Of a stretch of 64,000 nucleotides of DNA, positions 1-64,000 are shown piece by piece. Made by a program: the position numbers and the translations under genes. The stretch's first letter is position 1. Each line of letters begins with the position of its first letter. A model generated the notes under the pieces. It was not told the origin of the DNA. It made no database searches and saw only the letters and a program-made list of their open reading frames with translations. Origin of the DNA: Desulfosporosinus acididurans (GTDB taxonomy: Bacteria > Bacillota > Desulfitobacteriia > Desulfitobacteriales > Desulfitobacteriaceae). The stretch covers positions 310,001 through 374,000 of the forward strand of contig NZ_LDZY01000001.1 of NCBI RefSeq assembly GCF_001029285.1, in the 5' to 3' direction.

Positions 1-20
1 GCATTTCTAATTATTATCAG

Positions 21-112
21 TTTTGATCCAGTTTTTAGACCCCCACTTCTATAAGTGGGGTAGAGTCCCCATCTGAAGCCCCGATGTTCAGCTTTAGCTG
101 AACGAGTTCACT
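21..112 (+). repeat. Palindromic dispersed element, copy A
   Basis: About 92 bp starting TTTTGATCCAG and ending GAGTTCACT. It has a left hairpin (CCCCACTT, 4-nt loop, AAGTGGGG; 41-60) and a right hairpin (GTTCAGCT, TT, AGCTGAAC; 86-103). Related sequences occur near 20.5, 31.7, 32.4, 48.6 and 59.1 kb. The right end overlaps the last codons and stop of the spoVR gene. The architecture (two subterminal hairpins, no inverted terminal repeats) resembles a non-autonomous IS200/IS605 derivative, which is inference. Confidence 0.75.
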
Positions 113-1593
113 TTTTGCCGCCGGCTGACAAGCCCATCACTAAATTCGAAAATATGGGGTTTTCCATCAACAACTGTTTCCAGAGCAGCAGATTTTCCCC
201 AAAGAGACTGAACTAAAGAAAGGGTCTTTTCAAGATAAACGATATCAAGATCCACGCCTTCATGGCAATGTTTGAGATAAAGTCCTCCTTTGCCCTCATA
301 ATCTCCTTCTTGCACGACTATGCGCGGATTGCCGCCATTAACAAGCTGTTGAACTAAATTGTCCCGTACTTTCTCCCAATCAATTTCCGTGACTTGCCAG
401 TGGGCTCCTACTTTGCGGAAATTAAACAAATTTAGTTCTTCCACTAATTCTTTGCTCAGATGATTGCGAATAAAGGAAAGATCGTTTTCCGTCTCCCGCA
501 GTTCGAAGAGTTCTTCCAGCGATTTCTTTTTAGCAAGGCTTTCCCATAGTTTCACTCCTAAATAATAGGGATTAAGCCCCATGCGTGAAGGCTGAACAAC
601 TTGACTATGCATCAAGGAAAATTCCAAAGCTTCATTCTCAGTAAGCTCGAGTTCGCGCATTATTTTGGCATGCCAAAAGGTTGCCCATCCTTCGTTGATA
701 ATTTTAGTTTCGATTTGAGGGAAAAAGTAGAGTGACTCTTCGCGGACAATGCTTACAATATCCCTTTGCCATTCTTCCAAACCCGGAGAAAATTCAATGA
801 GATAATACAAAAGGTCCTCATAATCCTGTTTTGCCTGTGTCCCATGTTCTTTGTCAGATAAATCCTCCCACAAATCTTCATAGGGAGTAGAGTTCCGCGA
901 TTTTCTGCCCGCAGCCTTATTAGGCTCTCTCGTTGGAATTTTCGACTGTTGACAATTACCGCAACTTCCGCAAGTTCGCTTTGTCGAGCAGCCTTGACCT
1001 TGGCAGTTCGACCCCTGGCAAGAATTTTCTCCTCCTGTCTTCTTATTTTTCAGAGGATGTTTTGGGGTCTTGTCTGTTTTATAATCCGGCCCGATATGAG
1101 AGCGAAAGTCAACGTGTTCTTGGATCGCCAGAACTGCATCTAAAGTAGATTCCACCTTTTCCCGGCCATACAAACATTCATAATCACGAATTTTTTCCGC
1201 ATGGGCAGCCATTCTTTCCACCATGTCTTTAGGTGTATGGGAAAAATAATGGTTATTTTTAAAAAAGTCTACATGAGCATAGACATGACCTATTACAAGC
1301 TTGTTCTGGGTTAAATGATTACCCTCCAGTAGGAATGCATAGGCGGGATTTGTATTAATTACCAGTTCATAAATCCTACTTAAGTTCAAATCATACTGAG
1401 TTTTCATACGATAAAATGCCTTACCAAAACTCCAGTGAGCAAAACGCACCGGCATGCCGTAAGCTCCGAAGGTATACAAGGCCTCGGCAGGAACAATTTC
1501 AAAATTTACCGGATAGAAATCAAGTCCCATGCCTCGTGCCACCTGAGCGATGTTCTGGGCTATGGTCGTTAACCTAACCATCTCTGTATCCAT
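94..1593 (-). CDS. spoVR: SpoVR family protein
   Basis: SpoVR-family protein of 499 aa, associated with spore cortex formation in Bacillus; biochemical role unknown. The family core is recognisable, including EGWATFWH near residues 301-308. Start chosen at ATG behind AAGGGGGG. It lies 3' of yhbH and prkA on the same strand, the classic PrkA-YhbH-SpoVR gene set. Two oddities: residues 190-215 carry six cysteines in 23 residues (C192, C197, C202, C208, C211, C214), which could be a metal site; and the last residues, VNSFS plus the stop, are encoded by repeat copy A, so the natural C-terminus was probably altered by its insertion. Family assignment is firm. Confidence 0.93.
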   Translation of the reverse strand: MDTEMVRLTTIAQNIAQVARGMGLDFYPVNFEIVPAEALYTFGAYGMPVRFAHWSFGKAFYRMKTQYDLNLSRIYELVINTNPAYAFLLEGNHLTQNKLVIGHVYAHVDFFKNNHYFSHTPKDMVERMAAHAEKIRDYECLYGREKVESTLDAVLAIQEHVDFRSHIGPDYKTDKTPKHPLKNKKTGGENSCQGSNCQGQGCSTKRTCGSCGNCQQSKIPTREPNKAAGRKSRNSTPYEDLWEDLSDKEHGTQAKQDYEDLLYYLIEFSPGLEEWQRDIVSIVREESLYFFPQIETKIINEGWATFWHAKIMRELELTENEALEFSLMHSQVVQPSRMGLNPYYLGVKLWESLAKKKSLEELFELRETENDLSFIRNHLSKELVEELNLFNFRKVGAHWQVTEIDWEKVRDNLVQQLVNGGNPRIVVQEGDYEGKGGLYLKHCHEGVDLDIVYLEKTLSLVQSLWGKSAALETVVDGKPHIFEFSDGLVSRRQKVNSFS

Positions 1594-1625
1594 GCCTTCC
1601 CCCCTTATGGTAACTCTTCCGAGGC

Positions 1626-2762
1626 CTAAGAAAAAACGGTCTTTAAAGCATCATAAACTTCGTTGCGATCACGAATCGTTACTAATCTGAGCTTTGGATC
1701 AGTAATACGTTTTAATGTCGACATCAACGTACTGGAATAATGGGTTCTCAGAATTTCGCCATATCCAACCACCCGACTTACCTCGACGAGATTTTTCATC
1801 AAGGTTAAAGCCCGAGAATTATCCGACCCTATATTATCTCCGTCCGTAAAATGAACCGGATAGATATTAAAATGCGCTGGTGGATAGTCGCTTTCAATTA
1901 AATCCAACGCGTATTTATATACTGAAGAACAACGTGTTCCGCCGCTTTCTCCCCGAGTAAAGAATTCTTCTTCGGTAACTTCTTTGGCCTCCGTATGATG
2001 AGCTAGAAATCGGATTTCCACATTTTCATATTTTAGACGTAAAAACCTGACCATCCAAAAGAAGAAAGTTCGTGAAATATACTTTTCAAACTGTCCCATA
2101 GAACCTGACGTATCCATCATCGCTAAAATAACGGCATTCGTCTCGAAATTCGGCCGGGTCTCCCAGGTCTTAAACCGCAAATCCTCAGGAGTAATCTTAA
2201 GTCGTTTGTCTTTATCCTTGTTTTCTTGCAAGGCCTGTCTTTTAATGCTTTCCAGCAGCGTACGTTTTTTATCAACATTGGCCATAAGCCCTTTTTTGCG
2301 GACATCATTAAATTCAGGTCGATCATGAGCAATCAACGGGCGTTTCTTATCATCTAAATTTGGCAGTTTTAATTCAGCAAAAAGGATATTGGCTAAATCT
2401 TCATAAGTGACTTCAGCTTCATAAATATCTTCCCCAGGATTTTCCCCAGCTCCACTTCCCGAGGAACCTTTTCCTTTACCTAGTTCGCGACCCAGGATAT
2501 CACCCGGGGACATTTTTTTATTTCCCTGACCCGTATGATTTTTTTTATTAAGATCATATTTAAAGCGAAATTCTTCTAAAGATCGCATAGGAATCTTTGT
2601 GCTTTTTTTACCATCAGATAAAATGATACTTTCATCAACAATTAAATCGCCAAGTTGTTGTTTGATGACTTCTTCAACTTTTTCTTTGTGTCGCCTTTGA
2701 TCCAAATACCCTTTACGATGCAAACCCCAGTCATCATGGTTTACAATAATGTCCTCAGCCAT
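1626..2762 (-). CDS. yhbH: YhbH family protein (DUF444, VWA-like)
   Basis: YhbH/DUF444 protein, 378 aa. The C-terminal half holds a von Willebrand A-type fold with a MIDAS-like DTSGS at residues 217-221; a low-complexity Gly/Ser/Lys linker sits near 95-110. In Bacillus yhbH is a sporulation-associated gene, and homologues travel with PrkA and SpoVR in many bacteria. Start at ATG with GAGGAGGG upstream. It sits between prkA (24-bp gap) and spoVR (32-bp gap), so the three are most likely one operon. The role is inferred from the conserved neighbourhood: a partner or substrate of the PrkA kinase pathway. Confidence 0.92.
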   Translation of the reverse strand: MAEDIIVNHDDWGLHRKGYLDQRRHKEKVEEVIKQQLGDLIVDESIILSDGKKSTKIPMRSLEEFRFKYDLNKKNHTGQGNKKMSPGDILGRELGKGKGSSGSGAGENPGEDIYEAEVTYEDLANILFAELKLPNLDDKKRPLIAHDRPEFNDVRKKGLMANVDKKRTLLESIKRQALQENKDKDKRLKITPEDLRFKTWETRPNFETNAVILAMMDTSGSMGQFEKYISRTFFFWMVRFLRLKYENVEIRFLAHHTEAKEVTEEEFFTRGESGGTRCSSVYKYALDLIESDYPPAHFNIYPVHFTDGDNIGSDNSRALTLMKNLVEVSRVVGYGEILRTHYSSTLMSTLKRITDPKLRLVTIRDRNEVYDALKTVFS

Positions 2763-2785
2763 GTTATCCCTCCTCTGATTTATTT

Positions 2786-4687
2786 CTAGCGGTTAAGGAG
2801 GGCCCCGACATATTTTACAATTTGATTAGCACAAATCGGACAGTATCCATGCTCATTGATAAGACGATCCATGACATTATTAATTCTTTTCAACTGTTCC
2901 TGATCAGGATGTTCTACTGAGGTTGTGATTTTTACAATATCCTTTAGATCAGCAAACAGTTTCTTTTCGATGGCCTCTTTTAAACGCTCATGAGACTCAT
3001 AGTTAAAAGGTTTTCCTTTACGGGCGTACATGGAAATTCGAATTAAGATTTCTTCGCGGAAGGTCTTCTTCGCATTTTCTGTGACACCAATTTGCTCTTC
3101 AATGCTTCGCATTAACTGCTCATCAGGAGGTAATTCCTCACCTGTTATGGGATCCATCAATTTCGTAGAATTACAAAAGGCTTCTACATTATCAAGATAA
3201 TTGTTGAGAAGGGATTTAGCCGATTCCTCATAGGCAAAGACGAAGGCTTTCTGAACCTCTTTCTTAGCCATTTCGTCATATTCACGTCGGGCTACAGAGA
3301 TTAAGTTCAGGAGATTTTCTCTTTCTTCTTTCATAATTGACGTATGCTGGGATAACCCATCCTTTAATGCTCTGAGAATGTCCAAAGCATTGATACAGGC
3401 ACGTTCATCTCGAATCAGGGCCGTTGAGATGCGATTAATGACATAACGTGGATCCACCCCGCTCATTCCTTCGCCTTGTTCCTCTCCTTCCAGCATGAGT
3501 TCCTTAATGTCCTTTTGATTGAATCCCTCAACATCTTCGCCATCATAGATTTTCATTTTTTTCACGAGATCCATTCCTTGTTTTTTCGATGGCTTCAGTC
3601 GGGAAAGAACTCCGAAGACAGAGGTGGCCCAGAGACTATGGGGGGCAATGTGAACATTTTTAATATCGCTCTGGCTAATTAATTTTTCATATATTTTGAT
3701 TTCATCGCTTACTCGGAGGTTATAAGGAATTTGCATAACGATGATTCTCGATTGTAAGGCTTCATTTTTCTTATTAGCGACAAACGTTCGATACTCATTC
3801 TCATTAGTATGAGCAACTACCAGCTCATCAGCTGATATTAGGGCAAACCTCCCGGCTTTGAAATTCCCTTCCTGGGATAAACTCAAAAGATTCCAAAGAA
3901 ACTTCTCGTCCGATTTCAGCATCTCCTGGAATTCCATTAAACCCCTGTTGGCTTTATTCAATTCTCCGTCAAAACGGTAGGCTCGAGGATCGGATTCCGA
4001 TCCATATTCTGTAATCGAAGAAAAATCAATACTGCCGGTTAAATCAGCAATGTCTTGCGACTTGGGGTCTGAAGGAGTAAAAGTGCCAATTCCCACTCTC
4101 TGTTCTTCTGAAAAGAGAATCCGCTTGACAGGAAAACGTTCCACTTCTCCCTTAAATTCTTCATCCAAACGCAAACGACAAACGGGACAGAGATTTCCTT
4201 CAATCCGGATGCCATACTTCTCTTCAAATTGAGATCTTAATGATAAGGGCAACAAATGCAGAGGGTCTTCGTGCATAGGGCAGCCATCAATGGCGTAAAC
4301 TGCACCCTCTTCACTTCTCGTGAATTCTTCAATGCCCCGTTTCAATAAACTTACAATCGTTGACTTGCCACCACTTACAGGGCCCATAAGCAATAAAATC
4401 CGTTTCCGTACGTCCAAACGTTTAGCAGCACTATGAAAATATTCCTCAATCAGGCGTTCCAATGTCTTATCTAACCCAAAGAGTTCTTTGTCAAAAAAAT
4501 GATATTTCTTTAGATCACCCTTTGTTTCCACACCTGCGGCTTTGATCATCGCATATATTCGCGCATGCGCATGCATCGCTAAATTTGGATTTTTAACAAC
4601 CATTTGCAAGTAATCCGCAAAGGTTCCCTTCCATTCCAATGAAGCCTCTATCTCTCGATATTCACGTAACCAGTTAATAACTTCCAT
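2786..4687 (-). CDS. prkA: PrkA serine protein kinase / AAA+ protein
   Basis: PrkA, 633 aa from the preferred ATG (an upstream TTG at 4708 would add 7 residues, but the purine-rich GAAGGGAGGG lies just before 4687). N-terminal AAA+ domain with Walker A GPVSGGKST near residues 102-110, then the family's C-terminal kinase-like region. Two cysteine pairs occur: CPVCRL around residue 185 and CPICANQ near the C-terminus, possibly zinc-binding. PrkA homologues act in stress and sporulation signalling. First gene of the prkA-yhbH-spoVR run. Confidence 0.94.
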   Translation of the reverse strand: MEVINWLREYREIEASLEWKGTFADYLQMVVKNPNLAMHAHARIYAMIKAAGVETKGDLKKYHFFDKELFGLDKTLERLIEEYFHSAAKRLDVRKRILLLMGPVSGGKSTIVSLLKRGIEEFTRSEEGAVYAIDGCPMHEDPLHLLPLSLRSQFEEKYGIRIEGNLCPVCRLRLDEEFKGEVERFPVKRILFSEEQRVGIGTFTPSDPKSQDIADLTGSIDFSSITEYGSESDPRAYRFDGELNKANRGLMEFQEMLKSDEKFLWNLLSLSQEGNFKAGRFALISADELVVAHTNENEYRTFVANKKNEALQSRIIVMQIPYNLRVSDEIKIYEKLISQSDIKNVHIAPHSLWATSVFGVLSRLKPSKKQGMDLVKKMKIYDGEDVEGFNQKDIKELMLEGEEQGEGMSGVDPRYVINRISTALIRDERACINALDILRALKDGLSQHTSIMKEERENLLNLISVARREYDEMAKKEVQKAFVFAYEESAKSLLNNYLDNVEAFCNSTKLMDPITGEELPPDEQLMRSIEEQIGVTENAKKTFREEILIRISMYARKGKPFNYESHERLKEAIEKKLFADLKDIVKITTSVEHPDQEQLKRINNVMDRLINEHGYCPICANQIVKYVGALLNR

Positions 4688-4730
4688 TATTTGCCCTCCC
4701 TTCTCCAATCAATCAGTGACGGATATATAT

Positions 4731-4768
4731 AAGTATATGCCTTGTCGCCCTAGATAAGGCATATACTT
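4731..4768 (-). terminator. Long hairpin upstream of prkA
   Basis: Inverted repeat with 16-nt arms (AAGTATATGCCTTGTC and GATAAGGCATATACTT, one G-U pair) and a 6-nt loop, between the 4845-5057 gene and prkA. It could end transcription from upstream or act as a leader attenuator for prkA. There is no long T run on the minus strand, so termination is not certain. Confidence 0.5.
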
Positions 4769-4796
4769 TTAAACTTCTTTTCTAAGGAAAAATTAA

Positions 4797-4819
4797 GAAC
4801 ACCCAAAAAGTGGTGTTCT
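4797..4819 (-). terminator. Candidate terminator of the 69-aa gene
   Basis: AGAACACC/GGTGTTCT hairpin read on the minus strand and followed by TTAATTTTT, 26 bp past the stop of the 4845-5057 gene. Confidence 0.55.
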
Positions 4820-4844
4820 CCATTCATCGGGCAAGTATAAACTA

Positions 4845-5057
4845 TTAATTAATTTTCTCCAAATCCCAAGGATCATAAGCAAACTCACCCGGCAGAATAT
4901 CTAACCGCGCTACTACATACTCTCCGATCTCATCACGATCAATCCGTACAACGGTCCCTAGGCAGCGATTACTTGTTGTAACTCTGTCCCCAACTTTAAA
5001 CTTACGTTGAGTTCGAAAGGAAGAGCGGGATACCGAATCATTATTTATCGAAAACAC
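4845..5057 (-). CDS. Small hypothetical protein, barrel-like C-terminus
   Basis: No family recognised. The reading frame extends to 5105, but the strongest ribosome site (AAGGAGG, 8-nt spacing) serves a GTG at 5057, giving 70 aa. The C-terminal half reads KVGDRVTTSNRCLGTVVRID and resembles the short beta-barrel (KOW/SH3-like) pattern of proteins that bind nucleic acid or another protein; that is only a pattern impression. It lies alone between prkA and glnA on the minus strand. Confidence 0.65.
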   Translation of the reverse strand: MFSINNDSVSRSSFRTQRKFKVGDRVTTSNRCLGTVVRIDRDEIGEYVVARLDILPGEFAYDPWDLEKIN

Positions 5058-5300
5058 ATCATTGTCCTCCTTCTTAAATCGCACTATGTTACTTAATATT
5101 ATCAAGTGAAGAGTGTAAATTCCAGATAATATTTAGAATATTTTAAATTGTACATTGTGATTTTTTTAATAAAGTATATGCTCATACGTTAAGTCATTTT
5201 CATGACACTAATATTTTATTTCTGAATTAAGAAGGCCTCTCTCAAGACGGAAGGTTAGCTGCGCTAAGAGGAAAGTATAACCGAAGGCAAACTTTGCGGA

Positions 5301-5343
5301 TTGCATAAAAAGATCCGCAGCAAGTGCGGATCTTTTTATGCAA
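5301..5343 (-). terminator. glnA terminator
   Basis: Perfect 19-bp inverted repeat (5301-5319 with 5325-5343) with a 5-nt loop GCAAG, directly after the glnA stop. T-rich arms on both sides make it usable in either direction. The 190 bp beyond it (5106-5300) are AT-rich and show no gene. Confidence 0.85.
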
Positions 5344-5350
5344 TCATTTC

Positions 5351-6679
5351 TTAGTATAAGGCTAAATATCGATCTAATTCCCATTGTGAGACTGTTACTC
5401 GAAAACTGTCCCATTCTTCCATCTTCGCTTCGTAAAAACGGTGATAGATATGATTTCCTAAAGCTTCTTGCATAACCGGCGCTTGAGCTAATTCATCTAA
5501 AGCCTCTTTCAAACTGCCTGGCAAGGAACCAATATTCACATTGGCGCGTTCTTCATTAGTCATGGCAAAAATATTCATATCAACAGCCGGAGGTGGAGTA
5601 AGTTTATTTTTAATTCCGTCCAGTCCGGCTTTTAATTGAACAGCGAGTGCTAAGTAAGGGTTGCAGGAAGGGTCAGGACTTCTTAATTCAATGCGGGTCG
5701 AAGCCCCTCTTTTCGCCGGGATCCGTATCAAAGGACTTCTGTTTCGCCCGGACCAAGCTATGTAGCAAGGGGCTTCATAACCGGGAACAAGTCGCTTATA
5801 CGAGTTAATAGTCGGGTTCGTAATGGCTGTAAAGGAACGAGCATGTTTCATTAGACCGGCAACATATTGATAGGCAATTTCGGAAAGTTCAAGGGGATCA
5901 TTTGGATCATAAAAAGCATTTTTTCCGTCTTTGAATAAAGATTGATTACTGTGCATCCCCGAACCATTGATACCGAAAATGGGTTTGGGCATAAAGGTAG
6001 CATGTAGGCCATGGTGTTGGGCTATTGTACGAACTACAAAGCGAAAGGTCGCAATCTTGTCAGCAATATCCAAAGCATCCGCATACTTAAAGTCAATTTC
6101 ATGTTGTCCGGGGGCGACTTCATGATGAGAAGCTTCAATTTCATAACCCATCTGTTCTAAGGTCAGAACCATATCCCGCCGAGCATTTTCTCCTAAATCG
6201 ACAGGTGTTAAGTCAAAATATCCTGCCTTGTCATGGGTTACCGTTGTCGGCCGCCCTTCCGGATCTGTATGGAAAAGAAAAAACTCTAATTCCGGACCCA
6301 CATTTAAGGTATAGCCAAGATCTGCCGCCTCTTTTAAAGCCTTTTTCAGAGCGCTTCTCGGGCAGCCTCCGAAAGAAGTTCCGTCCGGATTATAGACGTC
6401 GCAGATAAGACGAGCCACTGCTCCTTCTTTAGGGCGCCAAGGAAATACGACAAAGGTATTAGGATCCGGCCGTAAATACATATCAGATTCTTCAATCCGT
6501 GCAAAACCTTCAATCGAAGATCCATCAAACATCAGTTGACCATCCAGCGCTTTCTCCAATTGTTCTATGGTAATGGCCACATTTTTCAGGATTCCAAAGA
6601 TATCCGTAAATTGTAAGCGAATAAACTTGACTCCTTTTTCCTGAGCTTCACGAAGGACATCATCATTAGTCATGATCAC
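5351..6679 (-). CDS. glnA: Glutamine synthetase type I
   Basis: Glutamine synthetase, 442 aa, makes glutamine from glutamate, ammonium and ATP in the cytoplasm. Full length for the short GSI-alpha form of Firmicutes. Visible motifs are [10 protein letters not shown] near residue 50, the [10 protein letters not shown] stretch of the catalytic domain, and NRSPLIRIP with the following [15 protein letters not shown]. The start is GTG behind AAAGGAG (an ATG two codons later is possible). No adjacent glnR or transporter gene is seen. The preceding 138-bp gap holds a 9-bp hairpin at 6716-6752. Confidence 0.97.
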
Positions 6680-6715
6680 AGTGAATCTCTCCTTTCAAGT
6701 TTCCCAAACGATAAA

Positions 6716-6752
6716 CGTCCATGCTCTAACCCTATTCGGTTTTGCATGGACG
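6716..6752 (-). terminator. Hairpin between cobO and glnA
   Basis: CGTCCATGC (6716-6724) pairs perfectly with GCATGGACG (6744-6752) around a 19-nt loop and is followed on the minus strand by TTTATCG. It may end the cobO transcript or form part of the glnA leader. Confidence 0.5.
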
Positions 6753-6817
6753 ACTTTGTCCGACACTTATTTTCTAGTATACTCAGTGTTTCCTTTATTT
6801 ACAATGCCCGGACAACT

Positions 6818-7354
6818 TTAATATTCAATCCCCTTGCGAGCCATTATTCCGTGGTCAAACGGATGCTTCTTTTGAACCATTTCAGTTACCAGGTCCGCCC
6901 TGGCAATTAAAGATTCTGAGGCATTACGGCCTGTCAATACTAACTCTACATGATCAGGTTTAGATTTTAAAACGTTGAAGACGTCCTGTTCCGCTAAAAG
7001 GTCAAACCAGATAGCATTAATGATCTCATCGAGAATAACAATATCCCACTCCCCTGAAGAAACAACTTCCTGGGCTCGCTTAAAAGCTCTTTGGGCTTCT
7101 TGTACATGTTCTTCCCCGGGAGTATCTTTGTATACCCACCCCTTTCCGCCAAAGTGTTCCAGTTTACATTCAGGATATAGACGACTTAGTCCTTGCAATT
7201 CTCCGTAGTCATCGTTTCCTTTCATAAACTGAATAATGTACACGTTGAAGCCGTGTCCCACTGCTCGGACTGCCAGTCCAAAAGCAGCTGTCGTTTTTCC
7301 CTTGCCGTTTCCAGTGTATATTTGAATTAATCCTTTTTCTATAGCTGGCATCAT
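6818..7354 (-). CDS. cobO: Cob(I)yrinic acid a,c-diamide adenosyltransferase
   Basis: CobO/BtuR-type corrinoid adenosyltransferase, 178 aa, which transfers the adenosyl group from ATP to cob(I)alamin-type corrinoids. P-loop GNGKGKTT near residue 14, and Walker-B-like IVILDEIINA in the middle. An ATG at 7375 exists, but GGAAGGTG directly precedes the ATG at 7354. That ATG shares one base with the stop of the upstream gene (TAATG), implying translational coupling. No other cobalamin genes are in view, so this is probably a salvage enzyme. I see no B12 riboswitch upstream. Confidence 0.92.
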   Translation of the reverse strand: MMPAIEKGLIQIYTGNGKGKTTAAFGLAVRAVGHGFNVYIIQFMKGNDDYGELQGLSRLYPECKLEHFGGKGWVYKDTPGEEHVQEAQRAFKRAQEVVSSGEWDIVILDEIINAIWFDLLAEQDVFNVLKSKPDHVELVLTGRNASESLIARADLVTEMVQKKHPFDHGIMARKGIEY

Positions 7355-7884
7355 TATTGCACCTTCCGAATCCATTGTTCTAGTTGAGGATGTACGTAAA
7401 CAACATTGGGCGACCTCAAGATTTCCGGAAATCTTTCCAAGGTTTGCTGGTTGAACGGGATAGAAAAAAACAGTTTAATCGCTGATTTTTCATCATTCGC
7501 CCTTAACTCTACTTTATCAGGGTAAAGATAGTACGAATAGTTCCCATCGCGCCATCGAACCTCAAGTTCCCCAAGCTTCAATCGAATTATACCAAACTCC
7601 TCAATTTTCACAGACTCTACGCTAGAAAAGGGCTGTCGTAAATATTCTGCTTCTAAAGCGACTTGTCCAACTTTAAATTGCAATTCCAAAAGTTGTTCAA
7701 TGATCAATCGTGCTGGTATGGATATATCTTCAAAGGCCCTGCGCTCGCTAAGCAACTCCTCAAGAAGAAGCTCAAATTTTCGCACATGGACAGACCGTAC
7801 TTTTTGTACTTTCTTTAACGCTCTTTCAAAGCTATGATAAACATCTTCAATACACTCAAGGAGCATTGTATCTTCCTCACGCAT
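7354..7884 (-). CDS. Hypothetical protein coupled to cobO
   Basis: 176 aa; no family recognised. Start at ATG 7884, behind GGAGGGG with 6-nt spacing (the frame runs open to 7908). The N-terminal half is charged and helical, possibly coiled coil; the C-terminal half alternates hydrophobic and charged residues (strand-rich), for example VRWRDGNYSYYLYPDKVELR. No signal peptide or membrane segment. The stop overlaps the cobO start by one base, so the two are made together; a link with corrinoid metabolism is inferred from that alone. Confidence 0.75.
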   Translation of the reverse strand: MREEDTMLLECIEDVYHSFERALKKVQKVRSVHVRKFELLLEELLSERRAFEDISIPARLIIEQLLELQFKVGQVALEAEYLRQPFSSVESVKIEEFGIIRLKLGELEVRWRDGNYSYYLYPDKVELRANDEKSAIKLFFSIPFNQQTLERFPEILRSPNVVYVHPQLEQWIRKVQ

Positions 7885-7984
7885 AGATTCCCCTCCTATC
7901 CATATCACTATACCAGAATGTGTCTATCTTTATTTTAGCTGAATTGGCTTAAATTATAAAGCTCTTTTGGAAATTTTGGAAGGC

Positions 7985-9253
7985 TTAAATCGTTCGTCTG
8001 CGACGAATTTTCTTTGATACTTTTTGAACTCTAGTTTCAATCCAGCCTGTGGCGATTTCAGCATTACGTCCCATTTCCAAGGCCTTCCAATAACATTCTA
8101 ATGCTTCTCTGTAGCTGCGCCTCTCTTCATAAAATTCCGCTAGTCGAATCATTGCATCTAAGGGGAAACCTCCTTGCATTTTAGTCTTAGCATCAGGGGC
8201 CTCGAGTTTACCGCTATGCTCTTCTCCCTGTTGCAGAGTTTCTTTTAGAAGTGTCAGTGATTCACAAACCTCTCCGATATGTGATTGCTCTCCCAAAGTT
8301 TCGAAGAGGCTTAAAGATTTCAAATAGTATTGTTCTGCCATCGAATAATCCATGGTTAAATGGAGCAAATTGGCCAAATTTTGATAGCGAAGGGCCATCT
8401 CAAAGTCTTGCTCCGGATAATAGCGGATAGAAAGATCCAGATAATATTTTGCCTCCTCCACTAAATTTATGGATTGTTCAATTTTACTTAAGAAAAAACA
8501 GCTTTCACTAAAAATCTGTTTCGTATCAAATTTTAAGCATAGAGCAACAGCTCTTTGTTGACATTCAAAAGCGGAGCGCATTTCATTTTGTTCGAAATAT
8601 AATAACGCTAAATATTGAAGGGCGTTCGTTAAAGCAACCACGTCGAGAATTTGAATAAAGACCCAACAAGCATGCTTTAAATTTTGAGTTGCTTCCTCCC
8701 GTTTCTTTTGGCGGAAACATAATTCTCCAATCAAAACATCTAATTCGCCTTCACCTTTAAGAAAGCCATTAGCACGACAAATCTCTTGAGCCTGCTCATA
8801 AGCCTTCTTCGCTTTATGCCAATCGGCAAGTGCAGCGTAAACTTGACCAAGGTCAGCGTACAGCATCCCAAGCCTCAAAGGCGGCGAAGTCGTTGGATAA
8901 ACCGCTATAGCCTTTTCATAGTCTTGACAAGCAGCCTGAAACTTTCCCCTTTTAACAGCAACGCTGGCCAAACCGGCCCAAGCTTCAGAGATCCCCTTGG
9001 CATTTTGTATTTCTTGGCAAATACGGAGTGCAGATTGAAACCCTTCTTCGGCTAGTTCATAAAAGCCCAAACGAACTCTTGCCGTCGCTAAGAGTCGCAA
9101 TGTGAAGGCAACAATCTCAGGAACTGACAATTGATCCGCCAGCATGAGCGCTTGGGAATAATAGTTTTCCGCTTTTGCATATTGTTCTTCACCTAAACAC
9201 TGAGTACCATCCTCCATTAAGTTCCTCCAGACTGTTAATTCCACTTCGTACAT
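7985..9253 (-). CDS. Tetratricopeptide repeat protein
   Basis: 422 aa, built almost entirely from TPR units of about 34-40 residues (for example YAKAENYYSQALMLADQL, YELAEEGFQSALRICQEI and WHKAKKAYEQAQEICRAN). The extreme C-terminus is basic (KKIRRRRTI). No enzymatic domain, signal peptide or membrane segment. ATG start behind GGAGGGG. TPR proteins of this type are scaffolds; in Firmicutes some resemble Rap/PlcR-type regulators, but no specific partner can be named. Divergent from the 9418 gene across a 164-bp gap. Confidence 0.85.
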   Translation of the reverse strand: MYEVELTVWRNLMEDGTQCLGEEQYAKAENYYSQALMLADQLSVPEIVAFTLRLLATARVRLGFYELAEEGFQSALRICQEIQNAKGISEAWAGLASVAVKRGKFQAACQDYEKAIAVYPTTSPPLRLGMLYADLGQVYAALADWHKAKKAYEQAQEICRANGFLKGEGELDVLIGELCFRQKKREEATQNLKHACWVFIQILDVVALTNALQYLALLYFEQNEMRSAFECQQRAVALCLKFDTKQIFSESCFFLSKIEQSINLVEEAKYYLDLSIRYYPEQDFEMALRYQNLANLLHLTMDYSMAEQYYLKSLSLFETLGEQSHIGEVCESLTLLKETLQQGEEHSGKLEAPDAKTKMQGGFPLDAMIRLAEFYEERRSYREALECYWKALEMGRNAEIATGWIETRVQKVSKKIRRRRTI

Positions 9254-9417
9254 ATTATCCCCTCCATGTATGTTTCATAATATGCACGATTAAATTTATT
9301 GGGTATTATAAAATCATAAGATTTAAGAGAGCTAAGGAACATTAGAGAGAACAAGCATGCAACCTAGACATAAAAGTCGAAATATGATAATCTTTTTCTA
9401 GAAGGGGGGTTTAGACC

Positions 9418-9678
9418 TTGAATACTTATCACCCATCTCAATCCTCTAATATTTGGATGATTGCAATCAAACTACTTATACTCATTCTAGGTCTTTATGT
9501 TTCAGCTGTAGTATTGGGTAAAGTTTTTACCTGGCTATTCGCCATCACTTTCTTCCTGATACACCTTATAGTGATTGTAGCAGCCTCTTTTTTAGTTCTT
9601 CACTTATTACTAAAGTTATTATTTAAAGTTGATTTAATTAAACAGGTGTTTGGCCGACAAATTTTTAAACATTTTTAA
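9418..9678 (+). CDS. Small two-helix membrane protein
   Basis: 86 aa with two hydrophobic segments (about residues 14-38 and 40-66). The start is TTG behind a GGGGGG tract. No family recognised. It is followed at once by an intrinsic terminator, so it is probably monocistronic. Confidence 0.65.
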   Translation: MNTYHPSQSSNIWMIAIKLLILILGLYVSAVVLGKVFTWLFAITFFLIHLIVIVAASFLVLHLLLKLLFKVDLIKQVFGRQIFKHF

Positions 9679-9700
9679 GAAAATCAATTCTCAATAAATC

Positions 9701-9725
9701 AACGCCCTTAAAGGGCGTTTTTTTG
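9701..9725 (+). terminator. Intrinsic terminator
   Basis: AACGCCCTT/AAGGGCGTT hairpin followed by a run of seven T, 22 bp after the stop of the small membrane protein gene. Confidence 0.9.
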
Positions 9726-9785
9726 TTTTCACCTCATGATCTGCTGTTTAAACGAATATCTTTATTCCAAAGGAGGAATGCCAAA

Positions 9786-10571
9786 GTGAGATTTATCATT
9801 TTTAAAAAACCATCCTGGCGTAACCTTGCTCTTTGGGGAATCTTATTGCTCGTTTTGATCACTTACCGAGAGAATGTGACTGCAGTTTTTTCCGGAAAAC
9901 TGAAACCCATCTATTCGGCAACAGTCAATACCCCGTCTATAGGTCTAACCTTTGATATCAGTTGGGGAGAAAAAACCCCAGGGCCAATTCTTGATATTTT
10001 GAAACGGGAAGGAGTTCACGCTACATTTTTCCTTTCTAGTCCTTGGGCCGAAAAGCATCAAGCCTTAGTCCAGCGCATAGTTGCGGATGGCCACGAAATT
10101 GGGTCCCATGGAAACCGCCATATTGATCTTAACACCTTAGGATCTGGTGAAATTGAACAGGAGATATCCTCCGCTCAAGAAGTTCTAGAACGAATATCCG
10201 GTCAAAAAGTGCGGCTTATCCGCGCTCCGAATGGAGCTTATGATAATAAAGTAATTGCTGTCGCCCATAAGCTTGGCTACCGAGTTATTCAATGGAGCGT
10301 TGACTCACTTGACTGGAAACGACCCGGACCATCGGCAGTCGTTAACAACGTTCTTAATGGGATACGCTCAGGTGGAGGAGCTAAAGCAGGCGACATTATT
10401 TTATTTCATGCTTCAGACTCTGCGCCTGATACGATTCAAGCCTTGCCTACAGTCATAGAACAGCTGAAAAATAAAGGCTACACCCTTATGCCCGTGGGAA
10501 AACTATTGTCAGAAGCAAGTGGAACTTGGCCTCCTGAAAGTAAATTAGATAATGAATCATCCCCAAAGTAA
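9786..10571 (+). CDS. pdaB: Polysaccharide deacetylase, PdaB-like
   Basis: NodB-domain polysaccharide deacetylase, 261 aa from GTG 9786, which has AAAGGAGG 9 nt upstream; the longer frame from 9723 has no ribosome site. One N-terminal membrane segment (about residues 16-31). The domain starts with GLTFDISWGEKTPGPILDIL, the FDISWG signature of sporulation PdaB proteins in place of the usual TFDD, followed by ATFFLSSPWAEKH and HEIGSHGNRH. PdaB is needed for spore maintenance in Bacillus. Orthology rests on the signature only; other extracytoplasmic deacetylases remain possible. Confidence 0.85.
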   Translation: MRFIIFKKPSWRNLALWGILLLVLITYRENVTAVFSGKLKPIYSATVNTPSIGLTFDISWGEKTPGPILDILKREGVHATFFLSSPWAEKHQALVQRIVADGHEIGSHGNRHIDLNTLGSGEIEQEISSAQEVLERISGQKVRLIRAPNGAYDNKVIAVAHKLGYRVIQWSVDSLDWKRPGPSAVVNNVLNGIRSGGGAKAGDIILFHASDSAPDTIQALPTVIEQLKNKGYTLMPVGKLLSEASGTWPPESKLDNESSPK

Positions 10572-10663
10572 GTGTCATTGCGATTCTCTGGTTAAAAATT
10601 TTAAGAGCGAATCAACCTCTTGCCGTTTAGATGCTTGATCTCTCCTCAATCGGTGGTGGATTA

Positions 10664-11533
10664 TCAGTGTCCCTTCCATGATGAAAAGCCTTCGCCCACG
10701 ACTTCAGGAACCTCAGAAATGGCCACAAAAGACATCGGATCTTGTTCGCGAACAATCTCTTTTAATTGAGACAACTCCGTACGATTAATAACACAATAGA
10801 CAACCTGCTTAGATTCTCCCGAAAAAGCGCCTGTCGCTTGAAATAGGGTTACCCCGCGTTCCAGCTTGGACATTATTTCATTCGCAATCTCTTGGGGGCA
10901 AGAGGTTACCACCATTACTGACTTAGAATAACTGAGACCTTCCTGAACTAAGTCAACTACCCGGGTCGCAATGAACATATATATCATGGCATACATGGCC
11001 ATTTCTGGTTTAAATAAAATAGCCGCCATCATAAAAATTACCGCATCAATTGCCAGTAAAATCTGACCTACACTGAAAGGCGTCGTTCTCGCAAATAAAA
11101 CAGCCAAAATATCTGTCCCGCCCAGAGAACCTCGCGAACGAAAAATAATTCCCATGCCGATCCCTGAAACAACCCCGCCAGAAATTGCGGCCAACAGCGT
11201 ATCATGAGTTAAAGGGGGTAATTGGGTCGTCATAGAGAGAGTCATTGACAAAACAGCAACACCCAACACACTTAAAAGTAAGAATCTGCGTCCAACTAAT
11301 TTAAGCCCTACGATAAAAAGAGGTATATTTAAAGCCAATATAATCCAACTCACAGGCCATTTAAACAAATAATGCAAAATAATCGCAATCCCTGTAACCC
11401 CGCCATCCGCTATGCGGTTAGGAATGATCAAAGTATTAATACTTACACTCACTATTGTGGCACCGAGAATTATTCCTAAGAGGTGCTTTAATAATTGCCA
11501 AGAAAAGGTCTCTTTTATCTGCTTCCAGTGCAA
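10664..11533 (-). CDS. yitT: YitT family membrane protein
   Basis: YitT/DUF161 protein, 289 aa: five or six hydrophobic helices in the first 180 residues, with the RGSLGGTDILA loop typical of the family near residue 133, then a soluble C-terminal DUF2179 domain (about residues 205-280). TTG start with GAGGAATTTCA upstream. The transport substrate of the family is unknown. Convergent with pdaB; the 92 bp between them hold no clear terminator. Confidence 0.88.
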   Translation of the reverse strand: MHWKQIKETFSWQLLKHLLGIILGATIVSVSINTLIIPNRIADGGVTGIAIILHYLFKWPVSWIILALNIPLFIVGLKLVGRRFLLLSVLGVAVLSMTLSMTTQLPPLTHDTLLAAISGGVVSGIGMGIIFRSRGSLGGTDILAVLFARTTPFSVGQILLAIDAVIFMMAAILFKPEMAMYAMIYMFIATRVVDLVQEGLSYSKSVMVVTSCPQEIANEIMSKLERGVTLFQATGAFSGESKQVVYCVINRTELSQLKEIVREQDPMSFVAISEVPEVVGEGFSSWKGH

Positions 11534-11637
11534 TGAAATTCCTCATTTCTTGAATCAGCTCAGTTATTTTCCTTGTAGCATTATACAGCAGACTCCTTTA
11601 GGAGACAACTTCCAGACCAAATCATGAGATTTCAATC

Positions 11638-11666
11638 TTGACAAATCGGGACAAATTGGGTAAAGT
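11638..11666 (+). promoter_or_regulatory. Promoter of tRNA-Arg
   Basis: TTGACA (11638-11643), 17-bp spacer, TAAAGT (11661-11666); the mature tRNA begins 19 bp later, as expected for a sigma-A promoter. Confidence 0.8.
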
Positions 11667-11684
11667 AAAGAAGTGTCCTCTTAT

Positions 11685-11760
11685 GCGCTCGTAGCTCAGT
11701 GGATAGAGTGACGGTTTCCGAAGCCGGAGGTCGCAGGTTCAAATCCCGCCGGGCGCACCA
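11685..11760 (+). tRNA. tRNA-Arg (anticodon CCG)
   Basis: 76 nt that fold as a complete cloverleaf with an encoded CCA end: acceptor GCGCTCG/CGGGCGC, D stem GCTC/GAGT, anticodon loop TTCCGAA (anticodon CCG, reads CGG), T loop TTCAAAT. Four stems have a non-Watson-Crick pair: G-U in the D stem, A-G at the top of the anticodon stem, A-C in the T stem and U-G in the acceptor. It lies at the edge of the accessory region, with its own promoter and terminator. Confidence 0.93.
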
Positions 11761-11770
11761 TAATGTATTT

Positions 11771-11806
11771 AAAGCCACAACCTGAGAGTTGTGGCTTTGT
11801 TTTTTT
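11771..11806 (+). terminator. tRNA-Arg terminator
   Basis: 11-bp perfect stem AAAGCCACAAC/GTTGTGGCTTT, 6-nt loop, then G and seven T. It ends exactly at the stop codon of the convergent kinase gene. Confidence 0.92.
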
Positions 11807-12481
11807 CTAATCTAGCAACTGTTTGACAGTTATGTATATATCGTTGTGAATTTCTTCAATACTTCTCAGTTTATCGTTTGAAACACAATCAATCCTCTTC
11901 CATTCGTAATCAGCACCTATTTCACAGGCAGTATTATATGAATGTACCAAATATTCGTAATTACTCTCATGGATATCCTTATTCTCATCGCCAAATTTAT
12001 TTTGGCGATTATTCATTAAGGTTTGACTAAAATGAGGAGGCATGTCGAGGAAAATTACACAATCCGGAACAGGCAGTTTGAATTTTTGAAACTCCAAATC
12101 TTCTAACCAATCAAGATAAACTTTTCTTTCTCCTTTATCCAATAATTTAGAGGCCTGATGAACCATATTCGAGGTGGTATAGCGATCAGCTAATATAATG
12201 CCGCCTCCTAAGTAGAACTCTTCCCATTCTTTCTTATAGGATGCATACCTATCAACCGTATAAAAAGTAGAAGCAGCATAAGGATTCACGTCGTTAGGAT
12301 TCCTACCGAACTCCCCTTTTAAATACATCTTAATTAGGGTCGAGGAATCACTCTTATAATTAGGAAATTCCACTTTTTTTATAGTATAATTTTCAGCTTT
12401 TAGCCGCTCAAATAATAATTTTGTTTGCGTTGCCTTACCTGAGCCATCACCAGCTTCTATAACGATTAGCTTTCCCTTCAA
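11807..12481 (-). CDS. Thymidylate kinase-like protein
   Basis: 224 aa. P-loop GDGSGKAT near residues 12-19 and ADRYTTSN around residue 97, matching the P-loop and DR(Y/F) motif of dTMP kinases; phosphorylation of dTMP to dTDP is expected. TTG start with AGGAGGGG upstream. It differs from short bacterial Tmk in its loop layout (YLKGEFGRNPNDVNPYAAST) and resembles the variant found alone, away from holB, in Clostridia. A broader nucleoside-monophosphate kinase role cannot be excluded. Confidence 0.82.
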   Translation of the reverse strand: MKGKLIVIEAGDGSGKATQTKLLFERLKAENYTIKKVEFPNYKSDSSTLIKMYLKGEFGRNPNDVNPYAASTFYTVDRYASYKKEWEEFYLGGGIILADRYTTSNMVHQASKLLDKGERKVYLDWLEDLEFQKFKLPVPDCVIFLDMPPHFSQTLMNNRQNKFGDENKDIHESNYEYLVHSYNTACEIGADYEWKRIDCVSNDKLRSIEEIHNDIYITVKQLLD

Positions 12482-12619
12482 AAATAGCCCCTCCTTAGTG
12501 TTTCCATTTGGCTTTTTGCCAAAATTACATAATTATCACTTCATTATTACTTCTTGGACCCAATTGACATCCCTGTTGGCATCCTCCAATGAGATATCGC
12601 CCGAACGACGAAACAACAA

Positions 12620-13213
12620 CTATTTCACCCGTCTGATAAATGGAATCAATGCTGGAATTTTCTTCTGATAGATCATGTACGATAAGCCAAATTGTTTAAC
12701 TAGTTTCTTTTCCTCTAACCTAATACCTATTAGTATATAACCGGTTAGAATTGTATGAACCATAATGTCTATCCTTGTCGAATTCAGACTCCACATGAGT
12801 ACAATCGTGGCTAGATACATCGGATGACGAACAATGCCCAATAGTCCCTTATCAGTAATGGTTTTAGGGAGAGTGTTTTTCTCCCGTATCTCCTTTATCT
12901 GACGAATACCAATAAACTCCAAGGGATCATAACTTAGAAAGGCCCATAAAATTATCAGGCATGAGAAAATAATCAAACCATATTGTAAAATCGTCCATGG
13001 AGGCACAAATTTTATGACGAATTTTTTATCTAAGGACTTGGTGTATTTTTGAAACGTCATAAATAAGAGTATAGAAAGCAGATTATAAAAAATTCGGTAA
13101 AACGCATAGTATCTTCCCAACAATCGACCCGTCCAAGCAGAAAATCGGAAATCAATTAATAGACTATGAATAAAGGCAAATCCAACCCACATCATAATAA
13201 CAATAATATACAT
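12620..13213 (-). CDS. Membrane methyltransferase-like protein (NnrU/ICMT type)
   Basis: About 197 aa with five or six membrane helices. The C-terminal GIVRHPMYLATIVLMW followed by RLEEKKLV...YQKKIPALIPF is the hallmark of the isoprenylcysteine carboxyl methyltransferase / NnrU / MddA superfamily of integral membrane proteins; substrate unknown. The frame opens at TTG 13252 with no ribosome site; ATG 13213 has GGAGG 14 nt upstream and is the better though not ideal start. A spo0A-like fragment lies just upstream at 13266-13299, so the 5' end may have been rearranged. Confidence 0.72.
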   Translation of the reverse strand: MYIIVIMMWVGFAFIHSLLIDFRFSAWTGRLLGRYYAFYRIFYNLLSILLFMTFQKYTKSLDKKFVIKFVPPWTILQYGLIIFSCLIILWAFLSYDPLEFIGIRQIKEIREKNTLPKTITDKGLLGIVRHPMYLATIVLMWSLNSTRIDIMVHTILTGYILIGIRLEEKKLVKQFGLSYMIYQKKIPALIPFIRRVK

Positions 13214-13265
13214 AAATTTAATCGATTCCTCCACTGATAGACAAAGTGCCAATGTACATTGTTAG

Positions 13266-13299
13266 TTCAAATGCATGCCGAATTCCTCGTTCCACTCTG
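13266..13299 (-). other. Stray fragment similar to spo0A coding sequence
   Basis: 34 nt matching spo0A positions 15692-15725 with 31 identities, in the same orientation. Read on the minus strand it encodes RVERGIRHAFE against RVERGIRHAIE in Spo0A (DNA-binding domain). Not in an open frame. Probably a remnant of a second spo0A-like gene or of a recombination event. Confidence 0.6.
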
Positions 13300-13404
13300 A
13301 GGCTTCGCTAAACACAAGTTTCTTTCATAGTTTAGTGGTATGAATTAAATAGTAAATTAGTTTATTTCCATAAATTTTACGAGATATTTTAGGAAAAAGT
13401 CAAC

Positions 13405-13776
13405 TTACTTTTTAAGAGCATGTGATTTTCTACAATGATGGATGAGGTTCAAAGAAAATATAAAATTGAGACCCCTTCTGACTGCTAGACACAATCCAGT
13501 TCCTTCGTCTTTTGTTGTAAAGAATGGAGTGCCTATTTTATCTAAGATTTCAGGTTCAATCCCCTTACCCTGGTCTTGAATTTCTAATACAACAGTCTCA
13601 GCCTTCTCCTTACAATAGGTTTTAATTGCTAAAGTTCCTCCGTTCGGCATAGCTTCAAATGCATTCTTAGTAAAATTCAATATGACTTGGCATATTTCTT
13701 TTTCATCTAACAATAAATTGGGAATAGTGTTTAAATCTGTAACTATATTTTGATCAATAGCAATTAAAACGAGGCT
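13405..13776 (-). pseudogene. Histidine kinase C-terminal fragment
   Basis: Remnant of a sensor histidine kinase ATPase domain. N box ILNFTKNAFEAMPNGG, G1 box DQGKGI and F/G2 region GTPFFTTKDEGTGLCLAV are all clear, then the frame departs from the family (a kinase would continue with CYGIA-like sequence) and ends after about 24 unrelated residues. In-frame coding continues upstream to about 13776, where a TGA blocks it; the sensor and dimerisation domains are missing. The GTGL box is altered to GTGLC. The best match in style is the orphan kinases that feed Spo0A, whose gene is 2 kb away. Not functional. Confidence 0.8.
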
Positions 13777-13911
13777 TCATGTGAATAAAACAAGCAACAA
13801 TAAATCATCCCACCCCCTCTCTCCTGACCTCGACGCGCCCCTGTAAAATACTGGACATTCTGCAATTATAAAACCATCTTCGCCTTTGCGAAAAATAACA
13901 GGAAATTTCAT
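13777..13911 (-). pseudogene. HicB-like antitoxin remnant
   Basis: A 44-codon frame with ATG behind GGAG (9-nt spacing). The first 21 residues, including MKFPVIFRKGEDGFIIAECP, match the start of HicB-type antitoxins, which would normally continue with a PGC(I/V)SQG turn and EAL. Here it changes to unrelated sequence and stops, so the gene is truncated and abuts the kinase fragment. No HicA toxin gene is visible. Family call is by pattern only. Confidence 0.55.
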
Positions 13912-14124
13912 AATGTTAATCTCCAACAAAAATAGTAAATTAGCCATGCTATCAAGCGTTACAAATATTCTGTCCTTCTATTGCAGAATCCTTCCTTGGT
14001 TTGTAAGATCCTTTGAGCGGCAAGATTTGTATCCCTATCATAAATGAAAATTAATCTTTATTGGATTTATTATTTATTTGCTGTACTATTAAAGTCACTT
14101 AATAAATATGGGGGGGTACTAGGA

Positions 14125-14430
14125 ATGAGAGTGTTGGTCAGAGTGCCAATGAATCAGCCTTTGCAATTGAAGGACATTGAAGGCACATTTGAAGACTTTC
14201 AGGAGTTAGTTGGAGATTTGTTAGAGATTGTTCCGTTAACAGATGATATTGTGTGCTTATGTAATGATGAAGCGGAAATGCTAGGACTGAAAAAGAACTT
14301 TTATGATGATCGACATGGTTGGGTCTTTGGGTCTTGTGTATTCACGGCAACTAAGAACAGGGAGTTTGCTTCTCTTTCAGATAAGCAAATCGGATACATC
14401 TCAGAGTATATCGGTTTTCCAGTTGTCTAG
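14125..14430 (+). CDS. DUF3846-like protein
   Basis: 101 aa from ATG 14125, which follows a GGGGGG...AGGA purine block (an upstream in-frame ATG at 14044 has no ribosome site). MRVLVRVPMNQPLQLKDIEG and the C-terminal FGSCVFTATKNREFASLSDKQ match the short DUF3846 family found mainly on phages, plasmids and integrated elements; function unknown. It is the only apparently intact plus-strand gene in the decayed stretch, supporting a mobile-element origin for the region. About 210 bp upstream (13912-14124) hold no other gene. Confidence 0.7.
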   Translation: MRVLVRVPMNQPLQLKDIEGTFEDFQELVGDLLEIVPLTDDIVCLCNDEAEMLGLKKNFYDDRHGWVFGSCVFTATKNREFASLSDKQIGYISEYIGFPVV

Positions 14431-14502
14431 GTATGCAATTGTTCTATTCAACCTGTAAAGAAGATAGGACAATATGACTCTGTCACACGATAATAAACTA
14501 TA

Positions 14503-14542
14503 AATGCCCTCAGATAGAAATTATAGTCTATCTAAGGGCATT
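14503..14542 (+). terminator. Hairpin terminator of the DUF3846 gene
   Basis: 16-nt arms AATGCCCTCAGATAGA / TCTATCTAAGGGCATT with a single mismatch and an 8-nt loop, 72 bp after the stop; T-rich sequence follows. The remaining 150 bp to 14692 are AT-rich with no gene. Confidence 0.6.
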
Positions 14543-14692
14543 CGCTCTATTTTTAGGAATCCAAAATGGTCTATTTTTTTGCAACACTAATACTATATCA
14601 AATTTTGTAGAGAATCGACCATAACATAAAATAATGATTAACTATTTAATTTAAACAATTTAATAAAGGAATTAAAATTTTATGCAATTTTA

Positions 14693-15443
14693 TTAACTTA
14701 TTTGAATTTCAAGATACCGTCGAGAAACATTTTGATCATCTATTTGGAGATAAACTTTTGTGACTTCTAAGCTAGAATGACCCAATATTCGAGATGGAGT
14801 ATATATATCTCCCCCATTTAGAAGATAATACATTGCAAAATTAGCTCGAAGGCGATGAGGGAATAACTCAATCCCTAAACTCTTGCCAATTTTATTTAAT
14901 GTTCCTTCGTAATTGGTAGGCTTTAGCAAATTCCCTTTGTTTGAAGGGAAAAGTAATTCATTCGTCACATAACGATCCTTATATCGGATCCAATTTTTCA
15001 ATTCCTTTTTTAACTTGACGGAAAAGAAAATAAGTCGTTCCTTTTTATTTTTTGTGTTTCGCAACACAATAGCTCGATTGTTTAAATCAACGTCATCAAC
15101 TTTAATCCCCAAGCATTACGAAATTCGACATCCTGTACTAAGAAGAAGTAAAGTAATGACAAAATTTCTATAGTCATGAAATTTTATTTTACTCGTCCTC
15201 ATCTGTAAGCCAATTAAAAAATACTTTAATATTCCGAACGTAATTATTAATGGTATTCACACTAATGGGTTTACCTCTGTCCCTGCGCACAAAGGAATTG
15301 TTGTTCCCCTCTTCAGCCGTAGTGTATTTTCCACGATCCTGAAGGCACTTAACATAATGCCGAATATGATTTTAGGTGAGGTTATGACTCGTACAATGGA
15401 GCATAAACTCCTCAATTCTTAGGTCAAAATTAGAATACTTCAA
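14693..15443 (-). pseudogene. Decayed tyrosine recombinase (integrase)
   Basis: XerC/D-type integrase broken at several places. From TTG 15443 (GGGGAGG upstream) the SAM-like N-terminal domain reads DLRIEEFMLHCTSHNLT, then TAA, then NHIRHYVKCLQDRGK and later INNYVRNIKVFFNWLTDEDE before another stop. The catalytic domain resumes with LLLLSTGCRIS (first catalytic Arg), where the expected Glu codon after RIS is TAA, and continues openly from 15112 with PHRLRANFA (His/Arg) and LGHSSLEVTKVYLQI (Tyr). Sequence between the two domains is shortened. Two or more nonsense changes plus a deletion make it dead. It marks the far edge of the accessory stretch that begins at tRNA-Arg. Confidence 0.88.
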
Positions 15444-15457
15444 AATAATTTTCCTCC

Positions 15458-15485
15458 CCTATCATACAGATAAACGTATGATAGG
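15458..15485. repeat. Perfect inverted repeat
   Basis: CCTATCATAC (15458-15467), 8-nt spacer, GTATGATAGG (15476-15485), just 5' of the integrase remnant and 66 bp past the spo0A stop. It may be an operator or recombination-associated site, or a weak spo0A terminator. Confidence 0.5.
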
Positions 15486-15550
15486 AAAGCGCTTAGCGAA
15501 CAAAAAGTTTATTGCCTTATCAAAATCCTTAAACCCTTGGTATCAGTGCC

Positions 15551-16348
15551 TTAGCTAACCTTACTCATTACTCTTAATTTGTCGGCTAAAAGGGCAATGA
15601 ACTCTGAGTTTGTTGGTTTCTGACGTTCTATGTTCATCGAATAACCAAATATTCGTTTTAGGGTATCCGTATGTCCTCGTTCCCAAGCTAATTCAATCGC
15701 ATGCCGAATTCCGCGTTCCACTCTGCTCGGTGCCGTATCAAACTTTTTAGCAATTCCTGGGTAGAGCTCTTTAGTAACTGCCCCTAAAAGAGAAACATCT
15801 TCAACCACCATAAGAATAGCATCACGTATATATTGATATCCTTTGACATGGGCAGGAATACCAATTTGATGCATCATTGTGGTTACTTCCACACTTAAAT
15901 TTACTCCATTGCCAACTGTTGTGACCGATGGAGCGGATGTTGTAAACTGAGTTGGGGCAGTTGCCGGCAAATCTTGCGTTAAGGAACGAATTCGCTTATT
16001 TAATATTTCCAAGTCAAACGGCTTAAGAATGAAATAATCTACTCCCAGTAACATTGCCTGATGAGTGAGGGACTCCTGCCCAAAAGCAGTAAGCATTATT
16101 ACCTTAGGACGCGGCATTGTAGTACGGCTATTTACACGTTCTAAGACCCCTAATCCATCTAAATTCGGCATAACCAAGTCAAGAATAATTAAATCCGGTT
16201 CTTGAGTTTGAATGAGTTCCCAAGCTTCCAAACCATTATTAGCGATGCCAACAATGATTACATCTTCTTGTCCTTGGAGGTAGTTCTGTAGCATTTGACA
16301 TAAATTACGATTGTCATCCGCCACAATTATTTTGATTTTCTTACCCAT
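15551..16348 (-). CDS. spo0A: Stage 0 sporulation protein A
   Basis: Master sporulation regulator, 265 aa. Receiver domain with acidic pair D11-D12, phospho-acceptor D57 in LIILDLVMP, the conserved Thr of MLTAF and Lys of ILKPF; Pro/Thr-rich linker around 130-145; C-terminal Spo0A DNA-binding domain with the signature SRVERGIRHAIELAW. Full length. Downstream of a promoter carrying an 0A box. The usual upstream spoIVB/recN neighbours of Clostridia are absent; instead an acetyltransferase lies upstream, so the locus has been rearranged. Confidence 0.98.
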   Translation of the reverse strand: MGKKIKIIVADDNRNLCQMLQNYLQGQEDVIIVGIANNGLEAWELIQTQEPDLIILDLVMPNLDGLGVLERVNSRTTMPRPKVIMLTAFGQESLTHQAMLLGVDYFILKPFDLEILNKRIRSLTQDLPATAPTQFTTSAPSVTTVGNGVNLSVEVTTMMHQIGIPAHVKGYQYIRDAILMVVEDVSLLGAVTKELYPGIAKKFDTAPSRVERGIRHAIELAWERGHTDTLKRIFGYSMNIERQKPTNSEFIALLADKLRVMSKVS

Positions 16349-16415
16349 TCGACCATCATCCCGCCTTAATCGTATTCCGGTAGACTATTTCTCACTTCGA
16401 AACTCCGGTGCCCTT

Positions 16416-16440
16416 ATTATACGTTAAGGGCAATGTCGAA
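16416..16440 (-). promoter_or_regulatory. spo0A promoter with 0A box
   Basis: On the minus strand, TTCGACA (16434-16440, complement of the 0A-box consensus TGTCGAA) lies 12 bp upstream of TATAAT (16416-16421), covering the -35 zone, 68 bp before the spo0A start. This suggests direct autoregulation. The remaining gene-free stretch to 16629 shows no other feature. Confidence 0.65.
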
Positions 16441-16629
16441 ATCGCAAATAATAAGGAAACTAGGCAAAGCTGTTTAAAGAGCTGGAAGGCTGATGGGTTA
16501 AGGTTTTTGGATAATATTGGAAATATTTTTTGACGCAAAATATTCCTGTATTTTCCATTAGGGTGAGATAACTTTCTATTGAGAATGAAATAATGAGAAC
16601 ATAATCGAGATTAATCAAAAAAAATTATC

Positions 16630-17139
16630 CTAAATCCCGCCAATATTACAAATCATCTTTTGAACCGCGATAACATCGAGCCATTGACCAAATTTTATGC
16701 CAACTTCCCGATAATGTCCGACCTGGCAAAAGCCGTTTTTTTCTGCCAACCTTAAACTGGCTGTATTCGATCCTGTTATTAGACCAATTAACGAGTGATA
16801 ATCTAAGGATTCAGCACGGTCACAAAGATGTTTAAGAAGCATATCTCCCACACTTTTTCCCTGATACTCTGGAGCAATATAAATCGAGAATTCTCCAGTC
16901 GGCCGATAAGCTGCTCTGGGATGAAAGGGAGATATACTCCCCCAGCCAATGACTCTATTTTGATCTACAGCAGCATATAATGGATACCTTCCCTGATGTT
17001 CTTTAAACCAGTGTTCATTCTGTTCAATTGAACGTTCCTCAATGTCAAAGGTCGCAACTGAGTTCAGTACTGCCCAGTTATAAATCTCCCGCATTCGTTC
17101 CATATCGTCCTTTTCTGCTTTACGTATAACAACGTTCAT
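16630..17139 (-). CDS. GNAT acetyltransferase (phosphinothricin/methionine sulfoximine type)
   Basis: 169 aa from ATG 17139, just after GAGGCGGATAAGG; the frame is open to 17163. GNAT fold with the acetyl-CoA loop around EYQGKSVGDMLL (residues 91-102). Overall pattern (IYNWAVLNSVATFD near the N-terminus, SISPFHPRAAYRPTGEFSIY in the middle, ITGSNTASLRLAEKNGF later) is that of the PAT/Bar/MddA group, which N-acetylates phosphinothricin-like glutamate analogues or methionine sulfoximine. Natural substrate here unknown. Divergent from the ferredoxin gene. Confidence 0.87.
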   Translation of the reverse strand: MNVVIRKAEKDDMERMREIYNWAVLNSVATFDIEERSIEQNEHWFKEHQGRYPLYAAVDQNRVIGWGSISPFHPRAAYRPTGEFSIYIAPEYQGKSVGDMLLKHLCDRAESLDYHSLIGLITGSNTASLRLAEKNGFCQVGHYREVGIKFGQWLDVIAVQKMICNIGGI

Positions 17140-17269
17140 AGCCTTATCCGCCTCACTTACCAAAAACTTGTTTATTAGCTCAAAAAAATTCTATTTATAT
17201 AACAGTAATATGAATAGACTACTTTGACAAGGGAAGAATATCATTAGATTTGGTGAAGGAGGGTACATA

Positions 17270-17458
17270 ATGATTGCCGAAGTTGACAAAGATACGTGTA
17301 TAGGGTGTGGAGCTTGCCCTGAATTTTGCCCTGAGGTCTTTAAGATGGACGACGATGGCTTAGCAACGGCTTATACCAACCCTGTTCCCAGCGATGTAGA
17401 AGACACTGCCAAAGAAGCAGAAGAAGGCTGCCCCGTTGATGCTATTACTGTAAACTAA
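17270..17458 (+). CDS. Ferredoxin, single [4Fe-4S]
   Basis: 62 aa, low-potential electron carrier. CIGCGACPEFCP supplies C10, C13 and C16 plus an additional C20; the fourth cluster ligand is C54 in EEGCPVDAI. A second full CxxCxxC is absent, so one cluster is expected. Acidic, no signal peptide. Strong GAAGGAGGG ribosome site. Ends at a bidirectional terminator shared with the siroheme gene. Confidence 0.93.
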   Translation: MIAEVDKDTCIGCGACPEFCPEVFKMDDDGLATAYTNPVPSDVEDTAKEAEEGCPVDAITVN

Positions 17459-17548
17459 TACTGAATAACCCTTATATTTAATGGAACCTCTTTAGAAGCT
17501 GTTTAGAAGCTGAACAACTGAAGCCTTTTAGCAGCTTCAACCCTGGAA

Positions 17549-17590
17549 AAGGTAGCAGGCGCGGAAATAAACATCCGTGCCTGCTACCTT
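17549..17590. terminator. Bidirectional terminator
   Basis: 12-bp perfect stem AAGGTAGCAGGC/GCCTGCTACCTT enclosing an inner GCGGA/TCCGT stem, placed between the converging ferredoxin and siroheme-protein genes. Confidence 0.85.
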
Positions 17591-17597
17591 AATTTAT

Positions 17598-18479
17598 TCA
17601 CTGGATTTGCTTTTCCGCATAATCATGAAGACCTTCAAGACCTATACGATCAATAAGCCGACCTATTCGTTCCTGAGGTTTTGCATTTTCTTTATAGTAG
17701 GTAATGACCGCATCCACAACAGGCAGTACCTGATCCCTCTGGAGGTTTTCAAAAAGAATGTTTCCTTGTCTGGGCTTAACTCCGCCATTTCCTCCAACAT
17801 AAAGATGATACCCTTTACTGGTTCCCATTAAGCCAAGATCCACCGAAGCAGCATCAGTGCATTTATTTGGGCAGCCGGCAACACCAATTTTAAATTTTGA
17901 AGGTAATTCTAAGCCGTGATACCGTTTGTCAATCTCCATACCTAACGCCAACGTTTCTTGAAGTCCGCGTTTACAGAAGGTATCGCCCGGACAGACCTTG
18001 ACGCTTCGTACGCACAAACCAACGGCATGCCCTGGATCCATTCCTAACTCATCCCATATTTTGGGCACATCTTCCGGTTGTAAACCAACAATAGCAATAC
18101 GTTGGGCCGAAGTTACTTTTAGAGCTTGGGCCTTATACTTCTCCGCAACATCAGCAATCTTGCGTAAGATCTCCGGAGTCACGACGCCAGCCGGAATATG
18201 GGGGGCAATAGAATAGGTTTTCTTATCCATTTGGAGTATAGAACCTGAAGGCTGTGCCTTTGCCGCTGCTTCGGGAGAGAGTTCACCCTGTTCAACCGCA
18301 TTTACTTTTTCCAGTAAGAGATTGGGGTCTAAATGGTGCATTTGGGCCGCATTGGCTAAGGTTTCATTTACCGAAAAGGCGCACCCAAGACAATGTAATC
18401 CTAATTCCTGCATTGCCTCCGCTGTCTTCGGGTTTGCCGCCATAATATCTTTTAACTTCATATCAAGTGTAAAGTGCAT
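17598..18479 (-). CDS. DUF1858 / siroheme-[4Fe-4S] nitrite-sulfite reductase-like protein
   Basis: 293 aa. Residues 1-60 form a DUF1858 domain with CLGC (hybrid-cluster-associated redox disulfide). The rest is one ferredoxin-like half plus the siroheme/4Fe-4S domain, with ligands in CPGDTFC (CX5C) and CPNKC (CX3C). It is far shorter than assimilatory reductases (500-600 aa) and resembles the low-molecular-weight assimilatory-type sulfite reductases of anaerobes. Substrate (sulfite, nitrite or other) is not settled. AGGAG precedes the ATG and overlaps the stop of the zinc ribbon gene, so the two are co-translated. Confidence 0.86.
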   Translation of the reverse strand: MHFTLDMKLKDIMAANPKTAEAMQELGLHCLGCAFSVNETLANAAQMHHLDPNLLLEKVNAVEQGELSPEAAAKAQPSGSILQMDKKTYSIAPHIPAGVVTPEILRKIADVAEKYKAQALKVTSAQRIAIVGLQPEDVPKIWDELGMDPGHAVGLCVRSVKVCPGDTFCKRGLQETLALGMEIDKRYHGLELPSKFKIGVAGCPNKCTDAASVDLGLMGTSKGYHLYVGGNGGVKPRQGNILFENLQRDQVLPVVDAVITYYKENAKPQERIGRLIDRIGLEGLHDYAEKQIQ

Positions 18480-18488
18480 ATCAGTCTC

Positions 18489-18635
18489 CTATCCATGAAT
18501 AAGCATTGGCAGACAATGCGTACAAACATGTTTTTCTTCACCTTGGTGAACATATGTCAAGATAGGTGTCAATTCGCTAGTCGTTCCACATTGGTCACAC
18601 TCAAGTTCTGGGGCTTCTTTTTTAACATTTGCCAT
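18489..18635 (-). CDS. 48-aa zinc ribbon protein
   Basis: Short gene with a textbook AAGGAGG 9 nt before ATG. The product has two CxxC knuckles, CDQCGTTSEL and CTHCLPMLIHG, spaced 22 residues apart, so it is probably a small zinc (or iron) ribbon. Its TAG stop overlaps the ribosome site of the siroheme gene (10-bp gap), indicating a two-gene operon and a possible accessory or regulatory role for that reductase. No family name recognised. Confidence 0.8.
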   Translation of the reverse strand: MANVKKEAPELECDQCGTTSELTPILTYVHQGEEKHVCTHCLPMLIHG

Positions 18636-18786
18636 AGTAGTTTACCTCCTTCTTTATATTCGTTAGTCTAGCACGTTAACTTTTGGCAAAGTGTGACTTA
18701 ACACACGTTTTTGTGTGCTTTTACGCACCCTGCTTAGATTGTCAATCTAAGTTTAAACGATTCATTAAGAAACTATACAACGCAGA

Positions 18787-20373
18787 TTATTGCACTGCAG
18801 CGTACTTAAAGTCAAAGAAGTCCAAGGGGGAAACTATAACTCCTTTAATGTTATCTTTGAGGATATAGTTCTGAACATAATAATAAACAGGAATAATCGG
18901 CATCTCTTGCATAAGTATTTTTTCGGCTTCATGCATTGCTTCCATACGGACCCTTTGGTCGGGGTTTTTTTGAGCCGTTTCAATATTCTTGTCATATGCT
19001 CCGTTCGACCAACCAGTTTCGTTATTACCGCCGCTTGAAAGAAATATAGCCAAAAAGGTCATAGGATCAACATAATCACCAATCCAACAAGCTCGAGCAA
19101 TGTCATAGCTCAATCCTTGTTGATTTTGTTGATAATTATCCCATACCTGGCCTTGCAGATTCACATTGATACCCAAGTTTCTTTTCCAGCAATTTTGAAT
19201 TGCTTGAGCAGGCAGTCGTTGTTTACCATTGGTATTATAGAGTATCGTTAAAACAGGAAAATTTCTGCCCTCAGGATAACCGGCCTCGGCCAGAAGTTGT
19301 TTAGCTTTAGCAATGTCTTCAGTGATTAAATTCCCGCCCATTTTGCGGAAGTCCTTGTCTGGAACGGCATCCGGAATTGTTCCGGGAACGAAAGCATAGG
19401 CTGGAATTTCACCCCCTAATACATTCCCCATAAGATCTTGGCGATTTAAGGCAATGGATAAAGCTTGACGTACCCTTAGATCGTTGAGAGGTTTTTTTGT
19501 CGTATTAAAGCGATAAAAATCTGTCCCCAACATCGGAGCCGTCTTCAAATTGCCATCTTTTTTTAAACGAAAGATATCTTCCGGTACGAGGTTATTCAGT
19601 CCATCTAATTTTCCTGCTTCAAAGGCTGCAGTCGCTTTATTTCCATCTTGCGCAAGATAAAAGTCGAGTTCTTCCAATTTAACATTCGCAGCATCATAAT
19701 AATTAGGGTTTTTTACGAGGATCATTTTATCTTTATGACTCCATTTCTTAATCATAAAGGGACCGTTGCCAACAAATACCGTACCATCTGCATACCAATC
19801 TTTATGTGCTTGAGCGTTCTGTTGATCCACGGGAAAATACGTGGGTAGAGCTAAGAGAGATTTGAAGAATGGGCAAGGAGTTTCTAAGGTTATTTCCAGA
19901 GTTCTGACGTTCACCACCTTAATGCCGACATCCTCTGCTTTAACACCGCGTGAGTAGTAGGCTTCAGCATTCTTAATATAGAATAATTGGTAAGCATACG
20001 CTGCTTTGTCCTCGGATTTAAGGGCATGCATCCAGGATGCTTTAAAATCGTAAGCAGTCAGTGGGTCTCCATTGCTAAATTTAGTATTTTTTAATGTAAT
20101 CCTATAGATCAACCCGTCAGGAGAAACTTCAACGTTGTTAGCAACTGCCAGCTGCGGGACGTTGTTCTTGTCTAGACGCGTAATACCTTCAAACAAAGCC
20201 ATCTCAATTATAGCTTCGGGAATACCGCTATACAGCTGTGGATCAAGAGTCTCTGGTTCACCGCCCGGGGCAAAACGTATTTTCATTTCGATTGAAGTAC
20301 TACAGACTATTAGAAAGAATCCAAAGATAAGAATAACGGCAATGACTGCCAAAAGACGTTTATTTCTCTTCAC
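18787..20373 (-). CDS. Oligopeptide ABC transporter substrate-binding protein
   Basis: 528 aa, SBP_bac_5 (OppA/DppA) family. N-terminal hydrophobic segment with VCSTS near residue 24; this is not a good lipobox because Val precedes the Cys, so it may be membrane-anchored through the helix instead. Typical family stretches: RFAPGGEPETLDPQLYSG, LARAVNN-like LAVANNVEVSPDGLIYRITL, and TAYDFKASWMHAL. GTG start behind AAAGGAGG. No permease or ATPase gene is adjacent, so it is an orphan binding protein for peptides or another solute. Confidence 0.9.
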   Translation of the reverse strand: MKRNKRLLAVIAVILIFGFFLIVCSTSIEMKIRFAPGGEPETLDPQLYSGIPEAIIEMALFEGITRLDKNNVPQLAVANNVEVSPDGLIYRITLKNTKFSNGDPLTAYDFKASWMHALKSEDKAAYAYQLFYIKNAEAYYSRGVKAEDVGIKVVNVRTLEITLETPCPFFKSLLALPTYFPVDQQNAQAHKDWYADGTVFVGNGPFMIKKWSHKDKMILVKNPNYYDAANVKLEELDFYLAQDGNKATAAFEAGKLDGLNNLVPEDIFRLKKDGNLKTAPMLGTDFYRFNTTKKPLNDLRVRQALSIALNRQDLMGNVLGGEIPAYAFVPGTIPDAVPDKDFRKMGGNLITEDIAKAKQLLAEAGYPEGRNFPVLTILYNTNGKQRLPAQAIQNCWKRNLGINVNLQGQVWDNYQQNQQGLSYDIARACWIGDYVDPMTFLAIFLSSGGNNETGWSNGAYDKNIETAQKNPDQRVRMEAMHEAEKILMQEMPIIPVYYYVQNYILKDNIKGVIVSPLDFFDFKYAAVQ

Positions 20374-20454
20374 GTTTCATTGCCCTCCTTTGTTATGCTC
20401 AATGACGATACATTTGTAAAGCATATTTTTAAATTTAACAGTATGTAAAAAAAA

Positions 20455-20490
20455 AGAATGCAGTTTTTGTGGTTTCATAAGCTGCATTCT
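20455..20490 (-). terminator. Terminator of the 150-aa gene
   Basis: On the minus strand AGAATGCAG ... CTGCATTCT (9-bp arms, 18-nt loop) runs directly into ten T. Ends the 20557-21009 transcript before the binding-protein gene. Confidence 0.8.
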
Positions 20491-20500
20491 AATATTCAAT

Positions 20501-20545
20501 TTTGATCCAATCGTAAGACTCCCACTTCAAGTGGGAGCGATTCCC
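20501..20545 (+). repeat. Palindromic dispersed element, copy B (left part only)
   Basis: TTTGATCCAATCGTAAGA followed by the palindrome CTCCCACTTCAAGTGGGAG and CGATTCCC. Matches the left end of copies A, C, D and F; no right end is seen. Sits 12 bp past the stop of the 20557-21009 gene. Confidence 0.7.
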
Positions 20546-20556
20546 AAAAATAAGGT

Positions 20557-21009
20557 CTATTGTGCAAGAGCTTTCATCCGCTTAAATTGTTGGATTCGCC
20601 AACCACTTGCAGTTTGTCGTAAGCCCATTGAAAAGGTAGCACTTTCAACGTTTTGAATAGGTGATAACCAGGAAACTCGAACAACGACTCCCTGAGTATT
20701 GTTGGGCTCAGAATTTAAAAACTCAATCTTTTGCAGCGATAATAGTGGATCTTTATTGAGTAATGCCACCCATGCTTTAAAGTCCAGTTCATCCATAGAT
20801 CCTTCCGGCAAAAGTAAAAGTTCTTGGGCCAAGTCAGTTTGGCGTTTATCCATAAGAGACCAGAAATGTTGAACAGTTGTTTTGGGATCACTTTGATAAT
20901 GAGGATCTGCTATTGTTGAAATTACTGTTTGAGGTGTCTGAATCATAATAATAGTTACTAAACAAACGATTGATAAACCTAAAATCCATACATAACGACT
21001 CTGCCGCAT
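20557..21009 (-). CDS. Membrane-anchored hypothetical protein
   Basis: 150 aa; one N-terminal membrane segment (residues 7-24), then a soluble outer domain of about 120 residues beginning TVQHFWSLMDKRQ and ending with SGWRIQQFKRM. The size and the conserved-looking WRI near the end are like NTF2-fold (DUF4878/DUF4829-type) lipoproteins, but there is no lipobox and the match is only an impression. GGGGGG ribosome site before ATG. Confidence 0.7.
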   Translation of the reverse strand: MRQSRYVWILGLSIVCLVTIIMIQTPQTVISTIADPHYQSDPKTTVQHFWSLMDKRQTDLAQELLLLPEGSMDELDFKAWVALLNKDPLLSLQKIEFLNSEPNNTQGVVVRVSWLSPIQNVESATFSMGLRQTASGWRIQQFKRMKALAQ

Positions 21010-21069
21010 TGTTTTCCCCCCTTGCTTGTCTCTATTACCATTTTAGGAGGGAAATGTGATTTTATTCCA

Positions 21070-21135
21070 CTAGCCAAAAACTTTTCTTAAAACATTAAGT
21101 ACGAACTCAGGTAATCGTACATAATAGATACGCAT
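21070..21135 (-). CDS. spoVM: SpoVM-like amphipathic peptide
   Basis: 21-codon gene preceded by AAAGGAGG with 8-nt spacing. It begins MRIYYVRLPEFV and ends in a basic amphipathic helix (LRKVFG). Bacillus SpoVM begins MKFYTIKLPKFL and is 26 aa: the aromatic-hydrophobic start, the basic residue followed by LP.F, and the Arg-containing helix correspond. SpoVM marks the convex forespore membrane and recruits SpoIVA for coat assembly. Genes of this size are routinely missed. Slightly shorter than the Bacillus peptide at its C-terminus. Confidence 0.8.
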   Translation of the reverse strand: MRIYYVRLPEFVLNVLRKVFG

Positions 21136-21209
21136 CAAAATTCCTCCTTTGCCTCGGATTAATTAACCACCTAGAGGTAATGTATGCTTGCAAGGTTCTG
21201 AATTCCAAA

Positions 21210-21560
21210 TTAAACAGCTTGGTAATTTTTAACTGCTTCTTCAAGCTGGGCAACAAGCTGACGTTCCTCTTCTGTATTGGCGGTAAAATATAGACGACCG
21301 ATAATGCCTGTAATTATTTTAATAACGTCTTCCAAAACCAATGACTCTTTCATCGCTAATTGAGCACTTGTTTCGATAAGGGCAATCCCAAACTGATGAC
21401 CTACTCCCTCTTTAACCATACGTGTACAGCTTTTTCCTAACAATCTCATAACCAGAGAAGCTTCTTGAACATCAAGTTGGCGTACGACATCAATCGTTGT
21501 CGTCAGACCTTGAACCATCCTTAATCCTACGCTATTCCAACTAACTTGCTGATTATCCAT
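21210..21560 (-). CDS. Hypothetical protein, 116 aa
   Basis: No family recognised. Cytoplasmic, mostly helical; hydrophobic heptad-like stretches (DVVRQLDVQEASLVMRLLG, LEDVIKIITGIIGRLYF) and two cysteine-poor helices suggest a small helical bundle. Strong AAGGAGG before ATG. It lies between pssA and spoVM on the same strand, so a sporulation or envelope context is possible but unproven. Confidence 0.7.
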   Translation of the reverse strand: MDNQQVSWNSVGLRMVQGLTTTIDVVRQLDVQEASLVMRLLGKSCTRMVKEGVGHQFGIALIETSAQLAMKESLVLEDVIKIITGIIGRLYFTANTEEERQLVAQLEEAVKNYQAV

Positions 21561-21711
21561 AAAATGCTTCCTCCTTAGTGTTCACAGTCTTGTGCCATAC
21601 TATATGCCGGAACTCCTTCAAGGGTGAGAAAACGAGCAGGAATCTATTATTCCTGCTCGTTATAAAAGACAAATTAAGATAAATCATAAAATAATTCCGA
21701 TCAGCATTATA

Positions 21712-22251
21712 TTATTTTCCAAGCTTCGGAACCTTAAAGGTTGAAACCATTAAAAATGCGAGGATAACCATACTGAAGGGATAAACATACCAAGGCAGCA
21801 TGTGTCGGATAAACATTAATAAAGCCATAAGACCACCAGCGAAAGTAATGGGAACTCCTACAAAATAAGTTTTGATATTGAGCATATTAAAACGTGCCAA
21901 GCGTACTGCACCACACAAGGCAAAAACCACAGCGATCCCTAATCCAATATACCTAATATAGCCAGATTGAAGGGGTTGGAGAATACCCTGATAGGTCAAT
22001 ATAGCAGGTGCAACACCAAAGGACACTAAGTCACTCAGTGAATCAAGCTCTTTCCCAAAATCCGAACTAACCGAAAGTCGGCGAGCCACTTTGCCGTCCA
22101 AACTATCCATAAGCACTGAGAGCAAAATCATTGTCGATGCTAAATCAAAATTCGCTTCTAATACCCACACCAAGGCAAGGAAACCAAATAGAAGATTTGC
22201 AAGAGTAAATATGCTCGGAATCATTCGAGCCGGGATTGGTCTTCCACTCAT
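21712..22251 (-). CDS. pssA: CDP-diacylglycerol-serine O-phosphatidyltransferase
   Basis: 179 aa integral membrane enzyme making phosphatidylserine from CDP-diacylglycerol and serine, first step to phosphatidylethanolamine. The CDP-alcohol phosphotransferase motif is intact: DSLDGKVARR followed by FGKELDSLSD (residues 48-73), and about six membrane helices. The GPSIFTLANLLFGF-like N-terminus is typical of Firmicute PssA. No psd gene follows in the window. Three bases separate it from a 45-codon upstream gene. Confidence 0.94.
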   Translation of the reverse strand: MSGRPIPARMIPSIFTLANLLFGFLALVWVLEANFDLASTMILLSVLMDSLDGKVARRLSVSSDFGKELDSLSDLVSFGVAPAILTYQGILQPLQSGYIRYIGLGIAVVFALCGAVRLARFNMLNIKTYFVGVPITFAGGLMALLMFIRHMLPWYVYPFSMVILAFLMVSTFKVPKLGK

Positions 22252-22254
22252 TCT

Positions 22255-22392
22255 TTATTCACTCTCCCTATTCCATTGATTCCGACTCACCATATCTTCT
22301 TTACGAACGAGTACATGGAAATTTACGGGCAAAAAGAGTTCTTCTCCTGCAAGATGAACCCAATCATTACACGATAGGGGATATTGTTTCAC
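22255..22392 (-). CDS. Small hypothetical protein upstream of pssA
   Basis: 45 aa from GTG 22392, with GAGGAGG 11 nt upstream. Sequence contains DWVHLAGEELFLPVNFHVLV and is strand-like with no membrane segment. Its TAA ends 3 bp before the pssA ATG, so it would be translationally coupled to pssA. No family recognised; the wide ribosome-site spacing leaves some doubt. Confidence 0.55.
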   Translation of the reverse strand: MKQYPLSCNDWVHLAGEELFLPVNFHVLVRKEDMVSRNQWNRESE

Positions 22393-22462
22393 CTAAAAAG
22401 TAACCTCCTCTCGATTTTCTCTAGTTTACCATTTTTGTGATGATTATTAAAGCTCCTCTCGG

Positions 22463-25198
22463 TTAAATACCCAAAAGCCATTCGTCAATTTTCTCGTAAA
22501 GCAGATTGCCATCTCCTCTAAAATGAGTCTTAACGGGTAAAGAGTTCAAAAAATATTTACCATAATATTTATTTATCACACGATCATCTAGCAATATTAC
22601 GAAACCTCGATCTTCTTTGGATCGTATTAAACGCCCAAACCCTTGCTTGAAGCGAATCACCGCCTCTGGGAGAAGTAGTTCGCGAAAAGGATCCCGGCCC
22701 TGGGCTTTTAAGAATTCCGACCGTGCTTCGATTAAGGGCAGCGAAGGAGGCCAGAAAGGCAATTTAACTAAAATTACGCAGGATAAAGTCTCTCCCGGAA
22801 TATCAATTCCCTCCCAGAAACTATTAGCACCCAATAAGACACTTTTAGAGTTTCTCTTAAACGTTTCCAGTAAAGTTGTCCGTTCACCGTGAACTCCCTG
22901 TGCTAAAGTGTCAATTTCAATTCTTTTTAATCGCGGTTGTAGCACTTCATACGTTTCTTGGAGCAATTTATGAGCTGTGAACAAGACTAAGGTACGGCCC
23001 TGCATTCGTTTAACAACTTCAAGAATTATCTCCGAGAGATTTGCAAGTTTTTCTTGATCAGAAACCTGGGACGTCGAAGAATTTTTGAGTATATAAAAAT
23101 TCATTTGTTTATCGAAATCGAAAGGGGAATCGACTACAGCGGTTTTTGTCCTTAATGATAAGCCAATATCTTGTAAAAAATGATTAAAAGAATTGGCAAT
23201 GCTTAAGGTAGCTGATGTTAAAATGACTGTCTCAAGACGATCAAATATTTTTTCCTTGAGAATTTCATCCACTCTAATAGGGGAGGTTTTTAAATAAAGC
23301 CTTGAACTGCGTTCTAGCCAGGTCACTTGTTCCGGATTATGGACATTTATTGCCAAAGCCAGGGTTTCTTGAATTTCTTGCAGCTCCCTTAAATGAGTGG
23401 CGATTACGTATCTCAATTCTTCAATTTCATCGGACTCTTCACCGCTTAAGATACTCGTAAGATTTTGAAATACGGTCGCCAATGATTTAATTCGTCCTGA
23501 CAAATTTTCAATTTGAATTAAAAGCAGTTTCCACCACGAAAGGTTTGTATGGTTAGGGACAAACCGGAAAGTGCGGTTGGGTCCTAAAATATCTTCAAAC
23601 AATTGGAATAATTCTTGGGCTTGTTCTGTGATTCTAAGGCTTAACTCGGGGATATTATCCAAATGTTTTTCAAAGCTGTCCCAAGCCACAATAGGTACTC
23701 TTTCGGTGAGTGACAACCAACGTTGTTTCATAGATCCGTAAAAACTTGGACCTGGCTTACGGAAGATAGCCTCCGTCGTCCGAAAAATCGACTCCTGACT
23801 TAGCTCAGAACCCAAGTTTTGCAGGGCAGTTTGATAAATTTGATGAGCCTCGTCAATAACTAATTGATGATATTCCGGTAAAACATTATAGTCAGTCTTT
23901 AGATCGGAAAATAACAAAGAATGGTTGACGATCAATACATCAGCTTCTTCGGCCTTTTTGCGTGCCCGAAGCAAAAAACAAACTCCCGCTTTAGAACATT
24001 TGCTTGGGTTGCACATTTCATGATCCGCATTTAAAGTCGGCCAGAGGGCAATCAGCCCTGGTACCTTAGCAAGTTCCTGAATATCCCCTGTCAGCGTTTC
24101 TCGCAGCCATACCAGCGTACTCAATATTGCTAATTTTTGATCCCGCCCTTTGATTTCACTTGAATTGCTCAGACAACTAAGCCATTTCTTAAGGCAGCAA
24201 TAATTTCCTTTTCCTTTTAATACCGAGCTTCGAAAGGAAAAAGGCAGAACTTTTTCTAACACGGGAATATCCTTTTTCTGAAGCTGTTCCTGCAGAGGTA
24301 TTGTATGAGTCGCTATGACAACTTTACGGCCTGTTTTTCTTGCAAACCATAAACTGGGAAGCAAATAAGCGAAGGACTTTCCCGTTCCGGTACCAGCTTC
24401 AACAACGACATGATGAGCTGAAGAGAACCCTTCCGCAATAAGTCTTGCCATTTTCATTTGACCAAGGCGACATTCATAACCGGGCAAGGATTGTTCAAGT
24501 ATTCCATTCTGGGAGAAGCACTCTATAACCCAATTCATTGAATCCGGTATCTTCTGATTATGACCTTGATTTTGGGAAAATAATCCTTCAGATATGGGAG
24601 CCAGAACCAGATCAGTCTGAATCCGGCGATCAGAGAATCGAGTTGTAATCTCTCGCCTTAAATCATCGAAAAAGCCCTTCCCTGACCATCCTTCTATAAA
24701 ATATTGTGCTTGATCAAAGAAACTCAGATCATATTCCCGACCTTTTTCCCTGCATGCCTCGAAAAGTTTCCACGTTAAAAAAGCCTTCCTCTCAGCCGAA
24801 AAAGAGTTCAGTTCCTCTTCTTGGGCAAGCCGAAGTATTTCCGCCAAATAGAGCAACCGATAATCCTGCAGGGTCGGGAAAAAAATCCGGGCCAAATCGA
24901 GGGTGTCCCAGTAAACTTGTTCAAAATATACGTTTAAGGTCCTTTCTAAATTCCGCAAGCCAAGTGTTCCCTGATGACCTATTAAAACCGTATCTGCAAA
25001 GAATTCTATAATTTCTTGGCGGCGCTTAGACAATGAAGCTATACCAAAGGGACCTTCTTCAACCGATTGTCCAAATAACAACGATTTCTGAACACGTCCA
25101 TCATGAATTCGAAGGGCTGCAAACTCGAGAATTTCTTCGTTCTTGTCCTCCTGAAACGCCGTCTCTATATGAAAAACAACGATGTCGTAATGCACCAT
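22463..25198 (-). CDS. dinG: DinG-family helicase with degenerate exonuclease domain
   Basis: 911 aa. N-terminal DnaQ-like domain (1-165) fused to an XPD/DinG-type superfamily 2 helicase: Walker A EAGTGTGKSFAYLLP near 267-281, four-cysteine iron-sulfur region from CCLKKW to CNPSKCSKAGVC, DEAH box LVIDEAHQIY, and C-terminal LGANSFWEGIDIPG and QGFGRLIRS. In the exonuclease part the first catalytic motif reads FHIET where active enzymes have DxE, and the second acidic position in GHQGTLGL is also lost, so nuclease activity is doubtful. Role: DNA helicase in repair or replication. Confidence 0.92.
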   Translation of the reverse strand: MVHYDIVVFHIETAFQEDKNEEILEFAALRIHDGRVQKSLLFGQSVEEGPFGIASLSKRRQEIIEFFADTVLIGHQGTLGLRNLERTLNVYFEQVYWDTLDLARIFFPTLQDYRLLYLAEILRLAQEEELNSFSAERKAFLTWKLFEACREKGREYDLSFFDQAQYFIEGWSGKGFFDDLRREITTRFSDRRIQTDLVLAPISEGLFSQNQGHNQKIPDSMNWVIECFSQNGILEQSLPGYECRLGQMKMARLIAEGFSSAHHVVVEAGTGTGKSFAYLLPSLWFARKTGRKVVIATHTIPLQEQLQKKDIPVLEKVLPFSFRSSVLKGKGNYCCLKKWLSCLSNSSEIKGRDQKLAILSTLVWLRETLTGDIQELAKVPGLIALWPTLNADHEMCNPSKCSKAGVCFLLRARKKAEEADVLIVNHSLLFSDLKTDYNVLPEYHQLVIDEAHQIYQTALQNLGSELSQESIFRTTEAIFRKPGPSFYGSMKQRWLSLTERVPIVAWDSFEKHLDNIPELSLRITEQAQELFQLFEDILGPNRTFRFVPNHTNLSWWKLLLIQIENLSGRIKSLATVFQNLTSILSGEESDEIEELRYVIATHLRELQEIQETLALAINVHNPEQVTWLERSSRLYLKTSPIRVDEILKEKIFDRLETVILTSATLSIANSFNHFLQDIGLSLRTKTAVVDSPFDFDKQMNFYILKNSSTSQVSDQEKLANLSEIILEVVKRMQGRTLVLFTAHKLLQETYEVLQPRLKRIEIDTLAQGVHGERTTLLETFKRNSKSVLLGANSFWEGIDIPGETLSCVILVKLPFWPPSLPLIEARSEFLKAQGRDPFRELLLPEAVIRFKQGFGRLIRSKEDRGFVILLDDRVINKYYGKYFLNSLPVKTHFRGDGNLLYEKIDEWLLGI

Positions 25199-25351
25199 TC
25201 TTGACCCCTCTCTTGAGCCATTGTACCCAATCTTTCCCTAGGAAGCAATGAAAAAGCAGGATTTGAAGTTTAGGCATCGAATATACACTATTGAAAAATT
25301 GAAAAAGACGATGAATGTAAACAATCTTGTTTAAGGAAGAAGGCTAACCCA

Positions 25352-25858
25352 TTGTTGTGGAGACGAAAATTTTCGGCATTGGCACTGAGCATAATTGTTT
25401 TATTCTCAATACTATTCCTGGGCGGTTGCTCTGAAAAACCTTATTTGACCCAAGACGGCTCCTACGTTATTCTGACAGTTTCTCCCTCTGGAATGACACA
25501 ATCAGAAGTCATTCAATTACCTTGGAACGCAAATATGGCAGTTATGCAAAAATTACTTGAAGAATGCTCTTTTGTTTTAAGTGATTTACATACCCCTAGT
25601 TCCCAAGAATTGGCAAATTCAGATCCGACGACAACAGTTAGTTTACAAGCCACTTATCCCAAACCAAAGCGAATGTCTTTTGTCGTGGATAAGCGCCCTG
25701 TTAGCTTAGATGTCGAATCTCTCCAGATTGAGGTTGAGGGAGCGAATGTAGGCCGTGTAACCATTAATCGTACACTTGTCCTCCAAGGAATTAATAATCC
25801 TAACCTCCAGCCGGCCTTTGAAGACCTAGAAAAAATGCTCCATAATCAGAACAGTTAA
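25352..25858 (+). CDS. Hypothetical lipoprotein
   Basis: 168 aa. Lipoprotein signal: basic MLWRRK, hydrophobic stretch, then LGGC lipobox with C27 as lipid site. The mature part (about 140 aa) is strand-rich and resembles no family I can name. TTG start. It lies 57 bp before pabAB on the same strand but with no obvious functional link. Confidence 0.72.
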   Translation: MLWRRKFSALALSIIVLFSILFLGGCSEKPYLTQDGSYVILTVSPSGMTQSEVIQLPWNANMAVMQKLLEECSFVLSDLHTPSSQELANSDPTTTVSLQATYPKPKRMSFVVDKRPVSLDVESLQIEVEGANVGRVTINRTLVLQGINNPNLQPAFEDLEKMLHNQNS

Positions 25859-25915
25859 GTATCTTCATAGATATTCCGGAACCACGCTAAGGCAAATCTT
25901 TAAGGGGAATATGCC

Positions 25916-27952
25916 ATGATATTTATGCTGGACAACTTCGATTCTTTCACCTACAACCTTTATCAATACTTTGGTGAGCTAGGAGAAGAGATTGTAGTTA
26001 AGCGCCAAGATACCTGCACTTTAGCAGAAATTGAAGTTTTAAAACCAGACCTTATTGTTATCTCTCCCGGTCCTTGTACTCCCTCTGAATCCCCATTTTC
26101 CTTAACCCTTATTGATTATTTCAAAGAAAAAATCCCCATTTTAGGTGTGTGCCTTGGGCATCAAGCTATTGGGCAGTTTTTTGGCGGGAAAGTAGTAAGG
26201 GCTAAACAGCCAATTCATGGTAAAACAGATTATATTCATCATGACGGCAGAGGCTTATTTACTGGCTTGCCTAATCCTTTAGAGGTAACCCGTTACCATT
26301 CCTTGATTATTGAACGATCTTCACTTCCGGAAGAATTGACCATTAGTGCGGAAACTAAAGATGGGGAAATTATGGGACTCCGTCATATATCTTTTCCTAT
26401 CGAAGGAATTCAATTTCATCCTGAAGCGATCCTTACCCAAGCAGGCCGTCAACTTTTGCGAAATGCCCTGGAAAACGCTTTGAGGTGGAAACCCTTACAT
26501 CAACCTTCGGAATGGACGATTAAACCTTTTGCTTGTCAGTTCCCTCCTCATATCATGTTTCAAGCACTCAGAAACGAGCCCTTTCCCTTTTTTCTTGACA
26601 GCGGTGACGATTACCAAAAACTTGGCTGCTATTCTTTTCTGGGTGCAGCCCCTTTTTTAGAAGCAACTGCCTATCCTGAAAAACTCGAAATTACCTGGCC
26701 CAACGGATTGCCAAAAACAAAAACAATAACCCCGGCATTATCGCCTGGCAGTTTTGACTTTCTCAACAATACCATCCGTAAATATCATGTTTCAAATTCA
26801 CCCTTTCCCTTTTCCGGAGGCGCAGTAGGCTTTATCAGCTATGACCTGAAAGACGAAATCGAACATCTTCCGCATCTCTCAATCAATGACTTGGAGCTGC
26901 CCCTTTGGCGATTCGCCTGGTACGATGGAATTATCGTCTACGATCATTCCCAAAAAAACTATTGGTTGGTCGCCTGCGGGATTGATAAGGATGGAATTTG
27001 CCAGCATGACTTAGCAGAGGCTCGTATTCAGTATTTAGAACACCTTTTAAATTCTTATACCCCTTCAATATCGGGGCCTCTGGAATCTCTAGGGATGAAC
27101 CCTAAAAATTTATCTAAAATAAAGCCAACAGTCACTAAAGAAAACTATCTCCGGGATTTGAAACACGTTATTGAATATATTTATGCTGGAGATATCTACC
27201 AAGCCAACCTGACCCAGCGTTTTTCTCTGCCTTGGTCCGGGGATCCTTGGTCATTATATTCCGAACTACATCTGCAAAACCCTGCACCATTTGCAGCTTT
27301 TCTATACTACTCTGACTTTCAAATCCTTTGCAGTTCCCCTGAGCGCTTTATACGCATTACAAAGAACGGCCAAATCGAAACTCGCCCCATTAAGGGAACA
27401 CGGCCGCGAAGCGAATCACCTCTTGAGGATGAAGCTCAGGCCCAATCCCTGATGTCAAGTCAGAAAGACCGTGCCGAATTGACCATGATCATTGATCTGG
27501 AACGTAACGACTTGGGACGAATCTGCCAATTCGGGAGTGTGAAAGTAACTGACCTTATAACTCTGGAAAAATATCCGACCGTTTGGCATCTCGTTTCGGC
27601 CATAACAGGACAACTCCAAAAAGGCCTCCAGCCTAGTGAGATTCTTCAAGCAATTTTCCCCGGCGGCTCGATTACTGGAGCTCCGAAAATACGAGCTATG
27701 GAAATTATCGATGAACTAGAACCCAATCAGCGAGGGATTTACACTGGAAGTATTGGATATATTGGTTTTGATGGCGCTTGGGACCTGAATATCGTTATTC
27801 GCACAATCCTTTTGAAAAACGGAAAGGCCTATATTCATGCCGGCGGCGGGATTGTTGCCGATTCTATACCTGCCGATGAATACCAAGAGACCCTTGATAA
27901 AGCAAAAGCCCTGTTCAGGGTTTTGAAAGGACAACTACATGATTCCCACTAA
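25916..27952 (+). CDS. pabB: Fused aminodeoxychorismate synthase (PabA-PabB)
   Basis: 678 aa. Residues 1-190 are a class I glutamine amidotransferase (PabA/TrpG) with catalytic triad C79 in GVCLGHQ, H168 and E170 in FHPE. Residues 200-678 are the chorismate-binding PabB domain. PIKGTRPR, with Lys where anthranilate synthases have Ala, points to aminodeoxychorismate rather than anthranilate. Further motifs: GDIYQANLTQRF, ERNDLGRI, PGGSITGAPK, HAGGGIVADS. Together with pabC it makes p-aminobenzoate for folate. Both subunits are fused here. Confidence 0.95.
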   Translation: MIFMLDNFDSFTYNLYQYFGELGEEIVVKRQDTCTLAEIEVLKPDLIVISPGPCTPSESPFSLTLIDYFKEKIPILGVCLGHQAIGQFFGGKVVRAKQPIHGKTDYIHHDGRGLFTGLPNPLEVTRYHSLIIERSSLPEELTISAETKDGEIMGLRHISFPIEGIQFHPEAILTQAGRQLLRNALENALRWKPLHQPSEWTIKPFACQFPPHIMFQALRNEPFPFFLDSGDDYQKLGCYSFLGAAPFLEATAYPEKLEITWPNGLPKTKTITPALSPGSFDFLNNTIRKYHVSNSPFPFSGGAVGFISYDLKDEIEHLPHLSINDLELPLWRFAWYDGIIVYDHSQKNYWLVACGIDKDGICQHDLAEARIQYLEHLLNSYTPSISGPLESLGMNPKNLSKIKPTVTKENYLRDLKHVIEYIYAGDIYQANLTQRFSLPWSGDPWSLYSELHLQNPAPFAAFLYYSDFQILCSSPERFIRITKNGQIETRPIKGTRPRSESPLEDEAQAQSLMSSQKDRAELTMIIDLERNDLGRICQFGSVKVTDLITLEKYPTVWHLVSAITGQLQKGLQPSEILQAIFPGGSITGAPKIRAMEIIDELEPNQRGIYTGSIGYIGFDGAWDLNIVIRTILLKNGKAYIHAGGGIVADSIPADEYQETLDKAKALFRVLKGQLHDSH

Positions 27953-28751
27953 TGTTATTTCTTCTCAAGATCGGTTATTCTTATTTGGTTATGGGCTATT
28001 CGAAACCCTTCTCATCACGGAATCAGGCCCTCTTTTTTCAGACCTGCACTGGAATCGTATGCAAGAAGGGGCTTCATTTCTTAACCTTAAGTTTCTTGAT
28101 CAAAGCGAATGGACAAAATCAATACAGGAATTTATCCGTCATAATCCCGCCTCTTTCCCTTTTGCCCTGCGCATAACCCTTAGCGGCGGATCACCCGGGA
28201 CTGATCTTCCAGCACAACTTTTCTTTAATGTAAGACCCCTGCCCTATAGACCAGAACAATATCTTAGAGGAATAAAGCTCCACCTTTTATCTGCTCCGCG
28301 TAACGAACATTCTCCTTTAGCAGCTATAAAATCGACGAACTATTTAGAAAACTTGCTGGCTAAAGAAACCGCTCTGCGCTTTGGTGCTGATGAGGGCATA
28401 TGGCTCAACACCAAGGGATACCTTACTGAAGGAACCATGAGCAATTTGTTCTTTATCAAAAAGAATAAACTTTTCACCCCATCTCTGGCAAGCGGATGTT
28501 TACCTGGTACACGGCGTCATATAATTATAAAGTTGGCTGAAATCCTCAATATCCCAACAGAAGAAGGTTTATTTACAGTTGAAGAACTCTTAGCGTCTGA
28601 CGAAATATTCGTAACAAATGCTCTGATGGGGCTGATGCCTGTCTGCTGCGTGGATGATGTATCATTTACTGTATCACCGCCAGTTGCTGCAAATTCCCTT
28701 CTACGACGACTGGAATTAGCTTATAACAAAAAGATGTCAGGTTATCCCTGA
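27939..28751 (+). CDS. pabC: Aminodeoxychorismate lyase
   Basis: 270 aa fold-type IV PLP enzyme releasing pyruvate from aminodeoxychorismate to give p-aminobenzoate. Catalytic Lys in AAIKSTNYLENLLAKE (about residue 131), then DEGIWLNTKGYLTEGTMSNLFFIK and SGCLPGTRR. Its ATG lies 14 bp inside the end of pabB, preceded by AAAGGA, so translation is coupled. D-amino acid and branched-chain aminotransferases share the fold; the neighbour settles the call. Confidence 0.93.
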   Translation: MIPTNVISSQDRLFLFGYGLFETLLITESGPLFSDLHWNRMQEGASFLNLKFLDQSEWTKSIQEFIRHNPASFPFALRITLSGGSPGTDLPAQLFFNVRPLPYRPEQYLRGIKLHLLSAPRNEHSPLAAIKSTNYLENLLAKETALRFGADEGIWLNTKGYLTEGTMSNLFFIKKNKLFTPSLASGCLPGTRRHIIIKLAEILNIPTEEGLFTVEELLASDEIFVTNALMGLMPVCCVDDVSFTVSPPVAANSLLRRLELAYNKKMSGYP

Positions 28752-28760
28752 CATCTTTTT
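28728..28760. terminator. Shared convergent terminator
   Basis: 14-bp perfect stem AAAAAGATGTCAGG/CCTGACATCTTTTT with a 5-nt loop; overlaps the end of pabC and abuts the stop of the convergent ABM gene. Confidence 0.9.
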
Positions 28761-29023
28761 TAATATTTCTCTTCGATAACTTCAAATATTTGCGGCGTTG
28801 AGGACTTAAAAGCATTGTTTTCTCCAACTGTGCCGGACCAATTTTCGAAGGCGCGGCGGTCTTCCCATTTAGAGAAGAGCATAATTTCCGAGGTGTCTTG
28901 CTGTTGATTTACTGAAGCAAATTTGAAACCATCGACGTTTTCGCAAGTACGTATTCCGGTTCTAACTTGTCCTAACAAACGATCAAGATCTGGACCATCA
29001 AAGGTATGAATTACAGTAAGCAT
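28760..29023 (-). CDS. Antibiotic biosynthesis monooxygenase-like (ABM) protein
   Basis: 87 aa, dimeric alpha-beta barrel of the ABM superfamily: strand-helix-strand with FKFASVNQQQDTSEIMLFSKWEDRRAFENW, the typical W-x3-AF-W signature. Members range from quinol monooxygenases to haem-degrading or detoxifying proteins; the substrate is not predictable. GGAGG 7-8 nt before ATG. The 239 bp upstream contain no gene. Confidence 0.82.
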   Translation of the reverse strand: MLTVIHTFDGPDLDRLLGQVRTGIRTCENVDGFKFASVNQQQDTSEIMLFSKWEDRRAFENWSGTVGENNAFKSSTPQIFEVIEEKY

Positions 29024-29262
29024 TTACTATACCTCCAATATTAAACTTCTATTTCCCGGATTAGCTTACCCGGAACTAACGTCCTGCATACTTAATTCCA
29101 TGAACCTTCAAGCCGGCATTAGCATACTTTGTAATGCATAGTCTTAAATCAACGAGAAGAATTTCTTAGTTTTGAGCTTTGACGTGTAAATATTTCGAAT
29201 TTCATGCTATACTTAATTTAGTAAAAGGCTCAACTGGAAGTGCACAAAGGGGGATTAAATAG

Positions 29263-29580
29263 ATGAAGCTTACTTATGTACGTACAGATTTCCCTAATGG
29301 CCGTTCACACATATTAATGCGTGATTCCGAATCGCCAAATCCTGAACTTGTACATTTTTTGCTTGTTCTAAGTAACAAAGGTACTGTATGGGTCGATGTT
29401 TTCTGGCCTTTTGATGAAGAATCTGAAGGATTTACTCGAAGAATTTCGGAACAGCAGTTTTGGCAAACTTTCCGCGAATGGAGATTACAGGGAATTAAAC
29501 TTGGCGACAATGGCAGGGTCGCGGATATGTTAGCTCGTAAACAGCTATTAACTAAAAAAAGTCGGGAAAAAGACGCCTAA
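29263..29580 (+). CDS. Hypothetical protein, 105 aa
   Basis: No family recognised. GGGGG ribosome site before ATG, own terminator 7 bp after the stop. The sequence is rich in aromatic and charged residues (VWVDVFWPFDEESEGFTRR, QQFWQTFREWRLQGI) with a basic C-terminus; no membrane segment or cysteine. Probably a small globular cytoplasmic protein. Confidence 0.7.
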   Translation: MKLTYVRTDFPNGRSHILMRDSESPNPELVHFLLVLSNKGTVWVDVFWPFDEESEGFTRRISEQQFWQTFREWRLQGIKLGDNGRVADMLARKQLLTKKSREKDA

Positions 29581-29586
29581 AAATCT

Positions 29587-29612
29587 AAAAAGCGGTTGCA
29601 ACCGCTTTTTTT
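29587..29612 (+). terminator. Intrinsic terminator
   Basis: Perfect 12+12 palindrome AAAAAGCGGTTG/CAACCGCTTTTT plus more T; lies between converging genes and can act in both directions. Confidence 0.92.
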
Positions 29613-29623
29613 ATTGCTCTGTT

Positions 29624-30064
29624 TTACTGATAGAAAAAGCCTTCTTTAAGCTTTTGCAATTGTTTTAAATGATCATGCTCGTCAGCAAATATTGGTTCTA
29701 GTAATTCTTTATCGGCGCCGCTTAAATTTCGTTCTGAATATTGAACTGCTCGGGCTAGTCCTTTGTCCTCACCGGAATAAAGGTGGTCCAGCATTTGTTC
29801 AGACTTTACCTTTCCCAAGTTACGTATTCGATTTTTCCAGGTTTCGATATTCCCTGCCAGTCCCGCACCTTCTCGGACTTTTCCCCCGTTCATTTGAATA
29901 TAATAGGCCAGCCTTGTAGCGTGATTTTTATGATCCGTAAGAATACTTGTTAGATGGTTTCTGAGCGGTCCATCAGAAAGCACATCGACACATGATTGAT
30001 ATTCTTCGATTGCCATATGTTCGCCCGCCAAAATTGAATTTAATACTTCGAAGGATCTATCCAT
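29624..30064 (-). CDS. Ferritin-like (DUF2383-type) protein
   Basis: 146 aa four-helix bundle. Helix signatures GEHMAIEEYQSC (residues 14-25), DHKNHATRLAYY (about 44-55), GEDKGLARAVQY and DEHDHLKQLQKL supply Glu/His residues spaced as in ferritin-like di-iron or metal-binding bundles. DUF2383 members are common in spore formers and anaerobes; function unknown, perhaps metal handling or oxidative stress. AGGAGG before ATG. Confidence 0.82.
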   Translation of the reverse strand: MDRSFEVLNSILAGEHMAIEEYQSCVDVLSDGPLRNHLTSILTDHKNHATRLAYYIQMNGGKVREGAGLAGNIETWKNRIRNLGKVKSEQMLDHLYSGEDKGLARAVQYSERNLSGADKELLEPIFADEHDHLKQLQKLKEGFFYQ

Positions 30065-30121
30065 AATTCAAACCTCCTATCTTTACAATAGTTTGTTTCA
30101 TAGCCTTCAAAATATGTGATA

Positions 30122-30406
30122 TCAGGATGAAATCCTCGACTGTTTAGCCTTTTCCAGGCGATAAACTAAGGCCAATAACTCAGCAACAGCACGATAAAGC
30201 TGCGGCGGTATTTCTTTAGTTAGTTCAATTTGAATTAATGCCTCAACTAGGGCTTCGTTTTTCTGGATTAATATCCCTTCTGCCTCAGCGACTTCAATCA
30301 TTCTACGTGCTAGCTCACCTCGTCCCTTGGCCACGACACGCGGCGCTCCCGTCTGATCGTACCGTAAGGCAGCAGCGATTTCCGATTTTTTATTCTTTAT
30401 AGTCAT
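30122..30406 (-). CDS. FlhB-like cytoplasmic domain protein
   Basis: 94 aa corresponding to the cytoplasmic domain of the flagellar/type III export switch FlhB (YlqH of Bacillus): AAALRYDQTGAPRVVAKGRGELARRMIEVAEAEGI. The NPTH autocleavage motif of true FlhB is absent, as in the YlqH group. ATG overlaps the stop of the FliK-like gene by 4 bp. No other flagellar genes are near, so this is an orphan pair whose job is unclear. Confidence 0.88.
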   Translation of the reverse strand: MTIKNKKSEIAAALRYDQTGAPRVVAKGRGELARRMIEVAEAEGILIQKNEALVEALIQIELTKEIPPQLYRAVAELLALVYRLEKAKQSRISS

Positions 30407-31494
30407 CCTGCAACATCAACTCCACGTCTTCTATGCCCGAGAAGAAAGTCTTTAAACTCCGAATTATGTTCCAAATCCTCTGTGTCAACCTTCGAAAGCA
30501 GAAATCCCAGCTTTGTAAACCGGGCTTTTGTTTCCGGCAAAACCTCTTCAACTAATTCTGGAAGTTCCGGATCACTTGATAGAATATCGAGAGTCAAAGA
30601 ATCTTGACTAAAATAGGCATCGACACCTATAAGACCCAACGTTTCGGTTTCCATTTGAATTGCGATACGACAATGATTTTCATCCATTTTCGTTCCTTTT
30701 CGAGCACTTTCGATTCCAATTTTTACGGGTATACAGCGCTCCTGGTTCATTAAAGGAAGATGAAGCAATACATACCCATTATTCAATGTACCCGTTTTAA
30801 GCCATAATTGCTGTCCGGTTATTGCATCTAAAAGGTCAGTAAGGGACTTCTCGGAATGGCCTTCCTCCATTTGGTCATTAATCTCCTTAAGAAGGGCATA
30901 CTTCAAAGTATCTTTTAACTGTTCTTTTTCCTGTTCTCTAGCTCTGAGATCTAGTTTAAGCATTTGCCAAAATCGTTGTTCATAATCGATTCCCAACTTT
31001 CGCAGGCAATCAATAATTTTCTCTGCACCATTATCTTCTATGAGAGTTTCCCATTTAGGGAAAGATTTTTTAATTATATCCAGAAATTCTTGGGAAAAAA
31101 GCCCCTGCAGGTTATCCAATAAAGGAACTCCGCTGTTAAAAGTCGTGAAATTTCTTATAAGGTTAACAAGATCTTGCCTCAACGGCATTCCCCTTTCTGT
31201 CAACTCCATAAATTCCTGGGAATTGACAGGAATGTCCTGGGGATTTTCCAGGTAAGGCTCTCTTAGTAAAAGGCAGACTCCATCTTCCTCATCTCCGACA
31301 TTCACCCAAAATTTATCCCCTGCCTCAGCAGAAGTCTCAAGTATTGCCCGCAGGGCTTGCCCTTTAACCCGGATTATTCCATAATTCTCTCCGTCTTTCT
31401 GAAGAACTTCCACCAAAATGCGTTCCCCAGGCTGCCCTACCTTTAATTTCTGTTTCTCAATCGACTGTATGGCAGACAAAGGATTTATTTCCAT
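30403..31494 (-). CDS. FliK-like (YlqG-type) protein
   Basis: 363 aa from ATG 31494, behind AAGGGGTGG. The C-terminal 130 residues (about 225-355) have the strand pattern of the flagellar hook-length control domain of FliK: LWLKTGTLNNGYVLLHLPLM, then CRIAIQMETETLGLIGVDAYF and LSSDPELPELVEEVLPETKARFTKLGF. The N-terminal part is unrelated and probably flexible. Coupled by a 4-bp overlap to the FlhB-like gene, as ylqG-ylqH in Bacillus. Assignment to FliK is remote homology by eye. Confidence 0.75.
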   Translation of the reverse strand: MEINPLSAIQSIEKQKLKVGQPGERILVEVLQKDGENYGIIRVKGQALRAILETSAEAGDKFWVNVGDEEDGVCLLLREPYLENPQDIPVNSQEFMELTERGMPLRQDLVNLIRNFTTFNSGVPLLDNLQGLFSQEFLDIIKKSFPKWETLIEDNGAEKIIDCLRKLGIDYEQRFWQMLKLDLRAREQEKEQLKDTLKYALLKEINDQMEEGHSEKSLTDLLDAITGQQLWLKTGTLNNGYVLLHLPLMNQERCIPVKIGIESARKGTKMDENHCRIAIQMETETLGLIGVDAYFSQDSLTLDILSSDPELPELVEEVLPETKARFTKLGFLLSKVDTEDLEHNSEFKDFLLGHRRRGVDVAG

Positions 31495-31541
31495 CTTCTC
31501 CACCCCTTAAGGTCAATATGGTTTCCTTTTTCTACTTATTA

Positions 31542-31571
31542 AAACAGCTTAGGATAATTCCTAAGCTGTTT
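31542..31571 (-). terminator. Hairpin upstream of the FliK-like gene
   Basis: 13-bp perfect stem AAACAGCTTAGGA/TCCTAAGCTGTTT with a 4-nt loop; only a weak T run on the minus strand. It may end transcription coming from the phosphodiesterase gene. Confidence 0.55.
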
Positions 31572-31667
31572 GTTAATTCCCAAACATATAATCTCTTGCT
31601 AACGTCTTGCAGCATCTTAAGTTCTACTGTAGAAACGCTTAGACCCACGATCTTAAAAATCGTTAAA

Positions 31668-31855
31668 TTTTTATCCAGTTTTTAAGACCCCCACTTCTTG
31701 TAAGTGGGGGTGGGTCCCTCGTTAACTTCAGGTGGGGTAGATTCCTCCTTCGCCGCTAAGTATTCCTATTGGGAAAGGCGGCTCGGCAATAATGTCCACT
31801 GGACATTATTGTATCTGAAGCCCCGATGTTCAGCTTTAGCGTAAGCGAGTCCACT
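31668..31855 (+). repeat. Palindromic dispersed element, copy C (long)
   Basis: 188 bp. Left hairpin CCCCCACTT/AAGTGGGGG (31688-31710), right end CCCCGATGTTCAGCTTTAGC...GAGTCCACT. Between them is extra sequence absent from copy A: a second partial left end (CTTCAGGTGGGGTAGATTCC), a GCCGC/GCGGC stem and an 11-bp palindrome CAATAATGTCC/GGACATTATTG (31787-31811). A composite formed by insertion or unequal exchange. It lies 3' of the phosphodiesterase gene. No protein is encoded. Confidence 0.75.
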
Positions 31856-31873
31856 GAACTAAGATACTTGATT

Positions 31874-32356
31874 TTAAAAATAAATATGTTTCGCATTAAT
31901 ACTACCCTCTTGTAATACCATCCAGCCAAAAGAATATTGAGGTTCACGACGTTTATCCGTTGGTGAACCGGGATTAAACATAAGTACCCCCTGATGCCAC
32001 ATCAGAGCGGGTGTATGGCTATGCCCAAAAACGACAATATCAACGGGATTTGACACAAAAGCATTATAAGCACGTTCCATGGTTGTTTGGCCCTTACCTT
32101 GGTGTCCATGTATTATGCCAATTTTCAAAGAACCACACTCAACCCATTCTTGACTAGGAAGATTTACATCCCAATCATCACAATTCCCGCATACTGCTTT
32201 AACAGGAGCTAGGAGAGAGAGTTCGTCAAGGATTTCCTTGTGAACTAAATCTCCGGCATGAATAATAAGATCCGCCTCCTCTAAATGCTCCCAAACAAAA
32301 CGTGGTAATGTTTTCCCTAATCTTAAATGGGTGTCAGATAAAACAGCGATTTTCAT
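31874..32356 (-). CDS. Metallophosphoesterase (YfcE/MJ0936 type)
   Basis: 160 aa calcineurin-like phosphodiesterase with the complete metal-site set: DTH (residues 8-10), GD (35-36), GNCD (57-60), GH (84-85) and GHSH (111-114). Such proteins hydrolyse phosphodiesters in vitro; the cellular substrate is unknown. ATG start. The gene is bracketed by repeat copies C (3' side) and D (5' side) in the same orientation, so it could in principle have been moved or be deleted as a unit. Confidence 0.92.
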   Translation of the reverse strand: MKIAVLSDTHLRLGKTLPRFVWEHLEEADLIIHAGDLVHKEILDELSLLAPVKAVCGNCDDWDVNLPSQEWVECGSLKIGIIHGHQGKGQTTMERAYNAFVSNPVDIVVFGHSHTPALMWHQGVLMFNPGSPTDKRREPQYSFGWMVLQEGSINAKHIYF

Positions 32357-32368
32357 CGAATTTACCTC

Positions 32369-32419
32369 ATTTATCCAGTTTTCAAGACCCCCACTTCTTT
32401 AAGTGGGGGTGGGTCCCTC
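32369..32419 (+). repeat. Palindromic dispersed element, copy D (left part only)
   Basis: TTTATCCAGTTTTCAAGA followed by hairpin CCCCCACTT, CTTT, AAGTGGGGG (32388-32409) and TGGGTCCCTC, nearly identical to the left end of copy C. No right end follows. About 150 bp downstream to 32569 contain no gene. Confidence 0.75.
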
Positions 32420-32569
32420 ACTATTTTCGCATTTATATATAAACCTTGAATTCACTTTATAAGAGATAAATCTTACTTTATGTTGATACATTATAACATA
32501 ATTCTTGAATTTGGAGAAAAGCTAAGAGTAAGAAAGGATTGCAAGGTTTTCCCTGCAACCCTTCAGGAA

Positions 32570-32941
32570 TCAATGAAAATAGTTTAAAGAATGACGTTGT
32601 CTTTTAATGGCTTTCCTAACTTCATTGGCAACGCGCCAGGTCTCTGGCAGGTGAGGCGTGATTAACTCTAATTTTCCGGATCGTTTGTCTATTAAAATAT
32701 CGACAGTTGGTTTTCGTCCTTGTTCTTTCTCTCCTGGGTGCAAAATATCAATTCCTATTTTATGTTCATCATATTGAGGAGGAACAAGATAATTCAAAAC
32801 CTCTTCAGTTGCATCCATTAACTCGACAACTTGATCTTGTGGGTATCCTTCTCGCAAGAGAATATCCCGTACTTGAGTTAGAGGATGGTCAAGGGTCAAT
32901 AACATCTGGGCGCGTTGAATCAAATTATAATCGATATCCAT
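32570..32941 (-). CDS. Hypothetical protein, 123 aa
   Basis: No family recognised. N-terminal half is helical (YNLIQRAQMLLTLDHPLTQVRDILLREGY), the middle acidic with Pro-rich turns, the C-terminus helical and basic (VANEVRKAIKRQRHSLNYFH). The REGYPQDQVVELMD stretch looks like a small helix-hairpin unit. GGAGG before ATG. Divergent from the YdcZ gene. Confidence 0.68.
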   Translation of the reverse strand: MDIDYNLIQRAQMLLTLDHPLTQVRDILLREGYPQDQVVELMDATEEVLNYLVPPQYDEHKIGIDILHPGEKEQGRKPTVDILIDKRSGKLELITPHLPETWRVANEVRKAIKRQRHSLNYFH

Positions 32942-33055
32942 GACGCACCTCCACTTTATTTTGATATCTTCATTTTTCCCTTAACCCATGTAATGAATAC
33001 TGATTAGATGTTTACGAATCTGGCGATATCTTACAGTCATATTAAGGAGGTAACA

Positions 33056-33499
33056 ATGTTAAAATTTCTGTCATTGCCTTTTGTTATAGCCGGAATTTCA
33101 GGAATTACTATGGCTGTCCAAGGCACATTAAATTCGTTATTAAGCGAAAAAACCTCTTTATTATCTGCGACCTTTATCGTTCATATTATTGGAACAGTTA
33201 TTGCGCTGTTAGCTCTTTTGGTCTGCAAAATACCAATCTATAAACATAATTGGGGATCAATTCCTTGGTTTCTTTACCTTGGAGGCTTATTAAGTGTCCT
33301 TATAGTTGGACTTGTTGCGGTCAGCATTCCTAAAATCGGTGTCTGCAATGCTACGACAGCTATTATTATTGGACAGGTGAGCACAGCAGTTCTGATCGAT
33401 CATTTTGGATGGTTTGGCATTCAGCGATTTCCCTGGAATCCGTGGCAGTTTCTAGGCATTGTTTTATTTGCGGCAGGTGCAAAACTTCTTTTCAGATGA
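33056..33499 (+). CDS. DMT-superfamily membrane protein (YdcZ/DUF606)
   Basis: 147 aa with five hydrophobic helices. N-terminal SLPFVIAGISGITMAVQGTLNSLL and central FIVHIIGTVIALLAL followed by WFLYLGGLLSV are characteristic of the YdcZ half-size drug/metabolite transporters, which act as dimers or pairs. ATG 33056 has AAGGAGG 5 nt upstream; the longer frame to 33008 has none. Substrate unknown. No second YdcZ partner is adjacent. Confidence 0.85.
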   Translation: MLKFLSLPFVIAGISGITMAVQGTLNSLLSEKTSLLSATFIVHIIGTVIALLALLVCKIPIYKHNWGSIPWFLYLGGLLSVLIVGLVAVSIPKIGVCNATTAIIIGQVSTAVLIDHFGWFGIQRFPWNPWQFLGIVLFAAGAKLLFR

Positions 33500-33504
33500 T
33501 CAGC

Positions 33505-34029
33505 TTAAGTATTAGTACGTGCACCAATGATACCCAAGTTCTTGATTATGGAATAGATTTCATCGCTTATGACAAATTTTCGAATTTGCCCGTTAGAAGC
33601 AAGAATAACCGAGGTTTTTCCCGTTGTTTTTTGATCACTTTCAATTAGTCTAGACAAAAAAGCATAGGCATCACTGCTTACAGGAAGTTGATTAAATTCT
33701 CCATCAGCAACAAATATTATCCAATACCCCGAGGTAATCTCACTTCTGCCATTATGAAGGTCATTCGCAAGATTAGAAAATTCTTGACCTAATACGTTTT
33801 GCGAATTCGCAGCAGAACTATAACTTTTATTTGCAGTGCTATTTAAGGTGTAATTGTCATTAAGAGTACTGGTTTGAGTGACGGGGTCTGATAAACGAGT
33901 ATAAATATCTTTGAAAAAATTAGGAAAGAGTACATACCCTACTACTCCTATGATAAGAACCCAAAGGGCCAAGGCCTGTAAATCCTGCCATAACTCACTG
34001 CGTGGCGGTCTTCCCCAGGTATTTGGCAT
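33505..34029 (-). CDS. Membrane-anchored hypothetical protein
   Basis: 174 aa from ATG 34029 (GGGGGAGAGG just before it). Short N-terminal cytoplasmic part, one membrane helix (about residues 20-38), then a Ser/Thr/Asn-rich linker and an extracytoplasmic domain with two similar strand-helix units, each starting near a hydrophobic strand: YWIIFVADGEFNQLPVSSDA and TSVILASNGQIRKFVISDEI. No family recognised. Convergent with the YdcZ gene with only 5 bp between, divergent from uvrC. Confidence 0.68.
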   Translation of the reverse strand: MPNTWGRPPRSELWQDLQALALWVLIIGVVGYVLFPNFFKDIYTRLSDPVTQTSTLNDNYTLNSTANKSYSSAANSQNVLGQEFSNLANDLHNGRSEITSGYWIIFVADGEFNQLPVSSDAYAFLSRLIESDQKTTGKTSVILASNGQIRKFVISDEIYSIIKNLGIIGARTNT

Positions 34030-34156
34030 AACCTCTCCCCCATTTATCATAATTGTATATACTTACAGCATATATACGTTTGAAAATGTGCAGATATGAA
34101 CGGAGCACTTGCATCTTGCTTACCCGAGCCCTAAAATAGGAACAGAGGTGGTAAAA

Positions 34157-35950
34157 GTGGATCTGCTTCGACAAAAACTGAGCTTGTTGCCTCCCAAACC
34201 GGGTGTCTACCTTATGAAAGACTATCGGGGACAAATTATTTATGTCGGTAAAGCAAAGCAATTAAAAAATAGAGTTAAATCTTACTTTACTGGGTCTCAT
34301 GATGGGAAAACAGCTCGTCTAGTGAGCCATATCATAGATTTTGAATATATACTAACGGATTCAGAAGTCGAAGCCCTCGTGTTGGAATGCAATTTGATAA
34401 AAAAATATAATCCCAAGTACAATATCCTTTTACGTGACGATAAAACTTACCCTTATTTAATGATCACCCATGAAAGACACCCGCGTATTATGGTCACACG
34501 TCAAATTAAAAAGGGCACTGGGAAATATTTTGGGCCTTATCCTAATGCCACAGCGGCACAAGAAGCCGCCCGACTGCTAAACCGGCTTTTTCCGTTTCGA
34601 AAATGCCGTCAAATTCCAACGCGTTCTTGTCTGTACTTTCACCTGGATCAATGCCTAGCACCTTGTATTCGCGATGTTTCGCCCAATGACTATGAAGAAA
34701 TTTCCAAGAATGCATCAACATTTCTTAATGGCGACCAAAGTGAAGTTTTGAATCTCCTAGGCGCTAAAATGCAAACAGCAGCAGAATCTCTCCAATTCGA
34801 AAGGGCAAAAGAATATCGAGATCTCATCGAGGATTTAAAGCGACTTGGAGAGAAACAAAATATAACCCTCAATGATTTTGTTGACAGGGATGTTATCGGC
34901 TATGCCAAAACCACAGATCAATTATGTATACAGGTCTTTTATCTGCGACAAGGCAAGTTGCTGGCAAGGGATAATTTTATTTTCCCTTATTATGATGATC
35001 CTGAAGAAGCATTTATTTCTTTTATTGCTCAATTCTACCTGGAGCGTAAAATCTGGCCTAAGGAAATTTTAATTCCTTCTTTAGAATCGCAGGCCTTATT
35101 GAGTTTGTTTCCTATTACTATTCCCCAAAAAGGGAAAAAACGAGATTTAGTTCTGATGGCCATGTCAAATGCTCAAACAACGCTCCACGATCAAATTACT
35201 CTTGAAATACGCCAACAGTCGGACAATACCCAAGCTCTAACAACTCTTGGAGAACTTTTAAAGATACCCTGTCCTCACAGAATTGAGGCATTTGATATAT
35301 CCAATACAGCTGGAACCCATTCTGTTGCCGGTATGGTTCAATTTATTGACGGTAAACCTCAACGTAAGGGGTATCGCAAATATAAAATACAACCTATGGA
35401 GATATCAGATGATACAGCCTCTATGAGTCAGGTTATACGCCGCCGCTACCATCGTCTTGTTTCCGAAAATGAACCTTTGCCTGACTTAATACTTGTTGAC
35501 GGAGGCAAAGGCCAAATTAATGCAGCCTTAAAAGAATTAGAGGACCTTGGACTCACGATTCCTGTGGCAGGTATGGTAAAAAATGATCGTCATCAAACGA
35601 ATGAACTTATGGATTGGGAGGGAAACCCCATCGCTTTGGCGAGAAATCATCCAACGTTTTTATTATTGGGGCGAATTCAAAATGAAGTTCATCGATTTGC
35701 GATTACGTTTCATCGTCAACAGCGCACAAAGAATATGACATTGTCTGCTCTTGACGGAATAACAGGAATAGGCCCTAAACGCAAACAGCATCTTTTGCAG
35801 CATTTTTCTTCCCTTGCTGAAATTCAACAGGCATCTGTGGAAGAACTTCAGTCTACAGGACTCCCCGAAAGTATTGCCCTCTCTATTTTTGATTACTTCC
35901 ACCCAGCAGATGAACACAACCCTTTACAGGAGGAGAAATCTATTCCATGA
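34157..35950 (+). CDS. uvrC: Excinuclease ABC subunit C
   Basis: UvrC, 597 aa, makes both incisions in nucleotide excision repair. GIY-YIG nuclease domain at the N-terminus (PGVYLMKDYRGQIIYVGKA), UVR motif around ESLQFERAKEYRDLIEDLKRL, RNase H-like C-terminal nuclease (RIEAFDISNTAGTHSVAGMV and DLILVDGGKGQINA) and tandem helix-hairpin-helix (LDGITGIGPKRKQHLL). GTG 34157 is preceded by AGAGGTGG; the longer frame from 34109 lacks a ribosome site. uvrA/uvrB are not in this window. Confidence 0.96.
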   Translation: MDLLRQKLSLLPPKPGVYLMKDYRGQIIYVGKAKQLKNRVKSYFTGSHDGKTARLVSHIIDFEYILTDSEVEALVLECNLIKKYNPKYNILLRDDKTYPYLMITHERHPRIMVTRQIKKGTGKYFGPYPNATAAQEAARLLNRLFPFRKCRQIPTRSCLYFHLDQCLAPCIRDVSPNDYEEISKNASTFLNGDQSEVLNLLGAKMQTAAESLQFERAKEYRDLIEDLKRLGEKQNITLNDFVDRDVIGYAKTTDQLCIQVFYLRQGKLLARDNFIFPYYDDPEEAFISFIAQFYLERKIWPKEILIPSLESQALLSLFPITIPQKGKKRDLVLMAMSNAQTTLHDQITLEIRQQSDNTQALTTLGELLKIPCPHRIEAFDISNTAGTHSVAGMVQFIDGKPQRKGYRKYKIQPMEISDDTASMSQVIRRRYHRLVSENEPLPDLILVDGGKGQINAALKELEDLGLTIPVAGMVKNDRHQTNELMDWEGNPIALARNHPTFLLLGRIQNEVHRFAITFHRQQRTKNMTLSALDGITGIGPKRKQHLLQHFSSLAEIQQASVEELQSTGLPESIALSIFDYFHPADEHNPLQEEKSIP

Positions 35951-36130
35951 TTTTAAATTACAGAGTAGAGTTATGCCGAAAATGTTACTACAAGCGCACA
36001 CATCAATGTAACATATCTGATTACTATATAAGCAATACTAATTCATCTTTAACAGAATCAAGAACAAAATCAAGCGGCGAATGTCTTCAATATAGGCCCG
36101 TCCCGTGGATTCCCCGTTGTTAGATTGGGC

Positions 36131-36166
36131 ATAAAAACAACAGCGATCTCTCGCTGTTGTTTTTAT
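36131..36166. terminator. Bidirectional terminator
   Basis: 16-bp perfect stem ATAAAAACAACAGCGA / TCGCTGTTGTTTTTAT with loop TCTC between the converging uvrC and NlpC/P60 genes. The 180 bp between the uvrC stop and this hairpin contain nothing recognisable. Confidence 0.9.
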
Positions 36167-36184
36167 GAATCCTTAATAACGTGT

Positions 36185-36901
36185 CTAATTGACTCGACGG
36201 GCACCCAAATAACGGCTTGCGTAATAGTTATCACTCAGACTTGTAACCCGAATCCCTTTATTCGAAGCATGAACAAAGCGTCCTCCTCCAATATAAATAC
36301 CCACGTGAGATGCTCCTGAAGCGTAGGTGGAGAAAAATACTAAGTCACCTGCCTGTAGCTGCCCTCGACTGATACCGGTTCCAGTTCTAAATTGCTCTGC
36401 GGCAGTTCTCGGCAATGAAGTGTTCGAGGATCGATAGACATATTGAGTAAACCCTGAACAATCAAAGCCGTTTCGACTTGTCCCCCCAAAACGATAGGGA
36501 ACACCCTGCAGGCTTAGAGCATTATTGATTAATTGAGAGGTAACCGAACGCGATACTTGTTTTTGGGACGCAGCAGCGACTTGAATAGCTTTTGATCGTG
36601 CCGCTGACACCGGGACAACTCTTGATTGCAGTTTATCAGCCGATTTTGTTACGTTATTTGGTGTACTTGAAGCCGATAAAACGGGTTTTGAATCGTTACT
36701 ATCCTGAGAAGAGGTCAGGGAAGCAGTGTGCCACTGCAACTGTGTGCGGACGATGTTAGTATAGGGCCCAGTCGGAATGGAAATTAAAGTTGTCTTGGCT
36801 GCAATTTTACCCGCCGCCGGAACTGACAAACTGCCAGCCAACATTAAACCTGCCAGGACTGTGCTTCCTAACCACATCCGTCCAGATGAGGAAATTAGCA
36901 A
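36185..36901 (-). CDS. NlpC/P60 peptidoglycan endopeptidase
   Basis: Cell wall hydrolase of about 238 aa. N-terminal signal/membrane segment (WLGSTVLAGLMLAGSLSVPAAG), a Ser-rich linker, then an NlpC/P60 catalytic domain with Cys in FDCSGFTQYVY, His in ASHVGIYIG and a third polar residue in RFVHASN; cleaves D-Glu-diaminopimelate type stem bonds. The ATG at 36919 lies inside the riboswitch 3' arm without a ribosome site; TTG 36901 follows AAAGGTGG at 7 nt and is the better start. The gene sits directly behind a c-di-AMP riboswitch. Confidence 0.92.
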   Translation of the reverse strand: MLISSSGRMWLGSTVLAGLMLAGSLSVPAAGKIAAKTTLISIPTGPYTNIVRTQLQWHTASLTSSQDSNDSKPVLSASSTPNNVTKSADKLQSRVVPVSAARSKAIQVAAASQKQVSRSVTSQLINNALSLQGVPYRFGGTSRNGFDCSGFTQYVYRSSNTSLPRTAAEQFRTGTGISRGQLQAGDLVFFSTYASGASHVGIYIGGGRFVHASNKGIRVTSLSDNYYASRYLGARRVN

Positions 36902-36921
36902 TGAGAGTCCACCTTTCATTT

Positions 36922-37035
36922 GCTTACGAGGTTAGTTGACGGATTCGGGCTAAAGGTGTAAGCCCTACACGAGAAATCGTGATTCACCCCAAGAAAATCC
37001 CCCGCTCCTAACATAAGTTCGGATTCAGCATTTTA
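36922..37035 (-). promoter_or_regulatory. c-di-AMP riboswitch (ydaO/yuaA)
   Basis: Minus-strand RNA carries the hallmark conserved blocks of the ydaO-yuaA class in order: GGAGCGGGGGA, GGGGTGAATC, an AGGGCTTACACC variable arm, then AGCCCGAATCCGTCA and CTAACCTCGTAAGC closing the structure. This class binds cyclic di-AMP and usually turns off cell wall hydrolases and ion transporters. It ends 21 nt before the NlpC start, so control may be on translation or on an overlapping terminator. An AT-rich direct repeat (GGCGAATAG.CTAATATA twice) lies just upstream and may hold the promoter. Confidence 0.9.
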
Positions 37036-37212
37036 TATTAGTCTATTCGCCTATATTAGGCTATTCGCCAGTATGTCTAAAAATCCCTGCAATAATTCAT
37101 GGAATTATTATCCACTATCAGACTCCATGCCGCTAGGCAGCACCACTGATGGATAAAAATTGTGTCCATACTGTTTCTATGACTGGCGAAGGTAGGTCGA
37201 GATAGTAGGACA

Positions 37213-37837
37213 AATAAAAACCGCCTCTCAATTTGAGAGACGGACTTTATTTGGACAATAGGAGGCTAAAGAGTCAATATTGAGGCTTAGGTCAAGTAGG
37301 TTTTCCCACTAAGTTCCTTCGGTTTCCCTAAAGGCGATTTCTCCTTTTCCCCAGCCTGGGATGTCGCCATCACCAGAACTTGATCACCACTTAGTCCTCA
37401 CTTCAATCCTCTTTAGTTAACGTTCTAGAAGTTTCCTTAACACTCCTAGACAATCTAGCCTCTTTTGCAGAAAAGCATTTCCGGCAGTTTGAAAAGCATC
37501 GGCCAACACCCTCCAAACCTCTTAAAGCCTTCCCAACTTTTCCACCTCAAGGCAGGCTACACTGCACTAAGTTCCTTCCTAATGCAGGTTCTACCCTAAG
37601 CCATAGCTATAAAAGCCACGCACTTAGGCCTCCACGGAAAAGGGTAGCGCCCGCATGCCATTGCGGATCCCCCTCATTCCTTAACTCCCAGCAACAGCCC
37701 TCGACTGGGCGTCGAAAGCCACCACCAGGAACTTCATCGGTATGCCCTCGGCGGATTATTAGGCCCGCCTTCGATTGCCAATCGTGCACTAGAATAACGC
37801 TCCATAGCCCAAAGCAAAATTAATTGTTGTGATTACA
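37213..37837 (-). ncRNA. Large structured noncoding RNA (about 625 nt), OLE-like candidate
   Basis: A gene-sized stretch with no credible protein frame but many helices on the minus strand: CGATTG/CAATCG, GGCGG/CCGCC, CCTAAG/CTTAGG, CTGCA/TGCAG, GGCGA/TCGCC enclosing CCCAG/CTGGG, and a long-range GAGGCTA/TAGCCTC pairing about 180 nt apart. AAGGAACTTAGTG occurs twice (complements at 37307-37319 and 37565-37577). It has its own promoter and ends in a strong hairpin (37221-37243) followed by TTTTTATTT. Size, GC-rich ornate folding and host type suit the OLE class (about 600 nt, anaerobic and extremophilic Firmicutes); I cannot align it to confirm. ROOL or an unnamed class are alternatives. Confidence 0.78.
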
Positions 37838-37843
37838 TTGCCT

Positions 37844-37872
37844 ATTGTACCTGATTATCATAACTTTGTAAA
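37844..37872 (-). promoter_or_regulatory. Promoter of the large ncRNA
   Basis: TTTACA (37867-37872), exactly 17 bp, TACAAT (37844-37849) on the minus strand; five of six consensus bases in each box. Predicted RNA start near 37837. The 122 bp from here to 37994 hold no gene. Confidence 0.8.
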
Positions 37873-37994
37873 AAACCTTTTAGCCATTTATACCGTCGCT
37901 TGATAAAGTAAAAAGATAATTAAAGATTCTTTTGTCATCTAATCTAAGTTTTTCTGACAAAATCAGTTATTTAGACACCAAAAAGGCAAAACTA

Positions 37995-39362
37995 TCAGTT
38001 GGATAAACTTGTAATTGGGGCAGGTATTCTGCCGCCGCGATTAATAAAGGTTTTTGAGGAAAATGGATGAACATTCATGACCGGAGCTCCGCCCAATAGA
38101 CCTCCAAATTCCACACGTTCCCCAGCTTTTTTACCAATAGCAGGAATAATTCTGACAGCAGTTGTTTTTTTATTAATCATCCCAATGGCAGCTTCATCAG
38201 CGATAATTGCCGAGATAGTTTCAGAACTCACATCCCCTGGCACGGCAATCATATCTAATCCAACAGAACAGACACAGGTCATGGCTTCTAGTTTATCCAG
38301 ATCCAGAGCCCCAACCTCCACAGCTTTAACCATTCCAGCATCCTCTGAGACAGGGATAAATGCGCCGCTTAAGCCTCCCACATGAGATGAAGCCATAGCG
38401 CCGCCTTTTTTTACCGCATCATTTAACATGGCTAAAGCAGCCGTCGTTCCATGCGTTCCACAACGTTCAAGGCCCATATTTTCCAAAATCTCTGCCACAC
38501 TATCCCCAATAGCTGGTGTTGGAGCCAAGGACAAATCAACAATTCCAAAGGGAACTTGTAAAGCTTTCGATGCTGCTCGACCAATCAGTTCGCCCATTCG
38601 TGTAATTTTAAAAGCAGTCTGTTTAATAAGATTGGAGAGTTCCCCAAAATCTGCATCAGGAAATTCCTTAACAACTTTTGCCACAACGCCCGGACCGCTT
38701 ACCCCAACATTGATCACGCAATCTGGTTCGCCAACACCGTGAAATGCCCCTGCCATGAAAGGATTATCTTCCGGGGCATTACAGAAGACAACAAGTTTGG
38801 CTGCACCAATTCCATCTTGAGCAGAAGTTTTTTGAGCGCAATTTAAGATAACTTCTCCCATTCGTTTGACTGCATCCATATTTATTCCGGCTTTAGTCGT
38901 TCCGATATTAACCGAAGAACATACAAAATTTGTTTCACTCAAAGCCTGAGGAATAGCATCAATTAAAGCTAAGTCTCCCTCTGTAAATCCCTTCTGCACT
39001 AGAGCAGAAAACCCACCAATGAAATTTATTCCCAACGTCTTGGCAGCTCGATCCAAGGCCTTGGCAATTCTCACCATTCCTTCCGAGGATAAATGAGCTG
39101 CCGCGATAGCTATGGGTGTAACTGAAACACGTTTATTGATTATGGGAATTCCATAACGAGATGAAATTTGTTCTCCCACAGTCACTAAGTGACTTGCTTT
39201 TTTAGTAACCTTATCATATATTTTTCGTTCTAAACTATTTATATCCTCTGCCACACAATCCAACAAACTAATTCCCATAGTAATAGTTCTAATATCAAGA
39301 TTTTCTTCATGAATCATCTTGATAGTTTGTTGAATTTCTTCACGAGCAAATGTAATCGTCAT
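37995..39362 (-). CDS. UPF0210 / DUF711 (PFL family) protein
   Basis: 455 aa, matching the full-length UPF0210 family, distantly related to glycyl-radical (PFL-like) folds but with no glycyl radical motif known to work. Signature stretches: [13 protein letters not shown] near the N-terminus, [14 protein letters not shown] and [25 protein letters not shown]. Biochemical role unknown. GGAGGG before ATG. Always found with the small ACT protein encoded just upstream, as here (44-bp gap). Confidence 0.93.
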
Positions 39363-39406
39363 AAACGATTTCCCTCCACAATTACCTTCTTTAAAATTCT
39401 TTTGTG

Positions 39407-39700
39407 CTAAATGCGATGCATATAGGTAAATATATCCTCGTGCTGAACTTTTACTTGTAACCCTTTAGTGAGTCCCTCTTGTTCAAGACTATTGGCTAAT
39501 TCAACTAATTCCAACGTTGCCGATTTTAAATCGACTACCATGATCATTGTAAAAAATTCCTTGAGGATTGTCTGACTAATATCTAAAATATTCACGTTAT
39601 ATTCAGCAAGTTTCGTTGCAACCCAAGCGATGATACCAATCTGATCCCTGCCGATAACCGTAATTATGGCACGTCCAGACTCTTCGCGAATCATTGTCAT
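39407..39700 (-). CDS. ACT domain protein (UPF0237)
   Basis: 97 aa: a single ACT domain ([37 protein letters not shown]) with a short C-terminal extension. ACT domains bind amino acids or small ligands; this stand-alone type pairs with UPF0210 and presumably regulates it, an inference from constant co-occurrence. GGGAGG before ATG. Confidence 0.93.
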
Positions 39701-39816
39701 AAGTGTTTTCCTCCCTATATTACTTTAATAAGCTTTCCGGGCAGACTTACATAATTATTTTAGCGTAACAATCGTTCATCAATATCCAAGGTAAATGCCG
39801 AGAACCGATTATGCTA

Positions 39817-39842
39817 AAAGAGAGCCCCCGAGAGCTCTCTTT
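39817..39842 (-). terminator. Terminator of the selenoprotein gene
   Basis: 9-bp stem AAAGAGAGC/GCTCTCTTT, 8-nt loop, followed on the minus strand by a short T run, 12 bp past the stop. Confidence 0.8.
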
Positions 39843-39854
39843 GAAAAACACATA

Positions 39855-40181
39855 TCAGGAACAACCGCCGCCGCAGCTTCCACAACCGTCACTGCTAGGG
39901 TTGGCTGTGCGGATTTCGAATCCTCCGCCTTGCTTAGAATCAATGAAATCAATTGTAGCACCCTCTAAATAAGAGGAAAGTTTCTTGTCGGTGAGTATTG
40001 ATACGCCGTAACCTTCATCAAGTATGTCATCTGTTGTCTTTGACTCATCCAGAGTCATGCCGAAATTCGGCCCACCTCAACCAACACCTGCTAAATAAAG
40101 TCTAAGAAATGCATTTTCTTTATTTTGACTTTTAAGCACTTCTTTAACTTTTTGAGCTGCGAGTTCTGTAATCTCTACCAT
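39855..40181 (-). CDS. HesB-like selenoprotein (Sec35, encoded by UGA)
   Basis: 108-aa HesB/IscA-type protein read through an in-frame UGA at 40077-40079. ATG 40181 follows GGAGTGAG. The family motif GVGCGGPxFG appears as GVG-UGA-GGPNFG, so the first conserved cysteine is replaced by selenocysteine at position 35; the flanks (ITELAAQKVKEVLKSQ before, MTLDESKTTDDILDEGYGV after) are continuous in one frame. The C-terminus has CGSCGGGC. The gene ends at another UGA. HesB-like selenoproteins are a known class in anaerobes; the family carries Fe-S clusters, here perhaps a redox role. Plain ORF calling splits it in two. Confidence 0.9.
40041..40079 (-). promoter_or_regulatory. Bacterial SECIS candidate
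   Basis: After the UGA (40077-40079) a perfect 6-bp stem TGACTC/GAGTCA closes a UGGAU loop (40041-40057 complement). The loop lies 26-30 nt downstream of the UGA and contains G, within the distance expected for SelB recognition. A second small stem GCCGA/TCGGC lies between. Confidence 0.78.
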
Positions 40182-40287
40182 AAATCTCACTCCTTTTTTT
40201 CTCGCTAGTCCTAAATATACCATATTTTTAGCGTTTGACCAAGGGAAATTAAAATAAAACCGAAAGGCATAATATACAATCGAAAAC

Positions 40288-40524
40288 CTAGACTTCTTCC
40301 CCGCTTCCGGACACACGAAAATCCTTTAAAAATTGTCGTACTTCGACTTCCAAACTTTCTGGAAGGTCCTGCGTAATAGCTTGCCAATGTTTTACTTCAA
40401 AGTTTAATTTCTGGGCCCAATCTCCTTCAGGCCAAGAAATAAACGTTTTTTTTTCTGTCAACGTGTAAGTTTTTAGAACAGCTATAAACCCTATGAGAAG
40501 TAAAACACGCCAAAACCAACGCAT
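40288..40524 (-). CDS. Small membrane-anchored hypothetical protein
   Basis: 78 aa: one N-terminal membrane helix (WFWRVLLLIGFIAVL), then a charged extracytoplasmic tail of about 60 residues with two helices (WAQKLNFEVKHWQAI, ESLEVEVRQFLKDF). GGAAGG before ATG. No family recognised. It lies 106 bp upstream of the selenoprotein start on the same strand and downstream of the HD hydrolase gene. Confidence 0.7.
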   Translation of the reverse strand: MRWFWRVLLLIGFIAVLKTYTLTEKKTFISWPEGDWAQKLNFEVKHWQAITQDLPESLEVEVRQFLKDFRVSGSGEEV

Positions 40525-40579
40525 TCAAATCAATCCTTCCAAATAAGCTAATATACATAGCTTATCCAAAAGGAATAAT

Positions 40580-41179
40580 TTAAATCATTTCTTTATGTAA
40601 TTTATGCCAAAATTCTTCCATATAGGAAAATAATGGCTTAAAATAATTTAGAGCCGACTTGGTAAACAAATGCTCATGGTAACTTCGAATTTTCTCTTGA
40701 TAGAAGGATTCACAGGAATTTTCCCCCACAAGGGGCCAACCTTGTACTCCACCTAAGGTAAATAGGCGGCCCAAACCGATGGCACCTACAAAATCCAATT
40801 TATCCGCATCATATAATATTTTTGCCTCAAGGGTTTTAGGCTCATACCCCTCTTCGCGAGAATGTGCAATAATAGCTTCTTTTACCCTTATAATAACAGT
40901 CTCAGGATATCCTGCTTTGTGAAGAATGTTATCTGCAAGTCCTGCGCTGCTTTGGGCATGGGTTTTTTCTACAGCACCTGATCTTCCAATATCATGTAAT
41001 AAAGCCGCAAGTTCTATAACTATTACATCTGCGCCTTCTGCCAGAGCCAACTTTTTACCCCACTCTCTAACCCTTAAAGCATGGTCTAAGTCATGGGCCC
41101 GATCTTTGCGCGCATAGAAACCTTTGGCAATTTGGACAACCTGTTCAAAATTTCCTTGACTTGTTAGAAAATCCATGTT
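40580..41179 (-). CDS. HD-domain hydrolase
   Basis: 199 aa from ATG 41179, directly after GGGGGTGG (an earlier ATG lies at 41191). HD superfamily phosphohydrolase: H in DHALRVREWGKKLA, the HD pair in ALLHDIGRSG, H in AHSREEG and D in KILYDADKLDFVGAIGLGR. Substrate unknown; YedJ/YpgQ-like members degrade nucleotides. Two related features: the partial protein at the right edge of the window is also HD-like in its tail. Confidence 0.9.
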   Translation of the reverse strand, partial: NMDFLTSQGNFEQVVQIAKGFYARKDRAHDLDHALRVREWGKKLALAEGADVIVIELAALLHDIGRSGAVEKTHAQSSAGLADNILHKAGYPETVIIRVKEAIIAHSREEGYEPKTLEAKILYDADKLDFVGAIGLGRLFTLGGVQGWPLVGENSCESFYQEKIRSYHEHLFTKSALNYFKPLFSYMEEFWHKLHKEMI

Positions 41180-41255
41180 GTCCACCCCCATTCAGCGTTC
41201 AATACCCCTGGCGTGTACTATTGCCATTAATATTACTCCTCAAAATCTTGCGTTG

Positions 41256-43058
41256 TCAAGTAAGGAGACCCTCTAAACGACCAATGAGTTCTTCAAAAAC
41301 TAAAAGGGCTTCGCGAACCGGTTGCGGCGTCTCCATATCAACGCCGGCTTTTCGCAGCAATTCTATGGGATAGTCTGAACTGCCGCTGCTTAAAAACTTA
41401 AGATACTTAGCTAAAGCTGGTTCGCCTTCCTTTAAAATTGCTCTTGCAAAGGCTATAGCTGCCGAAAAACCAGTAGCGTATTTATAGACGTAAAAGGAAT
41501 TATAGAAATGGGGAATGCGAGCCCACTCAAGGGCAATTTCCTCGTCTAATATTATATCTTCTCCATAATAAGCCGCATTTAAGTCGCGATAAATTTCAGA
41601 AAACTGATCTGCAGTCAAAGCTCCACCTTCTTCGACAATTGCATGGGTCTTCTTTTCAAATTCGGCGAACATTGTTTGTCGGAAAATTGTACCTCTGAAT
41701 TGCTCAAGATAATGGTTTACTAAATAGGCAAGAGTTTTGGTGTCTTTAGTTTCATCCAGAAGATGCTCCATCACGAGAGCCTCATTCAACGTTGAGGCCA
41801 CTTCAGCAACAAATATTTTATAACCTGCATAAAGATGAGGTTGAGTATGATTAGATAAATAGGTATGCAGCGAATGACCCATTTCGTGAGCTATGGTAAA
41901 CATAGAATCAAGAGTATCCTGATGATTCAATAAAACATAGGGATGAGCACGATAAGTGCCCCAAGAATAGGCCCCACTCGTCTTACCTTCATTCTCATAT
42001 ACATCAATCCACCGATTGTCAAATCCCTCTTGCAAAACCTTGAGATAATCTGCTCCCAAAGGTTTTAAACCTTTAAGAACCATTGATTTAGCCTCATCAT
42101 AGGAAATCTTCATCGTTGTTTCAGGTACGATAGGAACATAAATATCGTACATATGTAATTCTGTGAGATTCAAAGCTTTCTTACGCAGTCGAATATATTT
42201 ATGCATTTGGGGAAGAAAATCATGAACAGTATCAATTAGAGAATCGTACACCTTTAATGGGACACGATCATCGTCTAAGGATGCCTCTATTGCTGAATGA
42301 TAATTACGCGCTTTGGCAAAAAATACATCTGACTTGATGTTGGAATTTAGAGTTGCTGCCCAAGTATTACGCTGCTTGCCGTAGGTTTTATAGAGAGTTT
42401 CAAAAGCAGCTTTACGCACGTTTCTCTTTGAACTTTCCATAAAATGAATGAAATTCCCTTTCGTCAACTCGACCATTTGACCTGTTTCATCTTCAATTGC
42501 TGGAAATTTCAGATCTGCATTATTAGCCATTGTAAAAATTGCACCCGGCGCTTCGGCTAATTCGCCAACTCCAGCCAATAATTTCTCTTCACTTGAGCTA
42601 AGAATATGGTCTTTCTTACGCAGAATATCTTCAAGAGCATGATGATAGAGTTTTAACGTTTCAGATTCGGCCCGAAATTCATTCAGTCTTCCCTCGGGCA
42701 TTGCTAACAATTCAGGAACAACAAAAGCAACTGCACCGCTTACCTTTACTGCAAGAGATCCTGCACGGTCCGTCATTGCTTGATAATTTGCCTGGCGATT
42801 ATCCTCATCCCTGCGCATTCGGGCATATGAGTAAACTTCTTCAATTCGTAAACTGAGGTCATCCATCCAATCAAAACAAGAAACTAAAACACTCGAAGAA
42901 TCTCCAAGGTGACCTTCGAATTTTTTACCTTCATCTAAAAGCCTTTCGATATTGGCATACTCCTGTTCCCATAAGTCATTCGTCTTGAATATATCTTCCA
43001 GTCGCCATTTTGAGGTCTCAGGAAGTTCTTCTCTGAGCTTAAGTCGTCGCTGTTCCAC
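41256..43058 (-). CDS. pepF: Oligoendopeptidase F
   Basis: 600 aa M3-family zinc metallopeptidase cleaving short peptides in the cytoplasm. Zinc site HEMGHSLH at about residues 388-395, with the third ligand Glu in VAEVASTLNEAL about 25 residues later. Opening WRLEDIF is typical of PepF. GTG start behind AAGGAGGG. Full length. Confidence 0.96.
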   Translation of the reverse strand: MEQRRLKLREELPETSKWRLEDIFKTNDLWEQEYANIERLLDEGKKFEGHLGDSSSVLVSCFDWMDDLSLRIEEVYSYARMRRDEDNRQANYQAMTDRAGSLAVKVSGAVAFVVPELLAMPEGRLNEFRAESETLKLYHHALEDILRKKDHILSSSEEKLLAGVGELAEAPGAIFTMANNADLKFPAIEDETGQMVELTKGNFIHFMESSKRNVRKAAFETLYKTYGKQRNTWAATLNSNIKSDVFFAKARNYHSAIEASLDDDRVPLKVYDSLIDTVHDFLPQMHKYIRLRKKALNLTELHMYDIYVPIVPETTMKISYDEAKSMVLKGLKPLGADYLKVLQEGFDNRWIDVYENEGKTSGAYSWGTYRAHPYVLLNHQDTLDSMFTIAHEMGHSLHTYLSNHTQPHLYAGYKIFVAEVASTLNEALVMEHLLDETKDTKTLAYLVNHYLEQFRGTIFRQTMFAEFEKKTHAIVEEGGALTADQFSEIYRDLNAAYYGEDIILDEEIALEWARIPHFYNSFYVYKYATGFSAAIAFARAILKEGEPALAKYLKFLSSGSSDYPIELLRKAGVDMETPQPVREALLVFEELIGRLEGLLT

Positions 43059-43161
43059 AAAATTCCCTCCTTGATGTTCGTCACACTTATTATATACATA
43101 CCCAACAAAAATACCATTTTCCTAATTAAGTTTATGTGAAAGGTCTTAACCACTTCTCGAA

Positions 43162-43641
43162 TTAGGAAATCGCCCACGTCGTATATGGCTTTCTAGCTAA
43201 ATTTACGTTAAAGTATTTTGAATCATTGGTGATTTCCCGTTCCCAGTTAACCCAGTTTGGAAACGTTAAGGGATAACCCACTTCAGGTATTTCAACGTCA
43301 ACCGTTATTAAGCCCTGATTTTCCATTTGATATACATCAACTTCCCAGATCAGGCTTCCATAAGGCAGCCTATACCTGATTTTTTCGATTGGAGGGGCAA
43401 GAGATATCCTCTTTAGAGCATCCCGCTCTTCTTGAGTTGAAGATGGATTGGATGTTTCAATCTCCTGACGGCTGCCATCAGACCGTAATTCTTTAACGGT
43501 TATCGTAATAGAATCCTCAAGAAAACGGTAGCGTATTGACGGCAGTTCTGATAAATATCCTTGAATTATGTATTGACCTCCGTGCAATTCCGGTAAGTTC
43601 TCTTGTATCACCAAAAATTTCCGTTCAATTTCCAATGCCAA
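43162..43641 (-). CDS. CYTH domain protein
   Basis: 159 aa triphosphate tunnel enzyme (CYTH). N-terminal EIERKFLV gives the ExExK motif, followed by IQGYLSELPSIRYRF, ITVKEL and EKIRYRLPYG with the alternating Arg/Lys/Glu residues that line the tunnel. Likely an inorganic triphosphatase or thiamine-triphosphatase; class IV adenylate cyclase activity is possible in the family. TTG start. Divergent from pheA. Confidence 0.88.
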   Translation of the reverse strand: MALEIERKFLVIQENLPELHGGQYIIQGYLSELPSIRYRFLEDSITITVKELRSDGSRQEIETSNPSSTQEERDALKRISLAPPIEKIRYRLPYGSLIWEVDVYQMENQGLITVDVEIPEVGYPLTFPNWVNWEREITNDSKYFNVNLARKPYTTWAIS

Positions 43642-43702
43642 CGTTACATCTCTCCATATTCAGCATTTTCTTATAGTCAGCACTCATTAACAGGATAAAA
43701 GT

Positions 43703-43735
43703 GAAGCAGGCAGCGTACGTTCCACTGCCTGCTTC
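43703..43735 (-). terminator. Hairpin in the CYTH/pheA divergent region
   Basis: 11-bp perfect stem GAAGCAGGCAG/CTGCCTGCTTC, 11-nt loop. It lies inside the 335-bp divergent gap, 62 bp before the CYTH start, so it may be a leader attenuator or the terminator of an unseen small transcript. Confidence 0.5.
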
Positions 43736-43860
43736 TTCACCTTGTCCACTGATCCCCTAGAAGGTTCCCCAACCTTCTGATTCAATTTTACTAAATTCTT
43801 TCTCTCTGCGCAAGTATCTTATTAAACAAAGTGACTATTAAAATACTTTTATTGTACGAC

Positions 43861-43889
43861 TTGCTGGCATGGTTTATCTGTATTATGAT
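43861..43889 (+). promoter_or_regulatory. Candidate pheA promoter
   Basis: TTGCTG (43861-43866), 17-bp spacer, TATGAT (43884-43889). No T-box or other riboswitch motif is seen between here and pheA. Confidence 0.55.
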
Positions 43890-43976
43890 AAGAGATAATG
43901 AGGATATTCTCGAAGTCTGTTTCATCTTTTAGAAAGAGGGGACAGATGATTTTTTATAGAGGAAGGAGACAACATC

Positions 43977-44840
43977 ATGTCTACGATGGGTTATCTGGGC
44001 CCAAAAGGAAGTTTTTCTGAAGAGGCAATCCATCTTTTTCTAACAGACCATTCTGAATTTAGCCTATCCCCGCCGCAGTTGATCCCCTTTCCCACCATTT
44101 CGCGCCTGCTTCTTGCTTGTGAAGAAAAGAAGATTGACTGGGCTTTTATTCCTTTAGAAAATTCAACAGAAGGACAAGTTGGCGTAACCATGGATATCCT
44201 TGGCCAAACAGAACATCTCTTTATCAGCTATGAATTTGTCCAACCCATTGACCAATGCCTCCTAACTCACGAGCCGATGCCTTTGCAACAAATTGAACGC
44301 ATTTACTCTCACGAACAGGCACTTGGCCAATGTCGAGATTTTTTGGAAACGCATCTTCCTCAGATTGAACAAATTACTTGTCTTAGCACGGCAGAAGCTG
44401 CACAAAGAATCTCTTCAATTCGAGAAAATTGGGCCGCTATCGGTCCGCGGCGAGCTGCCAGCCTCTATAACCTCCACATTCTCGCGGAACGTATTCAAGA
44501 CGTCGTTCTTAATCCTACCAGATTCGTCCTCGTAGGCCATCGCCTGGCAGATATGTCTGATGGAAACGACAAAACTTCATTGCTCATCGTTGCCAATAAT
44601 ACTCCGGGATCCTTATATTCGATCCTAGGCGAATTTTCCAAGCGCCTTATTAACCTTACGAGAATTGAGTCTCGTCCCTCTAAACGAAAACTTGGCGAGT
44701 ATGTCTTCTTCATTGATGTGGATGGCTATGTGTTTGCTCCCCCCATCCAAGAAGTTCTCTGGGCCCTACGGGAAGAAAATATCTCCGTTAAATTGCTGGG
44801 TTCCTATCCCAAAGCCCTTCCTGATGAAACTATTTTTTAG
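43977..44840 (+). CDS. pheA: Prephenate dehydratase
   Basis: 287 aa monofunctional prephenate dehydratase, giving phenylpyruvate for phenylalanine synthesis. N-terminal GYLGPKGSFSEEA, PLENSTEGQV around residue 60, the catalytic-domain end ENWAAIGPRRAASLYNL, then an ACT domain from TSLLIVANNTPGSLYSIL containing the ESRPSKRKLGEYVFFID phenylalanine-binding motif, so feedback inhibition is expected. No chorismate mutase domain. ATG start. Confidence 0.96.
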   Translation: MSTMGYLGPKGSFSEEAIHLFLTDHSEFSLSPPQLIPFPTISRLLLACEEKKIDWAFIPLENSTEGQVGVTMDILGQTEHLFISYEFVQPIDQCLLTHEPMPLQQIERIYSHEQALGQCRDFLETHLPQIEQITCLSTAEAAQRISSIRENWAAIGPRRAASLYNLHILAERIQDVVLNPTRFVLVGHRLADMSDGNDKTSLLIVANNTPGSLYSILGEFSKRLINLTRIESRPSKRKLGEYVFFIDVDGYVFAPPIQEVLWALREENISVKLLGSYPKALPDETIF

Positions 44841-44854
44841 GAGTCTTAAGCAGC

Positions 44855-44895
44855 AAAGAACCTTTTAGTATGATAATGATACTAAAAGGCTCTTT
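44855..44895. terminator. Terminator between pheA and thrC
   Basis: AAAGAACCTTTTAGTAT pairs with ATACTAAAAGGCTCTTT (one mismatch), 7-nt loop, T run following; lies between converging pheA and thrC. Confidence 0.88.
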
Positions 44896-44942
44896 TTATA
44901 TCTTCACAGTCATCCTTCTTAAACTTAGTTCCCAGAAAATAT

Positions 44943-46418
44943 TTACTTGATAAATAATCCTTGTAACATTTCTACAATCTTCTCCGGTTGACAGGAATCA
45001 ACGATCTTTGCTTTCTTTTTATCTAAACCCTGTAATCCTTGAGGAATTTCCCAGTTTGTTAATTGACTCAAACCTTTCAAGGCCTGCCATTCATCTCTCT
45101 GCTTCCCTTGAGTTCCCTCTAAGGCAATTAAAACATTAGATGCAAATTTAAACGGACTGGCCGTTGATGCGATGACAGTGAAGGTCGTGTCATGACTCGA
45201 AGTACAATAGTCTTCATAGACTTTCATACCCACAGCAGTATGAGGATCAAAAACATATTGATATGCTTTAAAACTATGGGAAATCGTGGCTAAGGTTTCA
45301 TCTTCATCTGCCCAGCCGGCAAAAACAATCTCCTGGCAATTTTTGAGAGTTTGGGGATCAACCTTAAAGGATCCCAGGTTTTTCTGATCATACCAGCTGT
45401 TAATGAGGTCAGCGTTTCGTCCGTTCATCTCATACAAGAAACGTTCAAAATTACTGGAAATTAAAATATCCATAGATGGAGAAATTGTTTGATAAAATTG
45501 ACGTTGGCTTTGATATTCGCCCGTTGCAAAAAAACTAGTTAAAACGTTGTTTTTATTGGATGCACAAATAATTTTGGCAATAGGTAAACCCATGCGCCGA
45601 GCATAGTATGCTGCCAAGAGGTTTCCAAAATTCCCGGTTGGCACAACTACATTGATTACTCCGCCGGGAGCGACCTTTTGCTGTTCAACCGCCTGTAAAT
45701 AGGCCCAAAAATAATAAACAATTTGCGGCAAGAGCCTCCCCCAGTTAATGGAGTTAGCCGAAGAAAACACTAACTTGTTTTCCCACAACTTGGCTTTCAA
45801 AGCTTCCGAGGCGAACATTTGTTTAACCGCGGTCTGGCATTGATCGAAATTACCTTTGACAGCAATAACATGGGTATTAAATCCTTCAGTAGTGGTCATC
45901 TGCCGCTCCTGCACAGGACTTACTCCTCCTTGAGGATAAAATACGGCGATATGCATACCTTCACGATTTTTAAAACCTTCCAAGGCAGCTTTTCCTGTGT
46001 CTCCCGACGTTGCAACTAATATTAAAACTTCCGCATCAAGGCCTATATGTTTTAGACTAACGTTCAATAAGTCAGGTAATACTTGTAAAGCCATATCCTT
46101 GAAAGCCGAAGTTGGACCATGCCAAAGCTCAAGCACTCCAAAATTGCCCACTGAAGCGAGAGGCGCTGGATTTTGCCCGTCAAAGGTTCCATCATTGTAA
46201 ACATTCACAATTTTATCGAGAGTTTCTTCAGGAAAATCCGGTAGATAATCCGCCATAACCCGTTTGGCCACTTCACGATAGGACAATCCTTGAAGTTCTT
46301 GCCATTTTAAGGCGGGAAACGTCGATGGGACAAATAGACCTCCTTTGGGTACCATACCTAATGCTATTGCTTGGGAAGCACTTTGCCCCGATAAATTACC
46401 CCGAGTGCTTTCATACAT
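44943..46418 (-). CDS. thrC: Threonine synthase
   Basis: 491 aa PLP enzyme converting O-phosphohomoserine to threonine. PLP Lys in HGPTSAFKDMALQVLP (about residue 107), phosphate loop VPTGNFGNLLAAYYARRMGLPI. The length and the MYESTRGN(L)S N-terminus match the long bacterial-type ThrC. AAGGAGGG before ATG. hom and thrB are not adjacent. Confidence 0.95.
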   Translation of the reverse strand: MYESTRGNLSGQSASQAIALGMVPKGGLFVPSTFPALKWQELQGLSYREVAKRVMADYLPDFPEETLDKIVNVYNDGTFDGQNPAPLASVGNFGVLELWHGPTSAFKDMALQVLPDLLNVSLKHIGLDAEVLILVATSGDTGKAALEGFKNREGMHIAVFYPQGGVSPVQERQMTTTEGFNTHVIAVKGNFDQCQTAVKQMFASEALKAKLWENKLVFSSANSINWGRLLPQIVYYFWAYLQAVEQQKVAPGGVINVVVPTGNFGNLLAAYYARRMGLPIAKIICASNKNNVLTSFFATGEYQSQRQFYQTISPSMDILISSNFERFLYEMNGRNADLINSWYDQKNLGSFKVDPQTLKNCQEIVFAGWADEDETLATISHSFKAYQYVFDPHTAVGMKVYEDYCTSSHDTTFTVIASTASPFKFASNVLIALEGTQGKQRDEWQALKGLSQLTNWEIPQGLQGLDKKKAKIVDSCQPEKIVEMLQGLFIK

Positions 46419-46506
46419 TTCATTTCCCTCCTTGACTTTAATTTTGTTTTTTATGTACCATCTTATTCGCAGTATATTCGCGGTAAGCGGCCAAATTCCT
46501 TCTAAA

Positions 46507-46534
46507 TTGACAAACCTAGCTGAGTTCCTATTAT
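46507..46534 (+). promoter_or_regulatory. Candidate promoter of the nucleoside kinase gene
   Basis: TTGACA (46507-46512), 16-bp spacer, TATTAT (46529-46534). Confidence 0.55.
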
Positions 46535-46640
46535 TAAAGGCAATTCTCTGCTTATTTCTTAAAGGAAAGTTGAGACATTATGTGGAATATTATGTGGAAT
46601 ATCAGAATGACAACTTCATCACTTGAAAGGCGGTGCCAGA

Positions 46641-48029
46641 ATGTCTGATTACTCAATTCGCAGATATCGTCAGAGTTCGATCCTTGGCCTAATCGGAGCT
46701 GCAAAAAAGCTCTTTCCGGATGAACAGCTTAAAATCTCCCACTCTATCCTTGATGGAGTCTATTGTGAACTTGAAGATTCTTTAATGTCATCAAGGGAAG
46801 TCATGAGACTTGAGGAAACTTTAAAAAACTGGGTTTTAGCGGATCAGCCCATCTCTTTTGAGTCAAATCGAGATAACTCATATCATTGCCGCTTGGACAA
46901 TCTAGAAATTAAAACACTTTATCCTCCTCTTAATCGTTCAGGTTCCTTAAAGTACTTCCAATTGATTCATTTCCCTCCGGGTTTTATTTTACTCTTTCCC
47001 AATGCTAACCATCCAGAAACCCTAGCTCCCTTTGTGCCACCGGAAAAACTGTCGTCAACCTTTTCAGAAAGTCAGCGTTGGCTGGAAAATTTACATCTCA
47101 CTAAAGTAGACGATGTCAACTCGATCATATCTGCGGATGGTTCAAATGACCTTATATGCTTAGCAGAAGCCCTACACGAAAAGAAGATCTCTTCTATTGC
47201 TGACCGAATTTATGAACATCGGCGTAATGTCCGTATCATTCTCATATCAGGTCCTTCTTCTTCCGGAAAAACAACCTTTGCTCAACGATTGTCAACACAG
47301 CTGCGTGTCAGCGGCTTACGGCCAATCGCTCTCTCTTTAGATAATTACTTTCTTTCGCGAGAAGAAACTCCGCGTGACGCTAATGGGCAATATGATTTCG
47401 AATCGTTAAGAGCTCTAGATTTACCTCTCCTTGCAGCCCATATTAATGCTCTGATTCACGGCGAACATGTCGAAACCCCCATCTTTGATTTTGTCAGCGG
47501 TCATAGGTCTCCGGTTGGCAAGCCATTACACCTTAGCCCTGACGAAATCCTCGTTATCGAAGGAATTCACGCTCTCAATCCAAGTTTAATACCCTCGCTG
47601 GACAGAAACCAAATGTTTAAGATCTATGTCAGTGCCTTATTCCAGTTAAATATTGATGACTATACCAGAGTCCCAACAACAGAAGTCAGACTTATTCGCC
47701 GTATCGTTCGTGACAATCAGTTTCGCGGTATTGATCCTGAGCGAACACTGGCACAATGGGAGAGTGTTCGACGCGGGGAAAACCAAAATATTTTCCCCTA
47801 TCAGGAGGAAGCAGATGTTATGTTTAACTCGAGCCTTCTCTATGAATTGAATGCCCTTCGACCCTATGCTGAACAGCTTCTGCATTTGATAGCTTCCAAT
47901 TCCCCTCACTATCAAACAGCGGCTCATCTCTTAACCTTGCTTTCGTTTTTCAGTCCCCTGGATGTTACTTCAATTCCTTTTATCTCGATTCTCCGAGAAT
48001 TTTTAGGTGGAAGTATATATAACGTTTAA
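46641..48029 (+). CDS. Uridine kinase-like nucleoside kinase
   Basis: 462 aa. C-terminal uridine kinase/phosphoribulokinase-type P-loop domain: ISGPSSSGKTTFAQRLS near residue 204, LSLDNYFLSREETPRD, and IVIEGIHALNP. The N-terminal 190 residues correspond to the threonyl-tRNA-synthetase-like second additional domain seen in this Firmicute family. ATG 46641 with AAAGGCGG upstream; a TTG at 46623 is less likely. Precise substrate unproven; the family is annotated as nucleoside kinase. Confidence 0.9.
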   Translation: MSDYSIRRYRQSSILGLIGAAKKLFPDEQLKISHSILDGVYCELEDSLMSSREVMRLEETLKNWVLADQPISFESNRDNSYHCRLDNLEIKTLYPPLNRSGSLKYFQLIHFPPGFILLFPNANHPETLAPFVPPEKLSSTFSESQRWLENLHLTKVDDVNSIISADGSNDLICLAEALHEKKISSIADRIYEHRRNVRIILISGPSSSGKTTFAQRLSTQLRVSGLRPIALSLDNYFLSREETPRDANGQYDFESLRALDLPLLAAHINALIHGEHVETPIFDFVSGHRSPVGKPLHLSPDEILVIEGIHALNPSLIPSLDRNQMFKIYVSALFQLNIDDYTRVPTTEVRLIRRIVRDNQFRGIDPERTLAQWESVRRGENQNIFPYQEEADVMFNSSLLYELNALRPYAEQLLHLIASNSPHYQTAAHLLTLLSFFSPLDVTSIPFISILREFLGGSIYNV

Positions 48030-48097
48030 CCTCTATTCTAAAATAAAGGTCGACGCTCAATTAAATCATAAATAAGCTCTTAGACATCCCGGCAAGA

Positions 48098-48125
48098 AAA
48101 CTCCGCACACATTCTGGCGGAGTTT
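48098..48125. terminator. Bidirectional terminator
   Basis: 9-bp stem AAACTCCGC/GCGGAGTTT with a 10-nt loop between the nucleoside kinase and mgsA, which converge. Confidence 0.8.
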
Positions 48126-48153
48126 CTTAATGACACAATCCTAATTCGTTTCT

Positions 48154-48558
48154 TCAAAGCGTTTGACTTGATTTAACCTGCAGCTCTTCTAAGCAAAGTT
48201 TTACATAAGCCATTAAAATTTCCGCACTTTTTCGATTCGTCGCCAAGGGAACATTGTGTACATCACATACTCTTAACAAAGCCGCAATGTCCGGTTCGTG
48301 AGCTTGAGCCGTTAAAGGATCACGCAAGAAAATAATCATATCCAGATTTTGGGTCGCAACGAGACTGCCAATCTGCTGATCTCCTCCGATCGGACCTGAC
48401 AACAGCGCTTGCACAGGCAAACCTACATGCTGTTGAATTAATTTCCCCGTTGTTCCGGTGCCTGTTAATTGACATTGAGCTAAAAGATCCTTATACGTTT
48501 TAGCAAATTCTATCATTTCTGCTTTTTTTTCATCATGGGCGATTAAGGCAATTCTCAA
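48154..48558 (-). CDS. mgsA: Methylglyoxal synthase
   Basis: 134 aa. Converts dihydroxyacetone phosphate to methylglyoxal and phosphate. Conserved ALIAHDEKK at the start, phosphate loop GTGTTG, catalytic Asp in [11 protein letters not shown] and [18 protein letters not shown] 48558 has GAGGTGG 5 nt upstream and gives the usual RIALIAHD start; a GTG at 48567 is possible. Confidence 0.94.
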
Positions 48559-48610
48559 AATATCCACCTCATTCTTGGTAAATAGTCTTTAACCCTTATA
48601 CTTTAATCAG

Positions 48611-48643
48611 CACGATGTTCAGCTTTACCTGAACGAGTTCACT
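48611..48643 (+). repeat. Palindromic dispersed element, copy E (right part only)
   Basis: CACGATGTTCAGCTTTACC then TGAACGAGTTCACT, the right-end hairpin of the family (GTTCAG/CTGAAC). No left end is seen. It supplies the last residues and stop of the GIY-YIG gene. Confidence 0.7.
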
Positions 48644-48972
48644 TGATGTAGTTCTTTTGTCGCGACTGAAATGCAGAAGGTCAACTGTCGTCTTTCAGCA
48701 ACACGGCAAATTTCCCAAGGTTCTTTTGTTAGACGAAGTTTTTCCGCTCGATCACACCGTTTAATAGCATACTCCAAACGCAGAGCATTCCCCCAAGAGT
48801 TGACCTCCCAAGCCTGAACCAAGGATACTGGGCCATGAGACGCAGTATATTTTGCCCCTTGCCTTCCAGAACCCTTCCCATTATGTTCGCGCGCTCTTCG
48901 TTCGAGATCCGTAGTTGCACCAGTATAGATTGTATCATCTCCACATCGAGCAAGATACACCCAATACCCCAT
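48625..48972 (-). CDS. GIY-YIG nuclease family protein (UPF0213)
   Basis: 115 aa. GIY-YIG domain in residues 1-85: YWVYLARCGDDTIYTGATTDLERRAREHN; here the first motif reads WVY and the second IYTG, as usual in UPF0213. The family is normally 80-100 aa; the tail after LTKEPWEICRV is extended and its last five residues, VNSFR, plus the stop come from repeat copy E. GGAGG before ATG, 3 bp after the mqnA stop, so cotranscribed. DNA nuclease of unknown role. Confidence 0.88.
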   Translation of the reverse strand: MGYWVYLARCGDDTIYTGATTDLERRAREHNGKGSGRQGAKYTASHGPVSLVQAWEVNSWGNALRLEYAIKRCDRAEKLRLTKEPWEICRVAERRQLTFCISVATKELHQVNSFR

Positions 48973-48975
48973 ACC

Positions 48976-49794
48976 TTATTCCTCCGGCCAACGCTCAATA
49001 ATTGGACGGCTAGGCAGTAATTTTTCCTCATAACAGAGATCTAAATATTTATGCAGCCCTGACAATAATGCAGGGTCTAAATCATAATGAAACTGTGTAA
49101 AGTAATCCTTCCAAAAATCAATGGATCCGCCGAGCATCACCTGGCAAGCCTGAACGATATCCTCCATTTGCTTCAAGGCTTTAGATTTTGCCTCCAACAG
49201 CAGATGATAAACATTCTTAATTTCTTCAGCCTGCTGAGTCAACAACTTTTTCGGAAAAGCCCAGACAGCATAAGTCATAGAATGACCTGTTTGTTTTAAC
49301 CATTCAGCCCCCAAATCGTAAATCAAACAATCCGGCTTCGCTTGTGCTGACCGAATTGCAGAATCGGCTATCAATAGAGCCGCGTCTGCCTGCAGGAACA
49401 TATCGCTTAAATTTGAAGGCAAGGTTACATACTTGGGAAAGACTCCATAAAAGCGATGGAGTAGGATCTTCGTCAGATTAACCGAGGTTGCTGACATATC
49501 TGTTAGCGCAACGGTCAGACCATCCAGATTCTCTAAAGGAACTTTAGAAAACAAAAGAATTGACCCAACTCGTCCCTTCGTGGAAACCGAAAGGTTAGGC
49601 AGAATAAAATAATCTTGCCAATGCTCGCCATAAGAAAATGCACTGATTGGCGCCATATCTATCTGACCCTTAGCCAACATAGCATTATGCCCAGTAGGTT
49701 CTGCTGTAACCGAGGTCAGAAGTGGATGTTCTTTAGGCAAAAAATGAAACATCGGTAACATGTTTGTATTTGGGTTATGTCCAATTCGGATCAT
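48976..49794 (-). CDS. mqnA: Chorismate dehydratase (futalosine menaquinone pathway)
   Basis: 272 aa periplasmic-binding-protein-like enzyme MqnA, first step from chorismate to menaquinone by the futalosine route. RIGHNPNTNMLPMFHFL at the start, GQIDMAPISAFSYGEH (residues 43-58) and LLIADSAIRSA are family features. MqnD is related, but the N-terminal pattern and internal LGAEW favour MqnA. The final methylation enzyme UbiE/MenG is encoded 9 kb away. No other mqn genes are in view. Confidence 0.87.
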   Translation of the reverse strand: MIRIGHNPNTNMLPMFHFLPKEHPLLTSVTAEPTGHNAMLAKGQIDMAPISAFSYGEHWQDYFILPNLSVSTKGRVGSILLFSKVPLENLDGLTVALTDMSATSVNLTKILLHRFYGVFPKYVTLPSNLSDMFLQADAALLIADSAIRSAQAKPDCLIYDLGAEWLKQTGHSMTYAVWAFPKKLLTQQAEEIKNVYHLLLEAKSKALKQMEDIVQACQVMLGGSIDFWKDYFTQFHYDLDPALLSGLHKYLDLCYEEKLLPSRPIIERWPEE

Positions 49795-49847
49795 ATCATC
49801 ACCCCTATATAGGTTCTACCTTAGCAAGTTAAACGTTCTTAGGAAAC

Positions 49848-50639
49848 TCATTCAGCAATTATTCTATTGTGTAATTCACCGATCGCCGGAATTTTAACAA
49901 CGACCTCATCTCCAGGCTGCATCGGGCCAACACCTTCTGGGGTGCCAGTAAGTACAACATCACCTGGGAACAGGGTCATAACTTGGGAGATAAAGCTTAC
50001 AAGCTTAGGTACAGAGGCCATAAAATATTTTGTATTTGAAGATTGCTTGATTTCTCCATTCAGGGAAAGTTGAATATCCAGGTTGCTTGGGTCAACATCC
50101 GTCGCAACCCAGGGACCAAGCGGGCAAAACGTATCAAAGGATTTTCCGCGAGTCCATTGACCATCCTTTTGCTGTAAATCCCTTGCCGTTACATCATTGG
50201 CGCAGGTATATCCCAAGATGGCGTCAAAGGCTTCCCCCTCATTTACTCCTTTAATGGTTTTCCCAATTACTATAGCAAGCTCGGCTTCAAAATCGACTCT
50301 TTGACTAATTTTGGGATAAATAACATTGTCTTCGGGACCTATAACACTGGTTTGAGGTTTCAAAAAAATAACAGGATCGTTAGGTGCCGAAGAATCCTTT
50401 TCTTTAAGATGTAATGATTGCTTTATTTCTTCGACATGTAATGAATAATTTAAGCCAACACATACTACTTTACTAGGTTCAACCGGCGCTAAGATACGAA
50501 CTTCTTTTAGTTCCGCCCATTGATTAGTCAATTGCCTTTGAGAATCCAGAAACGTTCGATCAAGTAATTGAATTCTTGTGCCTTCTAGAACTCCAAATCT
50601 AATATCGTTCTTCTGATCCAAAAAGCGTATAAATTTCAT
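49848..50639 (-). CDS. Fumarylacetoacetate hydrolase family protein
   Basis: 263 aa FAH-fold hydrolase/isomerase. Metal-binding Glu/Asp in DFEAELAIVIGK (ExE) and later DVTARDLQ; VVLTGTPEGVGPMQPGDEV at the C-terminus. Such proteins act on 2-keto-acids (acylpyruvate hydrolase, oxaloacetate decarboxylase, hydroxyhepta-dienedioate isomerase). The specific substrate cannot be told. ATG start, 53 bp upstream of mqnA. Confidence 0.93.
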   Translation of the reverse strand: MKFIRFLDQKNDIRFGVLEGTRIQLLDRTFLDSQRQLTNQWAELKEVRILAPVEPSKVVCVGLNYSLHVEEIKQSLHLKEKDSSAPNDPVIFLKPQTSVIGPEDNVIYPKISQRVDFEAELAIVIGKTIKGVNEGEAFDAILGYTCANDVTARDLQQKDGQWTRGKSFDTFCPLGPWVATDVDPSNLDIQLSLNGEIKQSSNTKYFMASVPKLVSFISQVMTLFPGDVVLTGTPEGVGPMQPGDEVVVKIPAIGELHNRIIAE

Positions 50640-50824
50640 AGTTCCAACCCTTTCGATTCTCAGATAGATTTACTTTCCTATTTCTTTCACGCTGCAAACC
50701 ACTTTTTGTTCCCTAACTTTTATCTAACTAATAGGAAGTTCCCCTTCAAAACACTATCTATGTGTTTAGAAATATATTCTAACATGAAAGGCCTTTAAAA
50801 AGAAGATTAAAGAATATTGTCATA

Positions 50825-51484
50825 TTAGAGTTCAGTACTCTTGAACATTTTACAAACCGATGGGAGAGGACACTCCGGGCAATTCGGTTTTCGAGCAAAA
50901 CAAATGCGTCTGCCTAAGAAAATAAATAAATGATGAAGATCCGACCAACGTTCACGCGGAAATACATTCATTAATTCTTTTTCCACTTTTTCTGGGGTAT
51001 TGCCTTCCGCTAAACCTAACCGATGAGCTACTCTAAACACATGAGTATCTACCGCTAAGGCCGGAACTCCATAGGCGTTACTTGCAACAACATTTGCCGT
51101 TTTACGTCCTACACCAGGGAGCTTTCTCAATAAATCAATAGTGTTGGGAACTACTCCTGAGTATTTTTCAACCAATAGTTGTGAAGCAGCAAGAATGTTT
51201 TTGGCCTTGTTATGATATAAGCCCAAAGACCGAATTTCACGTTCTAGATTATTTAAACCTAAAGCAAGAATGCTTTCAGGGGTATTTGCGCTTTGGAATA
51301 GCGCTGCCGTAACTTGATTCACCCTCTCATCTGTACATTGAGCCGATAAAATCGTTGCGATCAGCAGTTCATAAGGTGTATGAAATTCAAGCTCGCAGTG
51401 AGCATCAGGGAACGTTTTTTGCAAGGCAGTAAAAATAAACTCCAAATCAGAAGCTTCCATTATTTTACCCATTATTTTATCCAT
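50825..51484 (-). CDS. nth: Endonuclease III
   Basis: 219 aa DNA glycosylase/AP lyase for oxidised pyrimidines. Helix-hairpin-helix with catalytic Lys in LRKLPGVGRKTANVV, catalytic Asp in VDTHVFRVAHRLGL, and the [4Fe-4S] motif in CFARKPNCPECPLPSVC. The start is unclear: three ATGs lie in a short imperfect repeat (ATAATGG.TAAA) at the 5' end; ATG 51484, after AAAGGG, is preferred, and the frame opens at 51508. Confidence 0.96.
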   Translation of the reverse strand: MDKIMGKIMEASDLEFIFTALQKTFPDAHCELEFHTPYELLIATILSAQCTDERVNQVTAALFQSANTPESILALGLNNLEREIRSLGLYHNKAKNILAASQLLVEKYSGVVPNTIDLLRKLPGVGRKTANVVASNAYGVPALAVDTHVFRVAHRLGLAEGNTPEKVEKELMNVFPRERWSDLHHLFIFLGRRICFARKPNCPECPLPSVCKMFKSTEL

Positions 51485-51700
51485 TATTTTTCCCTTTCTT
51501 ACCTCCACCCGACGTCATGAGACAATTCCATAATCCGCAGAGTTAACTTCCATATTAGCTTTACAACAACTTCGCTTATCCCATCAGTAGGCCTACAATG
51601 TGCCAGGCTACTTGCCAAAGGATAAAATATGATGACGAATAGTCTCTCTAGCGGTATACTAAAGAAGCCTTCGGCAAATTGGTTAAAGAGAGGTATTTAT

Positions 51701-52453
51701 ATGTGGCTTAATCTTCTAATTATCAGCGCTCTGGGTTTTTTTGCTGCAGCAGTTGATGCAATTGCTGGGGGCGGAGGACTCATTAGCCTTCCCGCATTAT
51801 TAGTAATTGGAGTCCCTCCTCATCTTGCCCTTGGAACTAATAAATTTGCTGCCTGCACTGCTTCCCTAAACAGTTCCATAACCTTCGCACGTTCAGGAAA
51901 AGTACATTTTCCTTTAGTTAAATGGCAGATTCCTTTTACCTTTATCGGTGCTTTACTGGGAGTCTGGGCTGTTCTCAGCGTCAGCTCTCAATTTCTTAAT
52001 AAAGCTGTTTTAGTCTTAGTCCTGATTGTCGGTATTTATACGATACTACATAAAAACTTAGGCATGGAGAACAAATTTCAACAATTGATACCTGCAAAAC
52101 TTATAGCCGGCTGCTTCTTTGCTTTAGTTTTAGGTTTTTATGATGGTTTCTTCGGGCCAGGAACCGGATCCTTCTTAATCTTCTCCTTCATATCCCTCTT
52201 CGGTTTCGATTTTGTTGCCGCATCAGCAAACTCGAAGGTATTGAATTTTGTTAGTAATTTTGCCTCGTTGATACTATTTGCATGGAATGGAAAAATTCTT
52301 TTCCTCTACGGAATTCCAATGGCAATTTCTATGATTCTTGGTTCACTCTTAGGAACAAAACTTGCAATTCGTCGCGGTGCGGCTCTTGTAAAACCCATTT
52401 TTATCACAATGTCACTTTTAGTTGCTGTTAAATTAATAGCGCAATATCTCTGA
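51701..52453 (+). CDS. TSUP (TauE/SafE) family permease
   Basis: 250 aa, seven or eight membrane helices. Two repeated TSUP motifs: AAAVDAIAGGGGLISLPALL in the first half and GFYDGFFGPGTGSFLIFSF in the second. Family exports sulfite or sulfoacetate or takes up organic sulfonates. ATG 51701 has AGAGAGG 7 nt upstream. In a sulfur-metabolising anaerobe sulfite or sulfite-like anion export is likely, but no pathway gene is adjacent. Confidence 0.91.
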   Translation: MWLNLLIISALGFFAAAVDAIAGGGGLISLPALLVIGVPPHLALGTNKFAACTASLNSSITFARSGKVHFPLVKWQIPFTFIGALLGVWAVLSVSSQFLNKAVLVLVLIVGIYTILHKNLGMENKFQQLIPAKLIAGCFFALVLGFYDGFFGPGTGSFLIFSFISLFGFDFVAASANSKVLNFVSNFASLILFAWNGKILFLYGIPMAISMILGSLLGTKLAIRRGAALVKPIFITMSLLVAVKLIAQYL

Positions 52454-52571
52454 GATAGTGTACTCATTCCACTAAAGCTACACATCGAAGCTTTCACTTG
52501 TAAAAAGTCTTAAGATTGGATAAAGATCTGAATTTTCTCAACCATACATTGTTCGCAGGTGAAAATAGATA

Positions 52572-52607
52572 CTCCCTAGTCAAGGTCTTAACCTTCTAAC
52601 TAGGGAG
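52572..52607. terminator. Terminator after the TSUP gene
   Basis: CTCCCTAGT/ACTAGGGAG with an inner AAGGT/ACCTT stem, followed by CTTTCT; a second hairpin TATAATCC/GGATTATA (52612-52641) adjoins the end of the VanW gene. Confidence 0.75.
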
Positions 52608-52647
52608 CTTTCTATAATCCCTCAATTATCTTGAAGGATTATAGAGA

Positions 52648-53763
52648 CTATTTAAAATCTTCATTGAAGATATCGGGGCGAACCGGATAGCCATCCGGTT
52701 GTTGAGCAGGGTGATTAGCATCAGCCACTCCAAATAGTCTTATTCTCAACCAATTTTCACCTGTAAGTGCGCTGACGAGAAGATAACCCTTCGTATCATT
52801 TTGAAAACGGAAGTCAAGCAAGCCATAGGCAACCGTTGCATCTTGACCCTTAGCAACATAGGATACCGGCAAAGAATGCATATGCCTTTCCACTACTTTC
52901 AGATTTGCCTCGCAAACCGCTTGAAATAAGGTACTGGAGTCTTGACATACGCCTCCTCCATCACCCTTTATCTCTTCCTGACCCACAAAAATATATGCTG
53001 GTCGATATCCTGCCGCCTCGGTACGTTCCCCAACTACTTTATTATAGGAAAAAACCTTTCCAGGAGCAATTAAGTAATTATTGATGGCATTAGCCGCTAA
53101 TCTTACATTTTTGGTTCGAGGAGCATCTTGAGGGTTGAAATAGGTAGTATAATCTCCTAAAACATCTTTTATCTTGTCGATTTCGACTGGAGTAGGCTGG
53201 ACCGGGATTTCTTGAACTAGTGCTTCAACTTGTTTGTTTACATGATCATTGGTAATTTTATGAAAAGTCGCATCAATATCTAGAGCTTGACCATTTTGGC
53301 CTGAAGTTTTTTCGAAATGCCGATTCAAATAAGAAATTGTTGCAGGAATCATGGGTTTATTAATTTGAGCCCCTATAGCCTTTAATTGAGAAACGATATC
53401 ATCTTGATCTAATTCGAGAACTGGATTCAAAACAGGTTTATGCATTAAACTTTGTAATACATCCAAGTACCATACCCCGGAAACGGGTGGGAATATCTGG
53501 TTTAACCAGTTATCAATTTTAGCGTAAAAACGTTCTAATTTTAAAGGAAAACTCTTCCCTTGATAGACAATAACATCGGGAATTTCCTTTTTTAATTCGG
53601 AAGCTATTTCAGCTCGATTCAAACCAGAAAAATTCCGGCCCCAAATTATTAAACCTGAAGGTGCGCGATCGTGTGTACTCGCATAAGTTGCAACGCTCCC
53701 CAAACTTAAAGTTACACATAATTGAACGAGTAACACAGTCAGAATGAACCCAGCCCTTTTCAT
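52648..53763 (-). CDS. VanW family protein
   Basis: 371 aa. Signal-anchor helix at residues 5-25, a putative peptidoglycan-binding-like region (about 90-180), then the VanW domain: VRLAANAINNYLIAPGKVFSYNKVVG, RPAYIFVGQEEIKGDGGGVCQDSSTLFQAV and VERHMHSLPV. Function unknown; VanW proteins are associated with the envelope of spore formers. Last gene of a three-gene operon with the PRC-barrel gene 14 bp upstream. Confidence 0.92.
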   Translation of the reverse strand: MKRAGFILTVLLVQLCVTLSLGSVATYASTHDRAPSGLIIWGRNFSGLNRAEIASELKKEIPDVIVYQGKSFPLKLERFYAKIDNWLNQIFPPVSGVWYLDVLQSLMHKPVLNPVLELDQDDIVSQLKAIGAQINKPMIPATISYLNRHFEKTSGQNGQALDIDATFHKITNDHVNKQVEALVQEIPVQPTPVEIDKIKDVLGDYTTYFNPQDAPRTKNVRLAANAINNYLIAPGKVFSYNKVVGERTEAAGYRPAYIFVGQEEIKGDGGGVCQDSSTLFQAVCEANLKVVERHMHSLPVSYVAKGQDATVAYGLLDFRFQNDTKGYLLVSALTGENWLRIRLFGVADANHPAQQPDGYPVRPDIFNEDFK

Positions 53764-53777
53764 TGTTTTTCAGTTCC

Positions 53778-54566
53778 TTAGTTTTTCTGTAAATGAGATG
53801 TGATTTCCATAAGGGTGCTGCGTGAAGTGATAAACGATATCATCTCCGGAGTAATCCGTTCACCCGCTCGCAAGACATTTCCGTTATCCAAAGCAATATC
53901 TTTCTCAACCATTTTGCCGATAAAATATTGCAGTTGGCGTTGTTCAAAAAGGTTAAACCCTTTATCCCCTTCTTCAACTTTAGCTGAAGTTACCTCTTGT
54001 ACACCTGTAGCGGGAGTTACCTCTTGTACACCTGTAGGTTCAGTAATGCTGTTGACTACAGGATCAACGTTGCTAAGTTGTTGCTTCTCTTTCTCCCCTT
54101 CTGCAGAAAATCCTTCAATAATGAGTAACTCTTTTCCTAAAGTTATGACTTTCTCGGCTCCGATCTCATGGACCTGTCCATTAGACTCGAAGATACAAGC
54201 AGAAATCCGTCCTGTTTCTTCATCGAGGAGTATTTCCGTTACTTCTCCAATCAACTGTCCTTTTTTGGTTAATACTTTTGTGCCTATAACTCTTGTATCA
54301 AGATTTAATAATTTTTGAGCCTCCGTATTTTGAGCAACATCTTGAATAACACCAGGGTTGGGAATTGTCATTGCAAATTCACCTATACCCAGAATATCTT
54401 TAAAGGCGATAATTTTCGCTCCCAAAAAATCTGTAGGCTGATCAACAATCACAAAGTCTAATGTTTTTTCTTGGGGATTAAGAACGATATCTTTTACAGC
54501 TCCTGCTTGAGTACCATCGGCAATACTAATAATCCTTAATCCAATAATTTCTTTCGTAGGTTTCAT
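53778..54566 (-). CDS. PRC-barrel domain protein
   Basis: 262 aa. Two PRC-barrel-like units: residues 1-75 (GLRIISIADGTQAGAVKDIVL) and 90-160 (GTKVLTKKGQLIGEVTEILLDEETGRI). A short tandem repeat (GVQEVTPAT/GVQEVTSA; 11-codon nucleotide repeat near 53990-54035) and a C-terminal segment follow. PRC barrels serve in RNA processing and as scaffolds for signalling. The function here is unknown. Starts behind GGGGGC; 19 bp from the upstream gene. Confidence 0.85.
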   Translation of the reverse strand: MKPTKEIIGLRIISIADGTQAGAVKDIVLNPQEKTLDFVIVDQPTDFLGAKIIAFKDILGIGEFAMTIPNPGVIQDVAQNTEAQKLLNLDTRVIGTKVLTKKGQLIGEVTEILLDEETGRISACIFESNGQVHEIGAEKVITLGKELLIIEGFSAEGEKEKQQLSNVDPVVNSITEPTGVQEVTPATGVQEVTSAKVEEGDKGFNLFEQRQLQYFIGKMVEKDIALDNGNVLRAGERITPEMISFITSRSTLMEITSHLQKN

Positions 54567-54585
54567 TTTAAAAACCAGCCCCCTA

Positions 54586-55770
54586 TTAATATAAATATTT
54601 CTCGAGATCTTCTTTCTTTAACCAGACCTCAAATTGAAATTGTAAATCCGAACTAAATTGCGGTCTATATTTCTGGGCGTAACCCATGATCCTAGAAATT
54701 GCGTAATAAGATTCCCCAATATTTTTCCAGAGCCAATAGCAATCAAGGATTAAATAAAATGCTATATCTGGCTTAGGTTCTAGACATAACGCTTGAAGAA
54801 AATAAACAGCTGCCTGAGCAAAATTCCCTGCAAATTTTTCGTTAAAGCCTAAGTTAAGAAGCTCATCTAAAGTTAATTGATCTAAATGCTCATCTAAATT
54901 TGCTTCTTTAGGTATCTCTTCTCCCATAACAGATTTTTCAGATACCTCGGTTTCCATTATCAGCTCTCCGAGGGCCTCGACTTCCTCTACCGGTTCTTCC
55001 GGCACCTCGGTTTCCATTATCGGTTCTTCGAGGGCCTCGACTTCCTCGACTGGTTCATCCGGCACCTCGGTTTCCATTATCGGTTCTTCGAGGGCCTCGA
55101 CTTCCTCTACCGGTTCTTCTGGCACCTCGGTTTCCATTATCGGTTCTTCAAGGGCCTCGACTTCCTCTACCGGTTCTTCTGGCACCTCGGTTTCCATTAT
55201 CGGTTCTTCAAGGGCCTCAACTTCCTCGACTGGTTTTCTTTCTTTCAGCACGTTGATCAATTCTATCCTAGAACTCTCTATACTATCGGTACTTTCAAAG
55301 GTGATGAATTCAGAAGGCTTTTGAATTTGTTGAGAACCGCTTTCCTTCCTATTACCTTCTGATTCACTAAAACTTTGATAGTCATTAAAAGGTTCTTTAT
55401 CATCATGAGGCCCATCGTTATCATTGATTTTAAGTCCTTTTAAACAAATACTTTGGTCTAGTAAATTCATAGGATTAAGATTAATTTGTTCATTTCTGAG
55501 GTCTCTATTCTCTGTTTCAGCATAGGCGTCTTTCTGGGAATTCGTATTCTGCTTTCTCACGATTTTCATAATACTCGGCCAAGCAGCGCCCGCGAATATG
55601 AGAATCGTGGTTAAAATCAACCATAGCCCTATTCGTCCAGACTGAAGGACAAAAGGGAAAACCATAACATCTCCACACAATAAGAAGGCTATTAGAATAG
55701 CACTTCTTTTGGTCAATCCCCAAGTATTTGCTCGAAAAGTGATAAAGGCTATGAATGGAAGACTTCCCAA
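54586..55770 (-). CDS. Membrane protein with acidic 20-residue tandem repeats
   Basis: About 394 aa. N-terminal hydrophobic region (two or three helices, to about residue 68), a hydrophilic linker, five near-identical acidic repeats of 20 residues (unit EEPIMETEVPEEPVEEVEAL), then a C-terminal helical part with TPR-like features (ETNF-type FAQAAVYFLQALCLEPKPD). The start is uncertain: TTG 55770 lacks a good ribosome site, whereas GGAGGGGGG lies further up and would serve an ATT or CTG start adding 8-9 residues to the first helix. First gene of the VanW operon; no family recognised. Confidence 0.78.
   Translation of the reverse strand: MGSLPFIAFITFRANTWGLTKRSAILIAFLLCGDVMVFPFVLQSGRIGLWLILTTILIFAGAAWPSIMKIVRKQNTNSQKDAYAETENRDLRNEQINLNPMNLLDQSICLKGLKINDNDGPHDDKEPFNDYQSFSESEGNRKESGSQQIQKPSEFITFESTDSIESSRIELINVLKERKPVEEVEALEEPIMETEVPEEPVEEVEALEEPIMETEVPEEPVEEVEALEEPIMETEVPDEPVEEVEALEEPIMETEVPEEPVEEVEALGELIMETEVSEKSVMGEEIPKEANLDEHLDQLTLDELLNLGFNEKFAGNFAQAAVYFLQALCLEPKPDIAFYLILDCYWLWKNIGESYYAISRIMGYAQKYRPQFSSDLQFQFEVWLKKEDLEKYLY
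54943..55236 (-). repeat. 60-bp tandem coding repeat, 4.9 copies
   Basis: The 60-bp period is visible directly, with only a few substitutions between copies (for example CTCTACCGG against CTCGACTGG). In frame with the membrane protein gene, encoding 20 acidic residues each. The near identity of units points to recent expansion or ongoing recombination. Confidence 0.95.
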
Positions 55771-55934
55771 AAAAACAATAACTTCATATGCCAGAATACG
55801 GGTCCCCCCTCCATCTGTACAATCCTTAATTAGATTCGACAGAAAATTACTTTCTCCTTCTTCTTTCAGCTATAGTTTGCTGGCATTCCAAGATAATAGC
55901 GAATTAATGTCATAATTTAAGATTTAGAAAGAAA

Positions 55935-55966
55935 AAAACCCCGCTGCTTTAAGAATGCGGAGTTTT
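55935..55966 (-). terminator. Terminator of the 48-aa membrane protein gene
   Basis: Minus strand AAAACTCCGC ... GCGGGGTTTT (one G-U pair) with a 12-nt loop and T run, 52 bp past the stop. Confidence 0.75.
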
Positions 55967-56017
55967 GGATTCATTCATTCTCTTATATTCTACTTTAAAT
56001 TGCCATAATTACCTGTA

Positions 56018-56164
56018 TCAGGCTTCTTGAGTCTGTGAAACAAAACCGCCATCAATAGGAACTTTACGGATAGATCTTAAAATTTGTACACCAGATGTTA
56101 CAACTACTGCGGTACAACTTAAAAGAAAAGAACCGATCATTACTGTTCCTACCCAAGTTAACAT
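56018..56164 (-). CDS. Small membrane protein, 48 aa
   Basis: One membrane helix in residues 4-30 (WVGTVMIGSFLLSCTAVVV), then a short basic tail RSIRKVPIDGGFV. AGGAG 9 nt before ATG and an intrinsic terminator after it support a real gene. No family recognised. The 180 bp upstream are very AT-rich with no other feature. Confidence 0.68.
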   Translation of the reverse strand: MLTWVGTVMIGSFLLSCTAVVVTSGVQILRSIRKVPIDGGFVSQTQEA

Positions 56165-56344
56165 ATACACACGCTCCTATAAATATATTAAATAGTTCCA
56201 TGTTTCACTTTAATAATAACAGATTACCCCCAAAAAGAAAAGTGATTGTATTCACTTTCTCAAAGTTTTACTCTTTTAAATATTTACTAAAATTTAACTT
56301 TTTGAAATTGTTTTTATATTTTTAAATTAAATATTACTCTTAAT

Positions 56345-56959
56345 CTATTCCCACACAAGTCCTTTATCTTCATATTTAACTTGATTTCTAGTGAAATCAG
56401 CTAACCATTTCAAGAATAAATCCGTTTGATTTTCCGGAACAGAGATTATGAAATGAATGAGCTCCAGGAATTCTTCATCGCGGATACGCCAATTCCGTTG
56501 CTCAAATTGATACTTCAATGAAGAATACCATTCGTAAGATAGAGATAATTGATATTGATGAAAAAGGGTCAATTGAACTAATTGACCCCCCTCAAAAACC
56601 TGTTTGGCAGTGCTGCCGTATGCTCTTGTCAGGCCTCCCGTACCGAGAAGTACTCCCCCAAAATACCTAACAACAACCAGTAAAACGTTCCAGAGGTTCT
56701 GATGTTTAAGAATGTCTAATACCGGACGCCCACCAGTACCCTGCGGCTCTCCGTCATCAGACGCTTTCTCTAAATTACCCTCGTGTAAACGATAAGCATA
56801 AACATAGTGTCGGGCATTTGGATAGTCTTGGCGAATTCCTTCCATAGCCTGATTAATTTGCTCTAGGGAATGAACAGGGGTTCCGATACCGATGAAACGT
56901 GATTTATCAATAGTTTGCTCAGATATTGTCTTTTGGGAAAGTGTATAAAAACCTTCCAT
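56345..56959 (-). CDS. yigZ: YigZ/IMPACT family protein (UPF0029)
   Basis: 204 aa. N-terminal UPF0029 domain with ARHYVYAYRL, DDGEPQGTGGRPVLD and VVVRYFGGVLLGTGGL (residues 50-115), then a DUF1949 domain. Translation-related function suspected from the eukaryotic IMPACT homologue. Starts 2 bp after the stop of the thioesterase gene, GAGG before ATG, so cotranslated. Confidence 0.94.
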   Translation of the reverse strand: MEGFYTLSQKTISEQTIDKSRFIGIGTPVHSLEQINQAMEGIRQDYPNARHYVYAYRLHEGNLEKASDDGEPQGTGGRPVLDILKHQNLWNVLLVVVRYFGGVLLGTGGLTRAYGSTAKQVFEGGQLVQLTLFHQYQLSLSYEWYSSLKYQFEQRNWRIRDEEFLELIHFIISVPENQTDLFLKWLADFTRNQVKYEDKGLVWE

Positions 56960-56961
56960 TA

Positions 56962-57351
56962 TTATATCCTCTGGTTTCGTTTTTGTGCCTTACTCAAAAA
57001 AGGTTCTGCTTCAATGATAAAGCGTTCATGTTTGCCAGAACCAATCTGTCCAGCTTCATCACTGGCTTCCACCCTAAAAACTAACCGCCTGCGATCAATT
57101 TCAATCAACTCAGCAGTGGCGGTTATTTTACAGCCTATAGGAGTTGCAGCAGAATGGGTAATCATTAAGGACGTCCCTACACTTGATTGCCCTTCAGACA
57201 ATTCAAAAGCATTCATTGCAGCCTGCTCCATAAGGGCTACCATGGCGGGTGTGGCAAATACTTCCAATCCCCCGCTGCCCATAGTCTTCGCAGTATTTGC
57301 TAAGGTTACAGTTGTTTCTGCTTGTCCTCGTGAACCGATATTAATTGTCAC
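56962..57351 (-). CDS. Hotdog-fold thioesterase (FlK-like)
   Basis: 129 aa hotdog-fold thioesterase resembling fluoroacetyl-CoA thioesterase: GSGGLEVFATPAMVALMEQAA with the Thr and Glu of the active site, SSVGTSLMITHSAATPIG with the conserved His. The physiological substrate is probably another short acyl-CoA. GTG start. First gene of a pair with yigZ. Confidence 0.87.
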   Translation of the reverse strand: MTINIGSRGQAETTVTLANTAKTMGSGGLEVFATPAMVALMEQAAMNAFELSEGQSSVGTSLMITHSAATPIGCKITATAELIEIDRRRLVFRVEASDEAGQIGSGKHERFIIEAEPFLSKAQKRNQRI

Positions 57352-57401
57352 TCGTCAAAACATCCTTTCCTCGGCGCTTTACGTTTATTTTATCATAAAA
57401 T

Positions 57402-57435
57402 AAAGTAGTGTGTGAAATTGTCACAACACTACTTT
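57402..57435 (-). terminator. Terminator after the 41-aa gene
   Basis: 10-bp stem AAAGTAGTGT/ACACTACTTT around a 14-nt loop, followed by TATTTTA on the minus strand. Confidence 0.8.
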
Positions 57436-57451
57436 AGCAGTGATCTCTTAT

Positions 57452-57577
57452 TTACATTTTAGCTAACCAATAGCCAATGTATCCTACGACTACAATTCCA
57501 ACCACATGCAAAACCCACCAACCTGTACGAAACGCCCCCCATGTCCCTAAATCCATTCGATCACGCAAATCGGCCAT
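57452..57577 (-). CDS. Small membrane protein, 41 aa
   Basis: Amphipathic N-terminus (MADLRDRMDLGTWGAF), then one membrane helix rich in Trp, Gly and Val (WWVLHVVGIVVVGYIGYWLA). AAAGGAT upstream of ATG. Starts 20 bp after the CBS gene stop and is followed by a terminator, so the two form a short operon. Unknown function. Confidence 0.7.
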   Translation of the reverse strand: MADLRDRMDLGTWGAFRTGWWVLHVVGIVVVGYIGYWLAKM

Positions 57578-57597
57578 TTACGCTTCATCCTTTCCGT

Positions 57598-58029
57598 TTA
57601 GTTCAAGTTCTGATGGGCGCCTTGAGAAATATCGCTTAGAGCATCCCCTGCTTCATTAACATGAATTTTTTCAATAGCCAAGTCTCCAATAGCAACAATA
57701 CCTACTAATCTATCTTGATCCACGACTGGAAGTCTTCTAATTTGATATTGAGACATTAAATCGGCTGCCTCATGAACGTCCTGATTGGAGGAAACACTAA
57801 CAACATTCTTACTCATAACATCTTGTACTACAGCTGTGTTATAATCTTTGCCGACTGCTATTACATTCAAAACGATATCTCGGTCTGTGATCATACCAAT
57901 TACTTTATTGTTATCACAAATTGGAATTGATCCAACATCATCTTTTTTCATTAAACGTGAAACTTCTGAAACCGTAGTTTTTGGTCCTACCCAATCAACA
58001 GTTCTTGTCATAACATCACATACCTTCAT
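57598..58029 (-). CDS. CBS-domain pair protein
   Basis: 143 aa from ATG 58029 with AGGAGGGG just upstream (frame open to 58107). Two CBS domains: MKVCDVMTRTVDWVGP...SIPICDNNKVIGMITDRDIVL and VQDVMSKNVVSVSSNQDVHEAA...RRLPVVDQDRLVGIVAIGDLA. CBS pairs bind adenine nucleotides and act as energy or ligand sensors. Stand-alone members are common in spore formers. Paired with the 41-aa membrane protein downstream. Confidence 0.93.
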   Translation of the reverse strand: MKVCDVMTRTVDWVGPKTTVSEVSRLMKKDDVGSIPICDNNKVIGMITDRDIVLNVIAVGKDYNTAVVQDVMSKNVVSVSSNQDVHEAADLMSQYQIRRLPVVDQDRLVGIVAIGDLAIEKIHVNEAGDALSDISQGAHQNLN

Positions 58030-58142
58030 AGTTATGCCCCTCCTAAAAATTATTATTTGAACGAGATTAGTATGTTCATTCTCATTAAAACCATGCCCGA
58101 TTATCAAGAATAATCATTACTTATTTTTTACAAAAAATAAAA

Positions 58143-58163
58143 AGAGCCGCAAAACACAGCTCT
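58143..58163 (-). terminator. ubiE terminator
   Basis: Minus strand AGAGC/GCTCT stem with an 11-nt loop followed by TTTTATTTTTTG, 74 bp past the methyltransferase stop. Confidence 0.65.
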
Positions 58164-58236
58164 GTTAGCTCCCCATATTGTTCAATCAAGGAAGCAGATT
58201 TTAACTATCAAATTTTAGAAACTTCCAAAGCACAGT

Positions 58237-58959
58237 CTACAAGCGTGGTTTTGTTCCAGCTATAATAGCCACCACACCGCCAGCCAAATTGATGTACTTA
58301 GTATCTCTCAAACCACATTCGGAGAAAATTCTAGTAAGTTGTTGCTGTGCAGGAAATTCTACTGCTGAGTCATGTAAATATTGATAAGCACTTGCCTTCT
58401 TGGCCCAAATTTGCCCCATCAACGGAACTAACTTATCAAAATATAACCAATAAGCTTGTTTAAAACCGGGGCATGTTGGCTTAGCCATATCTAAGGAAAC
58501 GACCTTCCCGCCAGGCTTAACGACTCGGATCATTTCCTGGATGCCTTTTCTTAGATTTGGTAAATTTCGCAGTCCCCATCCTACCGTAACCCCATCGAAA
58601 GTACTCTCTGGAAAAGGAAGTTCCATGGCATCTCCCTGAATAAATTGAATTCGCCCTTTTTCTTCCGATTGAGCAAGTGTCTGTTGGGCTACATCAAGCA
58701 TTTTTTGCGAGAAATCTAAGCCAATCACCTTACCTTCTCTTCCGACCGTTTTACCCAATTCCAAGGAAAATTGTCCAGTCCCGCAACAAACATCAAGAAT
58801 AGTCATACCTGGTTTGGCGCCGACTTGCTGAACTGCAATCCGCCGCCAACGTTTGTCCATTCCCAAGCTCATTAAGCTATTCATCAAATCATAATGCCCA
58901 GCAATCGAATTAAATGTTTCTTGAACATAAGCAGCTTTATCTTTACCTGAAAAATCCAT
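58237..58959 (-). CDS. ubiE: Demethylmenaquinone methyltransferase
   Basis: 240 aa SAM-dependent methyltransferase (UbiE/MenG), last step of menaquinone synthesis. VQETFNSIAGHYDLMNSLMSLGMDKRWR at the start, SAM motif I LDVCCGTGQFSLEL (residues 56-69), DAMELPFPESTFDGVTVGWGLRNL with the UbiE signature, and RVVKPGGKVVSLDMAKP. GGGAG before ATG. Complements mqnA elsewhere in the window. Confidence 0.95.
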   Translation of the reverse strand: MDFSGKDKAAYVQETFNSIAGHYDLMNSLMSLGMDKRWRRIAVQQVGAKPGMTILDVCCGTGQFSLELGKTVGREGKVIGLDFSQKMLDVAQQTLAQSEEKGRIQFIQGDAMELPFPESTFDGVTVGWGLRNLPNLRKGIQEMIRVVKPGGKVVSLDMAKPTCPGFKQAYWLYFDKLVPLMGQIWAKKASAYQYLHDSAVEFPAQQQLTRIFSECGLRDTKYINLAGGVVAIIAGTKPRL

Positions 58960-59078
58960 ATACTTACTCCCATTCTTAACTTCATACTCTCCATAGTATT
59001 AGATATTCCTATAAATAATACGCGATGGAATAGGTGTTGTCTAGCTGTCCAGGTATTAGCAGTGCAATTGGGGAACAA

Positions 59079-59174
59079 AGTGAACTCATCCAGCTACTGC
59101 TGAAGCCCATAACTAATGTGATCGCGGGAACCGCTTCCACTTGAAGAAGTGGCAATCTTACAAGTGGATCAAAA
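59079..59174 (-). repeat. Palindromic dispersed element, copy F (inverted, diverged)
   Basis: Read on the minus strand: TTTTGATCCACTTGTAAGA, then CCACTTCTTCAAGTGG hairpin and GGTTCCC, ending GGCTTCAGCAGTAGC...GATGAGTTCACT. Both ends align with copy A over about 96 bp, but stems have drifted, so this is an older copy. It lies between the ubiE and TetR-type genes. Confidence 0.65.
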
Positions 59175-59257
59175 TCCGTTTTCGTAAAAAAAAGAAGGAT
59201 TTGCTTAGGCATTTCCTTCTTGAAACTTCTAATGCATTTTTAACCAAAATATCCGCC

Positions 59258-59851
59258 TTAATTGCCATCTCGGATTCTGAAAGCCCCGCACATAAGATCG
59301 AAGGCGGTATCTTCCAAATCTTCCAGAGCTCTTGGCTTTTTAGAGATAACCCAATCACTGACCATAGCATCGAGAGTCCCAAAAAGCATTTGACGTCCAA
59401 CCACGATGTCAGGCAACGCAAATTCGCCATTTTTAACTCCTTCAGTCAAAACTTGCTCGATGCAATGAAAATATTCGCGCAAGGGTCCGGATATTGCTTC
59501 TCTAATCTTTGGATTTGATTGCCTCAACTCAATTTGAGTAAACATAGCTAAGGATCGATTTTCCTGCATATATCGCAAATGGGTCTTAATAATACGTAAT
59601 AATCGTTCCTTTGCGGTTTGACATTTTTCAATTTCTTGAAGGACCTCGATTATAAACTTCCCCATTCGTTCTGTAAATAGACTAATAAGAATATCCTCTT
59701 TATTCTTAAAATAGAGGTAGATTGTTCCATCGGCAACTCCGGCCAGTTTAGCAATTTTAGATATCTGACTATTGAAAAAACCATATTCTGCAAATGCCTC
59801 AGTTGCCGCATCAAGAATGGCTTGATACTTTTCTTCTCGGGGTCTACTCAT
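59258..59851 (-). CDS. TetR/AcrR family transcriptional regulator
   Basis: 197 aa. Helix-turn-helix in residues 8-55 (AILDAATEAFAEYGFFNSQISKIAKLAGVADGTIYLYFKNKEDIL), then a helical ligand domain with RLLRIIKTHLRYMQENRSLAMFTQIELRQSNP. The C-terminal region follows the FadR/YsiA type, which responds to long-chain acyl-CoA, but no fatty acid genes are adjacent. Target genes unknown. Confidence 0.92.
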   Translation of the reverse strand: MSRPREEKYQAILDAATEAFAEYGFFNSQISKIAKLAGVADGTIYLYFKNKEDILISLFTERMGKFIIEVLQEIEKCQTAKERLLRIIKTHLRYMQENRSLAMFTQIELRQSNPKIREAISGPLREYFHCIEQVLTEGVKNGEFALPDIVVGRQMLFGTLDAMVSDWVISKKPRALEDLEDTAFDLMCGAFRIRDGN

Positions 59852-59945
59852 CAGGAACTAAGCTCCCTTCAATCAGTAGTAAACTCACCAGCCAATAGTT
59901 AGATCATACCATATTTCTCAATATTCATAAATACTTCATGGTAAC

Positions 59946-60224
59946 TTAACTACGGCTTAGAGATTTACCCCGTTCAGTAAGTACCCAGAAGGAGTAAGTT
60001 TCAGGAGAAGCAAATCCGCATCCTTCGCAATGACTACTGCACTCATTGGAACTACAGCCCGCACCGCAAGTCTGTCCATAGATTTGCTTGCGAATATAGC
60101 CCATATGTTCCATTTGTTCTAGGGCACTTTCAAGTTCTCTCGGCGAAGAATTTAATTCTTGAGCCAGCTGCGTCATTGATAACGATTCTTGACGGGCTAA
60201 GACATTTAAAATTCCGGTTAGCAT
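59946..60224 (-). CDS. FeoC-like regulator with Cys cluster
   Basis: 92 aa from ATG 60224 (GGAGGTGG upstream; the frame is open to 60296). Winged-helix part MLTGILNVLARQESLSMTQLAQELNSS, then a cysteine-rich loop CGAGCSSNECSSHCEGCGF with six cysteines, then an LTERGK C-terminal helix. FeoC proteins are small winged-helix partners of FeoB, often with Fe-S cysteines. It directly follows feoB (29-bp gap). Six rather than four cysteines is notable. Confidence 0.84.
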   Translation of the reverse strand: MLTGILNVLARQESLSMTQLAQELNSSPRELESALEQMEHMGYIRKQIYGQTCGAGCSSNECSSHCEGCGFASPETYSFWVLTERGKSLSRS

Positions 60225-60253
60225 CGAGACCACCTCCAGGGAGAAATAATCAG

Positions 60254-62344
60254 TTATTGAAAGCCCATCGCTTGACCTCCGTGAAAGATAATCCACCCTA
60301 TAATGAAACTCAATATCAAATTATAAGCAATTCCAAAAGCTGTCCAGCGCAGACTGCCTGATTCTTTATAGGTAGTCACTACCGAGGCTAAACAGGGAAT
60401 ATAAAGCATATAGACAACTAAAAAAGTATAAGCCCTTAAAGGAGACATAGCCCCTGTCATTGCCTGAGCAATTGATTGTGAGGCATCAGCTGCCACGCCA
60501 TACAAAATTCCAAGAGTCGATAGGGTCGTTTCTTTGGCTGTAAAGCCAAAAATAATAGCCACCATAATCTTCCAGTCAAACCCCAGAGGCTTTCCGATAA
60601 ATTCCAGCCATTCTCCCATTTTACCCGCCCAGGTTGAGTTCATTGGCACTCCTTGAGGGAAAGAGCTTAACAGCCAAACTACAATGGAAGCAGCTAAAAT
60701 AAACGTCCACGCCCTCTTAAGAAAAGTATAAGTTTTATGCCAAGTCGGCCATAGAACATTCCGTAAGGTAGGAAGATGATATAAAGGCAATTCCATAACG
60801 AAGGCCGAACGTTCCTTCTGATCTACGACTTTTCTCATAAATAAAGCAGAAATCATAACAAGGAGCATACTTATCAGCAAGAGGCTTAACATAATCATCG
60901 CCCCGCGGGTTCCCGGAAAAAACGCCGCAACTACAGCGCTCATAACCCCTAAGCGCGGAACACATGGTATCAAAGGGTTGAGCAGCATCGTAATCAATCG
61001 ATCCTTAGGATCTTCGAGAGTTCTTGTAGCCATAATTCCAGGTACATTACATCCGAAACTGGACACTAAAGAGAAGAATGACTTGCCATGTAATCCCATT
61101 AATTGCATGAGACGGTCACCTAAAAAAGCTGCCCTCGCTAAATATCCACTATCTTGCAAAAAGGAAAAGAAAGCAAAAAAGATTGCAATTTGCGGCACAA
61201 AAGCCAACACTGCGCCAACTCCCGCAAAGATTCCATCTCTTACCAAACTTGTTAAGAAAGCAGGTGCCTGGATCCATTGTAAGAGGCTCACTAAAAAATC
61301 AGCTGCCCAGGCCATGCCCTGAGAAACGGCCTCTCCTAAAGGTGCACTGGCGATGAAAGAAGCCCAGAATACAAGGGCAAGCACTAGGATCATGACGGGG
61401 TAACCCCAAATCGGAGAGAGGATCCAACGATCTAAGGAATCAGTAAGAGAAGGTTTTCTCAGATCTTCTTGAATTAAAAACCGAGGCAAAATTTGAGATA
61501 TATAGTTATATTTAGCATCAGCAAAAGCCATTTCAAAATGGTCTTTAGTCCACCCTTCTTCCTCGTAAGATTGCAGCAAATCATTCCCCGGCAGCTCAAT
61601 GATATTCTTGAGTTTATAGTTTAAAGCATCACCCGAATCACAGCATGTTTCGCGTTTCTTATCTTTTGAAGATTCTGGGGCAGAGACTGACTGCCATTCT
61701 TGCCCAATCTCAGGATCTCTTTCCAGGCGTTTAAGAGCTAACCATCGTAAGGGATATTGAGAAGCCCAAGAAATATCTTTTAGTAGATTTTCCATGGCCT
61801 GAATTTTTTCTTCGAGTTCAGAAGGATAGGGTACTTGGCGAACCAAGGGGTCCTTCTTCAGAAGTCCGACTCTAACAGCCTCAGCTAAAAACTTGTCGAT
61901 GCCTACACCTTTTGCAGCTACGATCTCAACCACTGATACATTTAAGGCTTTTGTCAACTCAGCAGCATTTAAACTAATTCCTGAAGACTTTGCCAAGTCC
62001 ATCATATTAAGTCCAATAACTACACGAGGTGCTAACTCAAGAATCTGGAGAACGAGATAGAGATTCCTTTCAATATTGGAAGCATCCACCATCGCCATCA
62101 CTACATCAGGTTTTTCACGAAGAATGTATTGCCGTGTAACGATCTCTTCTTGAGTATAGGCCGTTAAACTATACGTCCCAGGCAGGTCAACCAATTCAAT
62201 TTCCAAATTATCTCTGTGAATAGTACCTGCCTTACGTTCAACGGTCTTCCCTGCCCAATTTCCGACCTGTTGATTGGAGCCTGTCAGGGCATTAAAAACT
62301 GTACTTTTCCCAACATTGGGATTGCCAACAAGAGCAATTTTCAT
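60254..62344 (-). CDS. feoB: Ferrous iron transporter FeoB
   Basis: 696 aa ferrous-iron transporter. N-terminal G domain: GNPNVGKST (7-15), T38 switch region, DLPGTYSL (53-60), NMMD (113-116); helical GDI-like spacer; then the membrane part with Gate motifs around GYLARAAFLGDRLM and SFGCNVPGIMATRTL, and LGVMSAVVAAFFPG. Length and motifs are complete. ATG start. Middle gene of feoA-feoB-feoC-like. Confidence 0.97.
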   Translation of the reverse strand: MKIALVGNPNVGKSTVFNALTGSNQQVGNWAGKTVERKAGTIHRDNLEIELVDLPGTYSLTAYTQEEIVTRQYILREKPDVVMAMVDASNIERNLYLVLQILELAPRVVIGLNMMDLAKSSGISLNAAELTKALNVSVVEIVAAKGVGIDKFLAEAVRVGLLKKDPLVRQVPYPSELEEKIQAMENLLKDISWASQYPLRWLALKRLERDPEIGQEWQSVSAPESSKDKKRETCCDSGDALNYKLKNIIELPGNDLLQSYEEEGWTKDHFEMAFADAKYNYISQILPRFLIQEDLRKPSLTDSLDRWILSPIWGYPVMILVLALVFWASFIASAPLGEAVSQGMAWAADFLVSLLQWIQAPAFLTSLVRDGIFAGVGAVLAFVPQIAIFFAFFSFLQDSGYLARAAFLGDRLMQLMGLHGKSFFSLVSSFGCNVPGIMATRTLEDPKDRLITMLLNPLIPCVPRLGVMSAVVAAFFPGTRGAMIMLSLLLISMLLVMISALFMRKVVDQKERSAFVMELPLYHLPTLRNVLWPTWHKTYTFLKRAWTFILAASIVVWLLSSFPQGVPMNSTWAGKMGEWLEFIGKPLGFDWKIMVAIIFGFTAKETTLSTLGILYGVAADASQSIAQAMTGAMSPLRAYTFLVVYMLYIPCLASVVTTYKESGSLRWTAFGIAYNLILSFIIGWIIFHGGQAMGFQ

Positions 62345-62401
62345 GGCATAGCCGCCCTCCTTTAAAAAGCATTGTTTACTATGTCAAAGCGGCAAAATCC
62401 A

Positions 62402-62668
62402 CTAGCGACTAGCTAAGGTATGTTCAATAGCTTTATGCTGCTCTCCAGAGACGACTATTTTAGCACATTCTCCGCGACGCATTGCCAGATAATAGCCCTT
62501 AAGGCGTATCTGTAAGGGACCCCCCATTGGAGCACAACGAACAACTTCCAGTTCGACTCCAGGTACAATTCCCATATCCATCATCCGGCGACGTAAAGCA
62601 CCTCCACCATTGATACGCTCAACACAAGCCCGTTCACCGGGTTTTAATTCCCCAAGACTGCGTTCCAT
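62402..62668 (-). CDS. feoA: FeoA domain protein
   Basis: 88 aa SH3-like FeoA: RMMDMGIVPGVELEVVRCAPMGGPLQIRLKGYYLAMRRGEC is the family core. Small cytoplasmic partner of FeoB in ferrous iron uptake. GGAGGAGGG before ATG; a Fur box lies 22 bp upstream. First gene of the feo operon, 58 bp from feoB. Confidence 0.96.
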   Translation of the reverse strand: MERSLGELKPGERACVERINGGGALRRRMMDMGIVPGVELEVVRCAPMGGPLQIRLKGYYLAMRRGECAKIVVSGEQHKAIEHTLASR

Positions 62669-62689
62669 TGTTGATCCCTCCTCCGCAAT

Positions 62690-62704
62690 TGATAATCATT
62701 CTCA
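62690..62704 (-). promoter_or_regulatory. Fur box upstream of feoA
   Basis: TGATAATCATTCTCA, 14 of 15 matches to the 7-1-7 Fur consensus TGATAATNATTATCA, 22 bp before the feoA start; iron-dependent repression by Fur is expected. No other Fur box of similar quality is near. Confidence 0.8.
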
Positions 62705-62813
62705 TCAAAATGCGTCATTTAATTGAGAACCTATCTCATTTGTTAATAGCATACTCTTCTTTTACAGCCTTGTCAATATGGATAACTGTCCTAGTCTATT
62801 CATCTAAACTATA

Positions 62814-63812
62814 TCACTTATTTGTAAAATTGATAGCTCCGACTGCCAACATTTGTTTTAAAGTATTCGGAGCCACGCCTTGCCCTAAGGCAATGCTTAC
62901 GAACAAACGTACTTTTTCTGTCGATAAATCGTCAGCAAACCAAGCCCCGATGCGTTCCAGATCTGCTCCGCCGCCAGAATACCCGTAAACGGGAGAAGTC
63001 CTGCCAAACAAACAACGTGAAGTTATCACGACAGGAATGCCGTTGTTGATAATCTCCGAGATTTCCGGAACAAGATGGGGCGGTAAATTACCTCGTCCAA
63101 AAGCTTCAATAACCAAGGCATCTGTTTCATCATGAGTCATTAAGCGTAAAATATTGTTAGGCATTCCTGTATAAATTTTACAAATAGCAACTTTCGCCAA
63201 TTTTTCAGGGACACCGAGTTTTATGGTTTGTTCCGGCTTACGGTGCCAGAGAACATCTCCGGTATCGATGGTCCCTAAGTCTCCCTTTTCCCCGGAATTA
63301 AAAGCATCAACATGATTCGTATGAAGTTTTCTGACATCTCGGGCAGCGTGAATTTCTTCGTTAAGTGCAATCAAGACTCCACGGCCCATGGCCCGAGAAT
63401 CCAGCGCAATACGCATAGCATTGGTCAGATTCCGAGGACCGTCCGAATCAGTTTCCGAAGCATCTCTCTGGGAAGCCGTTAAGATCACTGGACGAGGATC
63501 TCTGATCGTAATATCCAAAAAATAAGCCGTCTCTTCGAGAGTATCTGTTCCATGAGTAACCACGATTCCTTTTAAGGCAGGATCAGTTAAAAAGTGTTGT
63601 TCAATAGCAGAGGCTAGATTTCGCATTTGCTTTAAATCCATATTGCAGCTTGCCATATTGCTGAAGTCTAAGACGTCCCATTGGGCATGCTTCGTCAATT
63701 CCGGGATACTTTCCAATAATTCATATCCGCTGACAGCAGGCACTGCTTTTCCTGCCTTATCTTTGCGCATGGCAATAGTCCCGCCCGTGGCAATAAGAAG
63801 AACTTTATCCAA
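62814..63812 (-). CDS. ansA: L-asparaginase (type I/AnsA-like)
   Basis: 332 aa. Hydrolyses asparagine to aspartate and ammonium. First catalytic Thr in LLIATGGTIAMRKD, second in THGTDTLEETAYFLD (TDT motif); ILTASQRDASETDSDG is also family-typical. TTG start 2 bp after the TAG stop of the upstream gene and behind AGGAGGG, so the two genes are co-translated. Confidence 0.93.
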   Translation of the reverse strand: MDKVLLIATGGTIAMRKDKAGKAVPAVSGYELLESIPELTKHAQWDVLDFSNMASCNMDLKQMRNLASAIEQHFLTDPALKGIVVTHGTDTLEETAYFLDITIRDPRPVILTASQRDASETDSDGPRNLTNAMRIALDSRAMGRGVLIALNEEIHAARDVRKLHTNHVDAFNSGEKGDLGTIDTGDVLWHRKPEQTIKLGVPEKLAKVAICKIYTGMPNNILRLMTHDETDALVIEAFGRGNLPPHLVPEISEIINNGIPVVITSRCLFGRTSPVYGYSGGGADLERIGAWFADDLSTEKVRLFVSIALGQGVAPNTLKQMLAVGAINFTNK

Positions 63813-63814
63813 GA

Positions 63815-64000
63815 CTATCCCTCCTTAGATGATGACCCAATATTTAACTCACAGAGAGTTCGTTGAAGTCTGGCAACATGATATTTCTTGGAAATATCAT
63901 CTCCATACCAATAGCAATCCAAAATATCCGCATCTTTTACAAGTTCCTCCAGAGGTGATCCGATGTCTTCCTTTTTCGAATGATTAATAATTGCTTGAAC
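63815..64000 (-). CDS. Partial protein, HD-like C-terminus (5' end beyond the window)
   Basis: C-terminal 61 residues of a gene that runs off the right edge. The visible tail begins VQAIINHSKKEDIGSPLEEL and continues VKDADILDCYWYGDD, the late His/Asp signature of HD-type phosphohydrolases. No start, ribosome site or N-terminal half in view. Cotranslated with ansA downstream. Confidence 0.65.
   Translation of the reverse strand, partial: VQAIINHSKKEDIGSPLEELVKDADILDCYWYGDDISKKYHVARLQRTLCELNIGSSSKEG

Follow-up and report, generated by a model that had tools for sequence, protein, structure and literature searches.

An OLE RNA gene unlinked from oapA in Desulfosporosinus acididurans, and the joint retention or loss of both genes among its relatives

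We found that the acid-loving sulfate reducer Desulfosporosinus acididurans carries an ole gene far from the gene of the partner protein OapA, and that related species lost both genes together from their two separate places. OLE (Ornate Large Extremophilic RNA, Rfam RF01071) is a class of large structured bacterial RNAs. We are close to certain that the D. acididurans gene has its own promoter and specifies a non-coding RNA of ~620 nt with the OLE fold, which would be part of a membrane particle bound by OapA and OapC and form a unit with the unlinked oapA. The window referred to below is the whole 64,000-nucleotide stretch that was analyzed. Its relevant features are the following.

37246..37821, minus strand: OLE RNA (RF01071), full length; cmscan match and covariation in 30 sequences
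37867..37872, minus strand: -35 hexamer TTTACA; read from the sequence, kept in the genus
37844..37849, minus strand: -10 hexamer TACAAT, spacer 17 nt; read from the sequence, kept in the genus
37221..37243, minus strand: intrinsic terminator stem-loop of 10 pairs, then TTTTTATTTG; read from the sequence and from congeners
37732..37741, minus strand: ACCGATGAAG, putative 5' strand of the OapC kink-turn region; from the alignment and the k-turn mapping in PMC9723947, with numbering by presumed correspondence
37501..37504, minus strand: GGCC palindrome of loop L9.3; from the alignment, with the dimer-contact role taken from PMC12286853
37995..39362, minus strand: DUF711 (PF05167) protein, upstream neighbor; Pfam 653.5 bits, syntenic in OLE-positive and OLE-negative congeners
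36905..37040, minus strand: c-di-AMP riboswitch (RF00379) before the NlpC/P60 gene, downstream neighbor; 92.7 bits
36185..36919, minus strand: NlpC/P60 cell-wall hydrolase gene (PF00877); Pfam 115.7 bits
34109..35950, plus strand: uvrC, open reading frame; in two families, most genomes have OLE close to this gene

The RNA Is a Full-Length Member of the OLE Class

The OLE model matched the window at 37246-37821 on the minus strand with 402.6 bits (gathering threshold 50, E 8.2e-115), and the match covers model positions 1-616 of 616. All 4227 Rfam families were scanned against the window; no second large-RNA family rose above threshold, and the remaining matches were the c-di-AMP riboswitch and a tRNA. 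The initial annotation had placed a large structured RNA in this interval without naming a strand and had proposed the OLE class, with RF01071 as the model to be searched. Both proposals were borne out by the end-to-end match together with the covariation described below, and its alternative of a different large RNA class had to be dropped. It had also seen no plausible protein frame, in agreement with a sole internal ORF of at least 60 aa that is itself 60 aa long and begins with GTG. The c-di-AMP control that it had assigned to the hydrolase corresponds to a real RF00379 riboswitch, and its guess of a Peptococcaceae host came close, the actual genus being Desulfosporosinus.

Experimental criteria apart, membership in RF01071 is established. 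The class is already known, and the D. acididurans locus (genome assembly of 4,637,866 bases in 47 contigs) adds no new one. Our literature search found no paper linking OLE RNA and Desulfosporosinus; in all likelihood the species is already within the GTDB-wide OLE survey (PMC11332333). Searches of plasmid and phage collections found no OLE relatives at the default E-value.

Compensatory Changes Support the OLE Fold

The region 37210-37837 (minus strand) folds to -230.5 kcal/mol, against -198.8 +/- 6.0 in dinucleotide shuffles (z = -5.3, 20 shuffles). We transferred the Rfam structure onto the window sequence in an alignment of 30 OLE sequences drawn from the same genus, family and order, and counted pairs. 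Standard pairs filled 89.1% of 4194 cells, compared to 82.4% in shuffles, and sliding the partners by 1-3 columns as a control left 37-48% of cells paired. Changes on both sides were observed at 63 of the 141 pairs, with 312 double-change cells vs. 98 in shuffles, and none of 500 shuffles reached either value, so that the covariation check suggested for relatives came out positive. Double changes are abundant in helices 13, 14, 16 and 17, and helix 7 (GCCUU with GAGGC) is invariant in the alignment. The Rfam structure fits this clade more poorly in helix 6 (66.7% paired) and helix 18 (74.2%).

Two elements singled out in the initial annotation did not withstand the comparison. In the long-range pairing GAGGCTA/TAGCCTC, one side is invariant and the other drifts, so that between 3 and 7 of the 7 pairs form, depending on the relative; the pairing also clashes with the Rfam structure, since GAGGC is already engaged in the invariant helix with GCCUU. 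The duplicated 13-mer AAGGAACTTAGTG is exact in the window sequence alone, and its second copy differs in every relative.

The likely counterpart of C85 of Halalkalibacterium halodurans is invariant across the OLE alignment, and ACCGATGAAG has a C where H. halodurans most likely has U84, both by presumed position correspondence. The H. halodurans OLE mutant U84C retains OapC binding (PMC9723947). The GGCC of L9.3 forms the kissing contact of the dimer in the cryo-EM structure of C. acetobutylicum OLE (PMC12286853), an RNA of 577 nt, close to the 576 nt over the model here; the palindrome is present in D. acididurans as well. GGCA takes the place of GGCC in several OLE RNAs of a sister family (f3): in L005, L008-L010, L013 and L016-L018, L9.3 reads UUGGCAAA and the palindrome is absent. 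Judging from these sequences, dimerization may differ in that family.

Promoter and Terminator Delimit the ole Gene

The promoter TTTACA-N17-TACAAT at 37872..37844 (minus strand) matches the consensus at 10 of 12 positions. At nine of the 11 same-genus OLE loci, TTTAC[A/T]-17-TACAAT precedes the model start by 20-22 nt, and a terminator-like hairpin is present at all 11. The promoter and the strong terminator (stem at 37243..37221, minus strand) that had been read from this one sequence are thereby found conserved in congeners. The expected transcript is ~620 nt long.

oapA Lies on Another Contig

We searched for OapA with the protein encoded next to OLE in a sister-family genome (G039). The genome search, which the initial annotation had recommended, yielded a single gene in D. 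acididurans (C5:83379-83933, E 2.8e-54, 53% identity to the query). The Pfam family PF01595 (CNNM) was rejected as a probe because its matches are MpfA proteins and its score for OapA is marginal (22.6 bits in G039). The DxxxD motif, which distinguishes OapA from CNNM proteins according to PMC11332333, is present in 30 of 30 OapA sequences. AlphaFold models of OapA are of low confidence (pLDDT 54-55).

With ole on contig C1 and oapA on contig C5, the two genes are not adjacent. On C5, oapA is found in the order xseA, xseB, ispA, DUF212, oapA, dxs, tlyA, NAD kinase, argR, recN (DUF212, divergent PAP2, was named by Pfam, the others were read from translations). In three sister-family genomes (G037, G039, G041), ole directly follows DUF212, and oapA comes next in the two with a continuing contig. 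In the family of the window and in a third family, oapA is still beside DUF212, and ole is near uvrC in most genomes. These arrangements agree with the "relocated OLE" considered in the initial annotation. Because ole is described as frequently adjoining oapA (PMC11332333), we infer that ole moved away while oapA stayed in the isoprenoid cluster.

Of the other OLE-associated proteins, an L7Ae-like gene of the OapC (YbxF) type lies between rpoC and rpsL; such a gene is not diagnostic for OLE, as OLE-negative relatives carry one too. OapB was not found in the D. acididurans genome, where map and infA have no gene between them. For OapB (YbzG, KOW), PF00467, whose sensitivity for OapB is not established, matched only two proteins, apparently ribosomal protein L24 and NusG. 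OapB has been reported from only about 60% of OLE species (PMC11332333), with which this negative result is consistent.

ole and oapA Are Retained or Lost Together

Among 61 related genomes, including 30 of Desulfosporosinus, both ole and oapA are present in 30 and neither in 29. One genome has ole alone, and its contig ends inside OLE; one has oapA alone. In the latter (G056, OapA at C83:38721-39275), OLE was not detectable in an assembly that is 95% complete; this apparent exception to the strict pairing is possibly due to an assembly gap. Another genome (G036) has two full-length OLE matches, one near uvrC (L003, contig C349) and a divergent one at C486:7283-7870, and one OapA. With a completeness of 78% and a contamination of 5% in this assembly, the second OLE may be foreign.

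Within Desulfosporosinus, 11 of the 30 genomes have both genes and 19 have neither, with single-contig genomes among the negatives. Named relatives bearing OLE include Desulfosporosinus sp. FKB (G008), whose UvrC is 95% identical to that of D. acididurans, the strains BG, PR and SbF1, D. metallidurans OL (G020), and Acididesulfobacillus acetoxydans (G032). In the OLE-negative congeners examined (the negatives include G003, G007 and G016), the order uvrC, NlpC/P60, c-di-AMP riboswitch, DUF711, ACT is kept around a short gap at the ole site, except that one genome (G004, locus L104) also lacks the NlpC/P60 gene and its riboswitch there. In most congeners the riboswitch persists next to the ole site, whether or not they have OLE. 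At the other locus, all 16 OLE-negative congeners examined keep ispA, DUF212 and dxs and are missing oapA.

A search of the empty ole sites with the Rfam model at E up to 5 found no OLE remnant. A genus-specific nhmmer profile revealed one, in G015: at the ole site of this genome (L134), 73 nt from the 3' end of OLE survive together with the terminator (E 1.7e-9; best E in shuffled gaps 3.5). Ahead of dxs, the oapA site of the same genome (L171) still holds the final 33 codons of the gene. In G001 and G013, a short 3' remnant that resembles oapA and includes a stop codon was read by eye. Such fossils of ole and oapA mark the absences as losses, and not as primary absence, at least in the lineages that bear them.

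Mapped onto a UvrC tree, the presence or absence of OLE requires five changes, of which at least three fall on branches with good support, with the caveat that uvrC itself lies near ole. oapA tracks ole in every independent pair on this tree, although three supported pairs cannot reach significance. Horizontal regain is also possible. Since ole and oapA are unlinked, their joint retention or loss is independent evidence for one unit, which hitch-hiking with a neighbor cannot explain. The observed co-occurrence indicates that the two genes still act together.

Discussion

We conclude that the RNA of D. acididurans is a full-length and very probably functional OLE RNA. Three other explanations were weighed against this. 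A decaying copy, which would have kept its family match and lost its function after separation from oapA, appears very improbable to us. The location of the two genes on separate contigs and the loss of both in 19 of 30 sampled congeners would suit such decay, but the match is full length, promoter and terminator are conserved, oapA is intact, and compensatory changes are seen inside the genus and beyond. Furthermore, the nearest relatives (G008, G009 and G026) all retain ole, and the only decayed copy observed belongs to another genome, G015. We give slightly less credit still to the reading that ole is not an independent RNA gene but belongs to the DUF711 operon, as an untranslated leader or a read-through product. 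ole and DUF711 share a strand, with 173 nt between the DUF711 stop codon and the start of ole; yet the conserved promoter separates the two, the terminator directly follows ole, and in two genomes (G033, G035) ole is not beside DUF711 at all. That a different ornate large RNA (ROOL, GOLLD, HEARO or a new class) merely resembles OLE, as the unusual neighbors DUF711 and NlpC/P60 in place of the expected isoprenoid genes and oapA might hint, is a negligible prospect and already refuted by the covariance-model result, in which OLE is the sole large-RNA class of 4227 families above threshold, with the whole model covered. The strict coupling of OLE to oapA across the phylogeny also speaks against it.

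The OLE RNA of D. acididurans would be transcribed from a sigma-70-type promoter of its own as a non-coding RNA of ~620 nt ending at the intrinsic terminator, and covariance-model match and covariation show that it adopts the conserved OLE structure. By homology with the H. halodurans and C. acetobutylicum systems, the RNA would dimerize; the membrane protein OapA and, through the kink-turn, the L7Ae-like OapC would likewise bind it. The resulting membrane-bound RNA-protein particle may serve stress adaptation, for example Mg2+ homeostasis. With the H. halodurans system, D. acididurans shares the sequence and structure family, the DxxxD motif of OapA, an OapC-type protein, and an own promoter and terminator. 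It differs in that ole is apart from oapA, OapB was not found, and the host is an acidophilic strict anaerobe.

MpfA/CNNM magnesium exporters (PF01595), a protein family and not an RNA, have been proposed as a functional substitute for the OLE complex, with a published anticorrelation (PMC11332333). In agreement with it, more PF01595 copies are found in OLE-negative congeners (0-4) than in OLE-positive ones (0-1; rank test, p about 4e-4); D. acididurans has one. Over independent pairs, an MpfA expansion after OLE loss is not significant, and we regard it as a lead. The same applies to a link with acidophily: OLE is retained in D. acididurans, whose type strain M1 is a moderate acidophile with an optimum of pH 5.5 (PMC4541271), in D. 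metallidurans, with an optimum of pH 5.5 (PMC11771766), and in Acididesulfobacillus. We tentatively suggest, while holding it to be rather doubtful, that the OLE particle is an accessory module in Desulfosporosinus, with the unlinked ole and oapA deleted together several times, mainly in MpfA-richer lineages, and kept in acidophilic or metal-exposed ones.

The relatives of D. acididurans differ cleanly in the OLE-OapA pair, their empty sites can be read, and one genome retains fossils, so that stress tolerance could be compared between cultured sister species with and without the OLE complex. We consider the coordinated loss of unlinked RNA and protein genes the most useful addition of this work. 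If the tentative link to MpfA and acid or metal exposure is true, Desulfosporosinus would be a natural experiment linking OLE function with acid or metal stress and with MpfA as its replacement.
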